Shown here: positions 1 through 64,000 of the stretch, in pieces
Position numbering within the stretch: position 1 is the stretch's first letter
Layout: every line of letters begins with the position of its first letter
Assembly: GCF_014084105.1 (NCBI RefSeq)
Contig: NZ_CP048289.1
Location: forward strand, 3,605,922-3,669,921
Length of the DNA stretch: 64,000 nucleotides
Direction: 5' to 3'
Origin: Streptacidiphilus sp. P02-A3a
Lineage (GTDB): Bacteria; Actinomycetota; Actinomycetes; Streptomycetales; Streptomycetaceae
Made by a program: the position numbers and the translations under genes
Notes under the pieces: model-generated
Seen by the model: the letters and a program-made list of their open reading frames with translations, nothing else
The model's database searches: none
What the model was told of the DNA's origin: nothing

Positions 1-1
1 C

Positions 2-292
2 CTCAATATCCTGGCGGCCACGGACGCGGCGCTGCGCGGCGCGGCAGGGGGGGACGTGGCGGAGGTGCTGGAGTGCCGGCAGGGCGGCGAACTCGCCGCC
101 GCGCTCGCCGACGCCCCGGCCGCCCCCGGCGCCGACACCCGGGCCGACGCACTGCGGGCGGTGTTCACCGCCTACGGCACCTGCAGCGTCACCGAGCCGC
201 TCGCGGATCTGGCCGCGCTCGGCCTGCTCACCCGCCCGGACGCCGACCTGCCCGCTGACCCCACGCACCCCGACACCCTGGACCGCGCATGA
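2..292 (+). CDS. 3' end of an unidentified gene (partial)
   Basis: The reading frame is open from the window edge and ends at TGA 290-292. The visible 96 residues are Ala/Leu/Asp-rich with no motif I recognise, so no function is assigned. Its stop overlaps the start of the fumarylacetoacetase gene as ATGA, so the two are probably translationally coupled in one operon. That makes a role in tyrosine or homogentisate degradation possible but unproven. The true start lies outside the window. Confidence 0.6.
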   Translation, partial: LNILAATDAALRGAAGGDVAEVLECRQGGELAAALADAPAAPGADTRADALRAVFTAYGTCSVTEPLADLAALGLLTRPDADLPADPTHPDTLDRA

Positions 293-1536
293 CAGTCTCC
301 TGGCTCGACCTGCCCGCCGACACGCTGTTCGGCCTGCACAACCTGCCCTACGGGGTGTTCACCACCGCCGTCGAGGGCGACCGCCGCCGGATCGGGGTCG
401 CCGTCGGCGACCAGGTGCTGGACGCCGCCGCCGCGGCCCGGGCCACCGGGCTGGACGCCCGGCTCGCCGACCTGCTGGCCGGTCCCAGTCTCAATCCGCT
501 GCTGGCCGCCGGGCGCGCCGACTGGACGCTGGTCCGCGCCGCGCTCACCGACTGGCTGACCGACCCCGGCCACCGCGCCGCCGTCGAGCCCTGCCTGCTA
601 CCGCGCGCCGAAGCGGTGCTGCACCTGCCGTTCGAGGTCGCCGACTATGTCGACTTCTACGCCTCCGAGCACCACGCGACCAACCTGGGACGGCTGTTCC
701 GCCCCGGCACCGAGCCGCTGACACCCAACTGGAAGCACCTGCCGATCGGCTACCACGGCCGGTCCGGCAGCGTGGTGGTCTCCGGCACCCCGGTCGTCCG
801 CCCGAACGGCCAGCGCAAGGCCCCGGCCGACGCCGCGCCGAGCATCGGCCCGAGCCGACGGCTCGACATCGAGGCCGAGGTCGGCTTCGTCGTCGGCGTC
901 CCCTCGGCGCTGGGCACGCCGGTGCCGCTGGCGGACTTCGCCGAGCACGTGTTCGGCGTCTGCCTGGTCAACGACTGGTCCGCGCGTGACATCCAGGCCT
1001 GGGAGTACGTCCCGCTCGGCCCGTTCCTGGGGAAGTCCTTCGCCACCTCGGTCTCGCCGTGGGTGGTCCCGCTGGACGCGCTCGCCCACGCCCGGACCAC
1101 GCCCCCGGCCCGCGACGTGGAGCCGCTGCCCTACCTGGACGACCGCGACGGCGCCGACCCCTGGGCCCTCGACCTGTCGCTGGAGGTGCGGCTGAACGGC
1201 ACCCCGGTCTCCCGGCCGCCGTTCGCCGGGATGTACTGGACGGCGGCGCAGCAACTCGCCCACCTGACCGTCAACGGCGCCGGCCTGCGCACCGGCGACC
1301 TGTTCGCCTCCGGCACCGTCAGCGGCCCCGACCGGGGCACCGAGGGCGCCCTGATCGAGCTCACCTGGAACGGCGAACGGCCCGTCGAACTCGCCGACGG
1401 ATCGGTCCGTTCGTTCCTGGAGGACGGCGACGAGGTGGTCATCACCGCCACCGCCCCCGGCCCCGACGGCAGCCGCGTCGGCTTCGGCGAGGTCACCGGC
1501 CGGGTGCTGCCCGCCCGGGACCCCGCGAGCCGCTGA
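289..1536 (+). CDS. fahA: Fumarylacetoacetase (fumarylacetoacetate hydrolase)
   Basis: This 415-residue cytosolic enzyme would hydrolyse 4-fumarylacetoacetate to fumarate and acetoacetate, the last step of tyrosine/homogentisate catabolism. The length is typical. An N-terminal FAH domain (about residues 1-105) precedes the catalytic FAA_hydrolase domain. Family signatures are present: YVDFYASEHHATNLG (metal-ligand Asp and general-base His), the IEAEVGF glutamates, VNDWSARDIQAWEY and GPFLGKSF. The start ATG is chosen because it overlaps the upstream stop (ATGA). A convergent epimerase gene lies 76 bp downstream. Homogentisate dioxygenase and maleylacetoacetate isomerase are not in view. The assignment is firm. 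Confidence 0.96.
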   Translation: MTVSWLDLPADTLFGLHNLPYGVFTTAVEGDRRRIGVAVGDQVLDAAAAARATGLDARLADLLAGPSLNPLLAAGRADWTLVRAALTDWLTDPGHRAAVEPCLLPRAEAVLHLPFEVADYVDFYASEHHATNLGRLFRPGTEPLTPNWKHLPIGYHGRSGSVVVSGTPVVRPNGQRKAPADAAPSIGPSRRLDIEAEVGFVVGVPSALGTPVPLADFAEHVFGVCLVNDWSARDIQAWEYVPLGPFLGKSFATSVSPWVVPLDALAHARTTPPARDVEPLPYLDDRDGADPWALDLSLEVRLNGTPVSRPPFAGMYWTAAQQLAHLTVNGAGLRTGDLFASGTVSGPDRGTEGALIELTWNGERPVELADGSVRSFLEDGDEVVITATAPGPDGSRVGFGEVTGRVLPARDPASR

Positions 1537-1612
1537 GCCGACCGGGCCTGGATCAGGCGTCACGGACGCCCTGCCCGACCAGCCCTGCCCGACCAGCTCT
1601 GGCGGTGCCGGG

Positions 1613-2620
1613 TCAGCCGGTGCCGCTCAGCAGCCCGCGTTCCTTCTCCGGGGCGATCCCGAGCACGGTGCCGCCCTGCCGGTACGGCTCGGTCGCCGGG
1701 CCGCGCTCGCGCATCCAGGCCCAGGTGTCGCGGACGGTCTCGGCGATCGGGCGGCAGCGCAGCCCGGCGCGCCGCGCGCGGCTCGTGTCGACCTGCCAGA
1801 TGGCCGACCAGTCGGGCAGGTCCGGGGCCCAGACCGGCAGTTCGGTCCACGGCTGGACCTCGGCGGCGAGCAGCACGGCCTCGTCCGTCCAGCTCAGCTC
1901 GGCCCCGCTGCCGGTGGCGTCCACGCAGGCGGTGAGCAGGTCGCCGAAGGTGGCCGCGCCGATCGGCGAGGTGGTGAGATAGCGTCCGGCGGCGCCCTGC
2001 TCCAGCCGGTCGCGGCCGAAGGCGGCCAGGTCGCGGGCGTCGATCGCCTGGATGCCGCGCCCGGGCTCGCCGGGCGCGAGCACCCGGCCGCCCCGGGCGA
2101 TCCGGTCCAGCCACCAGGGCAGCCGACCGGTGTTCTCGTGCGGCCCGATCAGCAGGCCGCAGTTGAGGATCAGGGACCGGTCGGCGCCGAAGCGCTCCAG
2201 CAGGGCGCGTTCGCAGCCCGCCTTGAGGTGGTTGCCGGACGGCTGGTCGGCGGGGGTGTCGGCCGGGCAGGGGTGCCGGGTGGAGTCCTCGTCGATGGGG
2301 ACGCTGCCCCAGTCCGCGTAGGCGTGGACCGAGGAGACGAGGGTGTAGTGCCCGGTGCGCGGCTCCAGCAGCCGGGTGCTGAGCGCGACGGAGTGCGGCT
2401 GCTGGGGGGAGGTGTCGACCACCGCGTCCCAGCGGCGGTCGGCGACCAGCCGCTCCAGGTCGGCGGGGGAGTCGCGGTCACCCCGGACCGCCTCCACCCC
2501 GGGCTGGTCGGGACCGCTGCGGCCGCGGTTGAAGGTGGTCACCTCGTGGCCGCGGTCGAGCAGGTCGGTGACGTAGGCACGGCCGAGGAAGGACGTGCCG
2601 CCGAGTACCAGGATCTTCAT
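1613..2620 (-). CDS. NAD(P)-dependent epimerase/reductase family protein
   Basis: This 335-residue extended SDR begins MKILVLGGTSFLGR, a Rossmann GGxxFxG dinucleotide-binding loop, and carries downstream SSVHAY and GPHE motifs typical of nucleotide-sugar epimerase/reductase relatives. The usual YxxxK catalytic pair is not evident: the corresponding region reads SGNHLKAGCE. The substrate is therefore unknown and the enzyme could be divergent or non-catalytic. ATG 2620 is the only start that preserves the Rossmann strand, although no strong ribosome binding site precedes it. It lies 53 bp behind the cholesterol-oxidase-like gene on the same strand and is probably co-transcribed with it. It converges with fahA. 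Confidence 0.85.
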   Translation of the reverse strand: MKILVLGGTSFLGRAYVTDLLDRGHEVTTFNRGRSGPDQPGVEAVRGDRDSPADLERLVADRRWDAVVDTSPQQPHSVALSTRLLEPRTGHYTLVSSVHAYADWGSVPIDEDSTRHPCPADTPADQPSGNHLKAGCERALLERFGADRSLILNCGLLIGPHENTGRLPWWLDRIARGGRVLAPGEPGRGIQAIDARDLAAFGRDRLEQGAAGRYLTTSPIGAATFGDLLTACVDATGSGAELSWTDEAVLLAAEVQPWTELPVWAPDLPDWSAIWQVDTSRARRAGLRCRPIAETVRDTWAWMRERGPATEPYRQGGTVLGIAPEKERGLLSGTG

Positions 2621-2673
2621 CCGGCCAGTCTGCCGCCGCGGGATCCGGGACGACCACGGTGTTCGCTGCGGGC

Positions 2674-4446
2674 TCAGCCGAACAGGTTGTCCAGGAAGGC
2701 GCTGCTGAAGACCCTGCCCGGGTCCAGCGCGTTCAGCGTCGCCACCGCGGTGTCCCAGCCGTCGTCCGCCGCCTGGCCCGCACGGTAGGAGTCGGGGATG
2801 TCGGCGCCGATGACGGCGCTGTCGGTCCAGGCCCCGGCCGCGGTGTTCGCCCACTCCTTGGACCACTCGGCGTGCACCGCGCCGTAGGAGCCGGTGAAGT
2901 TGCTGCGGATCCACTGCTCCATGGCGGCGGCGAAGGCGTGGTCGCCCGGGGTGATCGGGACGGTGGTCATGTCGAACCAGACGGCGGTGTCCCACTCCGG
3001 GTGGTCCGGGCGGGTGCGCAGCGGTGACAGCTGCGCGCCGAGGGCGCCGGGGACCTGACAGTCCGCGACCTGGTCCAGGCCGGTGACCCGGATCTCCAGC
3101 GGGCCGTTCATCGGGTACAGGCCCTGCGCCTGGTAGGCCGCGAGCTGCGCCTGGTAGGCCGCGAAGAAGTCGCTGACCACGCTCTGCACGTTCGCCCGGC
3201 TGGTGACCACGTTCCAGCAGGTGGAGGTGATCCGCAGGGTGGTCGGCCGGACGTACGCCAGCATGTCGCTGGACCAGCCCCACAGGTCCCAGCTGTCGGT
3301 GGCGATCAGTCCGGCGCTGATGGCGTCCATCTGGGCGGCGGTGAAGGTGGGCGTGGCGCCGGCGTTCCCGGCGATGATCTCCGAGAGCAGGTCGGAGACG
3401 CTCTGCGGGACGATGTCGTTGAAGGGGTAGTTGTACGGGCTGTTCACCGCCCGGCTGGTCCAGGGCTGGGACGGGGTGGGCGTGAGGACCCGCAGCCAGG
3501 GCGAGGTGGTGAACGGGAACCAGATGCAGACCACCCGTCCCGAGCCGCTGACGTAGCTGGCCAGCGAGCGGGATCCGGCGGTCGCGGGCGGGGCGTAGAT
3601 CTCGGCGGCGGGCACGTCGAACCAGCTCTGGCAGCGCAGCCGTTGGTCCGGGCCGACGCGCAGCGTGACCTCGGTGACGAAGGCCCGGCCGACGTGGGTG
3701 ATCAGGGCCTGGATCCGCGGATCGGTCCGCTGGAAGGTCTGCAGTGTGTACGCGGCGGTGGACTCGTCCCAGGCCACGGCGGTCAGGCTGACCACCAGGT
3801 TGCCGACCGAGCCGTAGGTGTGGCCGGGCAGGGGGGTCTCCCCCTGCGCCGGGACGCCGGTGCCCCGGCCGCCGGTGGCGAGCACCCCGCCGAGGGTGGC
3901 GTAGCCCAGCACCGGGAACGCGGTGAGCCCGTAGCCGGCGCTCTTGAGGACGGCGAGCAGGTTGTCCATGGTGACGCCGGGCTGGGCGGTGACGCTCGCG
4001 GGCGAGCCCGGGCTGACGCTGACGGCGGTGAGGTTGCCGGTGTCCACCAGCACCACCTGCGCGGGCGGCGTCGCGGGGTCGATCACCACCGGGGACCAGC
4101 TGTAGCCGGCGCCGAGCGGCCGCAGCCGCCAGCCCTGCGCGTGGGCCCAGTTGGCGAGGGTGACCACGTCCTCGGGGGCGGTCGGGGCACAGGTCCACAG
4201 GCCGTCGACGGTCACCTCCTCGGACCAGTTCTGGAAGGTCTGCTGGTACAGCGTGATGCCCGCCGGGAAACCGGGCGGCTGCGCGATGGTCGTCGCGGCG
4301 TCGGCGGCCGGGATCCGCCCGGCCGGAGTCCACTGCAGGGCGCTCAGCGCCACCGCGCCGGCGACCCCGCCCAGCAGCGCACGGCGGGAGAGGTGCGCAC
4401 CGGCGCCGGGATCGGCCGCCGCCGGGTCATGACTGGTCTCTGCCAT
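2674..4446 (-). CDS. Secreted FAD-dependent oxidase, class II cholesterol oxidase family
   Basis: This 590-residue protein has a Tat-type signal (SRRALLGGVAGAVAL, residues 20-34, then an AxA-like site near 50). A VAO/PCMH FAD-binding domain follows, then a cholesterol-oxidase substrate-binding domain. It is colinear with my memory of the Brevibacterium sterolicum covalent-FAD enzyme along its full length (LPGHTYGS, PYNYPF, WGWSSDML, GPLEIRVTGLDQ, RPDHPEWD). The active-site Glu/Arg pair in EIR appears kept (about E451/R453). At the position of the FAD-linking His, however, this protein has Tyr115 (GAGYSWSP). FAD attachment may therefore be non-covalent and the substrate may differ. An inverted-repeat operator lies 23 bp upstream. 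The epimerase gene downstream is probably in the same transcript. Confidence 0.88.
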   Translation of the reverse strand: MAETSHDPAAADPGAGAHLSRRALLGGVAGAVALSALQWTPAGRIPAADAATTIAQPPGFPAGITLYQQTFQNWSEEVTVDGLWTCAPTAPEDVVTLANWAHAQGWRLRPLGAGYSWSPVVIDPATPPAQVVLVDTGNLTAVSVSPGSPASVTAQPGVTMDNLLAVLKSAGYGLTAFPVLGYATLGGVLATGGRGTGVPAQGETPLPGHTYGSVGNLVVSLTAVAWDESTAAYTLQTFQRTDPRIQALITHVGRAFVTEVTLRVGPDQRLRCQSWFDVPAAEIYAPPATAGSRSLASYVSGSGRVVCIWFPFTTSPWLRVLTPTPSQPWTSRAVNSPYNYPFNDIVPQSVSDLLSEIIAGNAGATPTFTAAQMDAISAGLIATDSWDLWGWSSDMLAYVRPTTLRITSTCWNVVTSRANVQSVVSDFFAAYQAQLAAYQAQGLYPMNGPLEIRVTGLDQVADCQVPGALGAQLSPLRTRPDHPEWDTAVWFDMTTVPITPGDHAFAAAMEQWIRSNFTGSYGAVHAEWSKEWANTAAGAWTDSAVIGADIPDSYRAGQAADDGWDTAVATLNALDPGRVFSSAFLDNLFG

Positions 4447-4468
4447 CGGTTCGCAGCCCTCCGAAGGG

Positions 4469-4487
4469 ATCTGACGATACGTCAGAT
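4469..4487. promoter_or_regulatory. Perfect 8-bp inverted repeat, TetR-like operator
   Basis: The sequence ATCTGACG-ATA-CGTCAGAT is a perfect dyad with a 3-nt centre, ending 23 bp upstream of the cholesterol-oxidase-like start. Its size and symmetry suit a TetR-family dimer. It lies in the 69-bp gap behind the AraC gene. No TetR gene is present in this window, so the regulator would act in trans. The function is inferred from symmetry and position. Confidence 0.6.
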
Positions 4488-4515
4488 AAGAAGCTGCGAC
4501 GTCGGCGCGGAGAAG

Positions 4516-5376
4516 TCAAGGCCCGCGGCGGCGATCGGTCGTGCCCGTGCGGTCGGGGGGTGGCCCTGCGGGGGCGGTGGCCTGGTGGCTGGTGCGGTAG
4601 CGGCCCGGGGTCGTGCCGATGATGTGGGTGAACGCCGCGATGAAGCTGCTGGGGTTGGCCCATCCGCAGGCGGCGGCGGTCCGGGTGGTGTCGTGGCCCT
4701 CGGCGAGGAGCACGAGCGCGTGGTGGACGCGGAGTTGGGTGCGCCACTCGTAGAAGGTCATGCCGAGTTCGTTGTGGAAGAGCCGGCTGAGGGTGCGCGG
4801 GCTGGCTCCGATCGTCCTGCCGAGTTCGGCCAGCGTGGCGTTGTCCGCGGGCGTCCCGTGCAGCAGCCGGGCGACGGCCCGCAGCCGGTCGTCCCGTGGT
4901 TCGGGCAGGTGCAGCGGCTGTTCGGGTGCTTCGCGGAGCTCCTCGACGAGGACCCGGAGCAGGCGGGAGCGCGCCGAGCGGCTGTAGTCGGGCGCGGCGG
5001 GGTCGTAGTTGCGGGGGCCGGTCAGGGCGAGCAGGACCTCGCGGGCCAGGCCGGAGGCCAGGAACACGGCGGGATGGTCCGGGACCAGCCGGGCGAGGGA
5101 CGGCGCGAGGAAGACGATCCGCATGTCGGTGTCGCCGTGGGCGCGGTGGTAGTGGGTGAACCCGGCGGGGGTCCAGGCGACCCGGTTGGCGGGGACGATC
5201 GACGTGCCGCGCTCGGTGTGCACCGCCAGGACGCCGCTGGCCGCGTACACCAGGTGGCCACGGGCGTGCGCCTGCACCGCACTTGCCTCGCCGGACGGCC
5301 GCAGGTGGCGCCCGCCGGAGGGCCACACGTGCGACGTCGCCGCGGCGATCGGGCGAGGTTGGCGGTGAACGGGCAT
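4516..5376 (-). CDS. AraC-family transcriptional regulator with cupin sensor domain
   Basis: The 286-residue protein has an N-terminal cupin-like AraC ligand domain (about residues 15-130; TSHVWPSGGRH..., GHLVYAASGVLAV) and a C-terminal double HTH (about 185-270: TLAELGRTIGASPRTLSRLF, then TRTAAACGWANPSSFIAAF, then TPGRYR). The ATG at 5376 is preferred. An in-frame TTG eight codons upstream (5400) is possible, and neither has a good ribosome binding site. The hydrolase gene is divergent with a 154-bp gap. The neighbouring cholesterol-oxidase and hydrolase genes are plausible targets, but the effector is unknown. Confidence 0.9.
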   Translation of the reverse strand: MPVHRQPRPIAAATSHVWPSGGRHLRPSGEASAVQAHARGHLVYAASGVLAVHTERGTSIVPANRVAWTPAGFTHYHRAHGDTDMRIVFLAPSLARLVPDHPAVFLASGLAREVLLALTGPRNYDPAAPDYSRSARSRLLRVLVEELREAPEQPLHLPEPRDDRLRAVARLLHGTPADNATLAELGRTIGASPRTLSRLFHNELGMTFYEWRTQLRVHHALVLLAEGHDTTRTAAACGWANPSSFIAAFTHIIGTTPGRYRTSHQATAPAGPPPDRTGTTDRRRGP

Positions 5377-5530
5377 CGGTTGGCATCCTAGCGGTGGCAA
5401 GCCACACCCTGGTCCGGTGAGACTTTCTTCCAGGCCGAGCGGTCACCGGTCGCGCGGAGCGCCCGACCGCACCCCATGGCGTCGAGGCGGTGTGCCTCGA
5501 CACCGCGGCCTGGGAGAGAAGGAGAAACGC

Positions 5531-6199
5531 ATGGCCACGTTCGTCCTCGTGCCCGGCGCCTGGAAGGGCTCCTGGGCGTTCGAGTCGGTGGTTCCGCTGC
5601 TGGAGCGCGCCGGTCACACCGTTCACGCGCTGACCCTGACCGGTCTGCGTCCGGGTGACGACAACCCGACGCTCGCGACCGCCAACCTGGACACCCACGC
5701 CGACGACGTGTTGCGGCACCTCGACCGCCACGGCGTCAGCGACGCGACGCTGGTCGGCCACAGCTACGCCGGGATGGTGATCGCCGCCGCCGCGGACCGC
5801 GCCGACGGCCGGATCTCACGACTGGTGCATCTCGACGCCTACGTACCGCGCGACGGCGAGTCGTGCTGGTCGTCGACGAACGAGCACTTCCGGAAGGTGT
5901 TCGCCACCGGCGCCGCGGCCACCGGCCACAGCGTCCGCCCGCCGGAAGGCGGCGACCCCCGCCGCCGTCCGCACCCGCTCGCCTCGTTCCTGCAGACGAT
6001 CCGGCTCACCGGCGCGTTCGCCCGGGTCCCCCGCCGGGAGTTCGTCTACTGCTCGGGATGGGAGGACCGGACCCCGTTCGCGGCACTCCGCACCCGGCTC
6101 CGAGCCGATCCCGAGTGGCGGGTCCACGACCTCCCGACCCGACACGACGCCATGCACGAGGCCCCGGAGGCAGTCGCGGCGATACTGCTCGGCAGATGA
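5531..6199 (+). CDS. Alpha/beta-fold hydrolase (small esterase type)
   Basis: The 222-residue cytosolic protein opens MATFVLVPGAWKGSW (oxyanion region). It has the nucleophile elbow GHSYAG with Ser78 and a C-terminal HDAMHEAPE carrying the catalytic His. The layout matches short alpha/beta hydrolases of the EstC / salicylate-binding-esterase-like group (about 220-240 residues, no extra lid). ATG 5531 follows GAGAAGGAGAAACGC, a good ribosome binding site. It is transcribed away from the AraC gene, which probably regulates it. The substrate is unknown; small esters or lactones are reasonable guesses from the family. Confidence 0.88.
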   Translation: MATFVLVPGAWKGSWAFESVVPLLERAGHTVHALTLTGLRPGDDNPTLATANLDTHADDVLRHLDRHGVSDATLVGHSYAGMVIAAAADRADGRISRLVHLDAYVPRDGESCWSSTNEHFRKVFATGAAATGHSVRPPEGGDPRRRPHPLASFLQTIRLTGAFARVPRREFVYCSGWEDRTPFAALRTRLRADPEWRVHDLPTRHDAMHEAPEAVAAILLGR

Positions 6200-6388
6200 G
6201 TTCCAGGACGGGGGTGTTCGGAAAAGTGGGGGAGTCCAGGGGGAACCTTCGCTCGGCTGCCGGACACAACTAGGGCATGGAACTGAACGACCGGGAGGCG
6301 TAAGGCCGACCGGTCCGAGGCCGAGGACCTCACGGCTTCTGGCGTCATTCAGTCCGAAGAATCCCGTCCACGTGGAGGAGGTCGCACG

Positions 6389-7336
6389 ATGAATGGCATG
6401 CAGGGCATTCCCGCGGCTCCCCCCGATCGTGATCTGCCGAACCGTCGGCGGATCCGAGAGGAACTGCTCATGAGGATCAATCCTGAGGACAAGCCCGCTT
6501 CGGCGCGCCGGAGTTGGGGACTGCCGCTCGGCATCGCCGCCGGCGTCGCCGTGGTGAGCGTCGGTGCTGTGACCGCCTTCGGCGGGCACGCGACCGCCAA
6601 GCCGGAGTTCGTCACCACCGCGCTCGGCGCTGGAATCCCGACCAGCAGCCCCACCGCGTCGGCCAGTCCCAGCGCGGCGCCGACCCACAGCGCGACGCCG
6701 GGCTCCAGCGCGGCACCGGGCACCGGCTCGGGCGGCGGTGGCCTGGTGACGTCGAGCCCGGTGACCCCCGTCCCCGTCACGTGGACGTTCACCAGCGGGA
6801 AGACGACCCCGATCGACGCCGGGACCGTCACCAAGATCCTGGCCTCCTGCCTGGGTTCCGCGGCCTCGCAGTACCACGCGGTGATCGCGGTCCGTACTCC
6901 GGTCGCCTCGTCGGACTGGGACGGCGCCGTCGTCGCCGTCAACTCCGCCGCCCAGTACGTGCAGTGCGAGACGAAGGGCGACCAGGGCACCAGCCAGGAC
7001 TCCCCGCCGACCTTCATCAACAACCGCCTGTGGAACGCCGGTCACACCATCGAGTTCTTCGACTCCTTCGGTGAGGCGGTCGGCCAGGGGCAGTACCTGT
7101 CGCTGGGCGCCGGGCACTACACGTCCAAGGTCGCCAAGGTCACCATCAGCTACGGCTCCAACCCGACGGAGTACCCGGCGATCATGGCGGGTGGCGCGTT
7201 CTTCTACGCGTCGGACATGAGCTCCGGCACGTCCGTCTCCTCCGGTCCCGGCTCGTTCGTCCCGGGCCCGGACCCGTACATCCACGCCTACAACGCGGCC
7301 GGTCAGGAGATCTACAACCAGGTGAAGGACTCGTAA
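6389..7336 (+). CDS. Single-pass membrane protein, sigma-factor-partner-like N-terminus
   Basis: The 315-residue protein starts with a basic cytoplasmic stretch (DLPNRRRIREELLMRI, about residues 16-31) and one TM helix (about 43-66, LPLGIAAGVAVVSVGAVTAF). A Ser/Thr/Pro-rich linker (about 85-125) leads into an unidentified exported domain with two Cys. The N-terminal pattern is common in Streptomyces proteins encoded beside ECF sigma factors. No sigma gene precedes it here, so an anti-sigma role is speculative. The start follows GGAGGAGG 10-18 bp upstream. A strong hairpin 24 bp after the stop ends the transcript. Confidence 0.75.
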   Translation: MNGMQGIPAAPPDRDLPNRRRIREELLMRINPEDKPASARRSWGLPLGIAAGVAVVSVGAVTAFGGHATAKPEFVTTALGAGIPTSSPTASASPSAAPTHSATPGSSAAPGTGSGGGGLVTSSPVTPVPVTWTFTSGKTTPIDAGTVTKILASCLGSAASQYHAVIAVRTPVASSDWDGAVVAVNSAAQYVQCETKGDQGTSQDSPPTFINNRLWNAGHTIEFFDSFGEAVGQGQYLSLGAGHYTSKVAKVTISYGSNPTEYPAIMAGGAFFYASDMSSGTSVSSGPGSFVPGPDPYIHAYNAAGQEIYNQVKDS

Positions 7337-7359
7337 GTCGGTCCGCCCACCACTCTGCC

Positions 7360-7386
7360 GCTGCCCCGGCGACATGCCGGGGCAGC
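7360..7386. terminator. Bidirectional terminator hairpin
   Basis: An 11-bp perfect GC-rich stem (GCTGCCCCGGC / GCCGGGGCAGC) surrounds a GACAT loop. It sits between the convergent membrane-protein gene and the aldo/keto reductase gene, so it can end both transcripts. No U-tract follows, as is usual in actinomycetes. Confidence 0.75.
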
Positions 7387-7441
7387 AGTGCGCGGAGCCG
7401 TGCCCGCCGTCGGCCGACTCCGTGAGCGGTGCTGCCGGATC

Positions 7442-8365
7442 CTACGGGAGGGGAAGGCGCTTCTTGGCCTCTTGGTAGAGGTCGTCGGGCAACGGCCCCT
7501 TCTCCGCGACGGCGATGTTGCCGACCAGGTGGGCCGGGTTGGAGGTGCCGACGATCGTGGTCGACAGGCCGGGGTGGCTGAGCGTGAAGCGCAGCACGAA
7601 CTCCATGTTGCTCATGCCGGACTCGCTCAGGAGGTCGGCGATGCCGGAGGTCTCCCAGTTCTGCTGGGCGACGCCGGGGCTCTGGCTCAGCGGCCCGCTC
7701 CGCCAGTTCTTGTCCTCCGACGCGGCGCCGCGCGCGGCCCCGCCCCGGACCAGCGTGCCCGCGCCCGCGTCGGCGGCCCGGGTGATGAGCGCCTCGTGAT
7801 CGCGCTGGACCGCCGAGTACGGGATCTGGAAGACGTCGAAGACGCCCATCGCGAGGTGGTCGGGCAGGTTCGGCAGGATGCCCGACATGCCGATGAAGCG
7901 GATCTTGCCTTCGGCCTGGAGCTCCTTGAGCGTCTCGACCGTGCGGTCCTCCCGGAGCGTCGCCTCGCTCGGCGACATGTGCACCTGGACCAGGTCGAGG
8001 CGGTCGGTGCGCAGCCGCCGCAGCGACCGCTCGACGTTGGCGCGGACGTTCCCGGGACTGAAGTCGTGCGGGTAGGGCGGCGGCGCGTCGGCCGATGCCT
8101 CAAGCGGGCAGCCGCACTTGGAGGAGAGGAAGAACTCGTCCCTGCGATGGCCGATGTGAGTGCCGATCAGTTCCTCGCTGCGGCCGTAGTCGGGCGAGGT
8201 GTCGATCAGGTTGATACCGCCGTCGAGGACCGCGTTCAGCAGTCGGCCCGCGTCGTCGTCCGCAATCTCGGGACCGCGCGGCACGCCCCTCAGCTCCATG
8301 GCGCCGTAGCTGAGGATGGTCACATCCTCGCCGGTGTTCCCGAGGGCTCGCTTCATGATCGTCAT
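7442..8365 (-). CDS. Aldo/keto reductase
   Basis: This 307-residue (alpha/beta)8 NAD(P)H-dependent oxidoreductase carries the family tetrad: Asp55 and Tyr60 (NLIDTSPDYGRSEELIG), Lys83 (LSSKCG) and His129 (LVQVHM). The C-terminal TTIVGTSNPAHL binds the nicotinamide cofactor in relatives. The start ATG 8365 has GAGGAAAC just upstream. It lies 28 bp downstream of the ThDP-enzyme gene on the same strand, so it probably belongs to the same leftward operon and may reduce a ketone made by that enzyme (inference). The two segments rich in GGAARGAA and CGCPLEA are unusual insertions. Confidence 0.9.
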   Translation of the reverse strand: MTIMKRALGNTGEDVTILSYGAMELRGVPRGPEIADDDAGRLLNAVLDGGINLIDTSPDYGRSEELIGTHIGHRRDEFFLSSKCGCPLEASADAPPPYPHDFSPGNVRANVERSLRRLRTDRLDLVQVHMSPSEATLREDRTVETLKELQAEGKIRFIGMSGILPNLPDHLAMGVFDVFQIPYSAVQRDHEALITRAADAGAGTLVRGGAARGAASEDKNWRSGPLSQSPGVAQQNWETSGIADLLSESGMSNMEFVLRFTLSHPGLSTTIVGTSNPAHLVGNIAVAEKGPLPDDLYQEAKKRLPLP

Positions 8366-8393
8366 GTTTCCTCATCCTACGCCAGAGGGTGGG

Positions 8394-10841
8394 CTAGGCC
8401 CGGCTGCGGGCCAGGCGGGCGATGGTGAAGGCGCCTTCCGGGAGTTCGTCGCGCTGCCAGCCGAAGGCGCCGGTCGGGCTCATGCCGTCGCCCTCGTTGT
8501 TGTGCGCGAGCAGCACCGAGTAGAGGTTGACCGAGCCCCGCTGCCGCAACTGCTCCCGCAGGTCCGCCGGTTCGACATCGGCGAGGTGCCGGTGGGTCAC
8601 CGTCAGCGCGCCGTAGTCGCGGCGCCACTCCGGTTCGAGCAGGTACGGCAGTTGGGTCTGCCGGTCGGCGGTGGCCCCGGCCTGGGTCTCCCGGTAGGTA
8701 CGGATGATCGAGTGCCCGCCGTCCACCAGCCGGAACACGCTGAGGTTGCCGACCGGCCGCCGCCGGTACAGCAGCGAGTGCTGGACCAGGGTCGGCAGGA
8801 TGTCCGGGACCAGCGAGCTCGCGCCGTCGCCGACGAAGGCCAGCACGTTGTCGTCCCGGGTCAGCGCCACCGCGGGGACCGCCTGCAGCGCGTCGCCCAT
8901 CAGCGCCCGGCCGTACCAGCCGGAGAAGCCCGGGCCGGTCCGGGGAAGGTTCCGCAGCGCCGAGATCCCGCCCCGGCCGACGTCGAACAGGCCGGTGTAG
9001 GTGTAGTTCTGACGTGTGATCAAGTCATCGAGCAGGCCGCCGAGCCGGTGGAAGAAGTAGTTGGCGCTCATCGGCCGCAGCGGCAACTGGTGCAGCAGGT
9101 CCGAGGGGCTGTCGGCGGCCTCGGCCAGCGCGGCGCGGCGCAGCGACAGCACCTCCGGATCGGGCGCGACCCGGCTCGCCACCTCGCGCAGGAACTCCCG
9201 GGCGGGGCCGAGTACCAGGTGGTCGGTGAACGGCGCCGCGTGCGCCGGATCGGCGGTGACCTGCACCACGTGCAGCGAGCGCTCCAGGGCCTGCGTGGTG
9301 AACGGCGTGGCCGACTCCGGGATCCGGCTCTTCAGGAAGAGCAGCGACTGGTCGCGCTTGGACCGCAGCCTGCCCTCGCGGTGCAGGTACTCGTGCACCC
9401 GCGCCGAGGTGCCGTACATGCCCAGGGTGCCCAGGTACTCCTCCACCCGGCGCCCGTCCCGGTAGCGCGCGACCGAGCCGGGGCGGGTCAGCGAGTCGGC
9501 CAGCGCGATCCCGGCGGCCCGGGCCACCCGGTAGCTGAGCTCCCGCTCCTCGTCGTCCAACTGGCCGCACTGCCAAAGCAGTCGGATCGGGTCGTGGTCC
9601 AGCATCCGCAGCAGCGGGGTGAGTTGCGACTCGCTGACACGGGCGGACGCGACCCGCGGCGGCGGGATCACGGCCGGCTCGGTCTCCGGGGAGGCGATGA
9701 CGGCCAGCACGGCGGCGGTGGCCAGCAGCACCACCGGTCCCTCGTCCGCCTCGTAGGAGGCGTAGGCGGCGGCCAGGTCCTGGGCCAGCCGGTTCGGGTC
9801 GTCCAGGTAGTGGCAGCGGATCCGCCGGGCCCGCAGCACCGCCCGGGAGTCCTCGGCGCGGTGCACCGTGCCCTGGAACGGGAACCAGGCGTCGGCGGGC
9901 GACTCGGCGCAGACGATGAAGCCCCTGGCCTTGCTCTCGCGGAGGTTGGCCAGGGTGCCCTTGAACTCGTCCACCATCCCGTTGGTCACCACCAGCAGGA
10001 ACGGCGTCCGGTCCAACTGCCAGCGGGCCAGCGCGCCGCAGGCCAGCGCATGCTCGCTGGCGCCGCGCAGCACCGGGTTGCCCCCGGCCTCCGCCGACCG
10101 CTCCAACTCGCCGATCAGCCCGGAGACCAGTGAACCGGTGTAGTAGTGCAGCCCCCAGGCGGATCCGGCGCGCTCGGTCAGGAAGGCCGACAGCGCCCCC
10201 GCCAGCAGCCGCGGGGCCCCGGCGGCCGAACGCAGGGTGGCGGCGGTGTGCCGGATCTGCACGAAGTCGGTCAGCGCGCGGATCACGTCGGCGGCCAGCA
10301 GCCAGGGCTCGTCGGGCAGTTGCCGCACGGTACCGGCAGCGGCCAGACGGGTCGCCGCGCCGGGGCCCACCGGTCCGGGCCGCTGGTAGACGTGGACGGT
10401 GTACCCGGACAGGTCCGCGTCCAGCCCCTCGGGCAGCGCCGCGCCCAGCTCCGCAAGCGTGTCGGCCAGGGCCTCGGGTGCCACGGCGGCTTCCCGGCCC
10501 GGGCCGGTCGTGTCGACCAGCAGCAGCGCCAGGGTGTCCCGGCCGCTGTCCGGCCCCGGGTCGGCGGCCTTGCCCAGTACCGCGGCCACGTCGTCGAGTG
10601 CGTCGGCGCGCAGCTGCACCACCGCCTCCGGCAGCGCCCGGTCGAGGAACCGGCGCGCCCGGCGCACGGTCTCCTGGTAGGCCTCGGGCCCGTCCGCCCA
10701 CGCCGTGTCGAAGCCGAAGCCGGCTCTGCGGAGCACCGAGGCCAGCGCGGTGGCCACGGTGTCGTGGAACTCCGGTTGTGGACCGACGCTCACCACCAGC
10801 AGCCGATCGGGTGTCGCGGACACGGGACTGTTGCTGGGCAT
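8394..10841 (-). CDS. Large thiamine-diphosphate-dependent enzyme with N-terminal extension
   Basis: This 815-residue protein has an unfamiliar N-terminal region (about 1-215) followed by a ThDP Pyr domain (about 220-370; catalytic-type Glu in GASEHALACG). A middle domain follows (about 375-560), then a PP domain (about 600-800) with the Mg/ThDP motif starting at GDGASS. Canonical acetolactate-synthase-type enzymes are 550-600 residues. The long N-terminus recalls the PigD-type C-C-ligating enzymes in general layout only, since I cannot align them here. It probably decarboxylates a 2-oxo acid and transfers the acyl group. The gene follows the O-methyltransferase by 99 bp and precedes the reductase by 28 bp. 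Confidence 0.8.
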   Translation of the reverse strand: MPSNSPVSATPDRLLVVSVGPQPEFHDTVATALASVLRRAGFGFDTAWADGPEAYQETVRRARRFLDRALPEAVVQLRADALDDVAAVLGKAADPGPDSGRDTLALLLVDTTGPGREAAVAPEALADTLAELGAALPEGLDADLSGYTVHVYQRPGPVGPGAATRLAAAGTVRQLPDEPWLLAADVIRALTDFVQIRHTAATLRSAAGAPRLLAGALSAFLTERAGSAWGLHYYTGSLVSGLIGELERSAEAGGNPVLRGASEHALACGALARWQLDRTPFLLVVTNGMVDEFKGTLANLRESKARGFIVCAESPADAWFPFQGTVHRAEDSRAVLRARRIRCHYLDDPNRLAQDLAAAYASYEADEGPVVLLATAAVLAVIASPETEPAVIPPPRVASARVSESQLTPLLRMLDHDPIRLLWQCGQLDDEERELSYRVARAAGIALADSLTRPGSVARYRDGRRVEEYLGTLGMYGTSARVHEYLHREGRLRSKRDQSLLFLKSRIPESATPFTTQALERSLHVVQVTADPAHAAPFTDHLVLGPAREFLREVASRVAPDPEVLSLRRAALAEAADSPSDLLHQLPLRPMSANYFFHRLGGLLDDLITRQNYTYTGLFDVGRGGISALRNLPRTGPGFSGWYGRALMGDALQAVPAVALTRDDNVLAFVGDGASSLVPDILPTLVQHSLLYRRRPVGNLSVFRLVDGGHSIIRTYRETQAGATADRQTQLPYLLEPEWRRDYGALTVTHRHLADVEPADLREQLRQRGSVNLYSVLLAHNNEGDGMSPTGAFGWQRDELPEGAFTIARLARSRA

Positions 10842-10940
10842 GGCTGACCTCCGTTGGCAACGGGTCGCGCGCGGCGTGGCGTACTCCCGCCGAGCGGACC
10901 GGGGACGGACGGACGACGAGTGGCTCGGGCCGCCACCCGG

Positions 10941-12020
10941 TTACCGGGGTACGGCCTCGATCGCGCTCTCGGTGCCGGCGGAGTGCAGCGGGGCGGACCG
11001 TACCGACCGTACCTCGAAGCCCGCCGCGTCCAGCAGGCCCCGGTACTCCTCCTCGGAGCGGTCCCGGCCGACCAGCATGACCAGCATCAGCAGGTCGATC
11101 AGCTGCGCCTGCGCCGCCCGCGAGGGATCGGCCGAACTGCCCTCAAGCCGCTCGAACACCAGCAGCCGGCCGTGGTCGGGGATCGCCTCGCGGATCCGCC
11201 GCAGGATCGCCACGGCCTGCTCGTCGTCCCAGTTGTGCAGCACCCGGGCGAGTGTGTAGACGTCGCCGCCGGTCGGCAGCGGGTCGAAGAAGCTGCCCGG
11301 GAAGGTCTCGACCCGCTGGTCGAGACCGCTTCCGGCGAGCCGGATCCGGGCCTGGTCGACCGCCTCGGGCAGATCCACCAGCACCCCGCGCGCCCGCGGG
11401 TAGCGGGTGAGCACCCGGGTCAGCAGGCCGCCGTCACCGCCACCGACGTCGACCAGGGTGCCGAGGCCGCTCAGGTCGCAGCCCGCCAGCGCGGACGGCA
11501 CGGCGGCGTTCCCCATCGCGGCCGAGAACACCGCGCTCAACTCCGGGTCGTCGCTGAGGTAGTCGTAGAAGCCCTTGCCGTACAGCTGCTCGAACGCGGG
11601 CTCCCCGGTGCGCATGGTGTGCATGATCGCGCCGAAGGACTGGTGGACCTCCTCGCCGAACAGGATCGCCGAGGGCCGACTGGAGCGGACCGCGTCGGCG
11701 CACAGCAGCCGGGTCACCGGGGTCAGCGCGAAGGTCCCGGGCGCCGTCTCGCGGAACAGTCCGGCTGCCGTCACCGCGGTCAGCACCCGGCGCACGGCGC
11801 GCCGGTCCGCGCCGGTCGCCTCGGCGATCTCGTCGGCCGGACGCGGCCCCGCGGCCAGCAGCTCCGGTACCCCGAGCTTGGCCAGCGCGAACAGCGCCTG
11901 GGCGATCCAGCCACCGGTCAGCACCCCGAACAGGGTGGCCCGGTCGGCGATGGACGGGCTGCGGTCGTCGTCCGGGAACGGCGTCTCGGCGGTCGGCGGG
12001 GCGTCCTCCTGGATGGTCAT
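10941..12020 (-). CDS. SAM-dependent O-methyltransferase, acetylserotonin-OMT-like
   Basis: The 359-residue enzyme has an N-terminal dimerisation winged helix (about 25-105; GVPELLAAGPRPADEIAEATGADRR-type repeats) and a class I Rossmann SAM site (VDVGGGDGG, about 188-197). It carries the family catalytic stretch ARVLHNWDDEQA and a C-terminal cap. Relatives methylate hydroxyl groups on polyketides, phenols or other secondary metabolites. Its ATG overlaps the stop of the SGNH hydrolase gene by 4 bp (ATGA), showing translational coupling. Together with the ThDP enzyme downstream this suggests a small biosynthetic cassette, although the substrate is unknown. Confidence 0.93.
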   Translation of the reverse strand: MTIQEDAPPTAETPFPDDDRSPSIADRATLFGVLTGGWIAQALFALAKLGVPELLAAGPRPADEIAEATGADRRAVRRVLTAVTAAGLFRETAPGTFALTPVTRLLCADAVRSSRPSAILFGEEVHQSFGAIMHTMRTGEPAFEQLYGKGFYDYLSDDPELSAVFSAAMGNAAVPSALAGCDLSGLGTLVDVGGGDGGLLTRVLTRYPRARGVLVDLPEAVDQARIRLAGSGLDQRVETFPGSFFDPLPTGGDVYTLARVLHNWDDEQAVAILRRIREAIPDHGRLLVFERLEGSSADPSRAAQAQLIDLLMLVMLVGRDRSEEEYRGLLDAAGFEVRSVRSAPLHSAGTESAIEAVPR

Positions 12021-12757
12021 CGGGTGGGCTCCTTCGCGGCGGCGGTGACGGCGGCGTCAGGGCCGCCGGACTTCACCGAGGCCAGCCGCGCGCCGAGGGC
12101 GCGGACCGCCTCAGCGGCGGAGATCGCGTGCGCCCGGCGGTTCCCGTGGATGCCGTCGGCGCTGTACACGTCGGCCTCGCCGGCCGCCGGATGAGTCGAC
12201 AGATCGACATGGACGGTGCCGAAGCGGTCGGCGACCCGGCGGGTGGCGTCGGCGAGTTCGCGCAGCCGCTGCTCCATCCCGGCGCGGAAGCGCTCGGGCA
12301 TCCCCGGGGAGCGGGAGCCGTCGAAGATGCCCACGGTGATCACGTCGGCTCCCCGCGCCACCAGCGCGGAGACGATCATCTCGATCTCGGCCTCGATCGT
12401 CAGCGGGTCGAAGGCCGGGCGCAGCACGTCGTAGCCGCCGCAGGCGACCAGCGCGAGGTCGGGCGCGAACTCCAGCGCGCTGTCGAGCTGTCCCGCGCGC
12501 ACGTCGGCCGCCAGGGTGTTGCTCCGGCCCAGGTTGAGGAAGGCCAACTCGGGCTGCGACTGGCTGAGTTCGGCGGCGATCCGCTCGGCCCAGGGCAGGT
12601 CGGGGTAGCCCGGAACCGGGTCCCCGAGCCCTTCGGCCACGCTGTCACCCAGGACGACGAAGCGCCGCCAGGGGTGGTTCGCCAGCAGTCCCGCCGCCTC
12701 GCCCGCATCCAGGCAGTAGCGGTCGGTGGCCTCTCCACGTGCTCGTTCGGTCGTCAT
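12017..12757 (-). CDS. SGNH/GDSL hydrolase
   Basis: The 246-residue cytosolic esterase/acyl-hydrolase fold protein has block I VVLGDSVAEG (nucleophile Ser39), a block II/III region NLGRSNTLAADV...VACGGYDVL (the usual GxND is degenerate) and block V DGIHGNRRAH (catalytic Asp/His). No signal peptide is visible, so it probably acts inside the cell. ATG 12757 is chosen because AAGGGA lies 12 nt upstream. In-frame ATGs at 12793 and 12832 would add 12-25 poorly conserved residues. As first gene of the SGNH-OMT-ThDP-reductase set it may act on a carrier-bound or ester intermediate (inference). Confidence 0.82.
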   Translation of the reverse strand: MTTERARGEATDRYCLDAGEAAGLLANHPWRRFVVLGDSVAEGLGDPVPGYPDLPWAERIAAELSQSQPELAFLNLGRSNTLAADVRAGQLDSALEFAPDLALVACGGYDVLRPAFDPLTIEAEIEMIVSALVARGADVITVGIFDGSRSPGMPERFRAGMEQRLRELADATRRVADRFGTVHVDLSTHPAAGEADVYSADGIHGNRRAHAISAAEAVRALGARLASVKSGGPDAAVTAAAKEPTR

Positions 12758-12813
12758 GACGTCGATCGAAGTCCCTTCGGGGTTGCCGGACATGGAGCCG
12801 ATCGTCTGAAATA

Positions 12814-12834
12814 ATACAGCACGATCGTTCATAT
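12814..12834. promoter_or_regulatory. AT-rich promoter region with ACGATCGT palindrome
   Basis: An AT-rich island (12807-12845), rare in this DNA, contains an 8-bp palindrome ACGATCGT flanked symmetrically by ATA and TAT. On the minus strand TATTAT (12811-12816 region) could be a -10 element for the SGNH-OMT-ThDP operon. The site lies in the 259-bp gap divergent to the kinase gene. It is only loosely like butyrolactone-receptor operators. Confidence 0.35.
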
Positions 12835-13016
12835 ACTTTTATTGTCGGCGAAGCTTGCCTTCAGGAGAAGCGCGGTGGTCGCTCCGGCCAATCTTTGACA
12901 TGTCCCTGATGCTATGGGGTCGACGCCACCGGACCACATGGATTCCACAAGAACCCCCGCTAACGTGCCGCCGACCTGCCCGGCCCCCGGTCGGCGGTGA
13001 CCGGGAGAGGGTGGAG

Positions 13017-14300
<1,284 letters not shown>

Positions 14301-14514
14301 GCCGCCGCGCGGACCGAATCGGAGGTTGCAGCGAAATCCTCGGCTTTCCCATCCATGCCATATCTGCTGTCCCTGATTATTGATCAAGAATATTCGCAGT
14401 GATGCTCATTGACGGTGTGAGGCATCGATGCGACATTCCCTACAGCGGACGGCGCACACGTGGTTTCCGATTCCGCTCCTCATCCGCACGTCGATCATGC
14501 AAAAGGAGATCTCC

Positions 14515-14880
14515 ATGCCCAGGACCACCCGCGCGTCAGCTCTGGCAGTGGTCACGACCGCAGCGGCGCTCGGGGCGTCCATCGCGGCCGCGCCCGCTGC
14601 CCAGGCCGCCGTCCGGCCGACGGCGATCGCCAGGTCCGCCCACGTCCGGCCGCTGACCGTGTGGGTCAACTGCTCGACGGTCACCGAAGGCGAGCAGGGC
14701 GGCCAGTACTACCTCCAGGTCTCCTGCTCCGACGTCAACGCGACGTCGTGGGAGTTCGGCATGGAATGCTCGAACAGTTTCTGGTACTACTCCGGTTTCT
14801 CCACCACCTTCGAGAACGTCCAGCTCTACTGCCCGGCCGGGACGTCGCCTGTCAATGACATTCTCTACTACACCACCTGA
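14515..14880 (+). CDS. Small secreted protein with four Cys in the mature part
   Basis: The 121-residue protein has a clear Sec signal peptide (about 1-31, ending AAPAAQA-A). The mature part is Tyr/Ser/Thr-rich and holds four Cys (NCST, SCSD, MECS, LYCP), which suggests two disulfides outside the cell. I do not recognise the family. The start follows AAAAGGAGAT at ideal spacing. The 214-bp gap upstream holds a TTGATCAA palindrome at 14380 and a TTGACG at about 14405 that could be promoter elements, but nothing firm. Its 3' end overlaps the convergent reductase gene by 13 bp. Confidence 0.8.
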   Translation: MPRTTRASALAVVTTAAALGASIAAAPAAQAAVRPTAIARSAHVRPLTVWVNCSTVTEGEQGGQYYLQVSCSDVNATSWEFGMECSNSFWYYSGFSTTFENVQLYCPAGTSPVNDILYYTT

Positions 14881-16013
14881 TTCCTCGCGCCCCACGACGA
14901 ACTCTTTCCCCCGGACGACTGCGTCCTCCTTTTCGGGAGCCATTTCGCTGCCGTCCGTGGGTCGTATTCAGCTCGGGGGATCAGGCCCAGGGCGAGCAGG
15001 CTCTCGGCGGTGGCGGCCACGGTGTCCTCGCTGGAGCGGGGTGCCCAGCCCAGGAGGGTGCGGGCCTTGTCGTTGGAGACGTGGCGGATGACGCCGAGGT
15101 TGGGCAGCAGGCCCTTGAGGGCGGGATCGGTCTCGGCTGCCTGGCGCACGGTCTCGTCGGACAGTTCGGCGGTGGGTACCGTGCCGGCGGCCTCGCCGAG
15201 CCGGTCGCGGAGGGTCAGGGCGATCTGGTGCAGGGAGACGACGTCACCGGCGGTGGCGATGAACCGCTGCCCGGCCGCCTCGGGGTGGGTCATGGCGCGC
15301 AGGTGCAGCTCGGCGGCGTCGCGGACGTCGACGACGCCGAAGTACAGGCGCGGAGTGCCGGGCATCGTCCCGGAGAACAACTGGGCGACCATGTTGATGG
15401 AGGCGGCATAGTCGGTGCCGACGACCGGGCCGAAGATCCCGACCGGGTTGATCACGGCCAGTTCCAGGCCCCCGCCCTCGCGTTCCACGAAATCCCACGC
15501 CGCACGCTCGGCCAGGGTCTTGGACTTGACGTAGGGGGCGATGTCGCTGTCCGGATCGGTCCAGTCGTCCTCGGTGAAGGTCCGCTCGGTCGCGGGCCGA
15601 CCGTAGCCGACGGCGGCGAAGGACGAGGTGACGACCACCCGCCGCACCCCGGCGTCCCGCGCCGCCCGCAGCACCCGCAGGGTGCCCTCGCGGGCAGGGA
15701 CGATCAGGTCGTCCTCGTGCTCAGGCACCCCGAGCGGGAAGGGCGAGGCGGTGTGCAGGACGTACCGGGTACCGGCCACGGCCTGCGGCCAGCCCGCGTC
15801 GCTGGTGAGGTCGGCCTCGACGAAGGCCAGCGCGTCGCCCGCGTCGACGCCCATGGCCGCCAGGTCCGCCCGGACCCGGGGCTCCCGTGACAGGGAGCGC
15901 ACGGTGGTGCGGACCCGGAAGCCCTCGGCGAGGGCCCGGGCGATCACCCGGGCGCCCAGGAACCCGGACCCGCCGGTGACCAGGACAGTGTCGGCAACAG
16001 GACTGCTCATCAT
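14868..16013 (-). CDS. NAD-dependent epimerase/dihydroflavonol-reductase-like SDR
   Basis: The 381-residue extended SDR has a Rossmann loop VTGGSGFLGARV and catalytic-type residues VTSSFAAVGYG followed by YVKSKTLAE (the YxxxK pair). VINPVGIFGPVVG and substrate-loop features are those of dihydroflavonol-4-reductase/cinnamoyl-CoA-reductase-like bacterial homologues. It probably reduces an aldehyde or ketone; the substrate is unknown. Two adjacent ATGs (16013, 16010) follow GAGAGGCACGATCGC. The last 13 bp overlap the convergent secreted-protein gene, and the C-terminal 20 residues are low-complexity and may be a recent extension. Confidence 0.88.
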   Translation of the reverse strand: MMSSPVADTVLVTGGSGFLGARVIARALAEGFRVRTTVRSLSREPRVRADLAAMGVDAGDALAFVEADLTSDAGWPQAVAGTRYVLHTASPFPLGVPEHEDDLIVPAREGTLRVLRAARDAGVRRVVVTSSFAAVGYGRPATERTFTEDDWTDPDSDIAPYVKSKTLAERAAWDFVEREGGGLELAVINPVGIFGPVVGTDYAASINMVAQLFSGTMPGTPRLYFGVVDVRDAAELHLRAMTHPEAAGQRFIATAGDVVSLHQIALTLRDRLGEAAGTVPTAELSDETVRQAAETDPALKGLLPNLGVIRHVSNDKARTLLGWAPRSSEDTVAATAESLLALGLIPRAEYDPRTAAKWLPKRRTQSSGGKSSSWGARNQVV

Positions 16014-16289
16014 GCGATCGTGCCTCTCCAGGGTGACTGACGGTCGGCCGGAGCCCGGGGTACGGGCCGCGCCGGTATGCGGTCCCAGCGGTCGGTGGCC
16101 AGCGGTCGGTGGTCAGTGGTCAGTGTCGGGATCGTAGCGCCTGCTCGGCGCCCCGGCGGGGACCGTCCAGTTGCCCGGTGTGAAACTTCAGGTCGAGGTG
16201 GTCGACCGGGCCCACCCCGACGTCTGGGCCCTGGGGCCCGAGAACCGACCCCTGCCGATGGGCGACGGCCCACCCCGGGCCGTGAGCCC
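16014..16289. other. Intergenic region without a convincing gene
   Basis: This stretch lies between the reductase start and the downstream side of the STAND gene. It holds short tandem copies of a GGTCGGTGG/GGTCAGTG unit at about 16086-16130 and two overlapping short open frames on opposite strands with no ribosome binding site or recognisable product. I see no supported gene. Confidence 0.5.
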
Positions 16290-16331
16290 GCCGTTCGACC
16301 ACCGGCGGTTCGAGGCCGGTGGTCGAACGGC
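16290..16331. terminator. Strong terminator hairpin behind the STAND gene
   Basis: A perfect 16-bp stem (16290-16305 with 16316-16331) has a 10-nt loop. It lies 70 bp downstream of the STAND regulator's stop in its direction of transcription. Confidence 0.65.
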
Positions 16332-16400
16332 AGGGCAGTGTCCCCCGCCCGCGCGCGGTGCGACGCCGACGTGAGTGCTCGTCAGGTCGCCCTCAGCACC

Positions 16401-19106
16401 TCAGCACCCCACAGCGACGAGCGTCGCGGTGATGTCCCGCTTCAGCGCGGGGAACTCGGCTTCGGCCGAGATCCGCAGCGCCTCGTGGAGCCAGCTGCGG
16501 GCAGTGCCGCGGTCCGACGGATCCGTGGCCAGAGCGACGCGGGCCATGCCGTACGCGGCGCGTGCCTGGACGACCGCCTCCGAGTCGTCCTCCGCGGCGA
16601 GCACTCGTTGGTAGAGCTCGGCCGCACCTGCCGGGTCGCCGAGGGCGAGCAGCGCGTCGCCCCGGTACTGGGGCAGGAGCAGGAGCCACCGGTGATACCG
16701 GTGGTCGTCCACCCGGGCAGCGGTCCGGTCGAGGAAGTTCAGGGCGCCGGTCGGGTCGCCGGCCCGGAGGGCGTTGACTCCGAGCTCGAACAGCGCCTCG
16801 GTCTCCTCGCCCCAGTCGCCGATCTCACGAGCGAGCGCCTGCGCCCGGCGGAACTCCCGGGCGGCTTCCTCGTAGTCGCCGCGCTCGGTGGCCAGCACGC
16901 CGAGGACGTTGATCGCCGGGGCCAGGCGTCGGTTCGCGCCCGTCTCCTCGGCGAGCGCCACGGCCTTGGCCACCGTGGCCGCGGCCTGGTCGTGCTCGCC
17001 CAGAAGGCTCCAGTTGAGGCCGATGGGGGTCAGCACGAACGTCTGGTGGTCCTCGTCCCCGGACTCCCGGTACAGCGCGAGGGCCTGGGTCAACCAGTCC
17101 AGGGCCTGGCGGTAGCGGCCCATCGCGCAGGCTCCGATGCCCATGTTGTGCAGGCAGGTCGCCTCACCGTGGCGGTTGCCGGTCTCCCGCATGAGGGCGA
17201 GGGCCTCGTGAAAGAACCCGGCGCCTTCTCGGTACTGGCCCATGTCGGACAGGACACAGGCCAGATTGCCGAGGGTGGCCGCGGTCTTCACCGGGTCTCC
17301 GGCGACCTTGCGCAGCCGCAGAGCCTCACGGGTGCAGGGAAGTGCCCGATCGAAGCGTCCGGCCACGAGGTCGAAGCTTCCCTGGGCGTGCCAGAGCTCG
17401 GCCTGCGCGGCGGTGTCGCCGTCCGCCTCGGCTGCGGCGAGGCCGTGGTGAAGGCTCTCCGCCCAGTCGGAATTGAGACCGGATGCGAAGTAGTAGGACC
17501 ACAGCGCCTGGCTGAAGCGCCAGGCGTGCCCCGTCCACCCCTCGGTGGCGGCGTAGCGGATCGTCGCCAGCAGGTTCGCGCGCTCGGCGGAGAGCCAGGC
17601 GCGGGCCTCATCGCCGTCGACCGGCTCGGCCACCGGCAGCGCCGCCGGACGCGGCAGGTCGCCGTTGCGGTACCGGTTCCGGTTGACGAGGTCCGTGGCG
17701 GCGTAGACGGAGTGCAGGTACCAGTCCAGGGACCGGGTCAACGCCGCGTGCCGCTGCGAGGACGGATCAACGGCTCGACACGTCTCGGCGGCGAAGGCCC
17801 GCACCAGGTCGTGCAGCTCGTACCTGCCGAGTACCTGCTGGTGCACCAGGTGTTCGTCCTGGAGCAGCTCCAGCAACTGGTCGACCTCGTCCAGGTCCAT
17901 GCCGACCAGCGCCGCGACCGAGTCAGCGGTGACGTCCAGTCCGGGGTCGACGCCCAGCAGCCGGAAGACGCGTTGCGCGGTCCGCGGTAACCCCTGGTAC
18001 GACAGATCGAGTACCGCCGTCACGCCGGGCTCCGCGCCTGCTCCTTTGGCCAGCCGATCAGCGAGCTTCTCCAGGCTCCAGGCCGGGCGGGAGCGCAGCC
18101 GGGCGGCGGCCAGCGCCACAGCCAGGGGAAGGCCGCCGGTCAGCTCGACGATCCGGCGCGCGGCCCGCGGCTCGGCGCCGACCCGGTCCGCGCCGGCGAC
18201 CCGAGCGAGCAGTTGCAGCGACTCCTGCTCGTCGAACACCCCAAGCATCAGCACGGTCGCGTCGGGCAGTTCGGTCAGGCTACGCCGGCTGGTGACCAGC
18301 ACCAGGCAGGTCGGGCTGCTGGGAATCAGATGCCGTAGCTGGAGGGCCTCTGCGGCATTGTCCAGAACCACCAGGGCGGCGCGACCGTGCATCCGGTCCC
18401 GGAACATCGCCGCCCGCTCCTCCAGCGTCTGCGGGACCCGCTGGGCTCCCACGCCCAACTGCCGCAGAAACGCATCCAGCACGGCCGCCGGGTCGGCGGG
18501 CGGCCTGTCCGGGTCGTACCCGCGCAGGTTCGCGTACAGCTGGAGATCGGTGTACTGGCCGGCGCGGACCAGCTTGTGCGCGGCGTGCAGGGCCAACTGG
18601 GTCTTGCCGACCCCGGCCATGCCCTCGATCACCGCTACCACGACCGTGGGCTCCGCGGCCGACGGTATGGTGGCAGCCGTCATCAGCCGGTCCACCTCGT
18701 CCCGCCGACCGGTGAACGTCGCCAGGTCCGGCGGCAGTTGCCGGAACACGCCTTCCGGGCCGATGGCCTTCGCGTCCCGCTGAATGCGCAGGTACGCCGC
18801 GCGCCAGGGATCGACGGCCCGCTCGTCCAGTCCCAGTGCGCGAACGATCGCGATCATCAGGTCCAGGTCCAGGCGACGCCGCCCGACCTTGAACACGTCC
18901 ACGACCGTGGACACCGAGACGACGCGTGCCGGTCGCATCAGTGGTCCGACCTGCTTGGCCAGCGACCGGTACGAGGGCATCCCCGCCCACACGCGCAGCT
19001 CACCCAGTAAGCCGACGAACTCGGCCAGATCCTCGGCCCTGCCTGGATCCGGCATTCCGCCCTGCTGATCACCCACAACGCCCCCATGTATCTGTGCTCC
19101 TGACAA
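16401..19106 (-). CDS. HTH - NB-ARC ATPase - TPR regulator (STAND family)
   Basis: The 901-residue cytosolic protein has an N-terminal HTH-like region (about 23-110) and an NB-ARC/STAND nucleotide switch with Walker A GMAGVGKTQ (about 161-169) and Walker B ALVVLDNA (about 240). The winged-helix part and ELHDLVRAFA-type sensor follow. A C-terminal TPR array (about 550-880) carries repeats such as ATLGNLACVLSDMGQYREGAGFF. Such proteins are signal-gated ATPases used as transcriptional regulators or immune-like sensors in Streptomyces. No SARP DNA-binding domain is present. Either 19106 or the ATG at 19055 could be the start. The divergent gene is a lipoprotein, with a conserved motif in between. 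Confidence 0.88.
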   Translation of the reverse strand: MSGAQIHGGVVGDQQGGMPDPGRAEDLAEFVGLLGELRVWAGMPSYRSLAKQVGPLMRPARVVSVSTVVDVFKVGRRRLDLDLMIAIVRALGLDERAVDPWRAAYLRIQRDAKAIGPEGVFRQLPPDLATFTGRRDEVDRLMTAATIPSAAEPTVVVAVIEGMAGVGKTQLALHAAHKLVRAGQYTDLQLYANLRGYDPDRPPADPAAVLDAFLRQLGVGAQRVPQTLEERAAMFRDRMHGRAALVVLDNAAEALQLRHLIPSSPTCLVLVTSRRSLTELPDATVLMLGVFDEQESLQLLARVAGADRVGAEPRAARRIVELTGGLPLAVALAAARLRSRPAWSLEKLADRLAKGAGAEPGVTAVLDLSYQGLPRTAQRVFRLLGVDPGLDVTADSVAALVGMDLDEVDQLLELLQDEHLVHQQVLGRYELHDLVRAFAAETCRAVDPSSQRHAALTRSLDWYLHSVYAATDLVNRNRYRNGDLPRPAALPVAEPVDGDEARAWLSAERANLLATIRYAATEGWTGHAWRFSQALWSYYFASGLNSDWAESLHHGLAAAEADGDTAAQAELWHAQGSFDLVAGRFDRALPCTREALRLRKVAGDPVKTAATLGNLACVLSDMGQYREGAGFFHEALALMRETGNRHGEATCLHNMGIGACAMGRYRQALDWLTQALALYRESGDEDHQTFVLTPIGLNWSLLGEHDQAAATVAKAVALAEETGANRRLAPAINVLGVLATERGDYEEAAREFRRAQALAREIGDWGEETEALFELGVNALRAGDPTGALNFLDRTAARVDDHRYHRWLLLLPQYRGDALLALGDPAGAAELYQRVLAAEDDSEAVVQARAAYGMARVALATDPSDRGTARSWLHEALRISAEAEFPALKRDITATLVAVGC

Positions 19107-19173
19107 TCAGAGTCTATGAGCCAGCTGTACGGATCCCCCAGTGGGGCGCGTGCGTGCGGGGCCGCGTCAGGGG

Positions 19174-19203
19174 TGTACGGACTCGTACGGGAAACGCGAC
19201 TTC
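19174..19203 (+). promoter_or_regulatory. Conserved 30-bp upstream motif, copy 1
   Basis: This 30-bp block, beginning TGTACGG and ending CGACTTC with CGGGAAACG inside, matches 26 of 30 bases of the block at 44171-44200 on the opposite strand. Both point toward an exported-protein gene (here the lipoprotein at 19339) and lie next to an NB-ARC gene or its remnant. GTACGG recurs at 10-bp spacing (19175 and 19185), like an activator site next to a GGGAAAC -35-type box. The role is inferred. Confidence 0.5.
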
Positions 19204-19338
19204 AGCCAGGTGCCCGGGGGAGCCTGGTCGGGCGGGTTCACCCGAGCCCGACAGCACGGCACCCTGCGGGTGCCCCAGCACCTCGCTGACGTGAACCACC
19301 ACGCCGGGCAGCCGACGGCACTACGAGGAGGGAGTTCG

Positions 19339-20283
19339 ATGATCACGCGCCGCGGCTATGCCGCAGCCGCCGCAGTGGCATTGACGCTGACACCGGTGGT
19401 GACCGGCTGCACGGGTTCCGCCGCCGTCCATCCGGCGGGGGCCGGAACTCCGAGGTCGGCGGTGACCCCGATGCCGGTCATCGCCACCGCGACCCCGTCC
19501 CGGCCGTCGGACATCGTCCTGCCCATCACGCCCTATCTCTTCACCGACGCCCAGTCGTCGCAACTGGTCGCCGCGCATGTCAAGCTGGCCTCCGCATGCA
19601 TGAGGCGTTACGGCTTCGGCTACAGCGTCCCGGCTGCCCCGGTTGCTCCTGAGCAGCTGCCGGTGAACGAATCGCGCTACGGCGTGATGACACCGGACCA
19701 GGCACGTTACGGCTACCACTTCATGGCCGTGGAGATGAAGCGCCTGCGGGCGGGCGCCGCGCCGATCCAGGATCCACCCAAGGTGACGCCCGCGATGGCC
19801 GCTGTCCTCTGGGGCAGCTCCAGCGGGCCGGTCGACGGCCGGAGCGTGCCCAGCGGTGGTTGCAACGGAGAGGCCACCACTGAGCTCGGCGGAAGGAACG
19901 GGCGGTACGGCGATCCGGACATCGCCGAGAGCATCCAGGCAGACAGCTACGACAGGTCGCAGTCGGATCCCCGGGTGCTGAAGGCCTTCGCCGCCTGGTC
20001 GGCCTGCATGCGGGCCGACGGCTACGACTACCCGAGCCCGAACGCGGCCACCAACGACCCCCGATGGTCGGCATCCGCCGAACCGTCGGCGGCGGAGATC
20101 GCCACCGCGCGGGCGGACGTCGCCTGCAAACGGCGAACCAACCTGGTCGGCGTCTGGGCCTCCGTCGAGTCCGCCTACCAGGACGCGGCGATCGAACTGA
20201 ACGCCGACTCGCTGCGACAGGCGCGAGCCACCATGCAGCGGGAACTGCGGACCGCGGCGACCCTCCTCGGATCGTCGCAGTAA
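19339..20283 (+). CDS. Secreted lipoprotein of unknown function
   Basis: The 314-residue protein begins with a signal peptide carrying a lipobox (LTPVVTGC, Cys about residue 22), so it should be membrane-anchored on the outside. The mature protein has repeated CMR/ACMRxDG motifs: SACMRRYGFGYS (about 90) and SACMRADGYDYP (about 220). These suggest two related copies of a Cys-containing module. Further Cys follow (GGCNGEA, ACKRR). The start follows GAGGAGGGAG. This type of protein is common in Streptomyces with no known role. It heads a rightward run of exported proteins and is divergent from the STAND regulator. Confidence 0.82.
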   Translation: MITRRGYAAAAAVALTLTPVVTGCTGSAAVHPAGAGTPRSAVTPMPVIATATPSRPSDIVLPITPYLFTDAQSSQLVAAHVKLASACMRRYGFGYSVPAAPVAPEQLPVNESRYGVMTPDQARYGYHFMAVEMKRLRAGAAPIQDPPKVTPAMAAVLWGSSSGPVDGRSVPSGGCNGEATTELGGRNGRYGDPDIAESIQADSYDRSQSDPRVLKAFAAWSACMRADGYDYPSPNAATNDPRWSASAEPSAAEIATARADVACKRRTNLVGVWASVESAYQDAAIELNADSLRQARATMQRELRTAATLLGSSQ

Positions 20284-20321
20284 CCCCACCCGTACGGACC
20301 AACTACCAGGAGAGTGGCCAG

Positions 20322-20783
20322 ATTAGGCTCACATTCATCAGCACCGCGGCCGTTGTCGCCACCGCGGTTGCCGTCCTCCTCACCGCCGCGCCCGCTGAGG
20401 CGGTTCCGATCTGGCCGTGCTTCAACGCGGCCGGCACCAGCTATGACTCGATCACCTGCCTTTGGTACAACTCGGGCCAGCAGGGGTCGAGTACCGCGTT
20501 CCTGTTCAACGGCGGAGTCGACGCAACAGAGGGAACGGGTACCAGCAACGTCCCCAACCTGCAGGACTACCCATTCCTGGGCTCCGGAGCGGGACAGGGC
20601 CAGAGCGTCAAGAACCACGCCGCGACCGCCTCCAACACCTACACGACAGCGGTGGTGAAGACGGACATCTGGTACGACTCGAATTACAGCGGCAGCGTCT
20701 ACCAATTGCTGCCCGGGGACGCCCCGTACCGACTCGGAAACGGCCTCTACAACGAGGACGCATCACTTTCGTGGCAGTACTGA
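20322..20783 (+). CDS. Secreted peptidase-inhibitor-I36-like protein with apparent ATT start
   Basis: The frame encodes a clear signal peptide (ending APAEA-V) and a mature part with CLWYNSG, WYDSNYSGSVYQL and PYRLGNGLYNEDASLSW, a beta/gamma-crystallin-like I36 pattern. The upstream frame contains no ATG, GTG or TTG. Instead ATT (20322-20324) lies 7 nt after AGGAGAG (20308-20314), and ATT-AGG-CTC-ACA would encode the expected (M)RLT start of the signal peptide. So initiation at ATT, 153 residues, is the best reading. A base-call error for ATG is the alternative. The stop TGA overlaps an ATG of the next gene (TGATG). Confidence 0.75.
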   Translation: MRLTFISTAAVVATAVAVLLTAAPAEAVPIWPCFNAAGTSYDSITCLWYNSGQQGSSTAFLFNGGVDATEGTGTSNVPNLQDYPFLGSGAGQGQSVKNHAATASNTYTTAVVKTDIWYDSNYSGSVYQLLPGDAPYRLGNGLYNEDASLSWQY

Positions 20784-20800
20784 TGAAAAGGCGGAGACGA

Positions 20801-21238
20801 ATGCTGTTCAGGAATACCGCGGTGGTCGCGTTGATGGCCGCCACGCTCACCTCCGGGGTGGCGCTCGCCGGGCCCGCCTCGGCGACGGGAACGGGAGCCG
20901 GTCCCTGCCCCTACGTCTGCTTCTACTACAACTCGGGCGGTCAGGGCGCCACCATGCTGTGGAGCCCGTCGTCCGGCTGGCAGGGCATTTCCGACCTGCA
21001 GTCCTCGGACTTCTCGAACTGCAATGTCGACAACAATGCCGTCGCGTGTGCCGGACTCGGACAGACGGTCAAGAACAACACCGCGACGGTGTACAACGGC
21101 GACTTCGGCGGCCACACCGTCGCCGTTTGGTACAACTCCGGCTACAGCGGCGCCCATTACACGATCCTCAACGGGGACACGCCGTACCAGCTCGGCAACG
21201 GCCTCTACAACCAGGACGCCTCCGTTTCCGCCTGGTAG
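20801..21238 (+). CDS. Secreted peptidase-inhibitor-I36-like protein, paralogue
   Basis: The 145-residue paralogue of the preceding protein has a signal peptide (ending PASA-T), then CPYVCFYYNSGGQG, NNTATVYNGDFGGHTV, WYNSGYSGAHY and YQLGNGLYNQDASVSAW. ATG 20801 is preferred because AAGGCGGAG precedes it. The in-frame ATG 20783 overlaps the upstream stop and would add six basic residues, and coupling is possible. Relatives are extracellular, disulfide-containing beta-sandwich proteins, some inhibiting proteases. Whether these two inhibit anything is unknown. Confidence 0.82.
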   Translation: MLFRNTAVVALMAATLTSGVALAGPASATGTGAGPCPYVCFYYNSGGQGATMLWSPSSGWQGISDLQSSDFSNCNVDNNAVACAGLGQTVKNNTATVYNGDFGGHTVAVWYNSGYSGAHYTILNGDTPYQLGNGLYNQDASVSAW

Positions 21239-21344
21239 GACCCCCGCGGCCGACCCCCAGGCACTCCCAGGCACTCCCAGAGGGCCCTACCCCTGTGCTG
21301 CCTGGTCACCTCAAGCTCCGTCATTCCACTCAGGGAGAAGAACC

Positions 21345-21713
21345 ATGGGTACAAGCTTCAAGCGGGCCGCCGCGTCCAGCGCGGTGCTCCTCGCGGCGGC
21401 GGCGGCCGTCGTCGGCTTCGTGGGCGGCACCGCCCAGGCCGACAGCTTCATCGACGTGAACTCCACCATCGTCGTCCACTCCGCGCCCAACGCGAACGCC
21501 GGCCAGGTCGCGCCCGACCTGCACGCGGGGGACGGGGTCCAGGTGAACTGCTGGACCGCGGGCGGCAACGTGGGCAACGCCGGCGACGTCTGGTACCACG
21601 CGGTGACGGAGGTCTACCCGAGCGGTGAGAGCTACACCGAGGGGTGGGTCTTCGGGCCCTACCTCGACGGGGCTGCCGCGTTCCACAGCGGTGCCATTCC
21701 CAAGTGCCCCTGA
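21345..21713 (+). CDS. Small secreted SH3-like-fold candidate
   Basis: The 122-residue protein has a signal peptide (about 1-34, ending AQA-D). The mature part looks like a bacterial SH3 domain: TIVVHSAPNANAGQVAPDLHAGDGVQVNCW and a following WYHAV...GWVFGPYLD pattern. Such domains bind peptidoglycan or other ligands outside the cell. Two Cys occur in the mature part. The start follows GGGAGAAG. It follows the two I36-like genes with a 106-bp gap. Confidence 0.8.
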   Translation: MGTSFKRAAASSAVLLAAAAAVVGFVGGTAQADSFIDVNSTIVVHSAPNANAGQVAPDLHAGDGVQVNCWTAGGNVGNAGDVWYHAVTEVYPSGESYTEGWVFGPYLDGAAAFHSGAIPKCP

Positions 21714-21829
21714 TTCCCTGGCTTCAGGGACTCAACCCCAGTGGGTCCGGCGAGTGGTTCCACCGCTCGCCGGACCCGTTCTCTTCGGTAGCCGGGCGAG
21801 CGATCGAACCAGTGGAAAGGTGGGACTTC

Positions 21830-24800
21830 ATGCACGGAAGAAATTCGGGAAGAACCAGGCGTTCGCGCCGACTGGCGGCTTTGTGGATCGCCGTGGCGGC
21901 GGCGCTCGGCATGCTGGGGCAGTCCGTTGTGACCGGAGCCGCCTCGGCCGCCGTTCCCGCCCCCGGCGCGCCGACCGGTTCACTGACCGGCTCGCCGACC
22001 GCCTCGCCGACCGGCCCGGGGAGCGGTGCCTCGGTGCTGACGGCACCGGACAGTGAACTCGGGCCCGGTTGGCAGACCTCCACCGACCGGTCGGTGACGA
22101 CCAGCGGCGACGACAACGGATTGCAGGTACTGGCCGCTGACGCCAGGTCGGGCTACCAGTGGCGGACGGCGGCCACGTTGTCCGAACCGGGATTCGACAC
22201 CACGCAGTGGATCGGGCAGTCCTGTGTCACCTCATCCGGTCGCCGTGCGGTCGTGGTCTACGCGCCCAGGGAGTTCACGAACGATCAACAGGCCTTCGAC
22301 CAGGGCTCGTTCGTGGCAGTGGTCGACCTGGTCACCGGCGCGGTGCGCAAGTTGCCCTTCACGGTCGGCCTGGCCTACTACAACCCCGGCTGCGGCAGCG
22401 ATGAACAGGTCGCCCTGACCTCGCTGAGTACGGTTGGCGGCAAGACCGTCAGCACCGTGCGCCTCGTCGACGCCGCCACCGGCAGGGTCATCCGGCGGAC
22501 CACCTCACCCGGCGAGCTCTCCTCGCCGATCCCCTACCAGGGCTCAGTGGCAGCCGCCTTGGGCGACCTGCTGGTGTCCGTCGACTCCAGAGGCGCTGAA
22601 CACACCCTGGCTGTCGCCGCCGGAACGCCCTTCCGGCTGCACCCCGACAGCGGTGGAGGCCTGGCGTACCAGGTTCCGGTCGGCAAACAGGTCCAGGTCC
22701 GCCGCTTCGCCGACCGCGACTCGACGCTTCTCGGCACCACCGGCCTGGGCGACGTCCAGGTCGCCGCGACCGGCAGCCAGGTCTTTCTGATCGGGCCCGG
22801 CGCGAGCCGGTTCCCGTTGTCGGCGAAGACCCCGGGGAACTGGAAGAAGCTCGATGTCCCGGTCGATGCGGAACCCTCCACCACCGGTGCCCTGGTGGTG
22901 ACCAGCTCCACCAACCAGACCAGCGTCTCCAACGCCGAGAGCGTCGCCGCCGGTGCGGCCTCCGCCGCGACATCCAAGGCCACGGCGATTCCGGACGCGA
23001 TACACATCGGAGCCTCGGTCACCGCCACCGGGAAGTCCGTCTCCTTCGTCGTCGATCCCGCGGCCCTCAACCCACGCGCGGGCGCTGTCTCCTCGACGGC
23101 CGTCAGCGGGACCGGTGGCGGCGGGACCGGTGGCGGCACGACCTCCGGGGCGTCCGGCCGTACCGGGGCGGCGGCCCGACCGGACGGCCCACACCCGCTG
23201 ACCACCGCGGTGGACCCGGGGACGGTTCCCTGGGATCCGGATCGCGGCTGCTCGGTACCGCGCAACAATCCCGCGATCCAGACCTACCAGGCGACCGCCC
23301 AGCAGGTCGAATGGGCCGCTGACCTGGCTGTGCAGGGCCAGTTGACGTCGACCCGCCCGGCGAACTGGGAGGGCTCCGGCCTGCCGGTGTCCTGGTCTCC
23401 GCAGGGGATGTTCCCGCTGCGGCAGCTCACGGGCGGCGGTACCGTCCCGGCCCAGGTCCTCCTCGGCATCCTCGCCCAGGAGTCCAACACCATGCAGGCC
23501 AGTCCGCACGCCGTCGACTCCATCACCGGCAACGTCAACCAAGGCGGCTTCTACGGCAACGGCCAGGACTGGTCAACGGTGGACTGCGGTTACGGAGTGG
23601 GTCAGGTCACCACCGGCATGGCCATGAGCACCCCTGCCGGGACCCCGGTGGCCGACGGCAACACGGCCTACACCACGGCCGAGCAGCAGCAGGCCATCGC
23701 CACCGACTACGCCTCCAACATCGCCGCGACGCTCAACCTGCTCATCGACAAATGGAACGAGCTCAAAGCCGCGGGAATCGTCGCGGGCAACGGAGATCCA
23801 CGGTACGTCGAGAACTGGTGGTTCGCGGTGTGGGCCTACAACTCCGGCGTGGAGCCGGGGACCGCGGCATTCGGCAACACCACCGGTTGCCTGCCCGGCC
23901 CGACCTGCACCGACAACGGAGGGTCCGGCGGCAACTGGGGCCTGGGCTGGGCGAACAATCCCGCCAACCCCAGCTACCCGGCCGACCGCGGCGTCTTCAC
24001 CGACAGCGCCACGGACACCAAGACCCCCAACCACTGGACCTACCCCGAACTCGTCATGGGCTGGGCCTTCTCACCAGTGGTCCGCTTCAACTACGTCACC
24101 GGCGGCTGGGCGGAGGCCTACGCGGCAGCGAGTGGCGGCGCACAGCAGCCGACCTACCCGCCACTGATGAGTTTCTGCTCAAGTGTGGACAACTGCACTC
24201 CCGACGCCGCCGCTGACTCCAACGGCACCGCGAATTCCGCCGGGCTCTGCGGCCTCGCGAACAACCACTGCTGGTGGCACTACTCCGCCTCCTGGGTGAC
24301 CTGCGGCTCGACGGAGTGCGGGACCGCGAATGCCACGTACACCTCCAGCAGCGCCAAACCCGTCGGGACTGACATCTACCCCGCCGACTGCCGCACCCTG
24401 GGTACCGGGAGCGGATCCTCCGCCTCGGACTCGACCGGAGCGGCTCCACCTGCGGGGTCCATCGTTGTTGACGACACCGGCACCCCGAGCGTCGCCAGCT
24501 GCAACCAGACGTGGACCGACCAGGGCTCCTTCGGTCTCACCTTCGCCGACGCCCCGCCCGCCTGCGGTCCCACACCCTGCTCGGATCCGATCGACTACCC
24601 TGCGAAGATCGACTTCCACCAGCTCGGCGTCGGCTTCGGCGGCCACATCTGGTTCACTCACACTCAGCCCACCAGCGACAGCGCCGACTCCGTCACCGGT
24701 ACCTGGACGCCCCCGGCGATCAACGGCTGGACCCGCGTGTTCGTCCACGTCCCGGACAACGGGATGACCACCCAGCAAGCCGGCTACCTGGTCACCCCCG

Positions 24801-25954
24801 GTGCGGGCCAGAAGCCGGAGACCCGGTACGTCAACGCCGACCTCAGCACCAACGACTGGGTCAGCCTCGGAGTCTTCGACTTCGACTCCGCACAGCCCGA
24901 GAGCGTGTCACTCAGCAACCTGACCGCGGACGGTGACGGCACGGCGGACATCGCGTGGGACTCGGTCGCCTTCCAGGTGCTGCCCTCCAAGCCCACCGCG
25001 TTCGTGGTCCAGATGGGCGACTCCTACTCCTCCGGCGAGGGCACCGAGCCGTACCAGCCCGGCACCGACGTGGGCCCCCACGCCTCGGAGAGTTCCCAGA
25101 GCTCCCTCGGTGAGTCCTGGAACGCCTGCCGACGGAGCCAGAACTCCTGGATCCGTGACACCGTCCTCCCCAGCGTGCCCAGCGCCAATCTCGGGACGCT
25201 CGCGGACGACAACGCTGCCGCCCTCGACCTCCACTCGGTGGCATGCTCGGGCGCGTACACCTTCGACATGGACCCGAAGGAGGGAACGCCGAACAACTGG
25301 GGAGAGCTGGGCAACTACCACGAGGTGCAGCAGCTGTCATCGGGCTACCTCGACGACAACACCACCCTCGTCGCCCTGACGATCGGCGGCAACGACATCG
25401 GGTTCAGCGACGACGTCGAAGGCTGTGCCGAGCTCGACTCCTGCCCCTCGACCACGGGTGTGGAGAACTCGATCAAAAAGTACATGGCGCCGGTGACGGA
25501 TCCGACGAGTCCGACCTATGTGGCCCTCATCCTCACCGACATCCACATCGCCGCCCCGCATGCGAAGATCGTCCTGCTCGGCTATCCGGACATCTTCGAC
25601 GGCTCCACCGTCAACAGCTGCACGACCTCGGTCATGTCTCCCGATGCCATGACCCAGTTGAACTCCTGGGGGGACTATCTCGCCACCGCCGAAGCCGCCA
25701 TGGTGGCCAGCCTCCCCGCAGCCGACAACGTGACCTTCGTCAACCCGAGTACGGAATTCAACGGCTATGAGGACTGCGGCCACATAGCCAATGGCATCAA
25801 CGACTTCGTCTCCGCTCCGACCGGCCCGGGCGACTTCTCCTGCCCGGTGACGGTGGACCCGCGCAGCTGGGTCTGCGCCAGCATGGAGAGCTTCCACCCC
25901 GACAACAGCGGTACCCCCCGGTACGCCATGGCCCTTGAGGCGGCCCTGCAGTAG
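21830..25954 (+). CDS. Secreted transglycosylase-like / golvesin-like / SGNH-hydrolase fusion
   Basis: The 1374-residue exported protein has a signal region (about 1-45) and a Pro/Thr/Ser linker. A roughly 400-residue beta-rich region with a propeller-like repeat pattern follows. About 530-690 is a lysozyme-fold transglycosylase-like domain (ILAQESN with candidate Glu; GYGVGQVTTG; AVWAYNSG). About 880-1050 is a golvesin-C-terminal-like beta-sandwich. The C-terminus (about 1060-1374) is an SGNH hydrolase with GDSYSSGEG, ACSGAYT, GGNDIGF and SFHPDNSG catalytic blocks. Together these suggest cell-wall glycan cleavage plus de-esterification. The start follows GTGGAAAGG. A terminator follows the stop. 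I know each domain, not this combination. Confidence 0.85.
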   Translation: MHGRNSGRTRRSRRLAALWIAVAAALGMLGQSVVTGAASAAVPAPGAPTGSLTGSPTASPTGPGSGASVLTAPDSELGPGWQTSTDRSVTTSGDDNGLQVLAADARSGYQWRTAATLSEPGFDTTQWIGQSCVTSSGRRAVVVYAPREFTNDQQAFDQGSFVAVVDLVTGAVRKLPFTVGLAYYNPGCGSDEQVALTSLSTVGGKTVSTVRLVDAATGRVIRRTTSPGELSSPIPYQGSVAAALGDLLVSVDSRGAEHTLAVAAGTPFRLHPDSGGGLAYQVPVGKQVQVRRFADRDSTLLGTTGLGDVQVAATGSQVFLIGPGASRFPLSAKTPGNWKKLDVPVDAEPSTTGALVVTSSTNQTSVSNAESVAAGAASAATSKATAIPDAIHIGASVTATGKSVSFVVDPAALNPRAGAVSSTAVSGTGGGGTGGGTTSGASGRTGAAARPDGPHPLTTAVDPGTVPWDPDRGCSVPRNNPAIQTYQATAQQVEWAADLAVQGQLTSTRPANWEGSGLPVSWSPQGMFPLRQLTGGGTVPAQVLLGILAQESNTMQASPHAVDSITGNVNQGGFYGNGQDWSTVDCGYGVGQVTTGMAMSTPAGTPVADGNTAYTTAEQQQAIATDYASNIAATLNLLIDKWNELKAAGIVAGNGDPRYVENWWFAVWAYNSGVEPGTAAFGNTTGCLPGPTCTDNGGSGGNWGLGWANNPANPSYPADRGVFTDSATDTKTPNHWTYPELVMGWAFSPVVRFNYVTGGWAEAYAAASGGAQQPTYPPLMSFCSSVDNCTPDAAADSNGTANSAGLCGLANNHCWWHYSASWVTCGSTECGTANATYTSSSAKPVGTDIYPADCRTLGTGSGSSASDSTGAAPPAGSIVVDDTGTPSVASCNQTWTDQGSFGLTFADAPPACGPTPCSDPIDYPAKIDFHQLGVGFGGHIWFTHTQPTSDSADSVTGTWTPPAINGWTRVFVHVPDNGMTTQQAGYLVTPGAGQKPETRYVNADLSTNDWVSLGVFDFDSAQPESVSLSNLTADGDGTADIAWDSVAFQVLPSKPTAFVVQMGDSYSSGEGTEPYQPGTDVGPHASESSQSSLGESWNACRRSQNSWIRDTVLPSVPSANLGTLADDNAAALDLHSVACSGAYTFDMDPKEGTPNNWGELGNYHEVQQLSSGYLDDNTTLVALTIGGNDIGFSDDVEGCAELDSCPSTTGVENSIKKYMAPVTDPTSPTYVALILTDIHIAAPHAKIVLLGYPDIFDGSTVNSCTTSVMSPDAMTQLNSWGDYLATAEAAMVASLPAADNVTFVNPSTEFNGYEDCGHIANGINDFVSAPTGPGDFSCPVTVDPRSWVCASMESFHPDNSGTPRYAMALEAALQ

Positions 25955-25970
25955 CCGGTTCCGCTGTGCC

Positions 25971-25999
25971 GCGGCGGCCTGCTTCCGGCAGGCCGCCGC
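25971..25999. terminator. Terminator hairpin after the fusion hydrolase
   Basis: A perfect 12-bp stem (GCGGCGGCCTGC / GCAGGCCGCCGC) with loop TTCCG begins 17 bp after the stop. It lies between convergent genes and can serve both. Confidence 0.75.
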
Positions 26000-26085
26000 T
26001 CCGGTCGGGCGGCAGGGATCGAGATACTCGCGCTCCGACACGGCATGGCCGCCCTGGAGTCTGCCCTCTTCCGTACCCGGCGAGG

Positions 26086-27033
26086 TCAGACCGGCACCGA
26101 CCGCGAAGCCGACGTCGTCCGGCGCTCGCGCCGGTACGCCCCGGGCGGTGCGCCGAAGTGCCGCTTGAAGGCCTTCGCGAACGCGAATTCCGAGGTGTAG
26201 CCGGTGTTCTCGGCCACGGCGCTCAGCGAGTCGGCCGTCTCGCGCAGCATCCGCGCCGCGATGGCCATCCGCCACGTCGTCAGGTAGCTGAGCGGCGGCT
26301 CGCCCACCACCGTGGTGAACCGCCGGGCGAACGCGGCGCGCGACAGCCCGGCCCGGCTCCCCAGCGACTCGACGGTCCACGGATGCGCCGGGTCGTCGTG
26401 GATCGCCTTCAGCGCCGGCGCGATCAGCGGGTCGTTCAGTGCCGAGGCCCAGCCCTGCGTCCGCTCCCTGGCCGACTCGGCGTACCAGGACCGCAGAACA
26501 TAGAGAAGCAGCAGATCGACGAGTGTCGTGACCACTGAGTCCGAACCCGGCTGGGGCTGGTGGATCTCGGCGCAGAGCTGGTCGACCGCCGAGCGCAGGG
26601 CCGGATGGCGACCGGGGCTGGCCGGGAGGTGGATGACCTCCGGGAGATCGCCGAGCAGCGGATGCGGCCGGTCGATGTCGAGGTGGTAGGCCCCGCACAC
26701 CAGCACGCTGCGCGTGCCGTCGCCCTCGACGGTGAAACGCCCGATCGGCGAGGAGGTGTCGACACGGTCGGGCTCGAAGGCGACCAGCTCGCTGGTGACC
26801 GCGTCACAGATGGCGTGGTCGGTGCCGCGCCGGAGGAACACGACGTCGCCGGGACCCAGGGCTATCGGGTCGCCGCCGACCGGCAGGAGAAAGCAGTGCC
26901 CTTCGACGACGACGTGGAATCCGGCTCCCGCGATGGGCTGGAAGCGCACACCCCACGGTGCCCGCGCGTCGGTACGGACAACCGACGGACGCCCGGTGCG
27001 CAGCGCCGCGAGCGTGTCGCTGAGAATGTCCAT
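26086..27033 (-). CDS. AraC-family regulator with cupin_6 ligand domain
   Basis: The 315-residue protein has an N-terminal cupin domain (about 1-190; GAGFHVVVEGHCFLLP, LGPGDVVFLRRGTDH) and a C-terminal AraC double HTH (about 205-305; TVESLGSRAGLSRAAFARRF and SLSAVAENTGYTSEFAFAKAFKRHFG, PPGAYR). It is divergent from an SDR gene with a 96-bp gap that contains an 8-bp direct repeat at 21-bp spacing, a typical AraC site. It therefore probably activates the SDR gene. The ligand is unknown. Confidence 0.93.
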   Translation of the reverse strand: MDILSDTLAALRTGRPSVVRTDARAPWGVRFQPIAGAGFHVVVEGHCFLLPVGGDPIALGPGDVVFLRRGTDHAICDAVTSELVAFEPDRVDTSSPIGRFTVEGDGTRSVLVCGAYHLDIDRPHPLLGDLPEVIHLPASPGRHPALRSAVDQLCAEIHQPQPGSDSVVTTLVDLLLLYVLRSWYAESARERTQGWASALNDPLIAPALKAIHDDPAHPWTVESLGSRAGLSRAAFARRFTTVVGEPPLSYLTTWRMAIAARMLRETADSLSAVAENTGYTSEFAFAKAFKRHFGAPPGAYRRERRTTSASRSVPV

Positions 27034-27055
27034 ACGCTCACCATAGCGCGCTTCG

Positions 27056-27084
27056 ATCGAGACGATCGGACAGCGAATCGAGAC
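27056..27084. promoter_or_regulatory. Direct repeat ATCGAGAC, candidate AraC operator
   Basis: ATCGAGAC occurs at 27056-27063 and 27077-27084, exactly two helical turns apart, in the AraC/SDR divergent gap. The arrangement fits the two half-sites of an AraC-type dimer. The inference rests on spacing only. Confidence 0.45.
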
Positions 27085-27129
27085 TTCCGGCTATTCACTG
27101 TCCCGCTGGTGACGCGTAGCGTCCTCGCC

Positions 27130-27852
27130 ATGGACAACACAGCGGAAACCCAGCGCGTCGTCGTCATAGGTGGTACCTCCGGCGTCGGATTCGCCGTCGC
27201 CCGGGCCGCGGCGATTCAGGGCCTGAACGTGGCCGTCGCCTCCAGCAGCCAGGACCGGGTCGACCTGGCGGTGAGGAAGATCGGCGGCTCGGCCGAGGGC
27301 ATCCGGCTGGACGTCGCCGACGACGCCGCGCTCGCCGCCTTCTTCGACCGGATCGGCGAGTTCGACCACCTCGTCTACACGGCAGGGGAGCCCCTGCTGC
27401 TGAAGCCACTCGCCGACCTGACCGCCGAGGAGTCCCGAGCGTTCTTCGAGCGCCGCTTCTGGGGCGCCCTGCTCGCCGCGAAGTACGCGACCCCGAAGCT
27501 CCGTCCCGGCGGCTCGATCACCTTCACCTCCGGCGCCTTCGCCACCCGGCCCGCCCCCGGAGCCTCGCTCGGCGCGAGCATCACTGCGGCCGTCGAGGGG
27601 CTGACGCGAGCCCTGGCCCTGGAACTCGCCCCCCTGCGGGTCAACGCGGTCCGCCTCGGCGCGATCCGCACCGAGCTCTGGGACAGCACCGTGCCTGAGC
27701 CGGAGGCCTTCCTCGAAGCGCAGGGCAGCGCCCTTCCGGTGCGGCGCGTCGGCAGCCCCGAGGAGGCAGCGGCGGCCTACCTCTACCTCCTGAGCAACGG
27801 CTACGCGACCGGCACGGTGCTCACCCTCGACGGGGGAGCCGCACTGGCCTGA
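27130..27852 (+). CDS. SDR-family oxidoreductase lacking the YxxxK pair
   Basis: The 240-residue classical-length SDR has VVIGGTSGVGFAVA (cofactor loop), the LDVAD acidic motif, GRA/NAG-like HLVYTAGE and C-terminal NAVRLGAIRTELW and LTLDGGAAL. At the catalytic position, where family members read YxxSKAAV, this protein reads GASITAAV. Tyr and Lys are replaced by Gly and Thr, while a Ser upstream (FTSGAF) remains. It may use another mechanism or be non-catalytic. Similar atypical SDRs often sit beside AraC regulators. It is transcribed divergently from the AraC gene, and 42 bp separate it from a convergent membrane-protein gene. Confidence 0.88.
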   Translation: MDNTAETQRVVVIGGTSGVGFAVARAAAIQGLNVAVASSSQDRVDLAVRKIGGSAEGIRLDVADDAALAAFFDRIGEFDHLVYTAGEPLLLKPLADLTAEESRAFFERRFWGALLAAKYATPKLRPGGSITFTSGAFATRPAPGASLGASITAAVEGLTRALALELAPLRVNAVRLGAIRTELWDSTVPEPEAFLEAQGSALPVRRVGSPEEAAAAYLYLLSNGYATGTVLTLDGGAALA

Positions 27853-27894
27853 CCCCGGGTCGCCGGGCGCCACCCGCGAAGCCTGGGCCGCTGG

Positions 27895-28350
27895 TCACTG
27901 TATTGCGAGGCCGAGGCCGAGGCCGACCGCGCCGACGAACAGGCCGGCAAGGGTGAACAGCAGGCAGGCGGCCACGCCGATCACGGTGCCGAACAGCGAG
28001 CCCGGCCCACCGCTGCCGACCACGATGGCCCGCTCCGGGCGGTTCGGCAGGTAACGGACCTGGACCAGGTCGCCGATCACCACCGTGCGCGGCGCGCCCA
28101 CGGTCAGCCTGATCGCCCGGCCGTCGACAGCGGTGAACCCCAGGACGACCCTGCGGTGACGACCGCCGTCGGCATCCCGGGCAACGAAGGTGTCCAGACA
28201 GCGGGCCTCGGCGGAAAGGCCACGGGTGAGCGCTTGCTGTCGGAGCACCATGCCACGCACCAGCGCGACACCCAGCCCGATCCCGATCAGCGCGAACACA
28301 AACCCGACCAGTCCGAACAGGCTGCCAGCCACCCCGACGCCGTCCATCAT
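27895..28350 (-). CDS. DUF3592-like membrane protein
   Basis: The 151-residue protein has one N-terminal TM helix (about 8-32) and one C-terminal TM helix (about 118-145). They flank a soluble beta-rich segment with GDLVQVRYLPNRPERA, the characteristic DUF3592 pattern (V-x-V-x-Y-x-P-x-x-P). The function of the family is unknown. Two adjacent ATGs follow GGGGGTAGATC. It lies 149 bp behind a small secreted-protein gene on the same strand. Confidence 0.83.
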   Translation of the reverse strand: MMDGVGVAGSLFGLVGFVFALIGIGLGVALVRGMVLRQQALTRGLSAEARCLDTFVARDADGGRHRRVVLGFTAVDGRAIRLTVGAPRTVVIGDLVQVRYLPNRPERAIVVGSGGPGSLFGTVIGVAACLLFTLAGLFVGAVGLGLGLAIQ

Positions 28351-28499
28351 GATCTACCCCCGTAGCCCAACCGAACCGCCAACGCGGAGAACTCTCCACA
28401 GAGATGGACACCCAGGCGTCGGGTTCGGTTCTCCCCGGACACCTGCACCGACGCGGCTTGTCCGCCTACTGGACGTCCACACCGGCCCCAAGGGGGCGG

Positions 28500-28904
28500 T
28501 CAGTAGATCAGGTCGGGGCTGAGCTGGTAGTCGTAGCCCGAGCCGCCCTGCCAGTAGAAGCGTACTTCGGCCTTGTAGTCGTGACCCGAACTCGGGTTGG
28601 TGAGGACCCAGGTGAAGGTGTACGGGCCGTTGTGGCAGGGGAACGTGGTGTCGAGCGCCTTGCCGCCGGAGGTGTAGTCCCAGAGGATGACCTCCTCGTT
28701 GCAGCTGCCGTTGCCGAAGTTGCTCGACGCCGACGCCGTGACCTGGCCGTTCCCGGCACTCACGCAGGCCTGCTCGGTGGCGGTGCCGCCACAGCCGCCA
28801 CCGCTCGACGCGGACGCGGTACCCGCGCCGGTGAGCGCGATGCCGACCGTGAGCGCGCTGCCGACCACTGCCACAGCGGCTTTCCTGACTCCGTTGACAA
28901 CCAT
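28500..28904 (-). CDS. Small secreted protein of unknown family
   Basis: The 134-residue protein has a signal peptide (about 1-33, ending SASA-S). The mature domain is Gly/Ser-rich with four Cys (GCGG, ACVS, SCNEE, PCHN) and ends with aromatic beta-strand-like sequence. No recognised motif is present. The start follows GGGAGC. A long AT-rich stretch 120-160 bp upstream probably carries its promoter. Confidence 0.78.
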   Translation of the reverse strand: MVVNGVRKAAVAVVGSALTVGIALTGAGTASASSGGGCGGTATEQACVSAGNGQVTASASSNFGNGSCNEEVILWDYTSGGKALDTTFPCHNGPYTFTWVLTNPSSGHDYKAEVRFYWQGGSGYDYQLSPDLIY

Positions 28905-29019
28905 GATGGTGCTCCCTTTCGCGGTGGCCCGGTCCGGTGTCTCCGGGGGCCTGTCCCCCCAAGCTGTCCGTCACTCTCACCCACTGTTCCGGATCAACCC
29001 AGGGTGAGGATCCCCAGCT

Positions 29020-29065
29020 GTGACGATATCGATAGTATACGAACAAATAATCACTCCAATGGATA
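29020..29065 (-). promoter_or_regulatory. AT-rich candidate promoter of the 28500-28904 gene
   Basis: This is the most AT-rich part of the 239-bp gap. On the minus strand it contains TATACT (29034-29039), a good -10 box, but no clear -35. Use of it would give a 5' leader of roughly 120 nt. Confidence 0.3.
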
Positions 29066-29143
29066 CCCAGCCGCCCGGCCGACGCCCTGAGCGAGCGGCA
29101 ACAGCCAGCGGGATTGTCAGTGGTGGGTGGCAGGCTCTGCCGT

Positions 29144-29728
29144 ATGACCCCATCGATTGACGAATCCTGGATCCGTATCGAGGCGTGGCTCGCCGAGCAC
29201 GCCCCGGTGACCTTCGCCGGGCTGGAGCCACCGGCGGCTCCGGCCGCGATCGCCGCCGCCGAGGCGGCCGTCGGCCTGCCCTTCCCCGACGCGCTGCGGC
29301 AGTCGCTGCTGCGGCACAACGGGACGGGCTACCAGGTGCTGCTGCCGGACCTGTGGCAGCTGATGGACGTCCAGGACATCCCCCGGGTCTGGGCGATGCG
29401 GACGAAGATCCACGAAGCCCACTCCGAGGCGACCGACGGGGATCCGGAGGGCGAATACGGGCCCTGGTGGCACCGCCAGTACATACCCTTCGCTGCCGAC
29501 GGCCTCGGCGGGGAACTGGTGCTGGACCAGCGGCCGAGCGCGCTGCGGGGCCGGGTTGGCTGTGCCTACAAGGACTCGGACTGCGTCTTCAGTCGCGAGC
29601 TCCTGTGGGGTTCGCTGCCCACCTTGCTCGCGGCGACCGCGACTGCCCTGGAAACGGGCGATCCGATCGACTCCTACCGACGGACCGTCACCGGCGAGGG
29701 TGAGCTGGACTGGGAGGTGCTGCCCTAG
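29144..29728 (+). CDS. SMI1/KNR4-family protein
   Basis: The 194-residue cytosolic protein has the SMI1/KNR4 (SUKH) pattern: GLEPPAAPAAIAAAEAAVGLPFPDALRQSLLRHNG near the N-terminus, then LLPDLWQLMDVQDIPRVW and QYIPFAADGLGGELVLDQ. Members serve as immunity proteins for contact-dependent toxins or as scaffolds. No toxin gene is next to it, so an immunity role is unsupported. ATG 29144 has no strong ribosome binding site. Upstream CTGCCGTATGA could mean initiation close to the transcript start. Confidence 0.88.
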   Translation: MTPSIDESWIRIEAWLAEHAPVTFAGLEPPAAPAAIAAAEAAVGLPFPDALRQSLLRHNGTGYQVLLPDLWQLMDVQDIPRVWAMRTKIHEAHSEATDGDPEGEYGPWWHRQYIPFAADGLGGELVLDQRPSALRGRVGCAYKDSDCVFSRELLWGSLPTLLAATATALETGDPIDSYRRTVTGEGELDWEVLP

Positions 29729-29883
29729 GGTGCTGGACCAGGTCACCAGTTGGCGGTGATGCGGTCCGGGCACTGGCCCGTACCCGAACAGGCTAGACAG
29801 GGCACGAACCTCCCCGACGTCACCCGCCGACTCCTCGACGACCCGCGGAGCCTGGATTCTCACCGACCTGACTCCTGGGGCGC

Positions 29884-29914
29884 TTGACCCTCACACTGTG
29901 GCAGACCCTGTACT
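29884..29914 (+). promoter_or_regulatory. MerR-type promoter with 19-bp spacer
   Basis: TTGACC (29884-29889) and TGTACT (29909-29914) are separated by 19 bp, the long spacer typical of MerR-controlled promoters, with GACCCT repeated across it. It sits directly before the MerR gene and suggests autoregulation. The start ATG lies only 9 bp after the -10, so the transcript would be nearly leaderless. Confidence 0.55.
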
Positions 29915-29923
29915 GGAGGAGTC

Positions 29924-30787
29924 ATGTTCACCATTGGAGAATTCGCCGCCTACGGCCAGGTCTCGGTCCGCATGCTGCGTCACTACGACGCACTCGGCCT
30001 GCTGCCGCCCGCCCGGGTGGACCCGTCGAGTGGCTACCGCTACTACGACGCGGCCCAGCTGTCCCGGCTCAACCGGATCATCGCGCTCAAAGACCTCGGC
30101 CTCAGCCTTCAGCAAGTGGGCGAGGTAGTGGACGCGAAGGTCGACACCGAGCAGCTGCGCGGCATGCTGCGGCTGCGGCGGGCCGAGCTGGCCGACGCCG
30201 TCGCGCGGAGCGCGGATCGGCTGGCACGGGTCGAGCGAAGGCTCCGCACCATCGAAAGCGAGGGCGTCATGCCCACTGACGAGGTCGTACTCAAGTCCCT
30301 GCCCGCCACTCGGGTGGCCGTGCTGTCCGCCACCGCGGAGAGCTTCGACCCCCGACACATCGGGCCGGTCATCCAGCCGCTCTACCGACGGCTGCACGCC
30401 CAACTGGAGGCAGCGGGCATCGCCGTGGCCGGCCCGGACATCGCCTGGTACGAGCCTGTCGGGGACAGTGACCACCAGGCCTCGGGCTCGACCACGATCA
30501 CGCTCCACGCGGGCGCGTCGGTGTCCGTCGACCCGAGCGCGGCCCACACCGGCTCCACGCAGAACTTCGCGATCCTCGACCTGCCCGCCGTCGAACAGGC
30601 GGCGACCATCGTCCACCGGGGTTCCATGGACGCGGTGCTGCCCACGATCCAGACCCTCGCGCGATGGATCGAGTCCTCCGGGCGCCGGGCCGCCAGCCTG
30701 GGGCGGGAGTTCTATCTGGAGTCCTGCGGCCCGCAGGACTCCTGGGTGACCGAGATCCAGGTACCGCTGGAGGCCCTCGCCTCCTGA
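29924..30787 (+). CDS. MerR-family regulator with GyrI-like effector domain
   Basis: The 287-residue protein has an N-terminal MerR winged helix (FTIGEFAAYGQVSVRMLRHYD, then GYRYYDAAQL) and a dimerisation coiled coil (about 75-120). Its C-terminal GyrI/BmrR-like effector-binding domain (about 125-287) includes LPATRVAVLSA, WYEPV and FYLESCGPQDSWVTEIQVPL. This layout is that of BmrR/TipA-type multidrug or small-molecule sensors. The gene is preceded by GGAGGA and a MerR-type promoter, so it probably regulates itself. No transporter target is adjacent. Confidence 0.93.
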   Translation: MFTIGEFAAYGQVSVRMLRHYDALGLLPPARVDPSSGYRYYDAAQLSRLNRIIALKDLGLSLQQVGEVVDAKVDTEQLRGMLRLRRAELADAVARSADRLARVERRLRTIESEGVMPTDEVVLKSLPATRVAVLSATAESFDPRHIGPVIQPLYRRLHAQLEAAGIAVAGPDIAWYEPVGDSDHQASGSTTITLHAGASVSVDPSAAHTGSTQNFAILDLPAVEQAATIVHRGSMDAVLPTIQTLARWIESSGRRAASLGREFYLESCGPQDSWVTEIQVPLEALAS

Positions 30788-30954
30788 TCCTCCGCGCCGT
30801 CGCGGAGTCCGGGCGGCTGGTCGGACGTCGTGCGGCAGATCCGCGACCCGGGCCGGGGCCGCGGCCCTGACGCGCCAGGCCAACGCCGTCCACCGGGCGC
30901 GGGAACGGGGCCGAGCGCCGCTCCCACCGCCGCGCCCGTCCTCGGGAAGACAGC

Positions 30955-31659
30955 ATGAGGGCCGTCGTGGGCGCGGCTGGCTACGATCAGCAGGTGCCAA
31001 CACCCGCTCTGGCCAACGATCCGGAGTTCACCAGGACGCTGCTGCTGGTCATCGACTTCGAGGCCACCACCCCGGCCGGGCACCGCCCGCAACCGGTCGA
31101 GGTCGCCGCCCTGGCCGTGCGGCACGTTCCCGGCCGGGGCCCGCAGCCCACCGGGTGGAGCTACCAGGCGCTGATCCGCCCGCCCGCCTTCGCCCCGGTC
31201 ACCCCCATGATGACCCGCACCACCGGCATCCGTCCCCAGGACGTCGCCGGTGCCCGCACCGTCGACCAGGTGCTCGCGGAACTGGACGCGGCGGTCCCGG
31301 CCGGGCCGCTGCTCCTGGTCGCCCAGCACGCCCCCGTCGAGGCCTCGCTGCTGGCTGACCACCGTGACCACTGCCCTCGCTTGGCCTCCACCGCGCTGCT
31401 GGACACCCGGCTGCTGGCCAGGGCCCTGCACCCGGAACTGCCGTCGTTCGGGCTGGACGCGCTGATCACCGCGTTCGACCTGCCCCGCCCCGTCGAGCGG
31501 CACCGCGCCCTGGCCGACTGCGAGGTCACCGCCTTGCTGCTGCGCCGCCTGCTCACCGACGCCGCCCGAACCGGCAGTTGCACCAGCCTGGCTCACCTGG
31601 TCGCCGTCGCCGGCCGTCCAGCGAAGAGCCCCTACGGCGACCAAGCCGCCTTGTTCTGA
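30955..31659 (+). CDS. 3'-5' exonuclease, DnaQ-like (DEDD family)
   Basis: The 234-residue protein has Exo I LLVIDFEATTP (Asp/Glu metal ligands), Exo II AQHAPVEASLL (H/N variant region) and Exo III RHRALADCEVTALL (His/Asp). It is thus a DEDDh-type proofreading or maturation exonuclease resembling stand-alone DnaQ-like proteins. The exact start is uncertain: ATG 30955 has GGGAAGA upstream. GTG 30994, 13 codons later, lies six bases behind TACGAT and could be a leaderless start that fits the domain boundary. It follows the MerR gene by 167 bp. Confidence 0.85.
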   Translation: MRAVVGAAGYDQQVPTPALANDPEFTRTLLLVIDFEATTPAGHRPQPVEVAALAVRHVPGRGPQPTGWSYQALIRPPAFAPVTPMMTRTTGIRPQDVAGARTVDQVLAELDAAVPAGPLLLVAQHAPVEASLLADHRDHCPRLASTALLDTRLLARALHPELPSFGLDALITAFDLPRPVERHRALADCEVTALLLRRLLTDAARTGSCTSLAHLVAVAGRPAKSPYGDQAALF

Positions 31660-31931
31660 CCAGCGGAGCGGTCCCCGCGTGGCGCGTGGGGCGCCGGGGC
31701 CCAACGGTTCTGGCGGGCCGTTCGAGATACCGGGCCTGAGTAACGCCTCGCGAGCCTTCGCGTTCGCGGCCTGGCGATCATCGGGCTTGCAGTCGTCATA
31801 CACAGCCGCCGTCAGTGGGCTGCCCGGTCCACGGCCAGGGCGCGCAGGAGTCCGGTGGCCTGCGTCGGGGTGATTGCGGTGCATAGTCCGGCGGGCCGGG
31901 GGCAGCAGCGTGGTGAAGGAGGATGATGACA

Positions 31932-32093
31932 ATGGGTGCTGTTCTGCTTGTTCTTCTGCTCGCCCTGATCCTGGGTGGCGCGGGGTTCGCGATTCATATT
32001 CTGTGGTGGGTCGCGGTGATTGTGCTGGCCCTGTGGGTCATCGGGTTCTTCGCTCGTAGCAGCGGCGGAGGTGGCCGTTGGTACCGGTGGTGA
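31932..32093 (+). CDS. 53-residue hydrophobic membrane protein, copy 1 (lmo0937-like)
   Basis: The short gene encodes MGAVLLVLLLALILGG... with two hydrophobic helices (about 2-20 and 22-40) and a C-terminus GGGGRWYRW. This matches the 'hydrophobic protein'/lmo0937-like family of small stress-associated membrane proteins. AAGGAGGATGAT precedes the ATG. A second copy lies at 42835-42996 with 47 of 53 or more residues identical and the same leader. A 20-bp perfect hairpin follows. The 270 bp before it hold no other supported gene. Confidence 0.8.
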   Translation: MGAVLLVLLLALILGGAGFAIHILWWVAVIVLALWVIGFFARSSGGGGRWYRW

Positions 32094-32116
32094 CCCGGCG
32101 CACGCCGTAGTCGACG

Positions 32117-32160
32117 CACGTGCCTGGGGGCGCACCAACCGGTGCGCCCCCAGGCACGTG
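32117..32160 (+). terminator. Long terminator hairpin of small membrane protein copy 1
   Basis: A perfect 20-bp stem (32117-32136 with 32141-32160) surrounds an AACC loop, 23 bp after the stop. The second copy has an equivalent but sequence-divergent hairpin. Confidence 0.8.
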
Positions 32161-32384
32161 TCGTCCCGGCCGCCTCGCCCGTGGCGTAGCCGGTGATCTG
32201 GCGAGCCACCCGCTCGGTCGCCCGCAGGGCCGGGACGGGGACGGACATGCCGCGCGCGACCAGTTCAGTCCAGTTCAGTGGCAAGTTCAGGGCATGACCA
32301 CAGCGACGGCGGCTGCGACGGCGGCTGCGACTGCCTACGCTGGGGCTGGATATGACCTTCATCCCATCGGTGAGGAGGACCGAG

Positions 32385-32789
32385 ATGAGGACAGAGCAGG
32401 CGTTGCTGACCACTCTCCTTGAGGCTGAGCGGGAGTTGCAGGCCGCCATTCGATCAGGTGATACCGGGGCACTGGATCTGCTGCTGGACGACCGCGTCGT
32501 CTATACAGGACCCGATGGTCGCTGTCTCACGAAGGAGGAAGACCTGGAAGCGCACAGGTCGCGGTATCTCGCCGTTGAAGTCTTCGACCAGCGGGACCTG
32601 CAGGTGACGGTGGTGGGCTCAACGGGAATCACCCATGTGCTGGCCCTGCTTCAGGGCACCGCCGGGGGAGAGCCGTTCACCGCGTACCTCCGCTACACCC
32701 GCACCTGGGTGCATGCGGACGGCACCTGGCGCGTCCTCGCCGCCCATGCCAGCGCCGTCCCGAACCGCGAACCGGCAGCAGACCGGTGA
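32385..32789 (+). CDS. SnoaL-like / DUF4440 (NTF2-fold) protein
   Basis: The 134-residue protein has the DUF4440 pattern: an N-terminal helix LLEAERELQAAIRSGDTGALDLLLDDRVVYTGPDG, then FDQRDLQVTVVG, and C-terminal YTRTWVHADGTWRVLAAHAS. NTF2-fold proteins of this size act as small-molecule isomerases/hydrolases or binding proteins; the role here is unknown. ATG 32385 follows GAGGAGGAC. An earlier in-frame ATG (32352) lacks one. The region upstream contains tandem CCAGTTCAGT copies at 32260-32280. Confidence 0.85.
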   Translation: MRTEQALLTTLLEAERELQAAIRSGDTGALDLLLDDRVVYTGPDGRCLTKEEDLEAHRSRYLAVEVFDQRDLQVTVVGSTGITHVLALLQGTAGGEPFTAYLRYTRTWVHADGTWRVLAAHASAVPNREPAADR

Positions 32790-32829
32790 AATCCCCGGCT
32801 ACCGCACGGCCCTGGAGTTCCTGGCGGGG

Positions 32830-33777
32830 TCATGGGTTCTTGTGCACGATCCGGGTGACGGCCGTGCCGGTGTCCCGGTCGAACGGGCCCGGGCAGGGGA
32901 CTCCGAGGGCTTCGGCGAGGGCGCGGTTGTGGAGGTCGACGGTGGCTTCGAGTAGTTCGCAGAGGGCGTCCGCGGCGGCACGGCCGCGGCGCAGGCCGAT
33001 GCCTGCGACCGCGAGGGAGACCAGGAGGGCCGGCCACCATCGGATTCCCAGGGCGAGGTAGGGGAGGGCCCAGGCGGCGAGGGTGGCCGCGGTGTCGTAG
33101 GCGTCCCGCGCCGTCCGCAGCTCGGTGCGCTCCGCGTCCGGCAGGATGAGCCACAGGCGGGGCCACGCGGAGTCGAGGTCGAGGTCGTACGCGGTGAGGA
33201 CGCGCTGGTCGACGGAGCGGATGCGGTCGCCGGTCCACGTGGGGCCGACCGGTCGGCAGGGGGCGATGCGGTTCCTCGCCGTCCGCAGGCGGGCGGCGTC
33301 AGCGGCGGACGGGGTGTCGCCGAGGTGGTCGGCGGTGCCCGGCCCGCCGGTACGCAGTGCCGCGACGGTGTGGCGGGCGTGGGCCCGCAGTGCCTCCGCA
33401 TACGCCTGGTCGGCCACGGTCCAGCGGACCAGTCGGCGCTCGGTCAGGCGGCAGCGCAGCCAGCCGGTTCCCTGGGGCCAGTCTCCCTGCCACAGCAGTC
33501 GCACGCCGCCGCCGAGCGCCCGGACGGCCAGGCCGGCTCCCGCCGCCGCCAGGAGCAGCCCGGCTGTGGCGAGCAGCAGGACGCCCGGGGCGTGCGCGCC
33601 GGGCTGGCCGGCCAGGTGGTTGGCGTCGTGGTCCAGCGTGTCCAGGTCGTACCAGTCGGTCTGGCCCAGAACGCCCGCGACGCCTGCCACGGTGAGGAAG
33701 AGCAGGGCGGACGGCAGCAGTACGGCGGCCCAGCGGTCGGCCAGTCCACTGCCCAGTTCCGCGAGCATGTCGTTCAC
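32830..33777 (-). CDS. Membrane protein coupled to the CHAT-locus small protein
   Basis: The 315-residue protein starts at GTG 33777, which overlaps the upstream stop (GTGA). It has TM helices near the N-terminus (about 18-40 and 70-95), a soluble charged middle (about 110-240) and a further hydrophobic pair (about 250-275). No family is recognised. Its coupling to the 130-residue gene and its position divergent to the CHAT-TPR gene suggest a membrane partner of that system (inference). The function is unknown. Confidence 0.72.
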   Translation of the reverse strand: MNDMLAELGSGLADRWAAVLLPSALLFLTVAGVAGVLGQTDWYDLDTLDHDANHLAGQPGAHAPGVLLLATAGLLLAAAGAGLAVRALGGGVRLLWQGDWPQGTGWLRCRLTERRLVRWTVADQAYAEALRAHARHTVAALRTGGPGTADHLGDTPSAADAARLRTARNRIAPCRPVGPTWTGDRIRSVDQRVLTAYDLDLDSAWPRLWLILPDAERTELRTARDAYDTAATLAAWALPYLALGIRWWPALLVSLAVAGIGLRRGRAAADALCELLEATVDLHNRALAEALGVPCPGPFDRDTGTAVTRIVHKNP

Positions 33778-34166
33778 GTGGGAATCCGCACGGGGCGGAG
33801 CGGTTCGCGGTGCAGGGCGCAGTCGCGGTCCGCGTGCGGATCCCGGAGCAGCACGACGCGGTCGCAGCGGAGGCGGGGGCAGACGAGGGCTTCCTCGACG
33901 GGGTGGCCGTGCAGGGGCGGCAGGCCGCCGACTCCCGCGCCGCGGTTCCGCGTGCCCGGGCCGCCGCTCACTCCGCTCCGGCGCAGTACTTCTGTCAGCT
34001 CCGCGCACAGGGTCGTCACCTCGGTCTGCTCGCGCAGACCGGTGATGATCCGGTCCGCCGTCGCCAGCAGCCCGGCCCCGGCGGCGACTTCGCGGATCTC
34101 GGACAGATGCGCGCAGGTAGCGCCGAGGAACTCGGCTTCGAGGTGGTCGTCCGCGACGCCCGACAT
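33774..34166 (-). CDS. Small protein with possible CCCH zinc site, first gene of the pair
   Basis: The 130-residue protein has a helical N-terminal half (DDHLEAEFLGATCAHLSEIREVAAGAGLLATADRII), a Gly/Arg linker, and a C-terminal segment with Cys-x4-Cys then Cys-x2-His (VCPRLRCDR...DCALH) that could bind zinc. ATG 34166 follows GGGAGGAACGACC. Its stop overlaps the next start (GTGA). It is divergent from the CHAT-TPR gene across a 181-bp gap with a dyad. No homologue is recognised, and a sensor or adaptor role for the caspase-like protein is speculation. Confidence 0.7.
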   Translation of the reverse strand: MSGVADDHLEAEFLGATCAHLSEIREVAAGAGLLATADRIITGLREQTEVTTLCAELTEVLRRSGVSGGPGTRNRGAGVGGLPPLHGHPVEEALVCPRLRCDRVVLLRDPHADRDCALHREPLRPVRIPT

Positions 34167-34233
34167 GGTCGTTCCTCCCCGGTGCTGTTGGACGTTCCTC
34201 ATTGTGCCTCATCGCCCTTTGCGCACAGTATTT

Positions 34234-34253
34234 TTGACCCATACTCAGGTCAA
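34234..34253. promoter_or_regulatory. Dyad TTGACC-N8-GGTCAA between the divergent CHAT-locus genes
   Basis: Six-bp perfect arms surround an 8-nt centre. It overlaps a second small dyad (AGTAT-N9-ATACT at 34227-34245). The site lies between the pair and the CHAT-TPR gene, so one regulator could control both directions. TTGACC could also serve as a -35 box for the rightward gene. Confidence 0.45.
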
Positions 34254-34347
34254 TGGCTCTGCTCGACGGAGGTGGCCGGTGGCTCCGCTATGGGGGTTTG
34301 GTCGGGGACGGGCGCGGCGGCGTACCGGGGAGGGGTCCGCGCGCGGC

Positions 34348-37300
34348 GTGGGCCCCGGAGTATCCCCGCAGCGGGGGCCGGATCCCTTGTCCGACGTACG
34401 GGACTTGGTCGGTGTGGCGTTCGCCCTGGCGGGGCACGGTGACGTCCACCGGGCCCGCCAGTGCCTGGAGCAGGCCGCGGCGCGGACCGAGGACCCGCGG
34501 ATCCTCTTCGACATCGGCGCGTTCCACCAGCAGAGGCTCGGGGACGACGAGCGGGCGCTGGTCTGCTACCGCCGCGCGGCCGGAGCCGGTTCCGTGGACG
34601 CGATGAACAACCTGGGTGTGCTGCTCAAGAACCGGGGGCAGCAAGTGGAAGCGGAGGTGTGGCTGCGCAGGGCGGCGGTGACCGGGGACCAGGACGCGGC
34701 CGGGAACCTGGCCGGGCTCCTGCTGCTGCGCGGGAGGCGCACCGAAGCGGCCCCGTGGCTGGAGCGGGCGGCGACCGGAGGAACGCCTGACGCGATGGCC
34801 ACGCTGGCTCTGTACCTGCTCCAGGACGGTCGTGAACAGGCGGCCCGCACCTGGTTCGGGCGGGCCGCCGCGACCGGCCACCAAGGCGCCGCCGCCTTCC
34901 TACGGCGCCTGGACAGCCAGGACCACGCCCCGGCGGACAGGCCGCAGCACACCACCCCGCCCGTACCCGGGCCCGCCCGGGAGGACGACGCACCGGTGCG
35001 GATCGACCTCCAGGACCTGCTCGGTTCGGCCGAGAACGCTCAGCGTGCCTACGAGCGGCACGGCAACCCGGAGGTACTCGAACTCGCGCTCTCCCTGGTC
35101 GAGATGGTGACCTCCGGCTCCGGACCGGCCCGGGGCTCGAAGAGCGAAGCGCTCCGGCTCCGCGGTGTCCTGCTGCGACTGCGGTACGAGCGGACCCGCG
35201 ACCGCGCGGACCTGGACGCGGCGGTCACGGCCGGGCGCGCCGCGCTCGCCGACGCCGGGGCCCACGGCGCCGGGCGGGCCAACCGCCTGTCCAGCCTGTG
35301 CGCCTCCTTGCAGGAGGTCTTCGTCCTCACTGGTGACACCTCCGTCATCGAGGAGGCCGTCAGCCTGTCCCGGGAAGCACTGGAAGAGGTGTCCGCCGAC
35401 CCTGGCTTCCCCCACCGGGCGGCCCTGCTGGGCAATCTGAGCAACGCGCTGCTGCGGCTGAGCCGGGCCGACGGCCGCCCGCAGACAGTGGCCGAGGCGG
35501 TGGTCGCCGGACGCGAGGCCGTGCAGGCGACCGCGGACGGCGATCCGGCCCTGGCCGGCCTGCTGCTCAACCTCGGGACAGCTCTGGTGTTCCAGGCGGG
35601 TACGAGCAACAGCCTCGTGGCGCTGGACGAGGCCATTCGGTGCTACCGCCGGGGCCTGGCGCTGCTGCCCGAAGGCCACCCGCGGATCGGCGCGGTCCGG
35701 TCGATGGTCGAGCAGGCCCTACGCGCGCAGGAGGACCTGCGGCGCTCCACCACCGGGACGCCCGCCCCGGCGCCCGCCGACGTTTCGGTGGACGAGCTGA
35801 TGCACGCGGCCGACACCGAATACGCGGAGTACGAGAGCACCGGGGACCTCACTCGCCTGGACGCCGCCGACGCCGGCTACCGGGCCGTTCTGGACGCGGC
35901 CACGGACGACTCCGGGATCCGGGACGGGCTCATCGGCCTCGGGCTCGTCCGCTGGTCACGGACGGAACACAACGGTGACGCCGCCGAACTGGACCAGGCC
36001 ATCGAGCTGTTCCAGGCCGCCGCGGCCCGTGGCGACCAGAGCGCCCCGGAGGCGCTGATCGCGCGGTCGAACCTCGGCGGGGTGCTGCTGCTGCGCGCGA
36101 CGCGCACGGCAGCGGAGGACGACCTGCGCGAGTCCGTCAGGCTGGCCCGCGAGGTCCTGGACGCGATCGCCCCGGACAGCGTCCGGCGCGCCGGACGCCT
36201 GGACACGCTCGGGATGCGTCTCCTGTCGCTGTACCGGACCAACAATGACTCCGGCACGCTGGAGGAGGCCGAGGGGTTCACGCGTGCGGCGCTCACCGAT
36301 TCCGGCCGGACCGGCGAGCCGAGTCCCTCGATCACCGCCAATCTGGCCGAGGTGCTGAAAGAGGTCCACGTGCGGTACCCGCACACGTCGCGGGGCACGG
36401 CAGCGCTGAACGAAGCCGTCGAGCTGATCCGCGCGGCCGTCGCCGCCACCCCCCAGGGCCACCTGCTCCGTCCCCGGCTCCAGGGCAACCTGGCCGCCGC
36501 CCTGCTGCAACGGCACAGCCACCAGCAGGACGCGGACCAGGCGGATCCAGACCTCGCGGAGGCGGCCGAGGCACTCGACACCGCGATCGCGACCACCCCC
36601 GAGGGACACCCCAACCTCATCGAGCGCACGAGCCTACTCGCTCACATCCGGCACCTGCGCTACCAGCGGACCGGCGGAGCAGCGGACGCCCTGGCAGCAG
36701 TCCAGGCCGCCGAGGCCGCCCTGCGAGCCACCCCGCGAGGCCACCAGCTGCGTTCCGGCGCACTCATCCAGCTGGGACGTGCGCTGACGGGCCAGTACCT
36801 GGCGAGCGACAACATCCCCGCGCTGACCTCCGCCGTGGCCTGCTTCCAGCAGGCAACCGCAGACCCCTACGCCCCCGCGAGCCGACGAGTGGAAGCGGCG
36901 CGGCTGGGGGGATACGCCCTGATCAAGCTGGAGTCCTGGCCCGAAGCCGCCACCTGCTTCACCGCCGCCGTCGAACTCCTGCCCCGGCTGGCACCGCGAG
37001 CCCTCAGCCAGGCCGACCGCGAGCACCAACTGTCCCGGATTTCCGGTCTGGCCTCGGACGCCGCCGCCTGCGCACTCCAGGCAGGCGACCCCCCGCTCGC
37101 GGTACGACTGCTCGAACAGGGACGGGCCGTCCTGCTGTCCCAGGCCCTGGACGCCCGCACCGACATCAGCGAACTCTGCTCCCGGCACCCGGGGCTGGCC
37201 GACAGGTTCGACGCCCTGCGCGACGCTCTGGACCCCCGCGAACACCGGACGGCAAGCAACACCCGGCAGCCCGCCGCAGAGCCGCGCGCGCTGACGGCCC

Positions 37301-38514
37301 AATGGGACGAACTGATCGCCACCATCCGCCGACAGCCGGGCCTCCAGGACTTCCTCGCCCCGCCCGACCTGGACGAGCTGCTGCCCCGGATCACCCGGCA
37401 CGGCTCCGTCTCCATCGTCAACAGCAGCTACCTGCGCAGCGACGCCCTGCTGCTCACCGCCGACGGCATCCGCCTCGTCCCCCTCCCCGACCTTCGCCAG
37501 GACGAGGTCAGCCGCCATGCCGGTGCCCTACCGGGCCTGATCGGCACCGCCTTCCACGACCCGAGCGTGCTGGCCCGCCGCGACGCCCAGCGGGACGTGT
37601 CGGCGGTGTTGCGCTGGCTCTGGGACACCACCGCCGAACCCGTACTCAGCGCGCTCGGCCTCACCCGCGCCCCGGCTCCGGGAGACACCTGGCCGCGCCT
37701 GTGGTGGATGCCGACCGGGCAACTCGCCGCCCTCCCGCTGCACGCCGCGGGCCGCCACCCCCGGAGCGCCGCCGACAACGCGGGTACCCACATGGGCACC
37801 GCCGCCGACCCGGACCGGTCGGCCACGGTGCCCGACCGGGTGGTCCCCTCCTACGCCCTGACCCTCCGTGCGCTCGCCCGCGCCCACCAGCGGTCCACGG
37901 CCGGAAACCCAGTGCCGCAAGGCCCGCTCCTGGTCGCCATGCCGACCACCCCCGGCCCGGTGGCCGACCTGCCCCACGTCCGTGCCGAGACCGACGCGGT
38001 CACCGGACGCCTCCCCGGGATCCGCCTGCTGACCGGCGACCAGGCCGTGCAGCGGACCGTCCTGGCCGAACTGCCCCGGTACCGGTGGGCCCACTTCTCC
38101 TGCCATGCCACCAGCACCCCCGACCAGCCCTCAGCAGGCCGCATCCTCCTGCACGACCACGCCACGGAACCGCTGACCACAGCGGACATCGCCCGGCTGG
38201 ACCTATCGCAGGCCGAACTGGTGTACCTGTCGGCCTGCCGGACCACCCACAACCGGACGGACCTGCCCGACGAGCCGGTGCACATCACCGGATCCTTCCA
38301 CCTCGCCGGATACGCCCACGTGATCGGCACCCTGTGGGAAGTCCAGGACGAAGCCGCGGCACGGATCGCGGCAGCCTTCTACCAGGCCATCTGCCTCCCG
38401 CACGCCGACGCCGCCCGCAGCGCCCGCGCCCTGCACGCCAGCCTGCGCCGCGAACACGACCTGGCTCCGCTGCTCCCCTCGCACTGGGCGGCACACCTGC
38501 ACGTGGGGATCTGA
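34348..38514 (+). CDS. TPR-repeat protein with C-terminal CHAT (caspase-like) protease domain
   Basis: The roughly 1388-residue cytosolic protein has N-terminal Sel1/TPR-like repeats (DAMNNLGVLLKNRGQQVEAEVWLRRAA and similar), a long TPR array (about 230-920) and a C-terminal CHAT domain (about 1000-1388). The caspase-type dyad is intact: His1253 in HFSCHAT and Cys1297 in YLSACRT, followed by GSFHLAGYAHVIGTLWEV. CHAT-TPR proteins are peptidases activated by partners, including in CRISPR and conflict systems. GTG 34348 is a compromise start (GGGGAGGGG 12 nt upstream). Downstream TTG or GTG codons are alternatives. It is divergent from the coupled small pair. Confidence 0.87.
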   Translation: MGPGVSPQRGPDPLSDVRDLVGVAFALAGHGDVHRARQCLEQAAARTEDPRILFDIGAFHQQRLGDDERALVCYRRAAGAGSVDAMNNLGVLLKNRGQQVEAEVWLRRAAVTGDQDAAGNLAGLLLLRGRRTEAAPWLERAATGGTPDAMATLALYLLQDGREQAARTWFGRAAATGHQGAAAFLRRLDSQDHAPADRPQHTTPPVPGPAREDDAPVRIDLQDLLGSAENAQRAYERHGNPEVLELALSLVEMVTSGSGPARGSKSEALRLRGVLLRLRYERTRDRADLDAAVTAGRAALADAGAHGAGRANRLSSLCASLQEVFVLTGDTSVIEEAVSLSREALEEVSADPGFPHRAALLGNLSNALLRLSRADGRPQTVAEAVVAGREAVQATADGDPALAGLLLNLGTALVFQAGTSNSLVALDEAIRCYRRGLALLPEGHPRIGAVRSMVEQALRAQEDLRRSTTGTPAPAPADVSVDELMHAADTEYAEYESTGDLTRLDAADAGYRAVLDAATDDSGIRDGLIGLGLVRWSRTEHNGDAAELDQAIELFQAAAARGDQSAPEALIARSNLGGVLLLRATRTAAEDDLRESVRLAREVLDAIAPDSVRRAGRLDTLGMRLLSLYRTNNDSGTLEEAEGFTRAALTDSGRTGEPSPSITANLAEVLKEVHVRYPHTSRGTAALNEAVELIRAAVAATPQGHLLRPRLQGNLAAALLQRHSHQQDADQADPDLAEAAEALDTAIATTPEGHPNLIERTSLLAHIRHLRYQRTGGAADALAAVQAAEAALRATPRGHQLRSGALIQLGRALTGQYLASDNIPALTSAVACFQQATADPYAPASRRVEAARLGGYALIKLESWPEAATCFTAAVELLPRLAPRALSQADREHQLSRISGLASDAAACALQAGDPPLAVRLLEQGRAVLLSQALDARTDISELCSRHPGLADRFDALRDALDPREHRTASNTRQPAAEPRALTAQWDELIATIRRQPGLQDFLAPPDLDELLPRITRHGSVSIVNSSYLRSDALLLTADGIRLVPLPDLRQDEVSRHAGALPGLIGTAFHDPSVLARRDAQRDVSAVLRWLWDTTAEPVLSALGLTRAPAPGDTWPRLWWMPTGQLAALPLHAAGRHPRSAADNAGTHMGTAADPDRSATVPDRVVPSYALTLRALARAHQRSTAGNPVPQGPLLVAMPTTPGPVADLPHVRAETDAVTGRLPGIRLLTGDQAVQRTVLAELPRYRWAHFSCHATSTPDQPSAGRILLHDHATEPLTTADIARLDLSQAELVYLSACRTTHNRTDLPDEPVHITGSFHLAGYAHVIGTLWEVQDEAAARIAAAFYQAICLPHADAARSARALHASLRREHDLAPLLPSHWAAHLHVGI

Positions 38515-38640
38515 TCCGGGTCTGCCGGGCCGAGGACGGACGTGCGGTACGGGCAGTTGATCGGACAGCGAGAGTCGCGCACCGGCTCAGCGGGCGGCTC
38601 CCGGCCTCGGGGACGGGGGCGCGGTGCTGGGATGTGGCTG

Positions 38641-40335
38641 TCAGGAGTCGTTGGGGCGCAGTTCGCCGTGGCTGACGAGGTCGGTCGCTGTTTCGACGTC
38701 GGGTGTCATCCAGCGGTCGTCGCCGAGGGCTGCCACGTGGTCGCGGAAGCGTTGGTGGAGTTCGGTGGTGGCCTTGGCCATGGGCAGGGTGCCCATGAGG
38801 GGGCGGGCGAGGTCGACGCCTTGGTCGGCGAGGAGGAACTCGACGGCCAGGACGGTTTCGGCGCGGTCCAGGTTGTCGTCGAGGTTGCGGGCTGATGCCA
38901 TGGCCATCGTGTTGTCGTCCTCCTGGCCGAACTTCTCCGGGCGCGACAGCACGTCGGCGGGCATCGCTCGTACCTGCATCTCGGGGATCAGTGCGGCGCC
39001 GACGGTCTGGACCTGCACCATGCCGGAGTTCAGGCCGACGGGCGGGGCGGCCAGGTTGTCGGGCAGTCCGTAGCTCCACTTCGATGAGATCAGGCGGCTG
39101 GACAGCTCGTCGCCGAGGACCGCCACGGCGGTGATGTCCGCGTTGAGGGTGTCCATCGCGTGGCCGATCTGGGCGCCGTCCCAGTTGCCGCCCATCACGA
39201 ACTCGTAGGTGCCGGCGGGCTGCTTGAACAGCAGGGGGTTGGAGGTCGAGGCGTTGGCCTCGTGGCCGATGATGGTTTCCGCCTCGGTGAGGGTCTGGCG
39301 GGCGGTCGCGATGATGTGCGGGGCGGCGCGCACCGATACGGCGTCCTGGATCCGGGGGGAGGTCTCCCCGAACTGCTTGCGCCCTTGGTCGGTCATCCAC
39401 GCGCTGCCGCGGGTCAGTGCGCGCAGGCGGGCTGCTTCCGCCTCTTCGGCGGGGAAGCGCCGCTCGGCGTGGGTGCGCGCGTCCAGCGAGCTCGCCTCCG
39501 CGCGGGTCGCCTCCAGGAACAGGCCGAACGCGCCGTCGAACTCGTCGAGGAAGGTCTCGGCCCGGCTGACGGACGCGGTGTAGCGGGCGGTCAGCACGCC
39601 GCTGCCGCTGATCAGCGGAAGGGCTTCCCCCGCCTGTAGCTCGAACGTGGGCGGCAGACCGGCCTGCGCGAGGACATCGCGGGTGTCGCGTGGCGGGCCG
39701 CCGCGGAACCGCGCCTGTCCCGCGTCGCCGGTCAGGACGAGGCCGGCGGCCGCCATGGGCTGAAGGTCACCGGTACCCAGCGAGCCGATCGAGGGCATGA
39801 CGGGGGTCACCCCGGCGTTCACCAGCGCCAGCATCCGCTCCACCATCTCGGGCCGCACACCCATGTGGGCGCGGGCCATCGCGTTCGCCCGCAGCACCAG
39901 CGCCAGCCGGGCCACCCCCTCCGGGAGCTCACTGCCCGTCCCGGCCGCGTGCGAGCGCAGGATCCGACGCTGGAAGTCACGCTGCTGCTCGTCCGTCAGG
40001 GTGTGGTCCTTGAGCGGACCCAACGCCTGGTTCCAGCCGTAGACGCGCTGCCCGCTGTTCAGCGCGGCCAGGGCGCCTGCCCGGGCCTGGCGCATCCGTA
40101 CTGCGGCGGCCGGCGCCAGACGCAGCGGTCCGGACACTCCCCGCAGTACCGCCTTCATCTGGGAGACCGTCAGATGTCCGCCGTCGAGCGTCAGGCCCGA
40201 GGCGCTGGGGGAGAGCGTCGCGGACGGGGCCTGGGCCTGCGTGGGGGCCGGAGCCGCACTCGACACCAGGGCGACGGCGGTGGCCGTGACCACGGCCACC
40301 CGCACCGCACGGGGGGCAAGGGAAGAGAAGTTCAC
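38641..40335 (-). CDS. Exported aromatic-amino-acid-lyase (HAL/PAL) family protein with altered MIO motif
   Basis: The 564-residue protein has a signal peptide (about 1-35) and then the full histidine/phenylalanine ammonia-lyase fold. Catalytic Tyr (VYGWNQALG), RIQDAVSVRAAP, EANASTSNPLLF, GGNWDGAQIGHAMD and GQEDDNTMAMAS are all recognisable. The MIO-forming region reads PSIGSLGTGDLQPMA (residues 181-195). The Ala-Ser-Gly that cyclises into the prosthetic group is replaced by Gly-Thr-Gly, with one residue deleted before it. Known family members are cytosolic, so the signal peptide is also odd. It may be a non-MIO lyase/isomerase or a binding protein. A divergent 2OG oxygenase lies 297 bp away. 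Confidence 0.85.
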   Translation of the reverse strand: MNFSSLAPRAVRVAVVTATAVALVSSAAPAPTQAQAPSATLSPSASGLTLDGGHLTVSQMKAVLRGVSGPLRLAPAAAVRMRQARAGALAALNSGQRVYGWNQALGPLKDHTLTDEQQRDFQRRILRSHAAGTGSELPEGVARLALVLRANAMARAHMGVRPEMVERMLALVNAGVTPVMPSIGSLGTGDLQPMAAAGLVLTGDAGQARFRGGPPRDTRDVLAQAGLPPTFELQAGEALPLISGSGVLTARYTASVSRAETFLDEFDGAFGLFLEATRAEASSLDARTHAERRFPAEEAEAARLRALTRGSAWMTDQGRKQFGETSPRIQDAVSVRAAPHIIATARQTLTEAETIIGHEANASTSNPLLFKQPAGTYEFVMGGNWDGAQIGHAMDTLNADITAVAVLGDELSSRLISSKWSYGLPDNLAAPPVGLNSGMVQVQTVGAALIPEMQVRAMPADVLSRPEKFGQEDDNTMAMASARNLDDNLDRAETVLAVEFLLADQGVDLARPLMGTLPMAKATTELHQRFRDHVAALGDDRWMTPDVETATDLVSHGELRPNDS

Positions 40336-40632
40336 CCTACGACCATAGACATATATGATGGTTTATTAGGTTTCATTCTATTTCCTGATTTTCGTGGCGC
40401 ACCGGCCGACTCGTCGTCGAGCAGGCCGGGCGGGAACCCTGCCGGGCGGTCAGCGGTGTGCCGTGTCGGGGATCTGGCCGGAATCCGATCCTGCGGGGTT
40501 GTACGAATTCTCGGGTGCCCTTCAAGATGACACAGCGGTTTGGGCCTCTGGTCCAGACATGCCTCGCGGTCCTGCGGTAGTCGGGGGCGGGGCCCCGCAC
40601 GGTCCGATCGGCGACGGCGCAGGAGGACACGG
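40336..40632. other. Divergent promoter region of lyase-like and 2OG oxygenase genes
   Basis: The first 60 bp (40343-40395) are strikingly AT-rich and contain overlapping TATA-like boxes suited to a leftward promoter. The rest is GC-rich with no supported gene. A leftward frame at 40373-40630 has no ribosome binding site or recognisable product and is dismissed. Confidence 0.4.
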
Positions 40633-41547
40633 GTGATACCGCACGTAGAGTTACCGGGCCACGCGGCCAACTGGACCTCGAAGGACCGGGCGGCAGTCGC
40701 CGCCGGGGCTGGTGGCCACTGCCGCCTCCAAGGGTTCTTCTTCGTCCACAACCACGGCATCCCCACTGACCTGATCGGGGAGGTGTACGGGGAAACGCAG
40801 CGGTTCTACCGGCTGCCGCCGACGGAGAAGAGCCGGTACGACGCCACCGAGCAGTCCCAGTTCCTGGGGTACCGCGGGCTCGGCAGGGAACGCAGTCGCA
40901 CCCACGGCGGCACCGAGGCGTGCGAGCAGTACCGGGTCGGCAGCACCACCGACCAACTCCCCCCGCCCGTCTCTGTGGACTTCTACCACGCGCCGTTCCC
41001 CAAGTCCCTGGAGCTCTTCGCCCACTTGACCTGCCTGGCCGACGGAATCCTCGCCGCGTGCGCCCTGGACCTGGGGCTGGAGGAGAACGCGTTCACCCCC
41101 GGCCCGGGGGGAGGCCCGTTGCACCGGCTGGGCCTGAACCACTACGGTGCGAGCCACCCGTCCGCCGCCGCCTCCACCGCCGGTTATGCGATGTCGCCGC
41201 ACATCGACCTGTCCCTGGTGACGATTTTGGACCAGGACGAACCTGGTCTGGAGGTCCGCGACCGCGACGGAACGTGGCTGGAGGTCCCCACCGTCCCTGG
41301 CGCGCTGTTCGTCTTCCTCGGCGACTACGTCCAGCGATGGACCAACGGGCGGCACCGGGCGGCACCGCACCGGGTCCGGCTGGTGCACCGCGACCGGATG
41401 TCTCTCCAGTACAAGCACCGGCCGGAGTACGGCGTCGTCGTGCGGCCGCTGGACGCTCTCACCGGTCCGGGCGATCCTCCCGTATACGCACCGCTGGACA
41501 CCGGCCCCGACTACGTGGCCGTACTGAGGTCGATCCTCGGCGGATGA
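40633..41547 (+). CDS. 2-oxoglutarate/Fe(II)-dependent dioxygenase, isopenicillin-N-synthase-like
   Basis: The 304-residue enzyme has the DIOX_N pattern GFFFVHNHGIP near residue 35 and a double-stranded beta-helix core with Fe ligands HxD (SPHIDLSLVTIL) and distal His (GRHRAAPHRV). RDRMSLQY supplies the Arg-x-Ser 2OG contact. It would hydroxylate or desaturate a small substrate. GTG 40633 is chosen because AGGAGGA lies six bases upstream. Its pairing with the secreted lyase-like gene across a divergent promoter may be functional, but compartments differ, so this is only a neighbourhood hint. Confidence 0.93.
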   Translation: MIPHVELPGHAANWTSKDRAAVAAGAGGHCRLQGFFFVHNHGIPTDLIGEVYGETQRFYRLPPTEKSRYDATEQSQFLGYRGLGRERSRTHGGTEACEQYRVGSTTDQLPPPVSVDFYHAPFPKSLELFAHLTCLADGILAACALDLGLEENAFTPGPGGGPLHRLGLNHYGASHPSAAASTAGYAMSPHIDLSLVTILDQDEPGLEVRDRDGTWLEVPTVPGALFVFLGDYVQRWTNGRHRAAPHRVRLVHRDRMSLQYKHRPEYGVVVRPLDALTGPGDPPVYAPLDTGPDYVAVLRSILGG

Positions 41548-41658
41548 CCGATGCCGGGACAGCAGCGTCGACTGGACAGGCCCGGGCCATCTGCTTGTCG
41601 GGCCGCATCGAGGCTGCGAGAGTGGAGGCGGGGTCCGGCGCGCGGGTTCGGGGAGCGG

Positions 41659-42552
41659 ATGGTGGATTCGACGGGGAGTACGCGGTCATCGTCCGCGGCC
41701 GGACCATGGGCCGCGATGCTGTCGCCGCGCGGTTTCGCCGCGATCCGTGTGGCCGGTTTCGATTCGGTCGGACGGGTGCGCGGGACGGCGTCCTATCACG
41801 TCGAACTCAGCGGTGAGACCGGCGGCTGGCACGCACATGACTGTCGCTTCTCCCCAGCCTCGACGGGCCCGGCACCCGTGGCACTGTCCGGGGCCGGTGC
41901 ACCCAGCGCCGTCCTGGTGGAGGTACTGGAAGGGGCGCGGCGCCGAGCGCTGGAGCGGCTGCGCACCGCCTGCGCGGGGCTCGGCGGCCACGGGGTGGTG
42001 GGCGTGCAGGTGGGGATCGCACCGTCCGAAGTGGAGCCGCTGGGCATGGACTTCACGGTCAGCGGCACCGCCGTGCGAGCACGCGGTGTGGCCAACATCG
42101 ATGCCCGCCCCTTCGTCACGCACCTGGTCGGCGAGGGTTTCGCCAAGCTCGTCCTGGCCGGCTGGGTGCCGGTGGACCTCCTCGTCGGACGGTCCATCGG
42201 AGTGCGGCACGAGGACGTGGAGAGCTGGAGCCAGCTGCATTCCGTCACCAACCGGGAGGTGGACGGCTGGACGGCCCTGCTCGGCGGCGTGCGCGCCGAC
42301 GCCCGCTCCCGGCTCCGGCGGCAAGCTGCGGAGCTGGGCGGCGACGGAGTCCTACTGAACGGTGCCGAGCTCACCGTGGGCGAGCAGCGGTGCCAGGCGG
42401 AGTCCCCGTCCCCCGGGAGGGACGAGCCCACGGACCGAGTCGCCCACTGCACCATCGTCGGCACCTCAATCGCCCGCTTCACCAGTGGATCGGCCGGAGC
42501 GCATCCGCTCACCATGATCCCTCTGCACGGCACGACGGCGCGGCGGATCTGA
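41659..42552 (+). CDS. YbjQ/UPF0145-like heavy-metal-binding-domain protein
   Basis: The roughly 297-residue protein contains a YbjQ-like unit in its middle and C-terminal half (LGGHGVVGVQVGIAPSEVEPLGMDFTVSGTAVRA) and a second related segment near the C-terminus (RRQAAELGGDGVLLNGAELTVGEQR...HCTIVGTSIARF). YbjQ domains form pentameric beta-barrels proposed to bind metal. No function is established. ATG 41659 follows GGGGAGCGG, and an earlier frame opening at 41551 has no good signal. It follows the oxygenase gene closely and may be in its operon. Confidence 0.75.
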   Translation: MVDSTGSTRSSSAAGPWAAMLSPRGFAAIRVAGFDSVGRVRGTASYHVELSGETGGWHAHDCRFSPASTGPAPVALSGAGAPSAVLVEVLEGARRRALERLRTACAGLGGHGVVGVQVGIAPSEVEPLGMDFTVSGTAVRARGVANIDARPFVTHLVGEGFAKLVLAGWVPVDLLVGRSIGVRHEDVESWSQLHSVTNREVDGWTALLGGVRADARSRLRRQAAELGGDGVLLNGAELTVGEQRCQAESPSPGRDEPTDRVAHCTIVGTSIARFTSGSAGAHPLTMIPLHGTTARRI

Positions 42553-42834
42553 GGTGGAGCCCGACTACCGGGCCACCTGTCGCGCCCGCCCGAGGGCGGT
42601 CACCGTCGAGCGCTCCTCAGCCGTCGGGTGTTCCGCAGCAGCACGCTCCTCCTGTCCACGATCACGGCATCGGTGCCGCTGGCCCGGCCGCGCCAGCTTC
42701 GAACTCCGCCACCGCATCCTGCTCCAGTAGCGCAAAGTCACCCCACAGGAAAAGCCCGCTGCCCGTACGGGGGCGAAAGCCGCGCATAACTCCGGTAGCC
42801 GGGGGCAGCAGCGTGACGAAGGAGGATGATAACA

Positions 42835-42996
42835 ATGGGTGCTCTTCTGCTGGTTCTTCTACTCGCCCTTATCCTGGGCGGTGCGGGTTTCGCCATCCAC
42901 ATTCTGTGGTGGGTCGCCGTGGTGGTCCTGGTGCTGTGGGTCGTCGGGTTCTTCGCTCGCAGCAGCGGCGGAGGCGGCCGCTGGTACCGCTGGTAA
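42835..42996 (+). CDS. 53-residue hydrophobic membrane protein, copy 2
   Basis: This encodes MGALLLVLLLALILGG... ending GGGGRWYRW, nearly identical to the product of 31932-32093. The leader (GCATA...CCGGGGGCAGCAGCGTG, then GAAGGAGGATGAT) is also conserved for about 50 bp. The two TM-helix layout is as in copy 1. A 24-bp perfect hairpin follows. Duplicate copies 10.9 kb apart with conserved leaders suggest the leader is functional. Confidence 0.8.
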   Translation: MGALLLVLLLALILGGAGFAIHILWWVAVVVLVLWVVGFFARSSGGGGRWYRW

Positions 42997-43015
42997 CCAG
43001 GCACACACGATAACT

Positions 43016-43066
43016 GCGGGCATGCCGTGGGGCGCACCGGTTCGGTGCGCCCCACGGCATGCCCGC
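43016..43066 (+). terminator. Very long terminator hairpin of copy 2
   Basis: A perfect 24-bp stem (43016-43039 with 43043-43066) surrounds a 3-nt loop, 19 bp after the stop. Confidence 0.8.
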
Positions 43067-43544
43067 GGCTGGATCACCGTCCGGACTGGTCCACCCCTCG
43101 TGTGCACCTCGGCGGGAACCCTGGGTAGGGGCTGTACAGGGGTCGGCGCCGGCCAGCCAACGTGTGACCCGCACGCATCCTCCAGGCGCCGCGCCGACCC
43201 CTCCCCCCAACAGAAGGTCGGCAGGCGCACGGCCGGTCGCGGCGCGGGTCGGCCGGCGTTACCGCCTCGCCACGACTCGGGGGCGGTCGGGCTTCTCGTT
43301 GTCGTCCCCGACTCGGGGGCGGGTGGCGTTGACGACCTCGGCGCTGCGCTCGTAGGCCGTGACGGCGAGAGCCCAGTCCTCTATGCCGCGGCCGTCGGTC
43401 GGCCCTCGGTGGACCGGGGTTGTAGTTACCCATCTGCCCCCTGCCCGGTTGCCGGCCACGGCGGTGTTGCGCGAACGGTGCCGACACCCGACGGGCGGCG
43501 GCGCACCGGACCCGCGCTCGGATCGTGCGGGCCTCCCGGCAGGG
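43067..43544. other. Intergenic stretch without a supported gene
   Basis: The 478 bp lie between the hairpin and the stop of a leftward secreted-protein gene. CGACTCGGGGGCGG occurs twice (about 43273 and 43308). A leftward frame through 43259-43573 runs into the secreted gene's end and has no start signal. Nothing else is supportable. Confidence 0.4.
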
Positions 43545-43952
43545 TCAGTTCTTGGGGCCGAACCTGTCGGCACCGGGGACCCCCGAGTCGGTCACCTCCA
43601 CGGCGAGGCTCACGCCGGGGCCGTCGTAGACGCCGGGGCTGTTGTAGACGACGCCGCCGTAGTTGACACCAGCCTGCGGCTGGTCTCCCGCGGAGGACAC
43701 CGTGAGGAAGACCGTGTCACCGGTGTTCATATCGATGATCATGTAGTAGCAGTTGCCCGTGTCGACGGTCGGGTCCACGAACATGTGGTCGTGGCCGTCG
43801 ACGATCTTGGTCAGCTCCAGGGCCTGGCACGCCGAGTCGGCGACCACCGGGGTGGGCGACACGCTGGCGTTGGCGAGGCCCGGTGCGGCGAGCACCATCG
43901 CGCAGGCGCCGAGCGCCAGCACGCCGACCCGGATGAAACCCTTGCGAGGCAT
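43545..43952 (-). CDS. Small secreted protein
   Basis: The 135-residue protein has a signal peptide (about 1-31, ending GLANA-S). The mature domain has two Cys (SACQ, NCYY) and a hydrophobic beta-rich sequence with Gly-Pro-Gly turns. No family is recognised. ATG 43952 follows GGAAGGAGCACGA. About 220-250 bp upstream is the 30-bp motif shared with the lipoprotein gene at 19339. Confidence 0.78.
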   Translation of the reverse strand: MPRKGFIRVGVLALGACAMVLAAPGLANASVSPTPVVADSACQALELTKIVDGHDHMFVDPTVDTGNCYYMIIDMNTGDTVFLTVSSAGDQPQAGVNYGGVVYNSPGVYDGPGVSLAVEVTDSGVPGADRFGPKN

Positions 43953-44170
43953 TCGTGCTCCTTCCGATCTGCGGCCCCAGTGGCCGCTGGACTCCCGCGC
44001 CGGATGACGACGAGAAATCATGGCTGAAGTCCCTCCCGACGGCAGGCCCCGGTGGCCTGCCGTCCAATTCCCACCCTCGGACCCAGGAGGCTCCGAGGTG
44101 TGGTGCGCGATCCAGACCCTGGACCGGCCCCGCGCTGAGCGGCATGGCCAGGTTGCCCGAACGGCCGGGC

Positions 44171-44200
44171 GAAGTCCCGTTTCCCGCACGAACCCGTACA
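44171..44200 (-). promoter_or_regulatory. Conserved 30-bp upstream motif, copy 2
   Basis: Read on the minus strand, this block matches 19174-19203 at 26 of 30 bases, and weaker similarity continues about 30 bp further (including CCTGG at equivalent distance). It faces the small secreted-protein gene ending at 43545. The rest of the 367-bp gap (43953-44319) holds no supported gene. Confidence 0.5.
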
Positions 44201-44319
44201 GCCCGCTCCTGGACCCTGCTTGTCAGAAGCACAGCTGGTAGTACTTCGTTGGGTCTGCATCGTTGCGAGTTGGGGGTGCGAGGCGGCTACTGGCGCTGGC
44301 AGGCGCAAGCCGCGCCCTC

Positions 44320-45433
44320 TCAGAGAGACCGTCTCCATTCGCGCAACACATCCGCTACCGCAGTGGTGCCGGGGTGCTCGTCGCCCAGCAGCCGCTCGGC
44401 ATCGGTGGCGAGGCGTTGCCAGTACCTGAGAGCGATCGCGTGCAGGCCGGTGTCAAGGAGGCTTTCTCCGGTCCGGAACAGGACGAGGTGGCCGTCGGGC
44501 TGCCACAGCAGGGCGTCGGTGTTGGCGGCCAGGGCGTCGGTGTTGGCGCGCAGGACGGCGGACACGTCCGGGGCGGTGTGGTCGCCGGCGGGCCAGATCT
44601 CGATGAGGGCGTCCGCGACAGCCCCGACCGTCGCGGGGGTCTCGGCCGCGGGGGTGGCTTCCCTGACAGCGCGGGCGGTGAGGGCGTGCAGGCGCACCGC
44701 GCGTGGTCCGCCCTGGAAGTCGCAGGTCAGCAGCGCGTACTGGTGCAGCAGCCGCAGGGCTGTCCAGGCTTGCTCCGCCGTGGCCTGAGCGGGCCCGCTC
44801 GCCTCGGCGGGTGACGGGGTGCGGTGGGTGGCGAGGTAGTGGGTGAAGGCGGTGGTGGCCCACAGGGCCCGGGGGTGTCCGGCGGGGTCCAGGCGGGCGG
44901 CCAGACGGATCGCGGGGCGGGCCAGGCCCGCGGGGTCGTGCTGCTGGACGGCGTCCAGAGCCAGCACCAGCGAGGCGGTGACGTGGCGTCCGTAGCCGTC
45001 GGTATCGGCACCGGGTGGCAGCAGGCTGTCCAGGCGTGCGCGGCGGGCACCGCAGCGTTGCAGGTAGAGGGCGCAGGGCACGTCTTCGTTGACCATGTAG
45101 GCGGCGGCGTGGCCAAAGGCCAGCGGCAAGTGTCCCAGCGCGCGCACCAGGTCGTCCGCGTGTTCGTCCATCAGGTGGGGTGTGTGCGTGGTGGTGAAGC
45201 GGTCGCGCAGGTAGGCGAGGGCCTCGTCGTGGGTGTAGGTGTCGACGTCGACCACGGCCCGGCCGGCGCCGGAGACCAGAGCGTCGCGGCGGCGGGTGGT
45301 GGCCAGCACCCGGCCGTTGTCCCCGGCCGACGGCCTGGGCCACCAGGTGCGGGCGCCCTCCAGGTTGGTGAGGTCGTCCAGCACGACCAGCCAAGTGCGT
45401 TCGGTGACGGCCAGCCAGTCCGCTCCCCCTGGC
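44320..45433 (-). pseudogene. Truncated NB-ARC/STAND ATPase remnant
   Basis: The frame encodes the middle of an NB-ARC protein. It begins abruptly at the Walker B-like TWLVVLDDLTN, then has LATTRRRDAL, ALGHLPLAFGHAAAYM and winged-helix/linker sequence. It stops at LLGDEHPGTTAVADVLREW, where a TPR array would normally start. The P-loop, the N-terminal domain and nearly all TPRs are missing. Upstream sequence to 45597 is open but unlike the family, so both ends are truncated. The epoxide hydrolase gene starts just beyond. Confidence 0.75.
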
Positions 45434-45565
45434 CGACTCGTCCTCAGCCTGACCCGGCGCCCTACCGCCGACCGCCGCTCCAACCCGACGCCACGTGTGG
45501 GAGCCTGCGATGACGGTCCACCTGCATCTGATCCGATATCGCCTTGACCAGTAAGGAGCCTTGCC

Positions 45566-46687
45566 ATGTCCGCCGAGCCATTCGAGGTCAGCATCACCGA
45601 GGCCGGGATCGCGGACCTGCGTGAACGATTGCGACGGACACGGTGGCCCGAGCGCGAGCCGGTGGACGACTGGTCACAGGGTTTGCCGCTGGCGTATGCG
45701 CAGGAGCTTTGCCGCAGTTGGGCCGAGGACTACGACTTCGGGTTCGCCGAGCGGCTGAACGTGTTCCCGCAGTACCGCGACACGATCGACGGGCTGGGCA
45801 TCCACTTCCTGCACGTCCGCTCGCCGGAGCCGGACGCGTTCCCGCTCGTGCTCACGCACGGGTGGCCGGGTTCGGTGCTTGAGTTCCTGGAGGTCCTCGG
45901 CCCGCTCACCGACCCGCGCGCGCACGGCGGTGACCCGGCGGACGCGTTCCACGTGGTCGCGCCGTCGTTGCCCGGGTACGGCTGGAGTGACAAGCCGTCG
46001 ACGACCGGGTGGGGCATCACTCGCACCGCGCGCGCCTGGGACACGTTGATGGTCTCGCTGGGATACGAACGGTACGGCGCGCAGGGCGGTGACTGGGGTT
46101 CGGCAGTGTCTGCGGTGCTCGGTGAGGTGGCGCCCGAGCGGGTAGCTGGCGTGCACCTGAACCTGGGATCCGTGGCGGCGGGCACGTTCGACGACCCGAC
46201 GCCTGCGGAGCTGGCGAATTTCGAGGCCGAGAAGGAGATGCAGCGCACCGGCCGGGGATACTCGGCGATCCAGGCTACCCAGCCGCAGACGCTCGGCTAC
46301 GGCCTCACCGACTCCCCGGCGGGGCAGGCCGCCTGGATCGCCGAGAAGTTCTGGGCGTGGACGGACAACGACGGCCATCCCGAGGACGCGTTGTCGCGGC
46401 AGACGATCCTCGACGAGATCTCGGTCTATTGGTTCACCGCGTCGGCCACGTCGTCGGCGCGCCTGTACTGGGAGAGCTTCGCCAACTTCCGAGACAAGGT
46501 GACCGCGCCATCCGGGCTGTCGGTCTACCCATGCGACATCACCCGCCCGTCGAGGCGGGAGGCCGAGCTGCGGTTCACCGACCTGCGCTGGTTCGAGGAG
46601 CTGCCGCATGGTGGCCACTTCGCCGCGCTGGAGCAGCCGGAGTCGCTGGTCAAGCAGGTGCGCGGCTTCTTCCGCCTGTTCCGCTGA
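45566..46687 (+). CDS. Epoxide hydrolase (microsomal type, EHN domain)
   Basis: The 373-residue alpha/beta hydrolase has an N-terminal EHN lid (about 5-110; FEVSITEAGIADLRERLRRTRWPE). It carries the oxyanion motif HGWPGS (99-104), nucleophile Asp176 in GGDWGS and the catalytic His in ELPHGGHFAALEQPE near residue 350. It would open epoxides to diols via an alkyl-enzyme ester. The start follows AAGGAG at good spacing. It stands alone between decayed genes, and the physiological substrate is unknown. Confidence 0.95.
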   Translation: MSAEPFEVSITEAGIADLRERLRRTRWPEREPVDDWSQGLPLAYAQELCRSWAEDYDFGFAERLNVFPQYRDTIDGLGIHFLHVRSPEPDAFPLVLTHGWPGSVLEFLEVLGPLTDPRAHGGDPADAFHVVAPSLPGYGWSDKPSTTGWGITRTARAWDTLMVSLGYERYGAQGGDWGSAVSAVLGEVAPERVAGVHLNLGSVAAGTFDDPTPAELANFEAEKEMQRTGRGYSAIQATQPQTLGYGLTDSPAGQAAWIAEKFWAWTDNDGHPEDALSRQTILDEISVYWFTASATSSARLYWESFANFRDKVTAPSGLSVYPCDITRPSRREAELRFTDLRWFEELPHGGHFAALEQPESLVKQVRGFFRLFR

Positions 46688-46955
46688 CTATCCGTGCCAC
46701 TCCCTGGGAAAGCCCGCGCCCAGGGGGATGGTCCTGTCCGCCCCCGAGTTACCGGCAAATCACGTTGTGGGGCGGTTTACTTACGGGAGAAGTCAGTTGA
46801 TACGGCGCGGTTCCACGGTCGGGAGGTCCGGCTGCGCGGCGTCGCGCGCGGTCGGCGTCCGGCCCCGGCCGCGGTCACTTCGCGGCGTCCAGCGCGCTCC
46901 GCAGCGAGCGGATGCAGCCCTGGCTGGTGCAACCGGCCCCGGGGACCGGCGGCGG

Positions 46956-47097
46956 CTACGGGGTGACGATGTCGAACTCGGAGTCGAACTCGTCCACCAG
47001 TCCGCCGAGGGTCCGCAGCGCGGTCTCGTCTCCGTCGAGGGTGATCTTCCCGGCCTGGACGAGCTGTCCGGCGGTCGCGGGCTTGAGGAGGTTGCCT
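46956..47097 (-). pseudogene. C-terminal fragment of an alkylsulfatase
   Basis: The minus strand encodes 45 residues ending at TAG 46956-46958: NLLKPATAGQLVQAGKIT, then LDGDETALRTLGGL and VDEFDSEFDIVTP. The last 44 residues align without gaps to the end of the intact alkylsulfatase at 50302-52233 with about 26 identities. Nothing upstream continues the homology in frame. It is a decayed paralogue or duplication remnant. The flanks (46688-46955 and 47098-47339) contain no supported gene. Confidence 0.75.
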
Positions 47098-47339
47098 CTC
47101 GCAGACGTTCGTCCAGGGCCGGAGTGAAGTCTGGCTTCGGCTTACGGGTGATGGCCTTGGTCTGGGGCACGAGCCGGAGGCCCGCCCCGACGGCGCCGGG
47201 CCGCTGTCGGGGCGGCTTTCCCAGCAGGCGGCCACGGTCTGGCGGTAGCCGGGCGAGGCACCCTCCCGGCTTCGCGGCCCCCGGACTGCGGGCCCCGCCC
47301 TCGGGCAACCCGCGGCCTCGGCCGGGCAGTGGTGATCTG

Positions 47340-47725
47340 CCCCGGGGTCAGGGCCTTGATGTGTCGCTCGATGCCTGGACCTGCGTGTCCGGTGATCCGC
47401 CGCAGGAGCGCCGGGGTCTGCGGGCGCAGCTGCAGCTGCCCGCTGTCGGCGTCAACGCGACGGCTTGGACGTGGCCGGCCAGCTCGGGCGGGGTGATGGA
47501 CGGCCACTGGTCCAGGACGGCGCCTCCGGCCACTGGGACCGCCCACGCGCCCTGGTCGACCAGGCTCTGGAGCACGGGGGCGAACCCAACCGACCCCCGC
47601 CCCGCGCTGACCGGCCGTGATCGGAGCACCGGCTGCTTGCGCCGCTTGGCCAGCCGGTCCCCGCGGTGACGGGCAGTGACCTTCGCGGCCTGTGGCGCCA
47701 TCTTGGCCTCGGCCCGGCAGTCCAA
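47340..47725 (-). pseudogene. Frameshifted DUF721/DciA-like gene remnant
   Basis: Two minus-strand frames join into one family-like sequence: VLQSLVDQGAWAVPVAGGAVLDQWPSI, then PELAGHVQAV in one frame, and VDADSGQLQLRPQTPALL in the other. The frame changes near 47455-47462. This matches the DUF721 (DciA-like) pattern seen in Streptomyces accessory genes (W-x-A-I-x-P-E-L-A-x-H-V, D-x-x-S-G-x-L-x-L-R-P). The product cannot be made intact. The 255 bp between it and the next gene hold nothing supportable. Confidence 0.6.
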
Positions 47726-47980
47726 CAGTCCGGTGGCAGGTCCGAGGCCCGGGTTTCAGCAGCTGCGGGCGCGGCGGCCGCCGTGGTGGTCTCCGCGACC
47801 CCCAGGACTGAACCCATCGCGGTGGTGGTGCCCGGCAGAAGGACGCGGCTGGTGCGAATGACGACGCTCCCGGGTGTGCTCCGCGATTCGGAGTAGTAGC
47901 CGGTTGGCGGTCAGGCGCAGGTGGCTGCCGCAGGTGCTGGCAGGTGACGCGAGGGATTGTGTTGATCGTGGCCGGGTCGA

Positions 47981-48154
47981 TCAGTGGTTGATGAGCATTG
48001 CGATTCCCCACATCACGGCGCAGGCCACGATCGTCGCCAGGATGATCCACACCTCGGACGGACCGCTGGTGTCACCGACCTCCGGGCTTTCCCCATCGGG
48101 CGAGTCGCCGCTGTTGTGGTGATGGTGGTTACTGTCGCTGTCGCCTCCGTGCAT
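47981..48154 (-). CDS. Small membrane protein with His/Asp/Ser-rich N-terminus
   Basis: The 57-residue protein has a polar N-terminus with HHHH and many Asp/Ser (about 1-33) and one C-terminal TM helix (about 35-54; VWIILATIVACAVMWGIAMLI). No family is recognised. GAGGAG is 11-16 nt upstream of the ATG. It is small and lacks homology evidence, so it could be spurious, but the TM helix and codon bias support it. Confidence 0.5.
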   Translation of the reverse strand: MHGGDSDSNHHHHNSGDSPDGESPEVGDTSGPSEVWIILATIVACAVMWGIAMLINH

Positions 48155-48351
48155 GATGCCCCCGCTCCTCGCTGTCTCCCGCAGGATGCCCGCCCCGACG
48201 CCAGGCAACCGCGCTGTGGCGGGGCGCGCGTGCAGCTGGACGGATCCCCACGTTCCCGGCCGGCTCGTCGTGCACCCGGCTGGCTCAATCCCCAACACGA
48301 GCAGCCTATCCAGGAGACTTGTGGGTAGGGACTCGCCGTGATGGATCCGAG

Positions 48352-48486
48352 GAAGCTCGCGACCGCCGCTTCGTGCGCGGGCGCAAATCCAACGTGATCG
48401 AGATCGACCACGTCGTGCCCCTCGGCGACCCCTGGACTGTCGGCGCCGCACCCAGCTCCGGGCCGCGCCGCCGACGTTGGAGCTGA
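48352..48486 (+). pseudogene. HNH endonuclease (DUF1524-like) fragment
   Basis: The plus strand encodes EARDRRFVRGRKSNVIEIDHVVPLGDPWTVGAA, ending at TGA 48484-48486. The IDHVVPLGDxW core is the HNH catalytic segment of secreted DUF1524 nucleases. The signal peptide, N-terminal half and the C-terminal Asn/His motif are absent, so this is a remnant. It falls in a 508-bp gap otherwise holding only a terminator. Confidence 0.6.
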
Positions 48487-48615
48487 CGGTCACCGGCGGC
48501 GGGCGGCTGACTGGACCACTCGCGCGGTAGTCGCTATCGAGGATCTGGCCGTTCGCGTGCTCGGCGCCCCAGCCGTTGGGTGCCCACTGCCATCCCCGTC
48601 GGGTGGGGCCTTTCC

Positions 48616-48644
48616 GGGTGCGTCAGCGAACCGCTGACGCACCC
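48616..48644 (-). terminator. Terminator hairpin of the 48663-48866 gene
   Basis: A 13-bp perfect stem (GGGTGCGTCAGCG / CGCTGACGCACCC) with loop AAC lies 18 bp beyond the stop of the small membrane-protein gene. Confidence 0.7.
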
Positions 48645-48662
48645 TTCGGAGTTCCGGGCCGG

Positions 48663-48866
48663 TCAGTCATGGCCTCGCGGTCCGCCGTCCTGCGGCGGGC
48701 GGGGCGACCACGCGGCGTAAAGTGCTGTGGCAGCGGTGGTGTATCCGGCCGTCTGCTGAGGCGTGCAGTGCCCGAGCAGGACCAAGACGATCACGGCCGA
48801 CAGGACCGCGAGGAAGACGACGAGATCGCCGGAAAAGCGCTTGCGGGGCTTGCGGGTGAGGGGCAT
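48663..48866 (-). CDS. Small membrane protein
   Basis: The 67-residue protein has a basic N-terminus (MPLTRKPRKRFSG), one TM helix (about 14-33) and a Thr/Ala-rich tail after a single Cys. No family is recognised. GGAGAGAATCG precedes the ATG and a good terminator follows, which supports a real gene. Confidence 0.6.
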   Translation of the reverse strand: MPLTRKPRKRFSGDLVVFLAVLSAVIVLVLLGHCTPQQTAGYTTAATALYAAWSPRPPQDGGPRGHD

Positions 48867-49036
48867 CGATTCTCTCCAGGGTGACAGGGCCTGCCGCGCG
48901 GCGCACCGACGTCGACTGCGGCAGAGCGGTCGGAGCGAGGCGCCCTGTTCAGGTGCTCCGCCTTGTTCTAGTAAGCACCCACCGCGGAACTGCCCCGCGT
49001 GGCTCTGACGGCGCCGACGAGGTCCGTGCCGGGAGC

Positions 49037-49066
49037 TGGATAAAGGTCCCTCAGCGGCCGTAGAGT
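49037..49066 (+). promoter_or_regulatory. Candidate promoter of the pseudoprotease gene
   Basis: TGGATA (49037-49042) and TAGAGT (49061-49066) are spaced by 18 bp, close to the housekeeping-sigma consensus. They lie about 40 bp upstream of the chosen TTG start. Confidence 0.35.
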
Positions 49067-49106
49067 TCCTGACGCTTCCTGACACTTGTCGACTGAGGGG
49101 GACACG

Positions 49107-50066
49107 TTGTCGCGTAGGGGGACACGGGGTGTGGAACTGCCGCCGTTGGAGGAGTTCCCGGCAGGACCGCGGCGGGTGGTGCTGGAAGACCTGCACGCCC
49201 TCTACCGGGCGGCGGGCGGCCCGGGGGTGCGCGTGATCAGCGCCGGCCTCGCGGAGGGCGACTTCCGGGCCACGATGAATCGCGACCTGGTGGCGAGGGT
49301 GCTGAGCGGCCGGCAGTGGCCCACCGCCTGGCAACAACTCGACAGCCTTGTACGGTGGTTGGCCCTGCGGTCGATCGACTCCAGGGAGCCGACGGCGGAA
49401 GCTGACCGCTTTCTGCGGCTGTACCAGCTAGCCGCAGCCGAGCGGGACGGCACCGTGCGGGCACCGGCATCCACGGACTCGACGGTGCTGGTGTTCATGG
49501 GGCGCCACTCCGGGCCGCCCGACTGGGGGCTCGTCGGGATGGGGGTGGTCCTGGCGAACGGGACAGTACTCACCCGCGGCCACGTCGCCGACCGTGCTAG
49601 AGACGACGGACTGATGGTGGTGGTGCGGCTTGTCAGTGGGAATGCGGGATCACGCGCAAGGGTGTCGTACCGGGCCGCGGGAGAACCAGGCTTCGCCGTA
49701 CTCACTCCCGATACCCCGATCGCAGGGGCGCCGGGAGTACGTTGGGGTCCACGGCCCTCCCCCGGTGCCCGGGTGAGGCTGTATCTCACACACGGATTCG
49801 AGTGCGAGAGCCTGTGGATCGCCGGAACCACGATGGGTCCCAGCGGCGCCGACGGAGCCTGGCAACTGGATGCCGCTCTGCCATCCGACAGTGGAAACCC
49901 GGACGGCATCAAACTCAACGGTTTCGCGGGCGCGCCCGTCCTCGATGACTCGGGCCGGGTCGTCGGCATCGTCTCGCGCCGACATGGGCAATTCGTGTGG
50001 ATGACACCGGTCGACGTCATCGTCTCCCAAATGCCGTCCATCGCTCACCGTCAACCGCCGGCCTAA
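49107..50066 (+). CDS. HTH-like domain + trypsin-like protease domain with missing catalytic residues
   Basis: The 319-residue protein has an N-terminal helical domain (about 8-110; LEDLHALYRAAGGPGVRVIS, RDLVARVLSGRQWPTAWQQLDSLVRWL) of the kind found at the start of actinobacterial STAND and effector proteins. A trypsin-like domain follows. His is present (LTRGHVAD). The Asp position reads GFAVLTP and the Ser motif GxSGGP reads GFAGAPV, so Ser is Ala. It is therefore probably a pseudoprotease acting as a sensor or scaffold. TTG 49107 follows GAGGGGG. Nearby conflict-type genes fit, but function is inferred. Confidence 0.78.
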   Translation: MSRRGTRGVELPPLEEFPAGPRRVVLEDLHALYRAAGGPGVRVISAGLAEGDFRATMNRDLVARVLSGRQWPTAWQQLDSLVRWLALRSIDSREPTAEADRFLRLYQLAAAERDGTVRAPASTDSTVLVFMGRHSGPPDWGLVGMGVVLANGTVLTRGHVADRARDDGLMVVVRLVSGNAGSRARVSYRAAGEPGFAVLTPDTPIAGAPGVRWGPRPSPGARVRLYLTHGFECESLWIAGTTMGPSGADGAWQLDAALPSDSGNPDGIKLNGFAGAPVLDDSGRVVGIVSRRHGQFVWMTPVDVIVSQMPSIAHRQPPA

Positions 50067-50248
50067 GGGATCGCCCGCCGCGAGACAATGAGGGGAATTA
50101 GCGTACGCCTCGGGAGGGCCGGCAGGAGCAGAAGGTACTCGCGGGCATGGTCAAGGCCGTCTGCAAGCGGTGCAACAACGAGGGAGGCACGGGCGTCGCG
50201 GGCGCGGACGCTCCAGGTGCTTCTGATAGGAGTCCTAAGCATCAGGAA

Positions 50249-50264
50249 TTCACCGGCCGGTGAA
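50249..50264. repeat. 16-bp perfect palindrome
   Basis: TTCACCGGCCGGTGAA lies 38 bp beyond the alkylsulfatase stop in its direction of transcription. It may be a weak terminator or a protein-binding site. The surrounding gap (50067-50301) has no other supported feature. Confidence 0.4.
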
Positions 50265-50301
50265 CAGAGGCCGTCCGCCGGGCGGGTCCGGCGGCTCTTG
50301 G

Positions 50302-52233
50302 TCAGGGGCTGATGATGTTGAAGTTGGGGTCGAACTCATCGAAGAGGTCGGCGAGTGTGTGCAGGACCTGACTGTCGCCGTCGAGCGTCAACTGGCCGGC
50401 CTGGGCGAGCCGCGCGGCAGCGGCGGGCTTCAGCAGGGCTCCGACCAGTGCGGCCTTGGGGCCGGTGACGGTGAGCTGGGTGTCGGCGGAGGCACCGCGG
50501 CGGGCGTTCAGGACGCCGCGGTTGACCCACATGGTCCAGGTCTCGTCGGCTTCGGTGAAGTGGAAGTCGATGCGCAGGTTCGCCTGGGCTGCTTTGTCGC
50601 CGATCAGGTGGACGGCGGCGTAGTCGAAGAGGATGTCCAGGGGCATGGCCAGGATGGTGTCCGGGCTGGCGGTGGCGAAGGTGGCGGCCTGGACGCCCTG
50701 GCGCAGTTCCTTGGCGGCGGTCAGGTAGATGCCGCGCCACTGCGGGCCCTCGGCCTGGTATCCCAACTGCTCGTAGGCGTCGGCCTGGAGGTCGCGGGCG
50801 GCCTGGTTGTCGGGCTGAGCGAAGACCAGGGTGTGCAGGATCTGGGCCGCCCAGCGGTAGTCGCCCGCGTCGATGGCGCGCTTGCCCTCGGCCATGACCT
50901 TCTCGGCGCCGATCAGGTCGACGAACCGGCGGGCGGACTCCACCGGGGGGTGCGGGTGGAGGGTGACCGGGTCGCCGTCCCACATGCCCAGTTCCTTGGT
51001 GAACACCGCGCGCACGTCGTGGTGCAGGGTGCCGTGGTAGCCGCGGTTGAACCACTTGCGGCCCAGCTCCTGCGGGAGCTCGATCTCCTCGGCCGCCTCC
51101 AGCGGGGTGTAGCCCTTGTTCGCGAGCCGCAGTGCCTGGTCGTGGATGTACTTGTAGGTGTCGCGCTGGGACTCGATGAACCCGGTGATCGCCTCGTTGC
51201 CCCACACCGGCCAGGTGTGCGGACCGTAGTGGACCTGGGCGTCGTCGCCCCAGCGCTCCAGGGTCTCGTCCAGGTAGCGGGCGAAGTTCCGGGCGTCGCG
51301 GGTGCGGGCCCCGCGCAGGGTCTGGATGTTGTGCAGCGAGTGGTTGGCGTTCTCCGCGCAGGTCAGCGCCGCCAGCTGGGGGATCCAGATGTGCATCTCC
51401 TCCGGTGCCTCGGTGTCCGGGGCGTAGAGGAACTCGAACTCCAGCCCGCCCAGCTCCCGCTTCGTACCGGTCTCGGTGATTGGGTCGGTCGGGGAGATGT
51501 AGGAGACGGTCACGCCGGGCAGCGAGGTGATGCCGATGCCGCAGGTGACGCAGCCGGTGGGGTCCAGTTCGAGCAGGCTGCCGAACGCGTAGCCGGCCCG
51601 CCGCGACATGGCGTTGCCGGCGATGACGTTCTCACCGATGGCGTGCTTGTCGAAGGACGCGATGGTGCCCGGCGCGATGATCGGCACCTTGCCCGAGGTC
51701 ACGTCCTCGGCGCTGACGACGCCCTTGACCCCGCCGTAGTGGTCGATGTGGGTGTGGGTGTAGATCACGGCGGCGACCGGCTTGTCGCTGACGTGCTCGC
51801 GGATCATCGCCATGCCCTGGGAGGCGGCCTCGACGTTGGACGCACAGTCCACGACGACCAGGCCGGTATCGCCCTCGACGACGGTCAGGTTGGCCAGGTC
51901 GTTGTTCCGCACCTGGTAGATGCCGTCCACGACCTTGTACAGGCCGCCCTTGCGCATCAGCTGCGACTGCCGCCACAGGCTCGGGTGCACCGTGTCGGGG
52001 GCCGGGGCGTCGTCGGACAGGTAGTCGAACTTGGCGGTGTCGAAGATCAGGTGGCCGTCCGCGCCGCGCAGCTTGTCCGGGAACGGCGCGATCAGGTCGC
52101 GGTCGGCGTCCGCGAAGTCCTGCCGGTCGTCCATGTCGAACCGGGCCACCGCCTCGCGGTTCGCTGTGGCGGTCGCGGCGGTGGCGGGCTTGGGCGAGTA
52201 GGCCACGAGAGGACTCCCATCGGTCACGTCCAT
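50302..52233 (-). CDS. Alkylsulfatase, metallo-beta-lactamase fold (SdsA/BDS1 type)
   Basis: The 643-residue enzyme would hydrolyse primary alkyl sulfates to alcohol and sulfate with two zinc ions. Zinc motifs are intact: THTHIDHYGG, CAENANHSLHN and HYGPHTWPVWG. The N-terminal MBL domain (to about 350) is followed by a helical dimerisation domain (GYTPLEAAEEIELP...YHGTLHHDVRAVF) and a C-terminal SCP2-like domain (about 530-643). No signal peptide is visible, so it is cytosolic, unlike Pseudomonas SdsA1. ATG 52233 lacks a clear ribosome binding site. The 305-bp divergent gap contains a dyad near the EACC1 gene. Confidence 0.95.
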   Translation of the reverse strand: MDVTDGSPLVAYSPKPATAATATANREAVARFDMDDRQDFADADRDLIAPFPDKLRGADGHLIFDTAKFDYLSDDAPAPDTVHPSLWRQSQLMRKGGLYKVVDGIYQVRNNDLANLTVVEGDTGLVVVDCASNVEAASQGMAMIREHVSDKPVAAVIYTHTHIDHYGGVKGVVSAEDVTSGKVPIIAPGTIASFDKHAIGENVIAGNAMSRRAGYAFGSLLELDPTGCVTCGIGITSLPGVTVSYISPTDPITETGTKRELGGLEFEFLYAPDTEAPEEMHIWIPQLAALTCAENANHSLHNIQTLRGARTRDARNFARYLDETLERWGDDAQVHYGPHTWPVWGNEAITGFIESQRDTYKYIHDQALRLANKGYTPLEAAEEIELPQELGRKWFNRGYHGTLHHDVRAVFTKELGMWDGDPVTLHPHPPVESARRFVDLIGAEKVMAEGKRAIDAGDYRWAAQILHTLVFAQPDNQAARDLQADAYEQLGYQAEGPQWRGIYLTAAKELRQGVQAATFATASPDTILAMPLDILFDYAAVHLIGDKAAQANLRIDFHFTEADETWTMWVNRGVLNARRGASADTQLTVTGPKAALVGALLKPAAAARLAQAGQLTLDGDSQVLHTLADLFDEFDPNFNIISP

Positions 52234-52444
52234 CGGGCGACCGCAGCAGCGAGACGGCCGCGGGCACGATGGCCCACGGAACACGCTTGCCGCGCACACC
52301 TTGACCAGCAACGCGGCGGGCCCGTTCGGGTGACCCCGCACGTGCTGCGCCGCCGCAGATCCGACAGCGGCGCCGGGTCCACACTGACAGCGCCCGGGTA
52401 CAGCGAGCTCAGGACTGGCCGCCCGAAGGGCATCGCGGGTCAGT

Positions 52445-52470
52445 TGTCATGAACCGTAGTTTCCATGACA
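52445..52470. promoter_or_regulatory. Dyad TGTCATG-N12-CATGACA upstream of the EACC1 gene
   Basis: Perfect 7-bp arms, extending to 9 with a one-base bulge, lie 69 bp upstream of the EACC1 start in the gap divergent to alkylsulfatase. TGTGACA at 52485-52491 repeats part of an arm. It is a plausible operator for the caspase-NACHT pair, though the regulator is unknown. Confidence 0.45.
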
Positions 52471-52538
52471 CCAGGGCCACTTCCTGTGACAATAGGTCTA
52501 CGTAGCGTCTGTTGCACCAAGCCGATGGGGGACACATC

Positions 52539-52907
52539 ATGACGGCCGAGCACGCCTCGCACCAGCGGCACGCCATCGTGGTGACCGTGTCCGACCCGGT
52601 CGAGCTGCGGTCGCTCCACGAGCACCTCCGCCGGGTGCCCGGCGCGGAGGTCACCCGGATCCCGGGTCGACCCGGCCCCGGGGAACAGGGAGCCTGGGAC
52701 GTCCTTGAGGTGCTGACCGGCAGCGGTAGTGCGCTGGCGGTCGTGGTCAGGGCTCTGCCGGACTTCATCCGGTCCCGCCGCTCGGACATCACGGTCACCA
52801 TGACGTCGGGGGACCGCAGTATCACGATCAACAGGACCAACGTCGGCGAGGACGCGTGGGCAGCCGAGGTGAAGCCTGTTCTCGACGAGTGGACCGGCGA
52901 TGCCTGA
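52539..52907 (+). CDS. Effector-associated constant component EACC1-like protein
   Basis: The 122-residue protein has the EACC1 pattern: an N-terminal VVTVSDPVELRSLHEHLR, a hinge at VLEVLTGSGSALAVVVRALPDFIRSRRSDITVTMT and a C-terminal strand/helix. EACC1 proteins are the invariant partners in actinobacterial conflict systems, where they pair with variable effectors such as caspases, trypsins and NACHT ATPases. ATG 52539 follows GGGGGACAC. Its end overlaps the caspase-NACHT gene by 8 bp, so the pair is coupled. Confidence 0.85.
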   Translation: MTAEHASHQRHAIVVTVSDPVELRSLHEHLRRVPGAEVTRIPGRPGPGEQGAWDVLEVLTGSGSALAVVVRALPDFIRSRRSDITVTMTSGDRSITINRTNVGEDAWAAEVKPVLDEWTGDA

Positions 52908-55900
52908 CGCGCTGGACGGCGACTTCTCCCGCTCCAGAGCCGTCCTCATCGGCACCTGGGACTACCGGTACCTGAGCGCCGTGCCCGCGGCCGAGCACAG
53001 TCTGAACCGGATGCGGGCGCTGCTGGCAGGCCCGCTGTGCGGCGGCTGGCCCGAGGACCGCCTCCTGGTCCTCGGCAACCAAGGCAGGCTGGATGACCTG
53101 CCGGAACAGCTGACCCGGTGGTTCCACCAGGCGGCGGATGTCGCGTTGTTCTACTACGTCGGGCACGGCCAGTACGACAACGACGACGCACTCTGCCTGG
53201 CACTGGCCGAGTCCAGCGAGGACGCCTACCTGCGGACCAGCACCAGTCTCACGTACGACGCCGTTCGCAGAGCGCTCCAGTCCAGCGACGCGGCCACCAA
53301 GATCGCGATCGTGGACTGCTGCTACGCCGAACTGGCCGCCGGCCGCAACACCCTGGGGCCGGAGCAACCGGAGTTACCGCGCTCGGCGGGCATCTACCTG
53401 ATGATGGCCAGCGGCGCCTCCTACACGGCCTGGTTCCAATCGGAAGCTGACATCGCCGCACCGCAGACCTACTTCACCAAGTACCTGGTTGACGTGATCG
53501 AACGCGGCATCCCCGGTCAGCCGGCGGCACTCACGCTCGGTTCGATCTTCGAGCGGGTCGCCGACGAGCTGCAACGTGACGGCAAGCCCGAACCCACGAG
53601 CCGCTTGAGCAACCGCGCTGCCGGCTACGCCTTCGCTCGCAACACCGCGGCGCCGACAGCGGCGCCGACAGTGGGCCCGTCCGCGGAATGGCGCCGTCCG
53701 ACCGGACTTCCCGAGCGCCCCGCGAGCATCGCGCCGGTCCCGCCCGAGGGACCGGCGCGGCTCCCCTGGAGCGGGAGTCCCAGGGACAGCACCGGCGCTG
53801 ACCGTGAGTCGGCCAGGGGCTGGGCGGCCCGGCCGGTCGACCGGACCGACCCGCGCCACCTCGCACCGGCAGCCGGGGCACCGGGTCTGGAATCCGCGGC
53901 GGACGAACTGGCGCGAGCGGCGCTTCTGCAGTGGCGCCAGACCCGGCACGACCGGAAGCTGGCCCAGGCGGCGCCGATACCAGTGCGGTGGAAGTGGTCC
54001 AGCCGTAGGGTGGCCGGCCCCATGGTGGCGGCTCTGGGGGACTCGGACGGCTCGCGCCCCTTCGCACCGTTGCCCGGCATTCCCGTGACGGAGTCCTGCG
54101 CTCTGCGGGAGGGTGGGCTGGCCGACCTGTTCCAGGTCTACGGTGGACTGCCCTCCGGCCGGATCGCCCTCCTCGGCCTCCCGGGCAGCGGCAAGTCCGA
54201 GGCGGCGCTGCTGACGGTGGTGACCGCGCTGGAGCACCGCGCGGCACTGGAGAACAACTCGGTTGAGCGAGCCAAGGTGCCGGTCCCGGTGCTGCTGAGC
54301 GTCACCGGATGGGATGCGAACCGTGAAGACCTGGCCGACTGGGTGGCGGCCCGTCTCGCCGAGGACTATCCCTTCCTGAAGCAGCGCAAGTACGGGCGCG
54401 GGATTCCCGCCGCGTTGGTGAAGAACGGTCGGATCGCGCTGTTCCTCGACGGATTCGACGAGCTGGCGCCGGAGCTGCGCCAGAAGGCCCTGAGGAGAAT
54501 CGCTGTCCACTCCCCGTCCCGGGTGATGGTGTTCGCGCGCATCGACGAATTCGCCGACGCCGTCCGCGCCGGTCACCTGCCCGGGGCCGCGGTGTTGGAA
54601 CTGGTAGGGATTCCCGGCCCGGTCGCTGCCGAGTACCTGCGGCGCTGGCAGGTGGAACCGGCGCCCGAGCCGTGGCAACGACTGATGGACCACCTGCGGA
54701 ACCGGCCGGACAGCATTCTCTCCAGGGCCCTCAACATACCGCTGAGCCTCACCCTGGTCCGCGACGCGTTCCCCCGTTCCGACGCCCTCGTCGAACTGCT
54801 GGACGAGGACCGGTTCACGACCTCCGACGAGGTCATGGCCTATCTCCTGGACCGGTTCCTCTGCATCGCCTACCAACCGCAGGAATCCTCCGACCCGGTC
54901 CCCTACCGGGCGGCGCAGGCTCGCCAGTGGTTGAGCTACCTCGCCGCCACGATGGCGGAACACGGTACCTACAGCTTCGACTGGCGGCACCTGCCGCGGT
55001 GGGCGCGAGTATTCCCCAGGATCGTCATGCTCAGCACGGTGTGCACGCTCGCAGGAGCGTTCGGCGGCGCCCTGGTCTACGGCTGGGGCGGTTTCGACAC
55101 CCAAGGATGGGGCGGCGCGAGCGACGGGAGTCTGGTCGGGGCGGTGCTGGGCCTGGTGATCGGCGCGGCGGCAGGGGCGGCCTCAGAACTGCGCGACTCC
55201 AGACCCGGCGGACTCGGTTGGCGGTTCGCCAACCACGGCAGGCGGCGGTTGGGCTTCAGCCCGGGGGTGGCAACGATCGTCGGGGTCGTCATCGGAACCG
55301 TCTCCGGCGACTACTGCTTCAACACCACCCACGCAATCGCGGCGGCGGGTGCGGTCTTCCTCGCCTCCGGCACCGGGGCCGGTGCGGTGGCCGGCCTGAC
55401 CGCGATGCGTGTCCACCCGGCGCCCGGGCGGACGGTGTGGTCCCGCTGGAAGGCCCGGTACTCACGACTGCCCCTGCTCCCCGGCCTGGTCGCCGGTGGC
55501 CTGCCGCTGGGCTTCAGATACGCGTTCCCCCATGGCGTCTCCGCGGGACTCCACCCGGTCGAGGGGCCGCTGAACGGAATATGGGGCACGCTCATGGTCG
55601 CCCTCATCATCGGAGCCGCGCGCCTTCCCTACCAGGTGGCCATCCGAAGCGGTCGGCACGCCGTCTGGAGACGGGAGCGCCGCCGGGCCATCGCCTTCGG
55701 AGCGCTGTTCGGACTCTGCGTCGGCCTGGGCTTCGGTCTGCGCGAGGCCCTCATGTGGAACAAGGACCTCGTCGCCGCGGTGTTCCAGACGATCGGCATC
55801 GCCGTTCCCTGCGGAATATGTGTCACGATCGCCAGTTCCGACGCCTGGCGCAGCTCCTTGCTGTTCCTGCAGTGGCGTCTCCACGGTGCTTTCCCCGGCC

Positions 55901-56034
55901 GTGGTATGCGCTTCCTGGAGGATGCCTACAACCGCCAGATCCTACGGGCGGAGGGGCCCAGGTACCAGTTCCGCCATGCTCTGCTCCAGGACAGGCTCAC
56001 TCGGGAGATCGCGGTCGAACTGCCCCAGCTCTGA
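52900..56034 (+). CDS. Caspase-like protease - NACHT ATPase - multi-TM effector
   Basis: The 1044-residue protein starts with a peptidase C14 domain (about 1-245). Its dyad is intact: His89 in YYVGHG, and Cys140/141 in IVDCCYAE. After a Pro/Arg-rich linker comes a NACHT domain with Walker A GLPGSGKS (426-433) and Walker B IALFLDGFDEL (D517-E521). From about residue 705 to 970 there are six to eight TM helices, then a soluble tail. Activation by nucleotide-driven assembly at the membrane and proteolysis leading to growth arrest or death is the family expectation. It is coupled to EACC1 by an 8-bp overlap. Confidence 0.92.
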   Translation: MPDALDGDFSRSRAVLIGTWDYRYLSAVPAAEHSLNRMRALLAGPLCGGWPEDRLLVLGNQGRLDDLPEQLTRWFHQAADVALFYYVGHGQYDNDDALCLALAESSEDAYLRTSTSLTYDAVRRALQSSDAATKIAIVDCCYAELAAGRNTLGPEQPELPRSAGIYLMMASGASYTAWFQSEADIAAPQTYFTKYLVDVIERGIPGQPAALTLGSIFERVADELQRDGKPEPTSRLSNRAAGYAFARNTAAPTAAPTVGPSAEWRRPTGLPERPASIAPVPPEGPARLPWSGSPRDSTGADRESARGWAARPVDRTDPRHLAPAAGAPGLESAADELARAALLQWRQTRHDRKLAQAAPIPVRWKWSSRRVAGPMVAALGDSDGSRPFAPLPGIPVTESCALREGGLADLFQVYGGLPSGRIALLGLPGSGKSEAALLTVVTALEHRAALENNSVERAKVPVPVLLSVTGWDANREDLADWVAARLAEDYPFLKQRKYGRGIPAALVKNGRIALFLDGFDELAPELRQKALRRIAVHSPSRVMVFARIDEFADAVRAGHLPGAAVLELVGIPGPVAAEYLRRWQVEPAPEPWQRLMDHLRNRPDSILSRALNIPLSLTLVRDAFPRSDALVELLDEDRFTTSDEVMAYLLDRFLCIAYQPQESSDPVPYRAAQARQWLSYLAATMAEHGTYSFDWRHLPRWARVFPRIVMLSTVCTLAGAFGGALVYGWGGFDTQGWGGASDGSLVGAVLGLVIGAAAGAASELRDSRPGGLGWRFANHGRRRLGFSPGVATIVGVVIGTVSGDYCFNTTHAIAAAGAVFLASGTGAGAVAGLTAMRVHPAPGRTVWSRWKARYSRLPLLPGLVAGGLPLGFRYAFPHGVSAGLHPVEGPLNGIWGTLMVALIIGAARLPYQVAIRSGRHAVWRRERRRAIAFGALFGLCVGLGFGLREALMWNKDLVAAVFQTIGIAVPCGICVTIASSDAWRSSLLFLQWRLHGAFPGRGMRFLEDAYNRQILRAEGPRYQFRHALLQDRLTREIAVELPQL

Positions 56035-56131
56035 ATCCGCGCCGTGCGACGCGGGTCCGGGGCGCACGCGGCTCGCTGCGCCATCGGCCGGTAGGAACCC
56101 GCACAGACCCCGTCCGGTTCACGGCCGACCG

Positions 56132-56174
56132 GCTGCGGGCAGCCGCCGAGGAGGTCCCGACGGCTGCCCGCGGC
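56132..56174. terminator. Terminator hairpin between convergent genes
   Basis: A 13-bp stem (56132-56144 with 56162-56174, one G-U pair) has a 17-nt loop. It lies between the caspase-NACHT stop and the stop of the leftward beta-helix gene. Confidence 0.6.
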
Positions 56175-56191
56175 GGTGGTCACCCGCGGGG

Positions 56192-57715
56192 TCAGAGACC
56201 CGGGGTCTCCGGGATCTTCGAGGCGCCCTCGGCCGCCCCGGTGACGGTGTTGGAGGTGCCGACCACGTTCGGGTCGGTCGCGCAGTCGCTCTGGTCCTTG
56301 ACGTTGAACCCGTAGCCGGGTGCGTTCAGGGTGATGGTGTTGCTGGTGAACACGTTGCCGCAGCCGGAGCCGGTGTAGAGCTGCTCGACCTCGAAGCCGT
56401 CGACCAGCCCGTTGCTCATGGTGTTGTCGGTCACCGTGTAGTCGTCGCCCTTGACCGCGACCACGTCGGTGGCCGAGTTCGCACCGCTCTCGCCCTTGCC
56501 GCTGAAGCTGTTGCCGCTGATCAGGCCGCCTGAGGTGGCTTCCTTCACATCGATGTTCTCGGCCGCGACGTTCGGACCGAAGGTGTTGTCGATGACCTGG
56601 TCGTCGTTGCTGAGGTCCGGCTGCCCGTTGGTGTAGGTGCCCCAGTTGCTGTTGGCGGTACCGATGTAGACACCCTCGCCGTACCCGGGCGCCTTCTGCC
56701 CGGTGTCGTGGATCGAGGAGTGCTCGACGGTGTCGTGGCTGCTGAACTCGCGCAGGTGGATGCCCTCGTCACCGATGTCGTACACGGTCAGGCCGTTGAG
56801 CACGTCGTAGTCGGAGTGGTCCAGCACGATGCCCTTGTTGGAGGCCGTCACGCTGAAGCCGTTGAGCTGCCAGTAGTCGGCTTCCAGGTGCAGGCCGTAG
56901 CCGGTGCCCAGGTCGCCGCTGACGTCGGGGTTGGTGAGGATCGCGGTGGCCGGTCCGGTCAGCGTGATCGGCGCGGCGGCCGTGCCGCTGGTGGTCGCCA
57001 GGAACGCCCCTGAGTAGGTGCCGGGGGCGAGTTGGATGGTCTGGCCCGGCTGGACGGCCGCGAGCGCGGCGGTGAGCTGCGCCGCGGTCGAGACCTGGAG
57101 GGTGGAGCCGCCGGGGGACCCCGATGGTGTGGGCGTGGGCGTGGGTGTGGGCGTCGGCGTCGGTGTGGGGGTCGGCGTGGGCGTAGGTGTGGGCGTGGGT
57201 GTCGGTGTGGGGGTGCCGGCCGCGCCGAAGACCTCGAACTCGGCGACCTGGAAGCCGCTTCCGCCGCTGGGCTGTTCGAGGTACAGCTCGATGTAACGGC
57301 TGCTGGTACCGGCGGGCAGCGCGATCGTCTCGGTGCCGCCCGTGCCGCTGGTCACGGTGGTCTGGGTGTGCCACTGGGCGCCGTCGGGGGAGGTGCGCAC
57401 CTTGAACGAGGTCGCGTACCCGGCGCCCCAGGCGACGGTGACGTGGTCGATCGACGTCGCCGCGCCCAGGTCGACGGAGAGTTCCTGCGGGTGGGCGGTG
57501 CCGCTCTGCCAACTGGTGGCGGTGTCGCAGTCGGTGGCCGCGCCGGGGCTACCGGTCGCGGTACTGGTGGCCGTGGTGGCACGGCCGCAGGCCAGGTCAC
57601 CGGGGACACCGGTCGTCGCGCCGCCGGTCGTGGCAGCCGCGAGCGAGCCACCGGTGAGGAGGACACCGGCGGCGAGGAAGGAGCCGAGCAGTAAGGGACG
57701 GGACGATCGAGACAT
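56192..57715 (-). CDS. Secreted discoidin-like + beta-helix protein (carbohydrate-active candidate)
   Basis: The 507-residue exported protein has a signal peptide (about 1-30) and an F5/8-type-C (discoidin-like, CBM32-type) domain (about 40-165; SWQSGTAHPQELSVDLGAATSIDHV, YIELYLEQPSG). A Thr-Pro repeat linker (about 167-200) leads to a right-handed parallel beta-helix (about 205-507; GTYSGAFLATTSGTAAAPITL, DYDVLNGLTVYDIGDEGIHLREFSSHDTVE). Such proteins are polysaccharide lyases, hydrolases or binders; catalytic residues are not certain. It is divergent from a GH8 glycanase, so shared control of plant or fungal glycan attack is likely. Confidence 0.87.
   Translation of the reverse strand: MSRSSRPLLLGSFLAAGVLLTGGSLAAATTGGATTGVPGDLACGRATTATSTATGSPGAATDCDTATSWQSGTAHPQELSVDLGAATSIDHVTVAWGAGYATSFKVRTSPDGAQWHTQTTVTSGTGGTETIALPAGTSSRYIELYLEQPSGGSGFQVAEFEVFGAAGTPTPTPTPTPTPTPTPTPTPTPTPTPTPTPSGSPGGSTLQVSTAAQLTAALAAVQPGQTIQLAPGTYSGAFLATTSGTAAAPITLTGPATAILTNPDVSGDLGTGYGLHLEADYWQLNGFSVTASNKGIVLDHSDYDVLNGLTVYDIGDEGIHLREFSSHDTVEHSSIHDTGQKAPGYGEGVYIGTANSNWGTYTNGQPDLSNDDQVIDNTFGPNVAAENIDVKEATSGGLISGNSFSGKGESGANSATDVVAVKGDDYTVTDNTMSNGLVDGFEVEQLYTGSGCGNVFTSNTITLNAPGYGFNVKDQSDCATDPNVVGTSNTVTGAAEGASKIPETPGL
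57120..57218. repeat. GT-rich hexamer repeat encoding the Thr-Pro linker
   Basis: Sixteen to seventeen imperfect copies of a GTGGGC/GTCGGC-type hexamer lie inside the beta-helix gene, read as Thr-Pro dipeptides on the minus strand. Such linkers separate exported domains. The tract is prone to length change. A similar shorter tract lies in the GH8 gene (about 59440-59520). Confidence 0.8.
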
Positions 57716-58088
57716 GGGGGATCACTCCAGTGAGTGGGGGGCGGATTCTCATCTATGAACAGTCGTCATATACATGACCGCACTCAGGTGGAGATTAGCT
57801 TCGCGTTCGCCAAGTGTCCACGGTGCTGCTCCAGGTGCATCACGGGAGTACCCAATGGTCATGTATGTGAACGGCGAAAGCCTCGACTCTTACGTTCGCC
57901 GGTCCGGGGTCCCTGCTCTCGGGGCTGTCAGCGCTCGCCGGTGGCATGGCTGCTGACGGGCTGGTGGGGCGGGGTGGGCGTTGAGGAATCCCTTGAGGAC
58001 TCCTCGGTCGCCTCGACTTGACGTGGCGTCGGATGCCGCTCTCCCTCTTGACCGGGTACAGGTCGGAAGCTACGTTCTTCCGCATCTG
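57716..58088. promoter_or_regulatory. Divergent regulatory region of the beta-helix and GH8 genes
   Basis: The 373 bp before the operator-like dyad contain an imperfect palindrome GTCATATACATGAC (57765-57778) near the beta-helix start and a similar GTCATGTATGTGA at 57857-57869. Both lie in locally AT-rich sequence where promoters are expected. No gene is supported here. Confidence 0.35.
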
Positions 58089-58107
58089 GTAAGGAAAGAT
58101 TCCTAAC
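58089..58107. promoter_or_regulatory. 19-bp inverted repeat upstream of the GH8 gene
   Basis: GTAAGGAAAGATTCCTAAC is a dyad with eight half-positions and one mismatch (GTNAGGAA-N3-TTCCTNAC), 45 bp before the GH8 start. It resembles GGAAA/TTTCC operators I associate with ROK-family sugar repressors of Streptomyces glycanase genes. The regulator is not in the window. Confidence 0.6.
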
Positions 58108-58152
58108 TAGAAATGCGAGCACCCCCACTTCTCCCACGTAGGAGCAGGGCTG

Positions 58153-59919
58153 ATGGCCCGTCATACCCGCACGATCCCCCACTTCCGGAAGCTGGTGGCG
58201 GCCTTCGCCGCCGTCGGCTGTATCGGCCTCGGCGTCACGGCGATCGGCGGCGCCACCGCCTCGGCCGCCGTCACGCCCGCCTTCCCCTTCCCCACCCACG
58301 TCACCTACAAGGTCGGCGTGATGCCCTCCGCCCCTCAGGCGACCCGGGACGCGGCCGTGGAGAAGCAGTACGACTCCTGGAAGGCCACCTACCTCGTCCA
58401 CGGCTGCGCCAGCAACGAGTACTACGTCTCCACCAAGGGCGACGACGACGCCACCAACGGCGGTACCGTCTCCGAGGCCCAGGGCTACGGCATGAACATC
58501 GTGCCGCTGATGGCCGGGTACGACCCCAACGCCCAGACCGAGTTCAACGGGCTGTGGCAGCTGGTCCAGGACCACAAGGACCAGTGGGGCCTGATGCAGT
58601 GGCAGCTCGACGGGAAGACCTGCAAGTACTACAGCAGCGGCACTCCGGACGCGGCCACCGACGGCGACCTGGACATCGGCTACGGTCTGATCCTCGCCGA
58701 CGAGCAGTGGGGCGGCTACACCGCCGCCGCCAAGGCCTGGCTGGCCAGCATCTACGCCAACGACGTCGCCCCCGACGGCCACCTCAAGTGCGAGGACGAC
58801 GGGCCGAACACCGACACCCGGCCCTCCGACATGATGCTCGACCACCTGCGCGCGTTCGCGGCCTACGACACCGCCCACGACTGGTCCAAGGTGATCACCC
58901 GGACCGAGGCCGTGGTCAACGAGTTCACCGCGAAGTACTCGCCCAGCGCGGGCCTGCTCTCGGACTTCGTCGTCGACGCGAACACCACCAGCCCGCAACC
59001 GGCCCCGGCCGACTACCAGGAGGACCAGCCGGACAACATCGTCGGCTACAACTCCATCCGGGTCCCCTGGCACATGGGCACGGACGCGCTGGAGAACGGC
59101 GCCACCGTCGCCGCCACCGCCTACAACACGGCGAAGCTCGAATCGGCCTGCCTCAAGTCGCTCTCCGGCGGCAAGCCGGCCAACGTCCAGCCGCACATCA
59201 AGCTGAACTGCGCCAACGACAACGTCTCCAACGACACCCAGGCCGAGGAGGCGGGCGACTCGGTCGGACCGGCGGCGATGGCCTCCGGCGACCAGGCCTG
59301 GACCGACGCGATCTGGGCGCAGCTGGCGACCAACCCGTTCGGCGACACCTACTACGGCGAGACCATCAAGACACTGGTCTACATCGTCATGGCCGGTGAC
59401 TACTGGAACCCGGCCGCGCCGCCCAGCGGCTCGACCGGCAGCCCCACCCCCACCCCAAGTGCCAGTGCCAGCGCCTCACCCACCCCGACCCCCACGCCCA
59501 CGCCGACTCCCACCGCGACCGCGACCGGCCCGGCCGGGGGTAAGAGCTACGAGGCCGAATCGGCGACCCTGGCCAACGGCGCCGACGCCAACAGCTGCAC
59601 CGCCTGCTCCGGCGGCCAGAAGGTGAGCGCGGTCGGCGGTAGCGCCAACGGCACGGTGACCTTCACCGGGGTGACCGAACCCAGCTCCGGCTCCTACCAG
59701 TTGACGGTCTACTACCTGAGCGTGGGCAAGGCCAAGCCCGCCACGGTCACCGTCAACGGCACCGCGCAGACGGTGACCTTCCCCGAGACCGACGCCAGCA
59801 GCTACAGCGTGATCGGCAGTTACGCGGTGACGGTCGCCCTCAAGGCCGGGAGCAACACGATCGCCTTCTCCGCCAGCGGTACCGCCTCCGCGCCGGACCT
59901 GGACCGGATCACGGTCTGA
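58153..59919 (+). CDS. Secreted glycoside hydrolase family 8 enzyme with CBM
   Basis: The 588-residue protein has a signal peptide (about 1-39, ending TASA-A) and a GH8 (alpha/alpha)6 catalytic domain (about 45-415). Candidate acid Glu lies in VSEAQGYGM and base Asp in ATDGDLDIGYGL, the classical GH8 motifs. A Pro/Thr/Ser linker (about 420-460) and a C-terminal CBM6/35-like domain (about 465-588) follow. GH8 enzymes cut cellulose, chitosan, lichenan or xylan; which applies is not visible. ATG 58153 has only a weak AGGAGC-like signal at 58139-58144. A long hairpin follows the stop. Confidence 0.93.
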   Translation: MARHTRTIPHFRKLVAAFAAVGCIGLGVTAIGGATASAAVTPAFPFPTHVTYKVGVMPSAPQATRDAAVEKQYDSWKATYLVHGCASNEYYVSTKGDDDATNGGTVSEAQGYGMNIVPLMAGYDPNAQTEFNGLWQLVQDHKDQWGLMQWQLDGKTCKYYSSGTPDAATDGDLDIGYGLILADEQWGGYTAAAKAWLASIYANDVAPDGHLKCEDDGPNTDTRPSDMMLDHLRAFAAYDTAHDWSKVITRTEAVVNEFTAKYSPSAGLLSDFVVDANTTSPQPAPADYQEDQPDNIVGYNSIRVPWHMGTDALENGATVAATAYNTAKLESACLKSLSGGKPANVQPHIKLNCANDNVSNDTQAEEAGDSVGPAAMASGDQAWTDAIWAQLATNPFGDTYYGETIKTLVYIVMAGDYWNPAAPPSGSTGSPTPTPSASASASPTPTPTPTPTPTATATGPAGGKSYEAESATLANGADANSCTACSGGQKVSAVGGSANGTVTFTGVTEPSSGSYQLTVYYLSVGKAKPATVTVNGTAQTVTFPETDASSYSVIGSYAVTVALKAGSNTIAFSASGTASAPDLDRITV

Positions 59920-59927
59920 CACCACCC

Positions 59928-59975
59928 GTCCCACCCGTCCACCCTGACCTCCGAGGGGCGGGTGACGGGTGGGAC
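59928..59975 (+). terminator. Terminator hairpin of the GH8 gene
   Basis: An 11-bp outer stem (GTCCCACCCGT / ACGGGTGGGAC) continues inward five more pairs past a bulged base, starting 9 bp after the stop. The leftward dhaL gene ends just beyond, so it may act both ways. Confidence 0.7.
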
Positions 59976-60022
59976 GACGGGAGCGGGCCCGCTGCCGGGC
60001 CGGAGACGGGCCGCCCGACCGG

Positions 60023-60739
60023 TCAGCCGGTCGGAGCGGGCTGACCGGGTGAGGTGGCGCGCCCGGGGGCGGTGTGGGTCGCGGGTTCCGCCAGCAGCGG
60101 GCCGAGCGCGGTCAACGGGCGTGCCGCCGAGGCGAACAGCAGTCCCACTCCGATCGCGCCCGGGTCGGGGATCCCGGACGCCCGCTCACCCAGGTAGCTG
60201 GCGCGGCCCCGGCGCGCGGACAACTGGCGGGTGGACCGCACCCCCTGGAACGCGGCGTCCGCCGCCGCCAGCAGGGCGCGGTCCACCGACGTTTCCGGGC
60301 AGCACAGTTGGAGTGCCAGCGAGGCCGGGGCCAGCGCGTCGACGAGCGTCTTGTCGCCGGGGACCGCCTCGCCGACCCGCTGGACAGCCGCCAGTCCGGC
60401 GGCCACGCCACGGGCCAGGTCCGGGGTGGTCAGCGCGGGGTGCACGGCGGCCTCGGCCAGGTGGTGCAGCACCAGACCGAAGAGCGGGCCACTGGTCCCG
60501 CCCACCTCGTCCAGGAACGCGTCGGCCGCTGCCTGGAGCGGCTGGGCGGCGGGGAGTCCTCCGCTCGGCAAGCGGTCGAGTGCCCGCGTCACGCAGGTCA
60601 CGCCGGTCCTCAGGTTGGCGCCGAAGTCGCCGTCCCCGGCCTGCTGGTCCAGCTCGGTCAGCTCCGGTTCGGTGGCGACCACCGATTCGGCGAAACGCTG
60701 AAGCCAGGCCCGGGTGAACGCGCCGTCGAAGGTCGTCAT
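60023..60739 (-). CDS. dhaL: Dihydroxyacetone kinase, ADP/ATP-binding subunit DhaL
   Basis: The 238-residue protein has the DhaL signature: QAGDGDFGANLRTG with the metal-binding Asp residues, GGTSGPLFG and a C-terminal GIPDPGAIGVGLLFAS. In PTS-dependent systems DhaL carries ADP and is rephosphorylated by DhaM. In single-chain kinases the domain uses ATP. Its ATG (60739) overlaps the dhaK stop (ATGA), so expression is coupled. No dhaM follows within the window: the next genes are unrelated. The tail (TAPGRATSPGQPAPTG) is an unusual extension. Confidence 0.92.
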   Translation of the reverse strand: MTTFDGAFTRAWLQRFAESVVATEPELTELDQQAGDGDFGANLRTGVTCVTRALDRLPSGGLPAAQPLQAAADAFLDEVGGTSGPLFGLVLHHLAEAAVHPALTTPDLARGVAAGLAAVQRVGEAVPGDKTLVDALAPASLALQLCCPETSVDRALLAAADAAFQGVRSTRQLSARRGRASYLGERASGIPDPGAIGVGLLFASAARPLTALGPLLAEPATHTAPGRATSPGQPAPTG

Positions 60740-61764
60740 GCCACCGCCTCCATCGCCATCGGTTGCGACCACTCAAGGGCCGGGGTGCGTACCGGTGCGT
60801 CGTACAGGCCTATCACCTCGTCGTCGGCGACCAGCAGCGAGAGCGAGAAGCCCCGGGTGTCCAGCGCCGTGGAGAAGTTGCCGACCAGGGAGCGGGCGAC
60901 GCGCACGCCCAGCCCCTCCAGCACCCGCGCCGTCTCGTGCGCGATGGCGTACAGCTCCAGGCTGGTGACCGCCCCCAGGCCGTTCACCAGGACGATCACC
61001 GGCGCCTCCACGGGCGGTCGGAGCGCGGCGACCAGTGCCTCGCCCATCCGGTCCACCAGGTCGCCGAGGGAGCTCTGCCGCAGTGACCGGGCGGCCCGCT
61101 CGCCGTGGATGCCGACCCCGAACTCAAGGACCCCGGCGGGCAGTTGGTAGGCGGGCCGACCGGTGGCGGGCGCGGTGTGGGCGGTAGCGGCGACGGCCAT
61201 GCTGCGGCTCTGGGCGACGATCCGGGCGCCGAGCTCGGCGAGCTGGGTCAGTCCGTCGCCCCGGTCCGCGGCCGCGCCCAGGATCTTCTCCACCAGCACC
61301 GTCGCGGCAGTGCCCCGGCGGCCCACGGCCACCCCTTCGGAGTCGGACGCCAGGTCGTCGTCCACCAGCACCCGGGCACAGGGGATCCCCTGGTGTGCCA
61401 GCCGTTCGGCGGCGATGCCGAAGTTGATCCGGTCGCCGGTGTAGTTCTTGACGATGTGCAGGACCCCCTCGGGGCCCGCGACCGCGCAGGACGCCCGGAA
61501 GAGCTGCCGGTTGTGGGGCGAGGCGAAGACCTGCCCGGGGCAGGCCGCGTCCAGCATTCCCGCGCCGACGAAGCCGACGTGCATCGGCTCGTGCCCGGAC
61601 CCGCCGCCGGACAGCAGCCCGACCCGGCGGGACCGGTGGGTGTGCCGGGCCCGCAGGTAGCCGTCCTGCGCGTGCAGTTCCACCAGGCCGTGGTGCACCT
61701 TGGCGAACCCGGCTATGGCATCGGCTACCAGCGATTCCTGGGAGGTCGAGAAATACCCGGCCAT
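60736..61764 (-). CDS. dhaK: Dihydroxyacetone kinase substrate-binding subunit DhaK
   Basis: The 342-residue protein has GLLSGGGSGHEPMHVGFVG (substrate loop), IVKNYTGDRINFGIA and GVGIHGER with the catalytic His that forms a hemiaminal with dihydroxyacetone. The C-terminal domain matches DhaK length. It phosphorylates dihydroxyacetone together with DhaL. The ATG follows GAGCCGC with a weak ribosome binding site. It is the first gene of the dhaK-dhaL operon. A GC-rich hairpin lies upstream, belonging to the preceding small gene. Confidence 0.94.
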   Translation of the reverse strand: MAGYFSTSQESLVADAIAGFAKVHHGLVELHAQDGYLRARHTHRSRRVGLLSGGGSGHEPMHVGFVGAGMLDAACPGQVFASPHNRQLFRASCAVAGPEGVLHIVKNYTGDRINFGIAAERLAHQGIPCARVLVDDDLASDSEGVAVGRRGTAATVLVEKILGAAADRGDGLTQLAELGARIVAQSRSMAVAATAHTAPATGRPAYQLPAGVLEFGVGIHGERAARSLRQSSLGDLVDRMGEALVAALRPPVEAPVIVLVNGLGAVTSLELYAIAHETARVLEGLGVRVARSLVGNFSTALDTRGFSLSLLVADDEVIGLYDAPVRTPALEWSQPMAMEAVA

Positions 61765-61871
61765 TGCGGCTCCTCAGGCTCCTCGGACGGTGGCGGGCCG
61801 GATGGGTCGGCCTGCTGCGCTCATCGTGACCCGGACCCCGGGCGGCGGCAAGTCGCGTGAAGCGGCCCGTC

Positions 61872-61901
61872 GCGCGCCGTGCGCGGCCGTGCGCGGCGCG
61901 C
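61872..61901 (-). terminator. GC-rich hairpin behind the DUF4190-like gene
   Basis: An 8-bp stem (GCGCGCCG / CGGCGCGC) with a 14-nt GC-rich loop lies about 85 bp past the stop of the small membrane-protein gene and about 108 bp before the dhaK start. It is a plausible but weak terminator. Confidence 0.35.
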
Positions 61902-61986
61902 CGGGGGCGCGGCCCCCGCCCGGTGGCGGCCCCGGACGCGCGGCATTCGGGTGAACGAAGGACCGGCGGGCCCACGCTCAGTGGGG

Positions 61987-62277
61987 TCAGCTTCCGACGT
62001 GCCACTGGAAGCCGCCGTGGCTGCTGGCCAGCGCCAGTATGACCACGAACAGCACGATGTCCACCACGCCGAGCACGATCGCGGACATCGCCATGCCCGA
62101 ACCGCCCGCTCCGCCGCGCCGGGCGTTCCGCAGGCCGACGCCCCCGAAGATCAACGCCAGTGGGCCCAGAATGAAGTTGAAGAGGAAGATCCCGACGATC
62201 CCGCAGACCAGGCCCGCGATCGCAAGGCCGTTGCTACCGCTGCGGGTCGCAGTCGAGTCACCGTATCCCGTCGCCAT
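61987..62277 (-). CDS. DUF4190-like small membrane protein
   Basis: The 96-residue protein matches DUF4190: NGLAIAGLVCGIVGIFLFNFILGPLALIFGGVGLRNA, then GMAMSAIVLGVVDIVLFVVILALA, giving two TM hairpins typical of this family. A short polar N-terminus precedes them. The function is unknown. ATG 62277 follows GGGGAGTAACA. It is divergent from the hydrogenase operon, separated by 427 bp. Confidence 0.85.
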   Translation of the reverse strand: MATGYGDSTATRSGSNGLAIAGLVCGIVGIFLFNFILGPLALIFGGVGLRNARRGGAGGSGMAMSAIVLGVVDIVLFVVILALASSHGGFQWHVGS

Positions 62278-62594
62278 TGTTACTCCCCGAAGATGGATTC
62301 GCTTGCTCGTGAAGGTCGCGTGCCCCGGCAACTCCGCTATATGCCGGTCCTTCTGACGATGACGCAGAATTCCGCGCGGCAGAGCCGGGTACCGGTAACG
62401 CTCGCGACGCCTTGAGACGCGTTGTCGGTCGGCCTACTCGAAGACCGCCGAGTGGCCCTGCCGGGGATCGCTTTCGGGTGACCTCCGCGACCCGGCGCGG
62501 CGGCGGCGCGCCGGGGGTGCCCGACGATCGCCACTGACTGGGTCCGAGCAGGCGCCGGACGGCGTCGGCGCGGACAGTGGCCCCGAGCCGCACG

Positions 62595-62647
62595 GCGGGT
62601 TCACCGGTCCGGCCGCTCCAGCAGTGCGCTCGGACCGGTGAACCCGC
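62595..62647 (+). promoter_or_regulatory. Long hairpin in the upstream region of hhyS
   Basis: A perfect 17-bp stem (62595-62611 with 62631-62647) has a 19-nt loop, ending 57 bp before the hhyS start. It may be an attenuator, an mRNA-stabilising element or a terminator for upstream read-through. The remainder of the 427-bp gap (62278-62704) shows no supported gene or obvious promoter box. Confidence 0.5.
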
Positions 62648-62704
62648 AGGCTGATCGGTGGACGCACAGGTTTGCCGCACAGACCTCCCCGAGGAGGAAC
62701 CGCC

Positions 62705-63793
62705 ATGAACGCACCATCCCCGGCCACCGCCACGGCAGCGGAGCCCGCCGGACCCGCTGCCGAAGAAGAGTCCCCGATCCACATCCTCTGGATCAACGCC
62801 GGCCTGAGCTGCGACGGCGACTCCGTCTCGCTGACCGCCGCCACCCAGCCCAGCATCGAGGAGATCGCCCTCAGCGTGCTGCCAGGGCTGCCGAAGATCG
62901 CTGTGCACTGGCCGCTGATCGACTTCGAGTGCGGTCCGGTCCAGGGCGCGGACAACTTCATCGAGTGGTTCTTCAAGGGCGAGCGGGGCGAGATCGACCC
63001 GTTCGTGCTGGTCGTCGAGGGCTCGATCCCGAACGAGTCGATCAAGTCGGAGGGCTACTGGTGCGGGTTCGGCGACGACCCGGCCACCGGGCAGCCGATC
63101 ACCACCAGCGAGTGGATCGACCGGCTCGCGCCCAAGGCGCTGGCCGTGGTCGCCATCGGGACCTGCGCCACCTACGGCGGCATCCACGCGATGGAGGGCA
63201 ACCCGACCGGGGCCATGGGCGTGCCCGACTACCTGGGCTGGGACTGGAAGTCCAAGGCGGGCATCCCCATCGTGTGCGTCCCGGGCTGTCCGATCCAGCC
63301 GGACAACTTCGCCGAGACCCTGGTCTACCTGCTGCACCAGGCGACCGGCGCGGCCCCGATGATCCCGCTGGACGAGCAGCTGCGCCCGGCCTGGCTGTTC
63401 GGGGCGACCGTGCACGAGGGCTGCGACCGGGCCGGGTACTACGAGCAGGGCCAGTTCGCCACCACCTACGACTCGCCCAAGTGCCTGGTGAAGCTGGGCT
63501 GCTGGGGACCGGTGGTGAAGTGCAACGTGCCCAAGCGCGGCTGGATGAACGGAATCGGCGGCTGCCCCAACGTCGGCGGCATCTGCATCGCCTGCACCAT
63601 GCCCGGGTTCCCGGACAAGTTCATGCCGTTCATGGACGAGCCCCCCGGCGGCAAGGTCTCCAGCACCGCCAGCGCGGCCTACGGCTCGGTGATCCGCAGA
63701 CTGCGCGGGATCACCATGCACACCGTGGACAAGGAGCCCAAGTGGCGCCACCGCGGCGAGCAGCTCAGCACCGGCTACCGGCCGCCCTGGTGA
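62705..63793 (+). CDS. hhyS: [NiFe]-hydrogenase small subunit, group 1h high-affinity type
   Basis: The 362-residue small subunit has no Tat signal, as expected for the actinobacterial 1h (former group 5) enzymes. These scavenge atmospheric H2 during starvation or sporulation. Iron-sulfur ligand regions are visible: LSCDGDSVSL, IGTCATYGGI, PGCPIQPDN (proximal cluster) and CDRAG, LGCWGPVVKC, GGCPNVGGICIACTMPGFPDKF (medial/distal). The start follows GAGGAGGAACCGCC. A long hairpin begins 2 bp after the stop, and the large-subunit gene follows. The family assignment is firm from full-length motif match. Confidence 0.95.
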   Translation: MNAPSPATATAAEPAGPAAEEESPIHILWINAGLSCDGDSVSLTAATQPSIEEIALSVLPGLPKIAVHWPLIDFECGPVQGADNFIEWFFKGERGEIDPFVLVVEGSIPNESIKSEGYWCGFGDDPATGQPITTSEWIDRLAPKALAVVAIGTCATYGGIHAMEGNPTGAMGVPDYLGWDWKSKAGIPIVCVPGCPIQPDNFAETLVYLLHQATGAAPMIPLDEQLRPAWLFGATVHEGCDRAGYYEQGQFATTYDSPKCLVKLGCWGPVVKCNVPKRGWMNGIGGCPNVGGICIACTMPGFPDKFMPFMDEPPGGKVSSTASAAYGSVIRRLRGITMHTVDKEPKWRHRGEQLSTGYRPPW

Positions 63794-63795
63794 GC

Positions 63796-63838
63796 GCGGC
63801 GCCGCTCAGCCGCAGTCCCCGCGGCTGAGCGGCGCCGC
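63796..63838 (+). promoter_or_regulatory. Intercistronic hairpin between hhyS and hhyL
   Basis: A perfect 18-bp stem (63796-63813 with 63821-63838) has a 7-nt loop and begins 2 bp after the hhyS stop. GCGGCTGAGCGG is repeated again just after it. It could be a partial terminator or RNase barrier tuning subunit ratio. Confidence 0.6.
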
Positions 63839-63886
63839 GGCTGAGCGGTCCCCGCAGCTGAGAAGTCCCCCTCCACCACGAAGCAG

Positions 63887-64000
63887 ATGACGAAGGGCAC
63901 GGCAGAGACGATGGTTGCACCGACGACAAAGGCGGCCGGAGACGGCAGCGGCCTCACGGAGATGTCCTGGGATCCGATCACCCGGATCGTTGGCAGCCTC
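63887..64000 (+). CDS. hhyL: [NiFe]-hydrogenase large subunit, 5' end (partial)
   Basis: The frame runs to the window edge and encodes a polar N-terminus followed by MSWDPITRIVGSL, the conserved start of the 1h large subunit (DPITRIxGxL). ATG 63887 has only a weak GAAGCAG signal. An in-frame ATG at 63911 is an alternative. The gene would encode the NiFe active-site subunit partnered with HhyS, 93 bp downstream of it. Confidence 0.9.
   Translation, partial: MTKGTAETMVAPTTKAAGDGSGLTEMSWDPITRIVGSL

Follow-up and report, generated by a model that had tools for sequence, protein, structure and literature searches.

A probable exported ergothionase-type lyase without the MIO triad in Streptacidiphilus sp. 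P02-A3a and its actinobacterial relatives

On the aromatic ammonia-lyase fold, the task of MIO is to let a primary amine depart; by general chemistry, a trimethylammonium group is readily lost, so a lyase acting on ergothioneine could dispense with MIO. One such enzyme, the ergothionase of Treponema denticola (PDB 6s7j), was reportedly described by Maurer et al. in 2019. Ergothionase is presented as an enzyme without MIO in the portion available of PMC13405746. For a Burkholderia ergothionase, PMC11089744 describes an assay that follows thiourocanate at 311 nm. Here, we describe a related protein encoded in the window, a stretch of 64,000 nucleotides from Streptacidiphilus sp. P02-A3a, a soil actinobacterium whose genome is a single contig of 9.33 Mb. 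With moderate confidence, we read this protein from its sequence as an ergothionase-type, MIO-independent trimethylamine lyase that carries a signal peptide and would act on ergothioneine outside the cytoplasm.

The window lyase and its shortened loop

The lyase gene lies on the minus strand (38641..40335) and encodes 564 amino acids from a GTG start, within an open frame of 573 codons that has no inner stops. Upstream of this GTG, the 60 bases at 40336-40395 have a high AT content by the standard of this genome and no evident ribosome-binding site at the expected distance, and the start codon is unsure. A profile search placed residues 55–531 in the PF00221 family (Lyase_aromatic, E 2e-112), with 376.7 bits against a curated cut-off of 27.3 and profile positions 1–465 of 466 covered. 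Eight NCBIfam models matched the protein, all eight under their cut-offs, and its scores fall short of those for HutH (320.6 of 539.15 bits for TIGR01225 and 337.7 of 524 bits for NF006871). The predicted model has a pLDDT of 86.4 and a pTM of 0.86, with low confidence at residues 1–44 and at loop residues 188–190. Two additional relatives of the lyase are encoded in the same genome (36% and 31% identity).

At the MIO site, the window lyase carries GSLGTGDLQPMA, where the HAL of P. putida has GSVGASGDLAPLA with its Ala-Ser-Gly triad. Over the core of the loop (GSLGTGDLQP versus GSVGASGDLAP), one residue fewer is present and the cyclizing Ser is absent, which confirms the Gly-Thr-Gly loop of the original prediction. 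The entire shortened loop, PSIGSLGTGDLQPMA (residues 181–195; 39751..39795, minus strand), replaces the MIO-forming loop. We examined 56 rows at this site: the window lyase, two close relatives found among 60 related genomes besides its own (77% and 58% identity, with loops GTGD and GIGD), and the 53 loci of the contig scan described below, L003 and L064 being one Streptacidiphilus gene (genome G023). As counted from the aligned loops, the loop is short by one residue in 55 of the 55 rows that cover it, L079 being the one without coverage, and the place of Ser143 is taken by Thr in 46 rows, Ile in 5, Ser in 3 and Ala in 1. HAL-type relatives in the related genomes retain the triad as Cys-Ser-Gly or Ala-Ser-Gly. 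The Ala/Cys-Ser-Gly triad that cyclizes to MIO in MIO-dependent lyases and aminomutases is thus missing from the window lyase, which, judged from its loop, cannot form MIO in the normal way. Ser-to-Ala replacement at the MIO serine of HAL and PAL lowers activity more than a thousandfold, according to excerpts of PMC3903478, and this makes the canonical ammonia-lyase reaction unlikely for the window lyase.

It could still be supposed that Gly-Thr-Gly or Gly-Ser-Gly cyclizes to an MIO-like group from a shifted loop, leaving an ammonia lyase, and either Thr or Ser does precede Gly in the 46 and 3 rows just mentioned. Against this stand the five rows with Ile and the one with Ala, residues that cannot be dehydrated, as well as the missing loop residue in every covering row, the loss of the partners Asn195 and Tyr280, and the cost of replacing the serine in HAL and PAL; we therefore consider such a cyclization very improbable. 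A normal HAL gene altered by sequencing error or recent decay, for which no supporting points were found, is rejected as highly improbable given the loop common to all 55 rows, the uninterrupted 573-codon frame and the dN/dS values. The latter (NG86) were 0.17, 0.19, 0.25 and 0.27 for L002, L031, L032 and L033, the closest four among the six relatives compared; the two remoter relatives L003 and L045, for which dS may be saturated, gave 0.48 and 0.45. The original argument against simple decay is borne out by the same data, and an error whose correction would restore Ala-Ser-Gly is very unlikely. The suggestion of a new activity without MIO survives in part: MIO cannot form normally, but ergothionase (portion available of PMC13405746; sequence of 6s7j) is already a precedent for MIO-free activity on the lyase fold. 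Since ergothionase is the likely model, we do not favor an entirely new activity of this kind.

Pocket residues and the proposed reaction

The putative catalytic Tyr (Tyr99) and the QD-x-S-x-R, NPL and QED motifs are present in the window lyase, as had been noted from the sequence. For numbering, we used the HAL sites that we take to be Y53, H83, A142-S143-G144, N195, Q277, Y280, R283, F329 and E414, all of which landed at the expected alignment places; Asn195 and Tyr280 are presumably the MIO partners in HAL. Tyr99 (40039..40041; this and the following codons on the minus strand) aligns with HAL Tyr53, which is retained in 52 of 53 subfamily rows, the exception being the cut row L036, with Asn near a contig end. 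Arg336 (39328..39330) aligns with HAL Arg283, retained in 53/53. The rest of the pocket, held at first to be conserved, is altered at HAL positions 63, 195, 280, 329 and 330 relative to HAL/PAL/TAL. Lys109 (40009..40011) occupies position 63. It had been overlooked that the Tyr of QDxYSxR (HAL Y280) is Val333 (39337..39339), that N195 is Ser243 (39607..39609), and that F329 and H330 align with Trp385 and Asp386, respectively.

Lys at position 63 was found in 48/48 subfamily rows and 8/8 ergothionase-type rows, compared with 0/28 HAL/TAM rows, and Ser at position 195 in the same 48/48 and 8/8, compared with Asn in 28/28. All 28 HAL/TAM rows, one of them a TAM chain from the PDB in which MIO appears as a single residue, carry N195, Y280, F329 and H330; in place of the Asn195 and Tyr280 of MIO enzymes, the window lyase has Ser and Val. 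Position 329 in the subfamily is W or Y, and position 330 is D, apart from A in L056, L063 and L067. The discriminating columns were sought with 9 HAL rows; for the control columns, the count was repeated with 28 rows. Signal peptide and pocket counts cover 53 rows, with L079, L081 and L082 omitted because their core is unreadable; the 48-row column count additionally omits L036, L064, L071, L077 and L078, which are cut, frame-shifted or duplicate. A linked pocket variant was observed in L003, L044, L048, L064 and L078, in which the Ile loop accompanies Asn in place of HAL His83, with Tyr at position 329 where readable (4/5).

The window lyase thus has the signature of Lys63 and Ser195 shared with ergothionases, which was derived in the present analysis and not from the literature. 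It does not mark every MIO-free member, since the plasmid-borne Rhizobium sp. NXC14 protein at L097:2980-4485, annotated as hutH and omitted from the 8 ergothionase-type rows, combines a short Ser-less loop (GSIGAADLAPLA, GAAD) with Val63 and Val195. The gene adjoining it is annotated as a glycine betaine-type binding protein, and L097 would be another MIO-free lyase, perhaps with a different substrate.

The loss of MIO, N195 and Y280, together with the orphan state of the gene and the Asn of L036, might be taken to mean that the window lyase has lost catalysis and, once exported, uses its fold in a role other than that of an enzyme, for example in binding or scaffolding. This is improbable, as Tyr53 and Arg283 are so consistently retained and the same changes occur in ergothionase, which is an enzyme. 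In the reaction that we infer for an ergothionase, together with the role of each residue, Tyr99 would take the beta proton, the thioimidazole ring would stabilize the charge, perhaps with help from Lys109, and the carboxylate would be held by Arg336, as proposed from HAL. Trimethylamine, as a quaternary ammonium already a good leaving group, would depart without an electrophilic MIO to yield thiourocanate, and for this reason the Ala-Ser-Gly triad could be lost.

Distribution, gene context and export

The proposed search for a GTGD subfamily, run as a scan of genome contigs with two peptide patterns, yielded 53 loci with the short loop throughout the covering rows. Both patterns derive from the subfamily, so the loci give a minimum estimate of its taxonomic spread. 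All 53 loci are actinobacterial, assigned by their record titles to Streptomyces, Embleya, Streptacidiphilus, Catenuloplanes, Nonomuraea, Herbidospora, Saccharothrix, Kibdelosporangium, Amycolatopsis, Allokutzneria, Sciscionella, Nocardia, Pseudonocardia, Actinomadura and Rothia MAGs. The gene is sporadic: among 150 genomes of the family, 4 carry it (G000, G023 and G030 included), and among 197 of the class, 1 does, namely that of the window. A single column separates two branches at 90%: HAL position 280 is Val in 36/36 rows of the window's branch and Thr in 12/12 rows of the other.

Homologs of thiourocanate hydratase and thiohydantoin desulfurase occur near the lyase in 10 of the 53 loci, within the fetched stretch, and all 10 belong to the Thr280 branch; several of the remaining 43 loci are truncated at contig ends. 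No second lyase was detected in the 10 loci with the window lyase as query. Eight of them additionally carry ErtD, IclR and ErtE; by homology, these genes would make up a pathway from ergothioneine to glutamate. The best NCBIfam models of the sample neighbors are those of the ergothioneine pathway, with the cut-off passed by ErtE only (529 bits, cut-off 520), compared with 348 (440) for the desulfurase, 390 (600) for ErtD and 704 (930) for the hydratase against NF058530, the hydratase also passing the hutU cut-off (582 bits). We regard the ert-linked branch as very probably ergothionase. In L046 (Amycolatopsis suaedae), L055, L063 and L074, the order is ErtD-IclR-hydratase-desulfurase-ErtE-MFS-lyase. 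Here, the lyase is apparently exported, the ert operon is complete and an MFS carrier adjoins the lyase, which suggests that cleavage may take place outside and thiourocanate may be imported.

The window genome yielded no desulfurase, and no ert genes were found near the window lyase. Of 22 lyase genomes, 7 encode a desulfurase of at least 340 bits, and these are exactly the genomes with the cluster; the other 15, which gave no strong desulfurase, comprise 13 Val280-branch entries (0/13, with one genome probably entered twice) and the Thr280-branch L056 and L067. Among 194 class genomes, one outside the lyase set (G282, 255 bits) has a desulfurase match at E up to 1e-60, and its surroundings (19.9 kb) gave no lyase, hydratase, ErtD or ErtE match. 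A Rhizobium plasmid locus, L088, gave matches to hydratase, ErtD and ErtE, as well as to a desulfurase split into two pieces, with no lyase match in the fetched stretch.

Two contigs from MAGs, assigned to Rothia by their depositors, hold homologs of lyase, hydratase and desulfurase followed by a betaine-type ABC transporter (L073:7134-15062 and L080:5762-15086). In L073, the transporter lies downstream of the lyase and comprises an ATPase nearest ProV, two permeases and an OpuAC-type binding protein; L080 has homologous genes. By gene content, these two Rothia MAGs are possible ergothioneine users.

Around the window lyase, no conserved neighbor emerged. The divergent gene adjoining its start (40540-41547), of the 2OG-Fe(II) oxygenase/DIOX_N family, clustered alone and is absent from the other clustered lyase loci. 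The CHAT cluster is common to L039 only. Its window member is a large convergent ORF (33325-38514), probably with an overextended start, that has a C-terminal CHAT domain (148 bits) and weak or sub-threshold TPR matches; the homolog in L039 is near the lyase.

Residues 1–36 of the window lyase (40228..40335, minus strand) form a predicted Sec-type signal peptide, with cleavage guessed by rule of thumb after Ala34-Gln35-Ala36. Signal peptides were called with an in-house rule of thumb, rather than with SignalP, that considers charge, a hydrophobic stretch and an AxA motif. The rule was positive for the window lyase and for 44/53 subfamily rows, compared with 0/27 HAL/TAM-type ORFs, and lends support to the signal peptide of the original prediction. 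By branch, it was positive in 35/36 Val280 rows (L043 negative) and 5/12 Thr280 rows; L068, L070, L072, L083 and the Rothia loci were negative by this rule, and a signal peptide is apparent by eye in the Thr280-branch L067. From these features, an N-terminal export signal on the window lyase is likely.

The window genome encodes EgtD (335 bits, cut-off 290.9), so the cell probably makes ergothioneine inside, and the lyase would be outside; its own EgtD fits with keeping the lyase out of the cytoplasm. EgtD exceeds the cut-off in 34 of 38 lyase genomes, with no match in the L034 genome or in the two Rothia MAGs and only two pieces, both under the cut-off, in the L043 genome. With so wide an occurrence, EgtD tells little about export. 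As an explanation of export it was rejected: the ert-linked L068, L070, L072 and L083, for which no signal peptide was called, sit in genomes with EgtD.

Taken together, the best reading is an actinobacterial ergothionase lineage, with the window copy in an exported branch that has no ert genes. For it, we counted the short Ser-less loop with Lys63 and Ser195, common to 6s7j and absent in 28/28 HAL/TAM rows; the ert genes in 10/53 loci, the desulfurase that tracks the cluster and the betaine-type transporter in Rothia; and the one-column difference between the window's branch and the ert-linked branch, along with EgtD in the window genome. Against it, we counted the absence of a desulfurase from that genome, the closer overall similarity to HAL, the MIO-free clades that remain unjoined in the tree, the desulfurase, hydratase and ErtD homologs under their curated cut-offs, and export that does not track the absence of own ergothioneine synthesis.

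We infer that the exported and the ert-linked branches share one substrate. An unlikely, though by no means negligible, alternative is that only the Thr280 branch is ergothionase, and that the exported, orphan Val280 branch carries out the same elimination without MIO on a different betaine or thio-histidine, such as hercynine, an S-methylated compound or one resembling ovothiol. Such a division would accord with the Val/Thr split in the pocket, with Val280-branch loci free of ert genes and with the absence of a strong desulfurase from 13/13 Val280-branch genome entries. On the other hand, no column but position 280 distinguishes the branches at 90%, neither Lys63 nor Ser195 varies in either of them, and proven or likely ergothionases carry Leu at this position, which therefore tolerates change. 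An extended version of the ergothionase reading is rather unlikely: that ergothioneine-making actinobacteria export the orphan enzyme to destroy extracellular ergothioneine, depriving neighbors of a shared antioxidant and not feeding on the product, and that this lineage lost MIO independently of the Treponema/Burkholderia ergothionases, the loop, Lys63 and Ser195 being convergent.

Comparison with known lyases

Nothing we examined held a characterized protein with exactly the loop of the window lyase, nor a characterized lyase that combines a Gly-Thr-Gly loop with normal MIO. Our literature searches, limited to the accessible portions of their sources, turned up no description of an ergothionase that is exported or comes from actinobacteria. 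Within the databases and literature searched, the actinobacterial lineage, its export signal and the orphan Val280 branch, all read from sequence, appear to be new.

A tree was built from an alignment from which the loop and four pocket columns were removed, with 24 subfamily rows and 9 ergothionase-type rows, and each group formed one clade (100/100). In the best tree, the two MIO-free clades are not neighbors, with weak joining branches (69/68) and long branches flagged. When the 33 MIO-free rows were constrained to form one group, the cost was 0.22 log units (p-AU 0.49), so that joining is not rejected and a single loss of MIO cannot be told from two. The fold likewise did not separate HAL from ergothionase: VIA-align gave a tie for HAL, TAM and 6s7j (Z 40.0 to 39.2; HAL 39.5–40.0), and Foldseek with the predicted model ranked HAL first (E 7e-29) and 6s7j 23rd (E 1.5e-23), with similar TM-scores.

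Overall identity of the window lyase is about 32% to HAL and 20–28% to ergothionases, and phmmer against the PDB gave 205 bits for an aminomutase, about 200 for HAL chains and 66 for 6s7j. The P. putida HutH (PDB 1gkm, 1b8f; fold Z 39.6, about 32% identity) shares Tyr53, His83, Gln277, Arg283 and Glu414 with the window lyase, which is altered relative to it at the MIO triad and at positions 63, 195, 280, 329 and 330. The best phmmer match, the tyrosine 2,3-aminomutase of Streptomyces (PDB 2rjr, 31% identity), differs in having MIO, Asn195, Tyr280 and Ile63.

Also close are the ergothionase-type lyases L089–L095, from proteobacterial and Deinococcus plasmids, which are named by sequence and have the short loop, Lys63 and Ser195, as does the window lyase, together with Leu280; identity to the window lyase is 25–28% for L089, L091 and L093. 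Each of L089, L090 and L091 has homologs of hydratase, desulfurase, ErtD and ErtE in its vicinity (ErtD in two pieces in L091). L092–L095 were called ergothionase-type by similarity to L089, and within 8 kb of them no desulfurase and only a hydratase homolog, at L092 and L095, was found. The MIO-free lyase of Polaromonas sp. JS666 (L094:7974-9593), with Lys63 and Ser195, has as neighbors a tripartite tricarboxylate-type binding protein and an ornithine cyclodeaminase-family gene, with no ert match within 8 kb.

These comparisons would extend MIO-free catalysis on the ammonia-lyase fold from a few ergothionases to a lineage in many actinobacterial genera. The three-part signature of short loop, Lys63 and Ser195 is testable and serves proteins that NCBIfam matches only to HAL, PAL or TAM models under their cut-offs. 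The predicted export points to an extracytoplasmic ergothionase; ergothioneine degradation has been taken to imply uptake (review PMC7653990, in the part available). The ert genes of the two Rothia MAGs bear on a question posed in the portion available of PMC13405746, namely which human-associated bacteria could produce trimethylamine from ergothioneine.

Among the closest described enzymes is the T. denticola ergothionase. The window lyase has the lyase fold (Z 39.2 to 6s7j), no MIO triad and a loop one residue shorter, as found for ergothionase. The 6s7j loop, SSIGEGDI, is also one residue short with no cyclizing Ser. Both proteins have Lys63, Ser195 and an acid at position 330, have lost Tyr280, and keep Tyr53, His83, Gln277, Arg283 and Glu414; they differ in their overall sequence (20% identity) and in the Leu280 and Phe329 of 6s7j.
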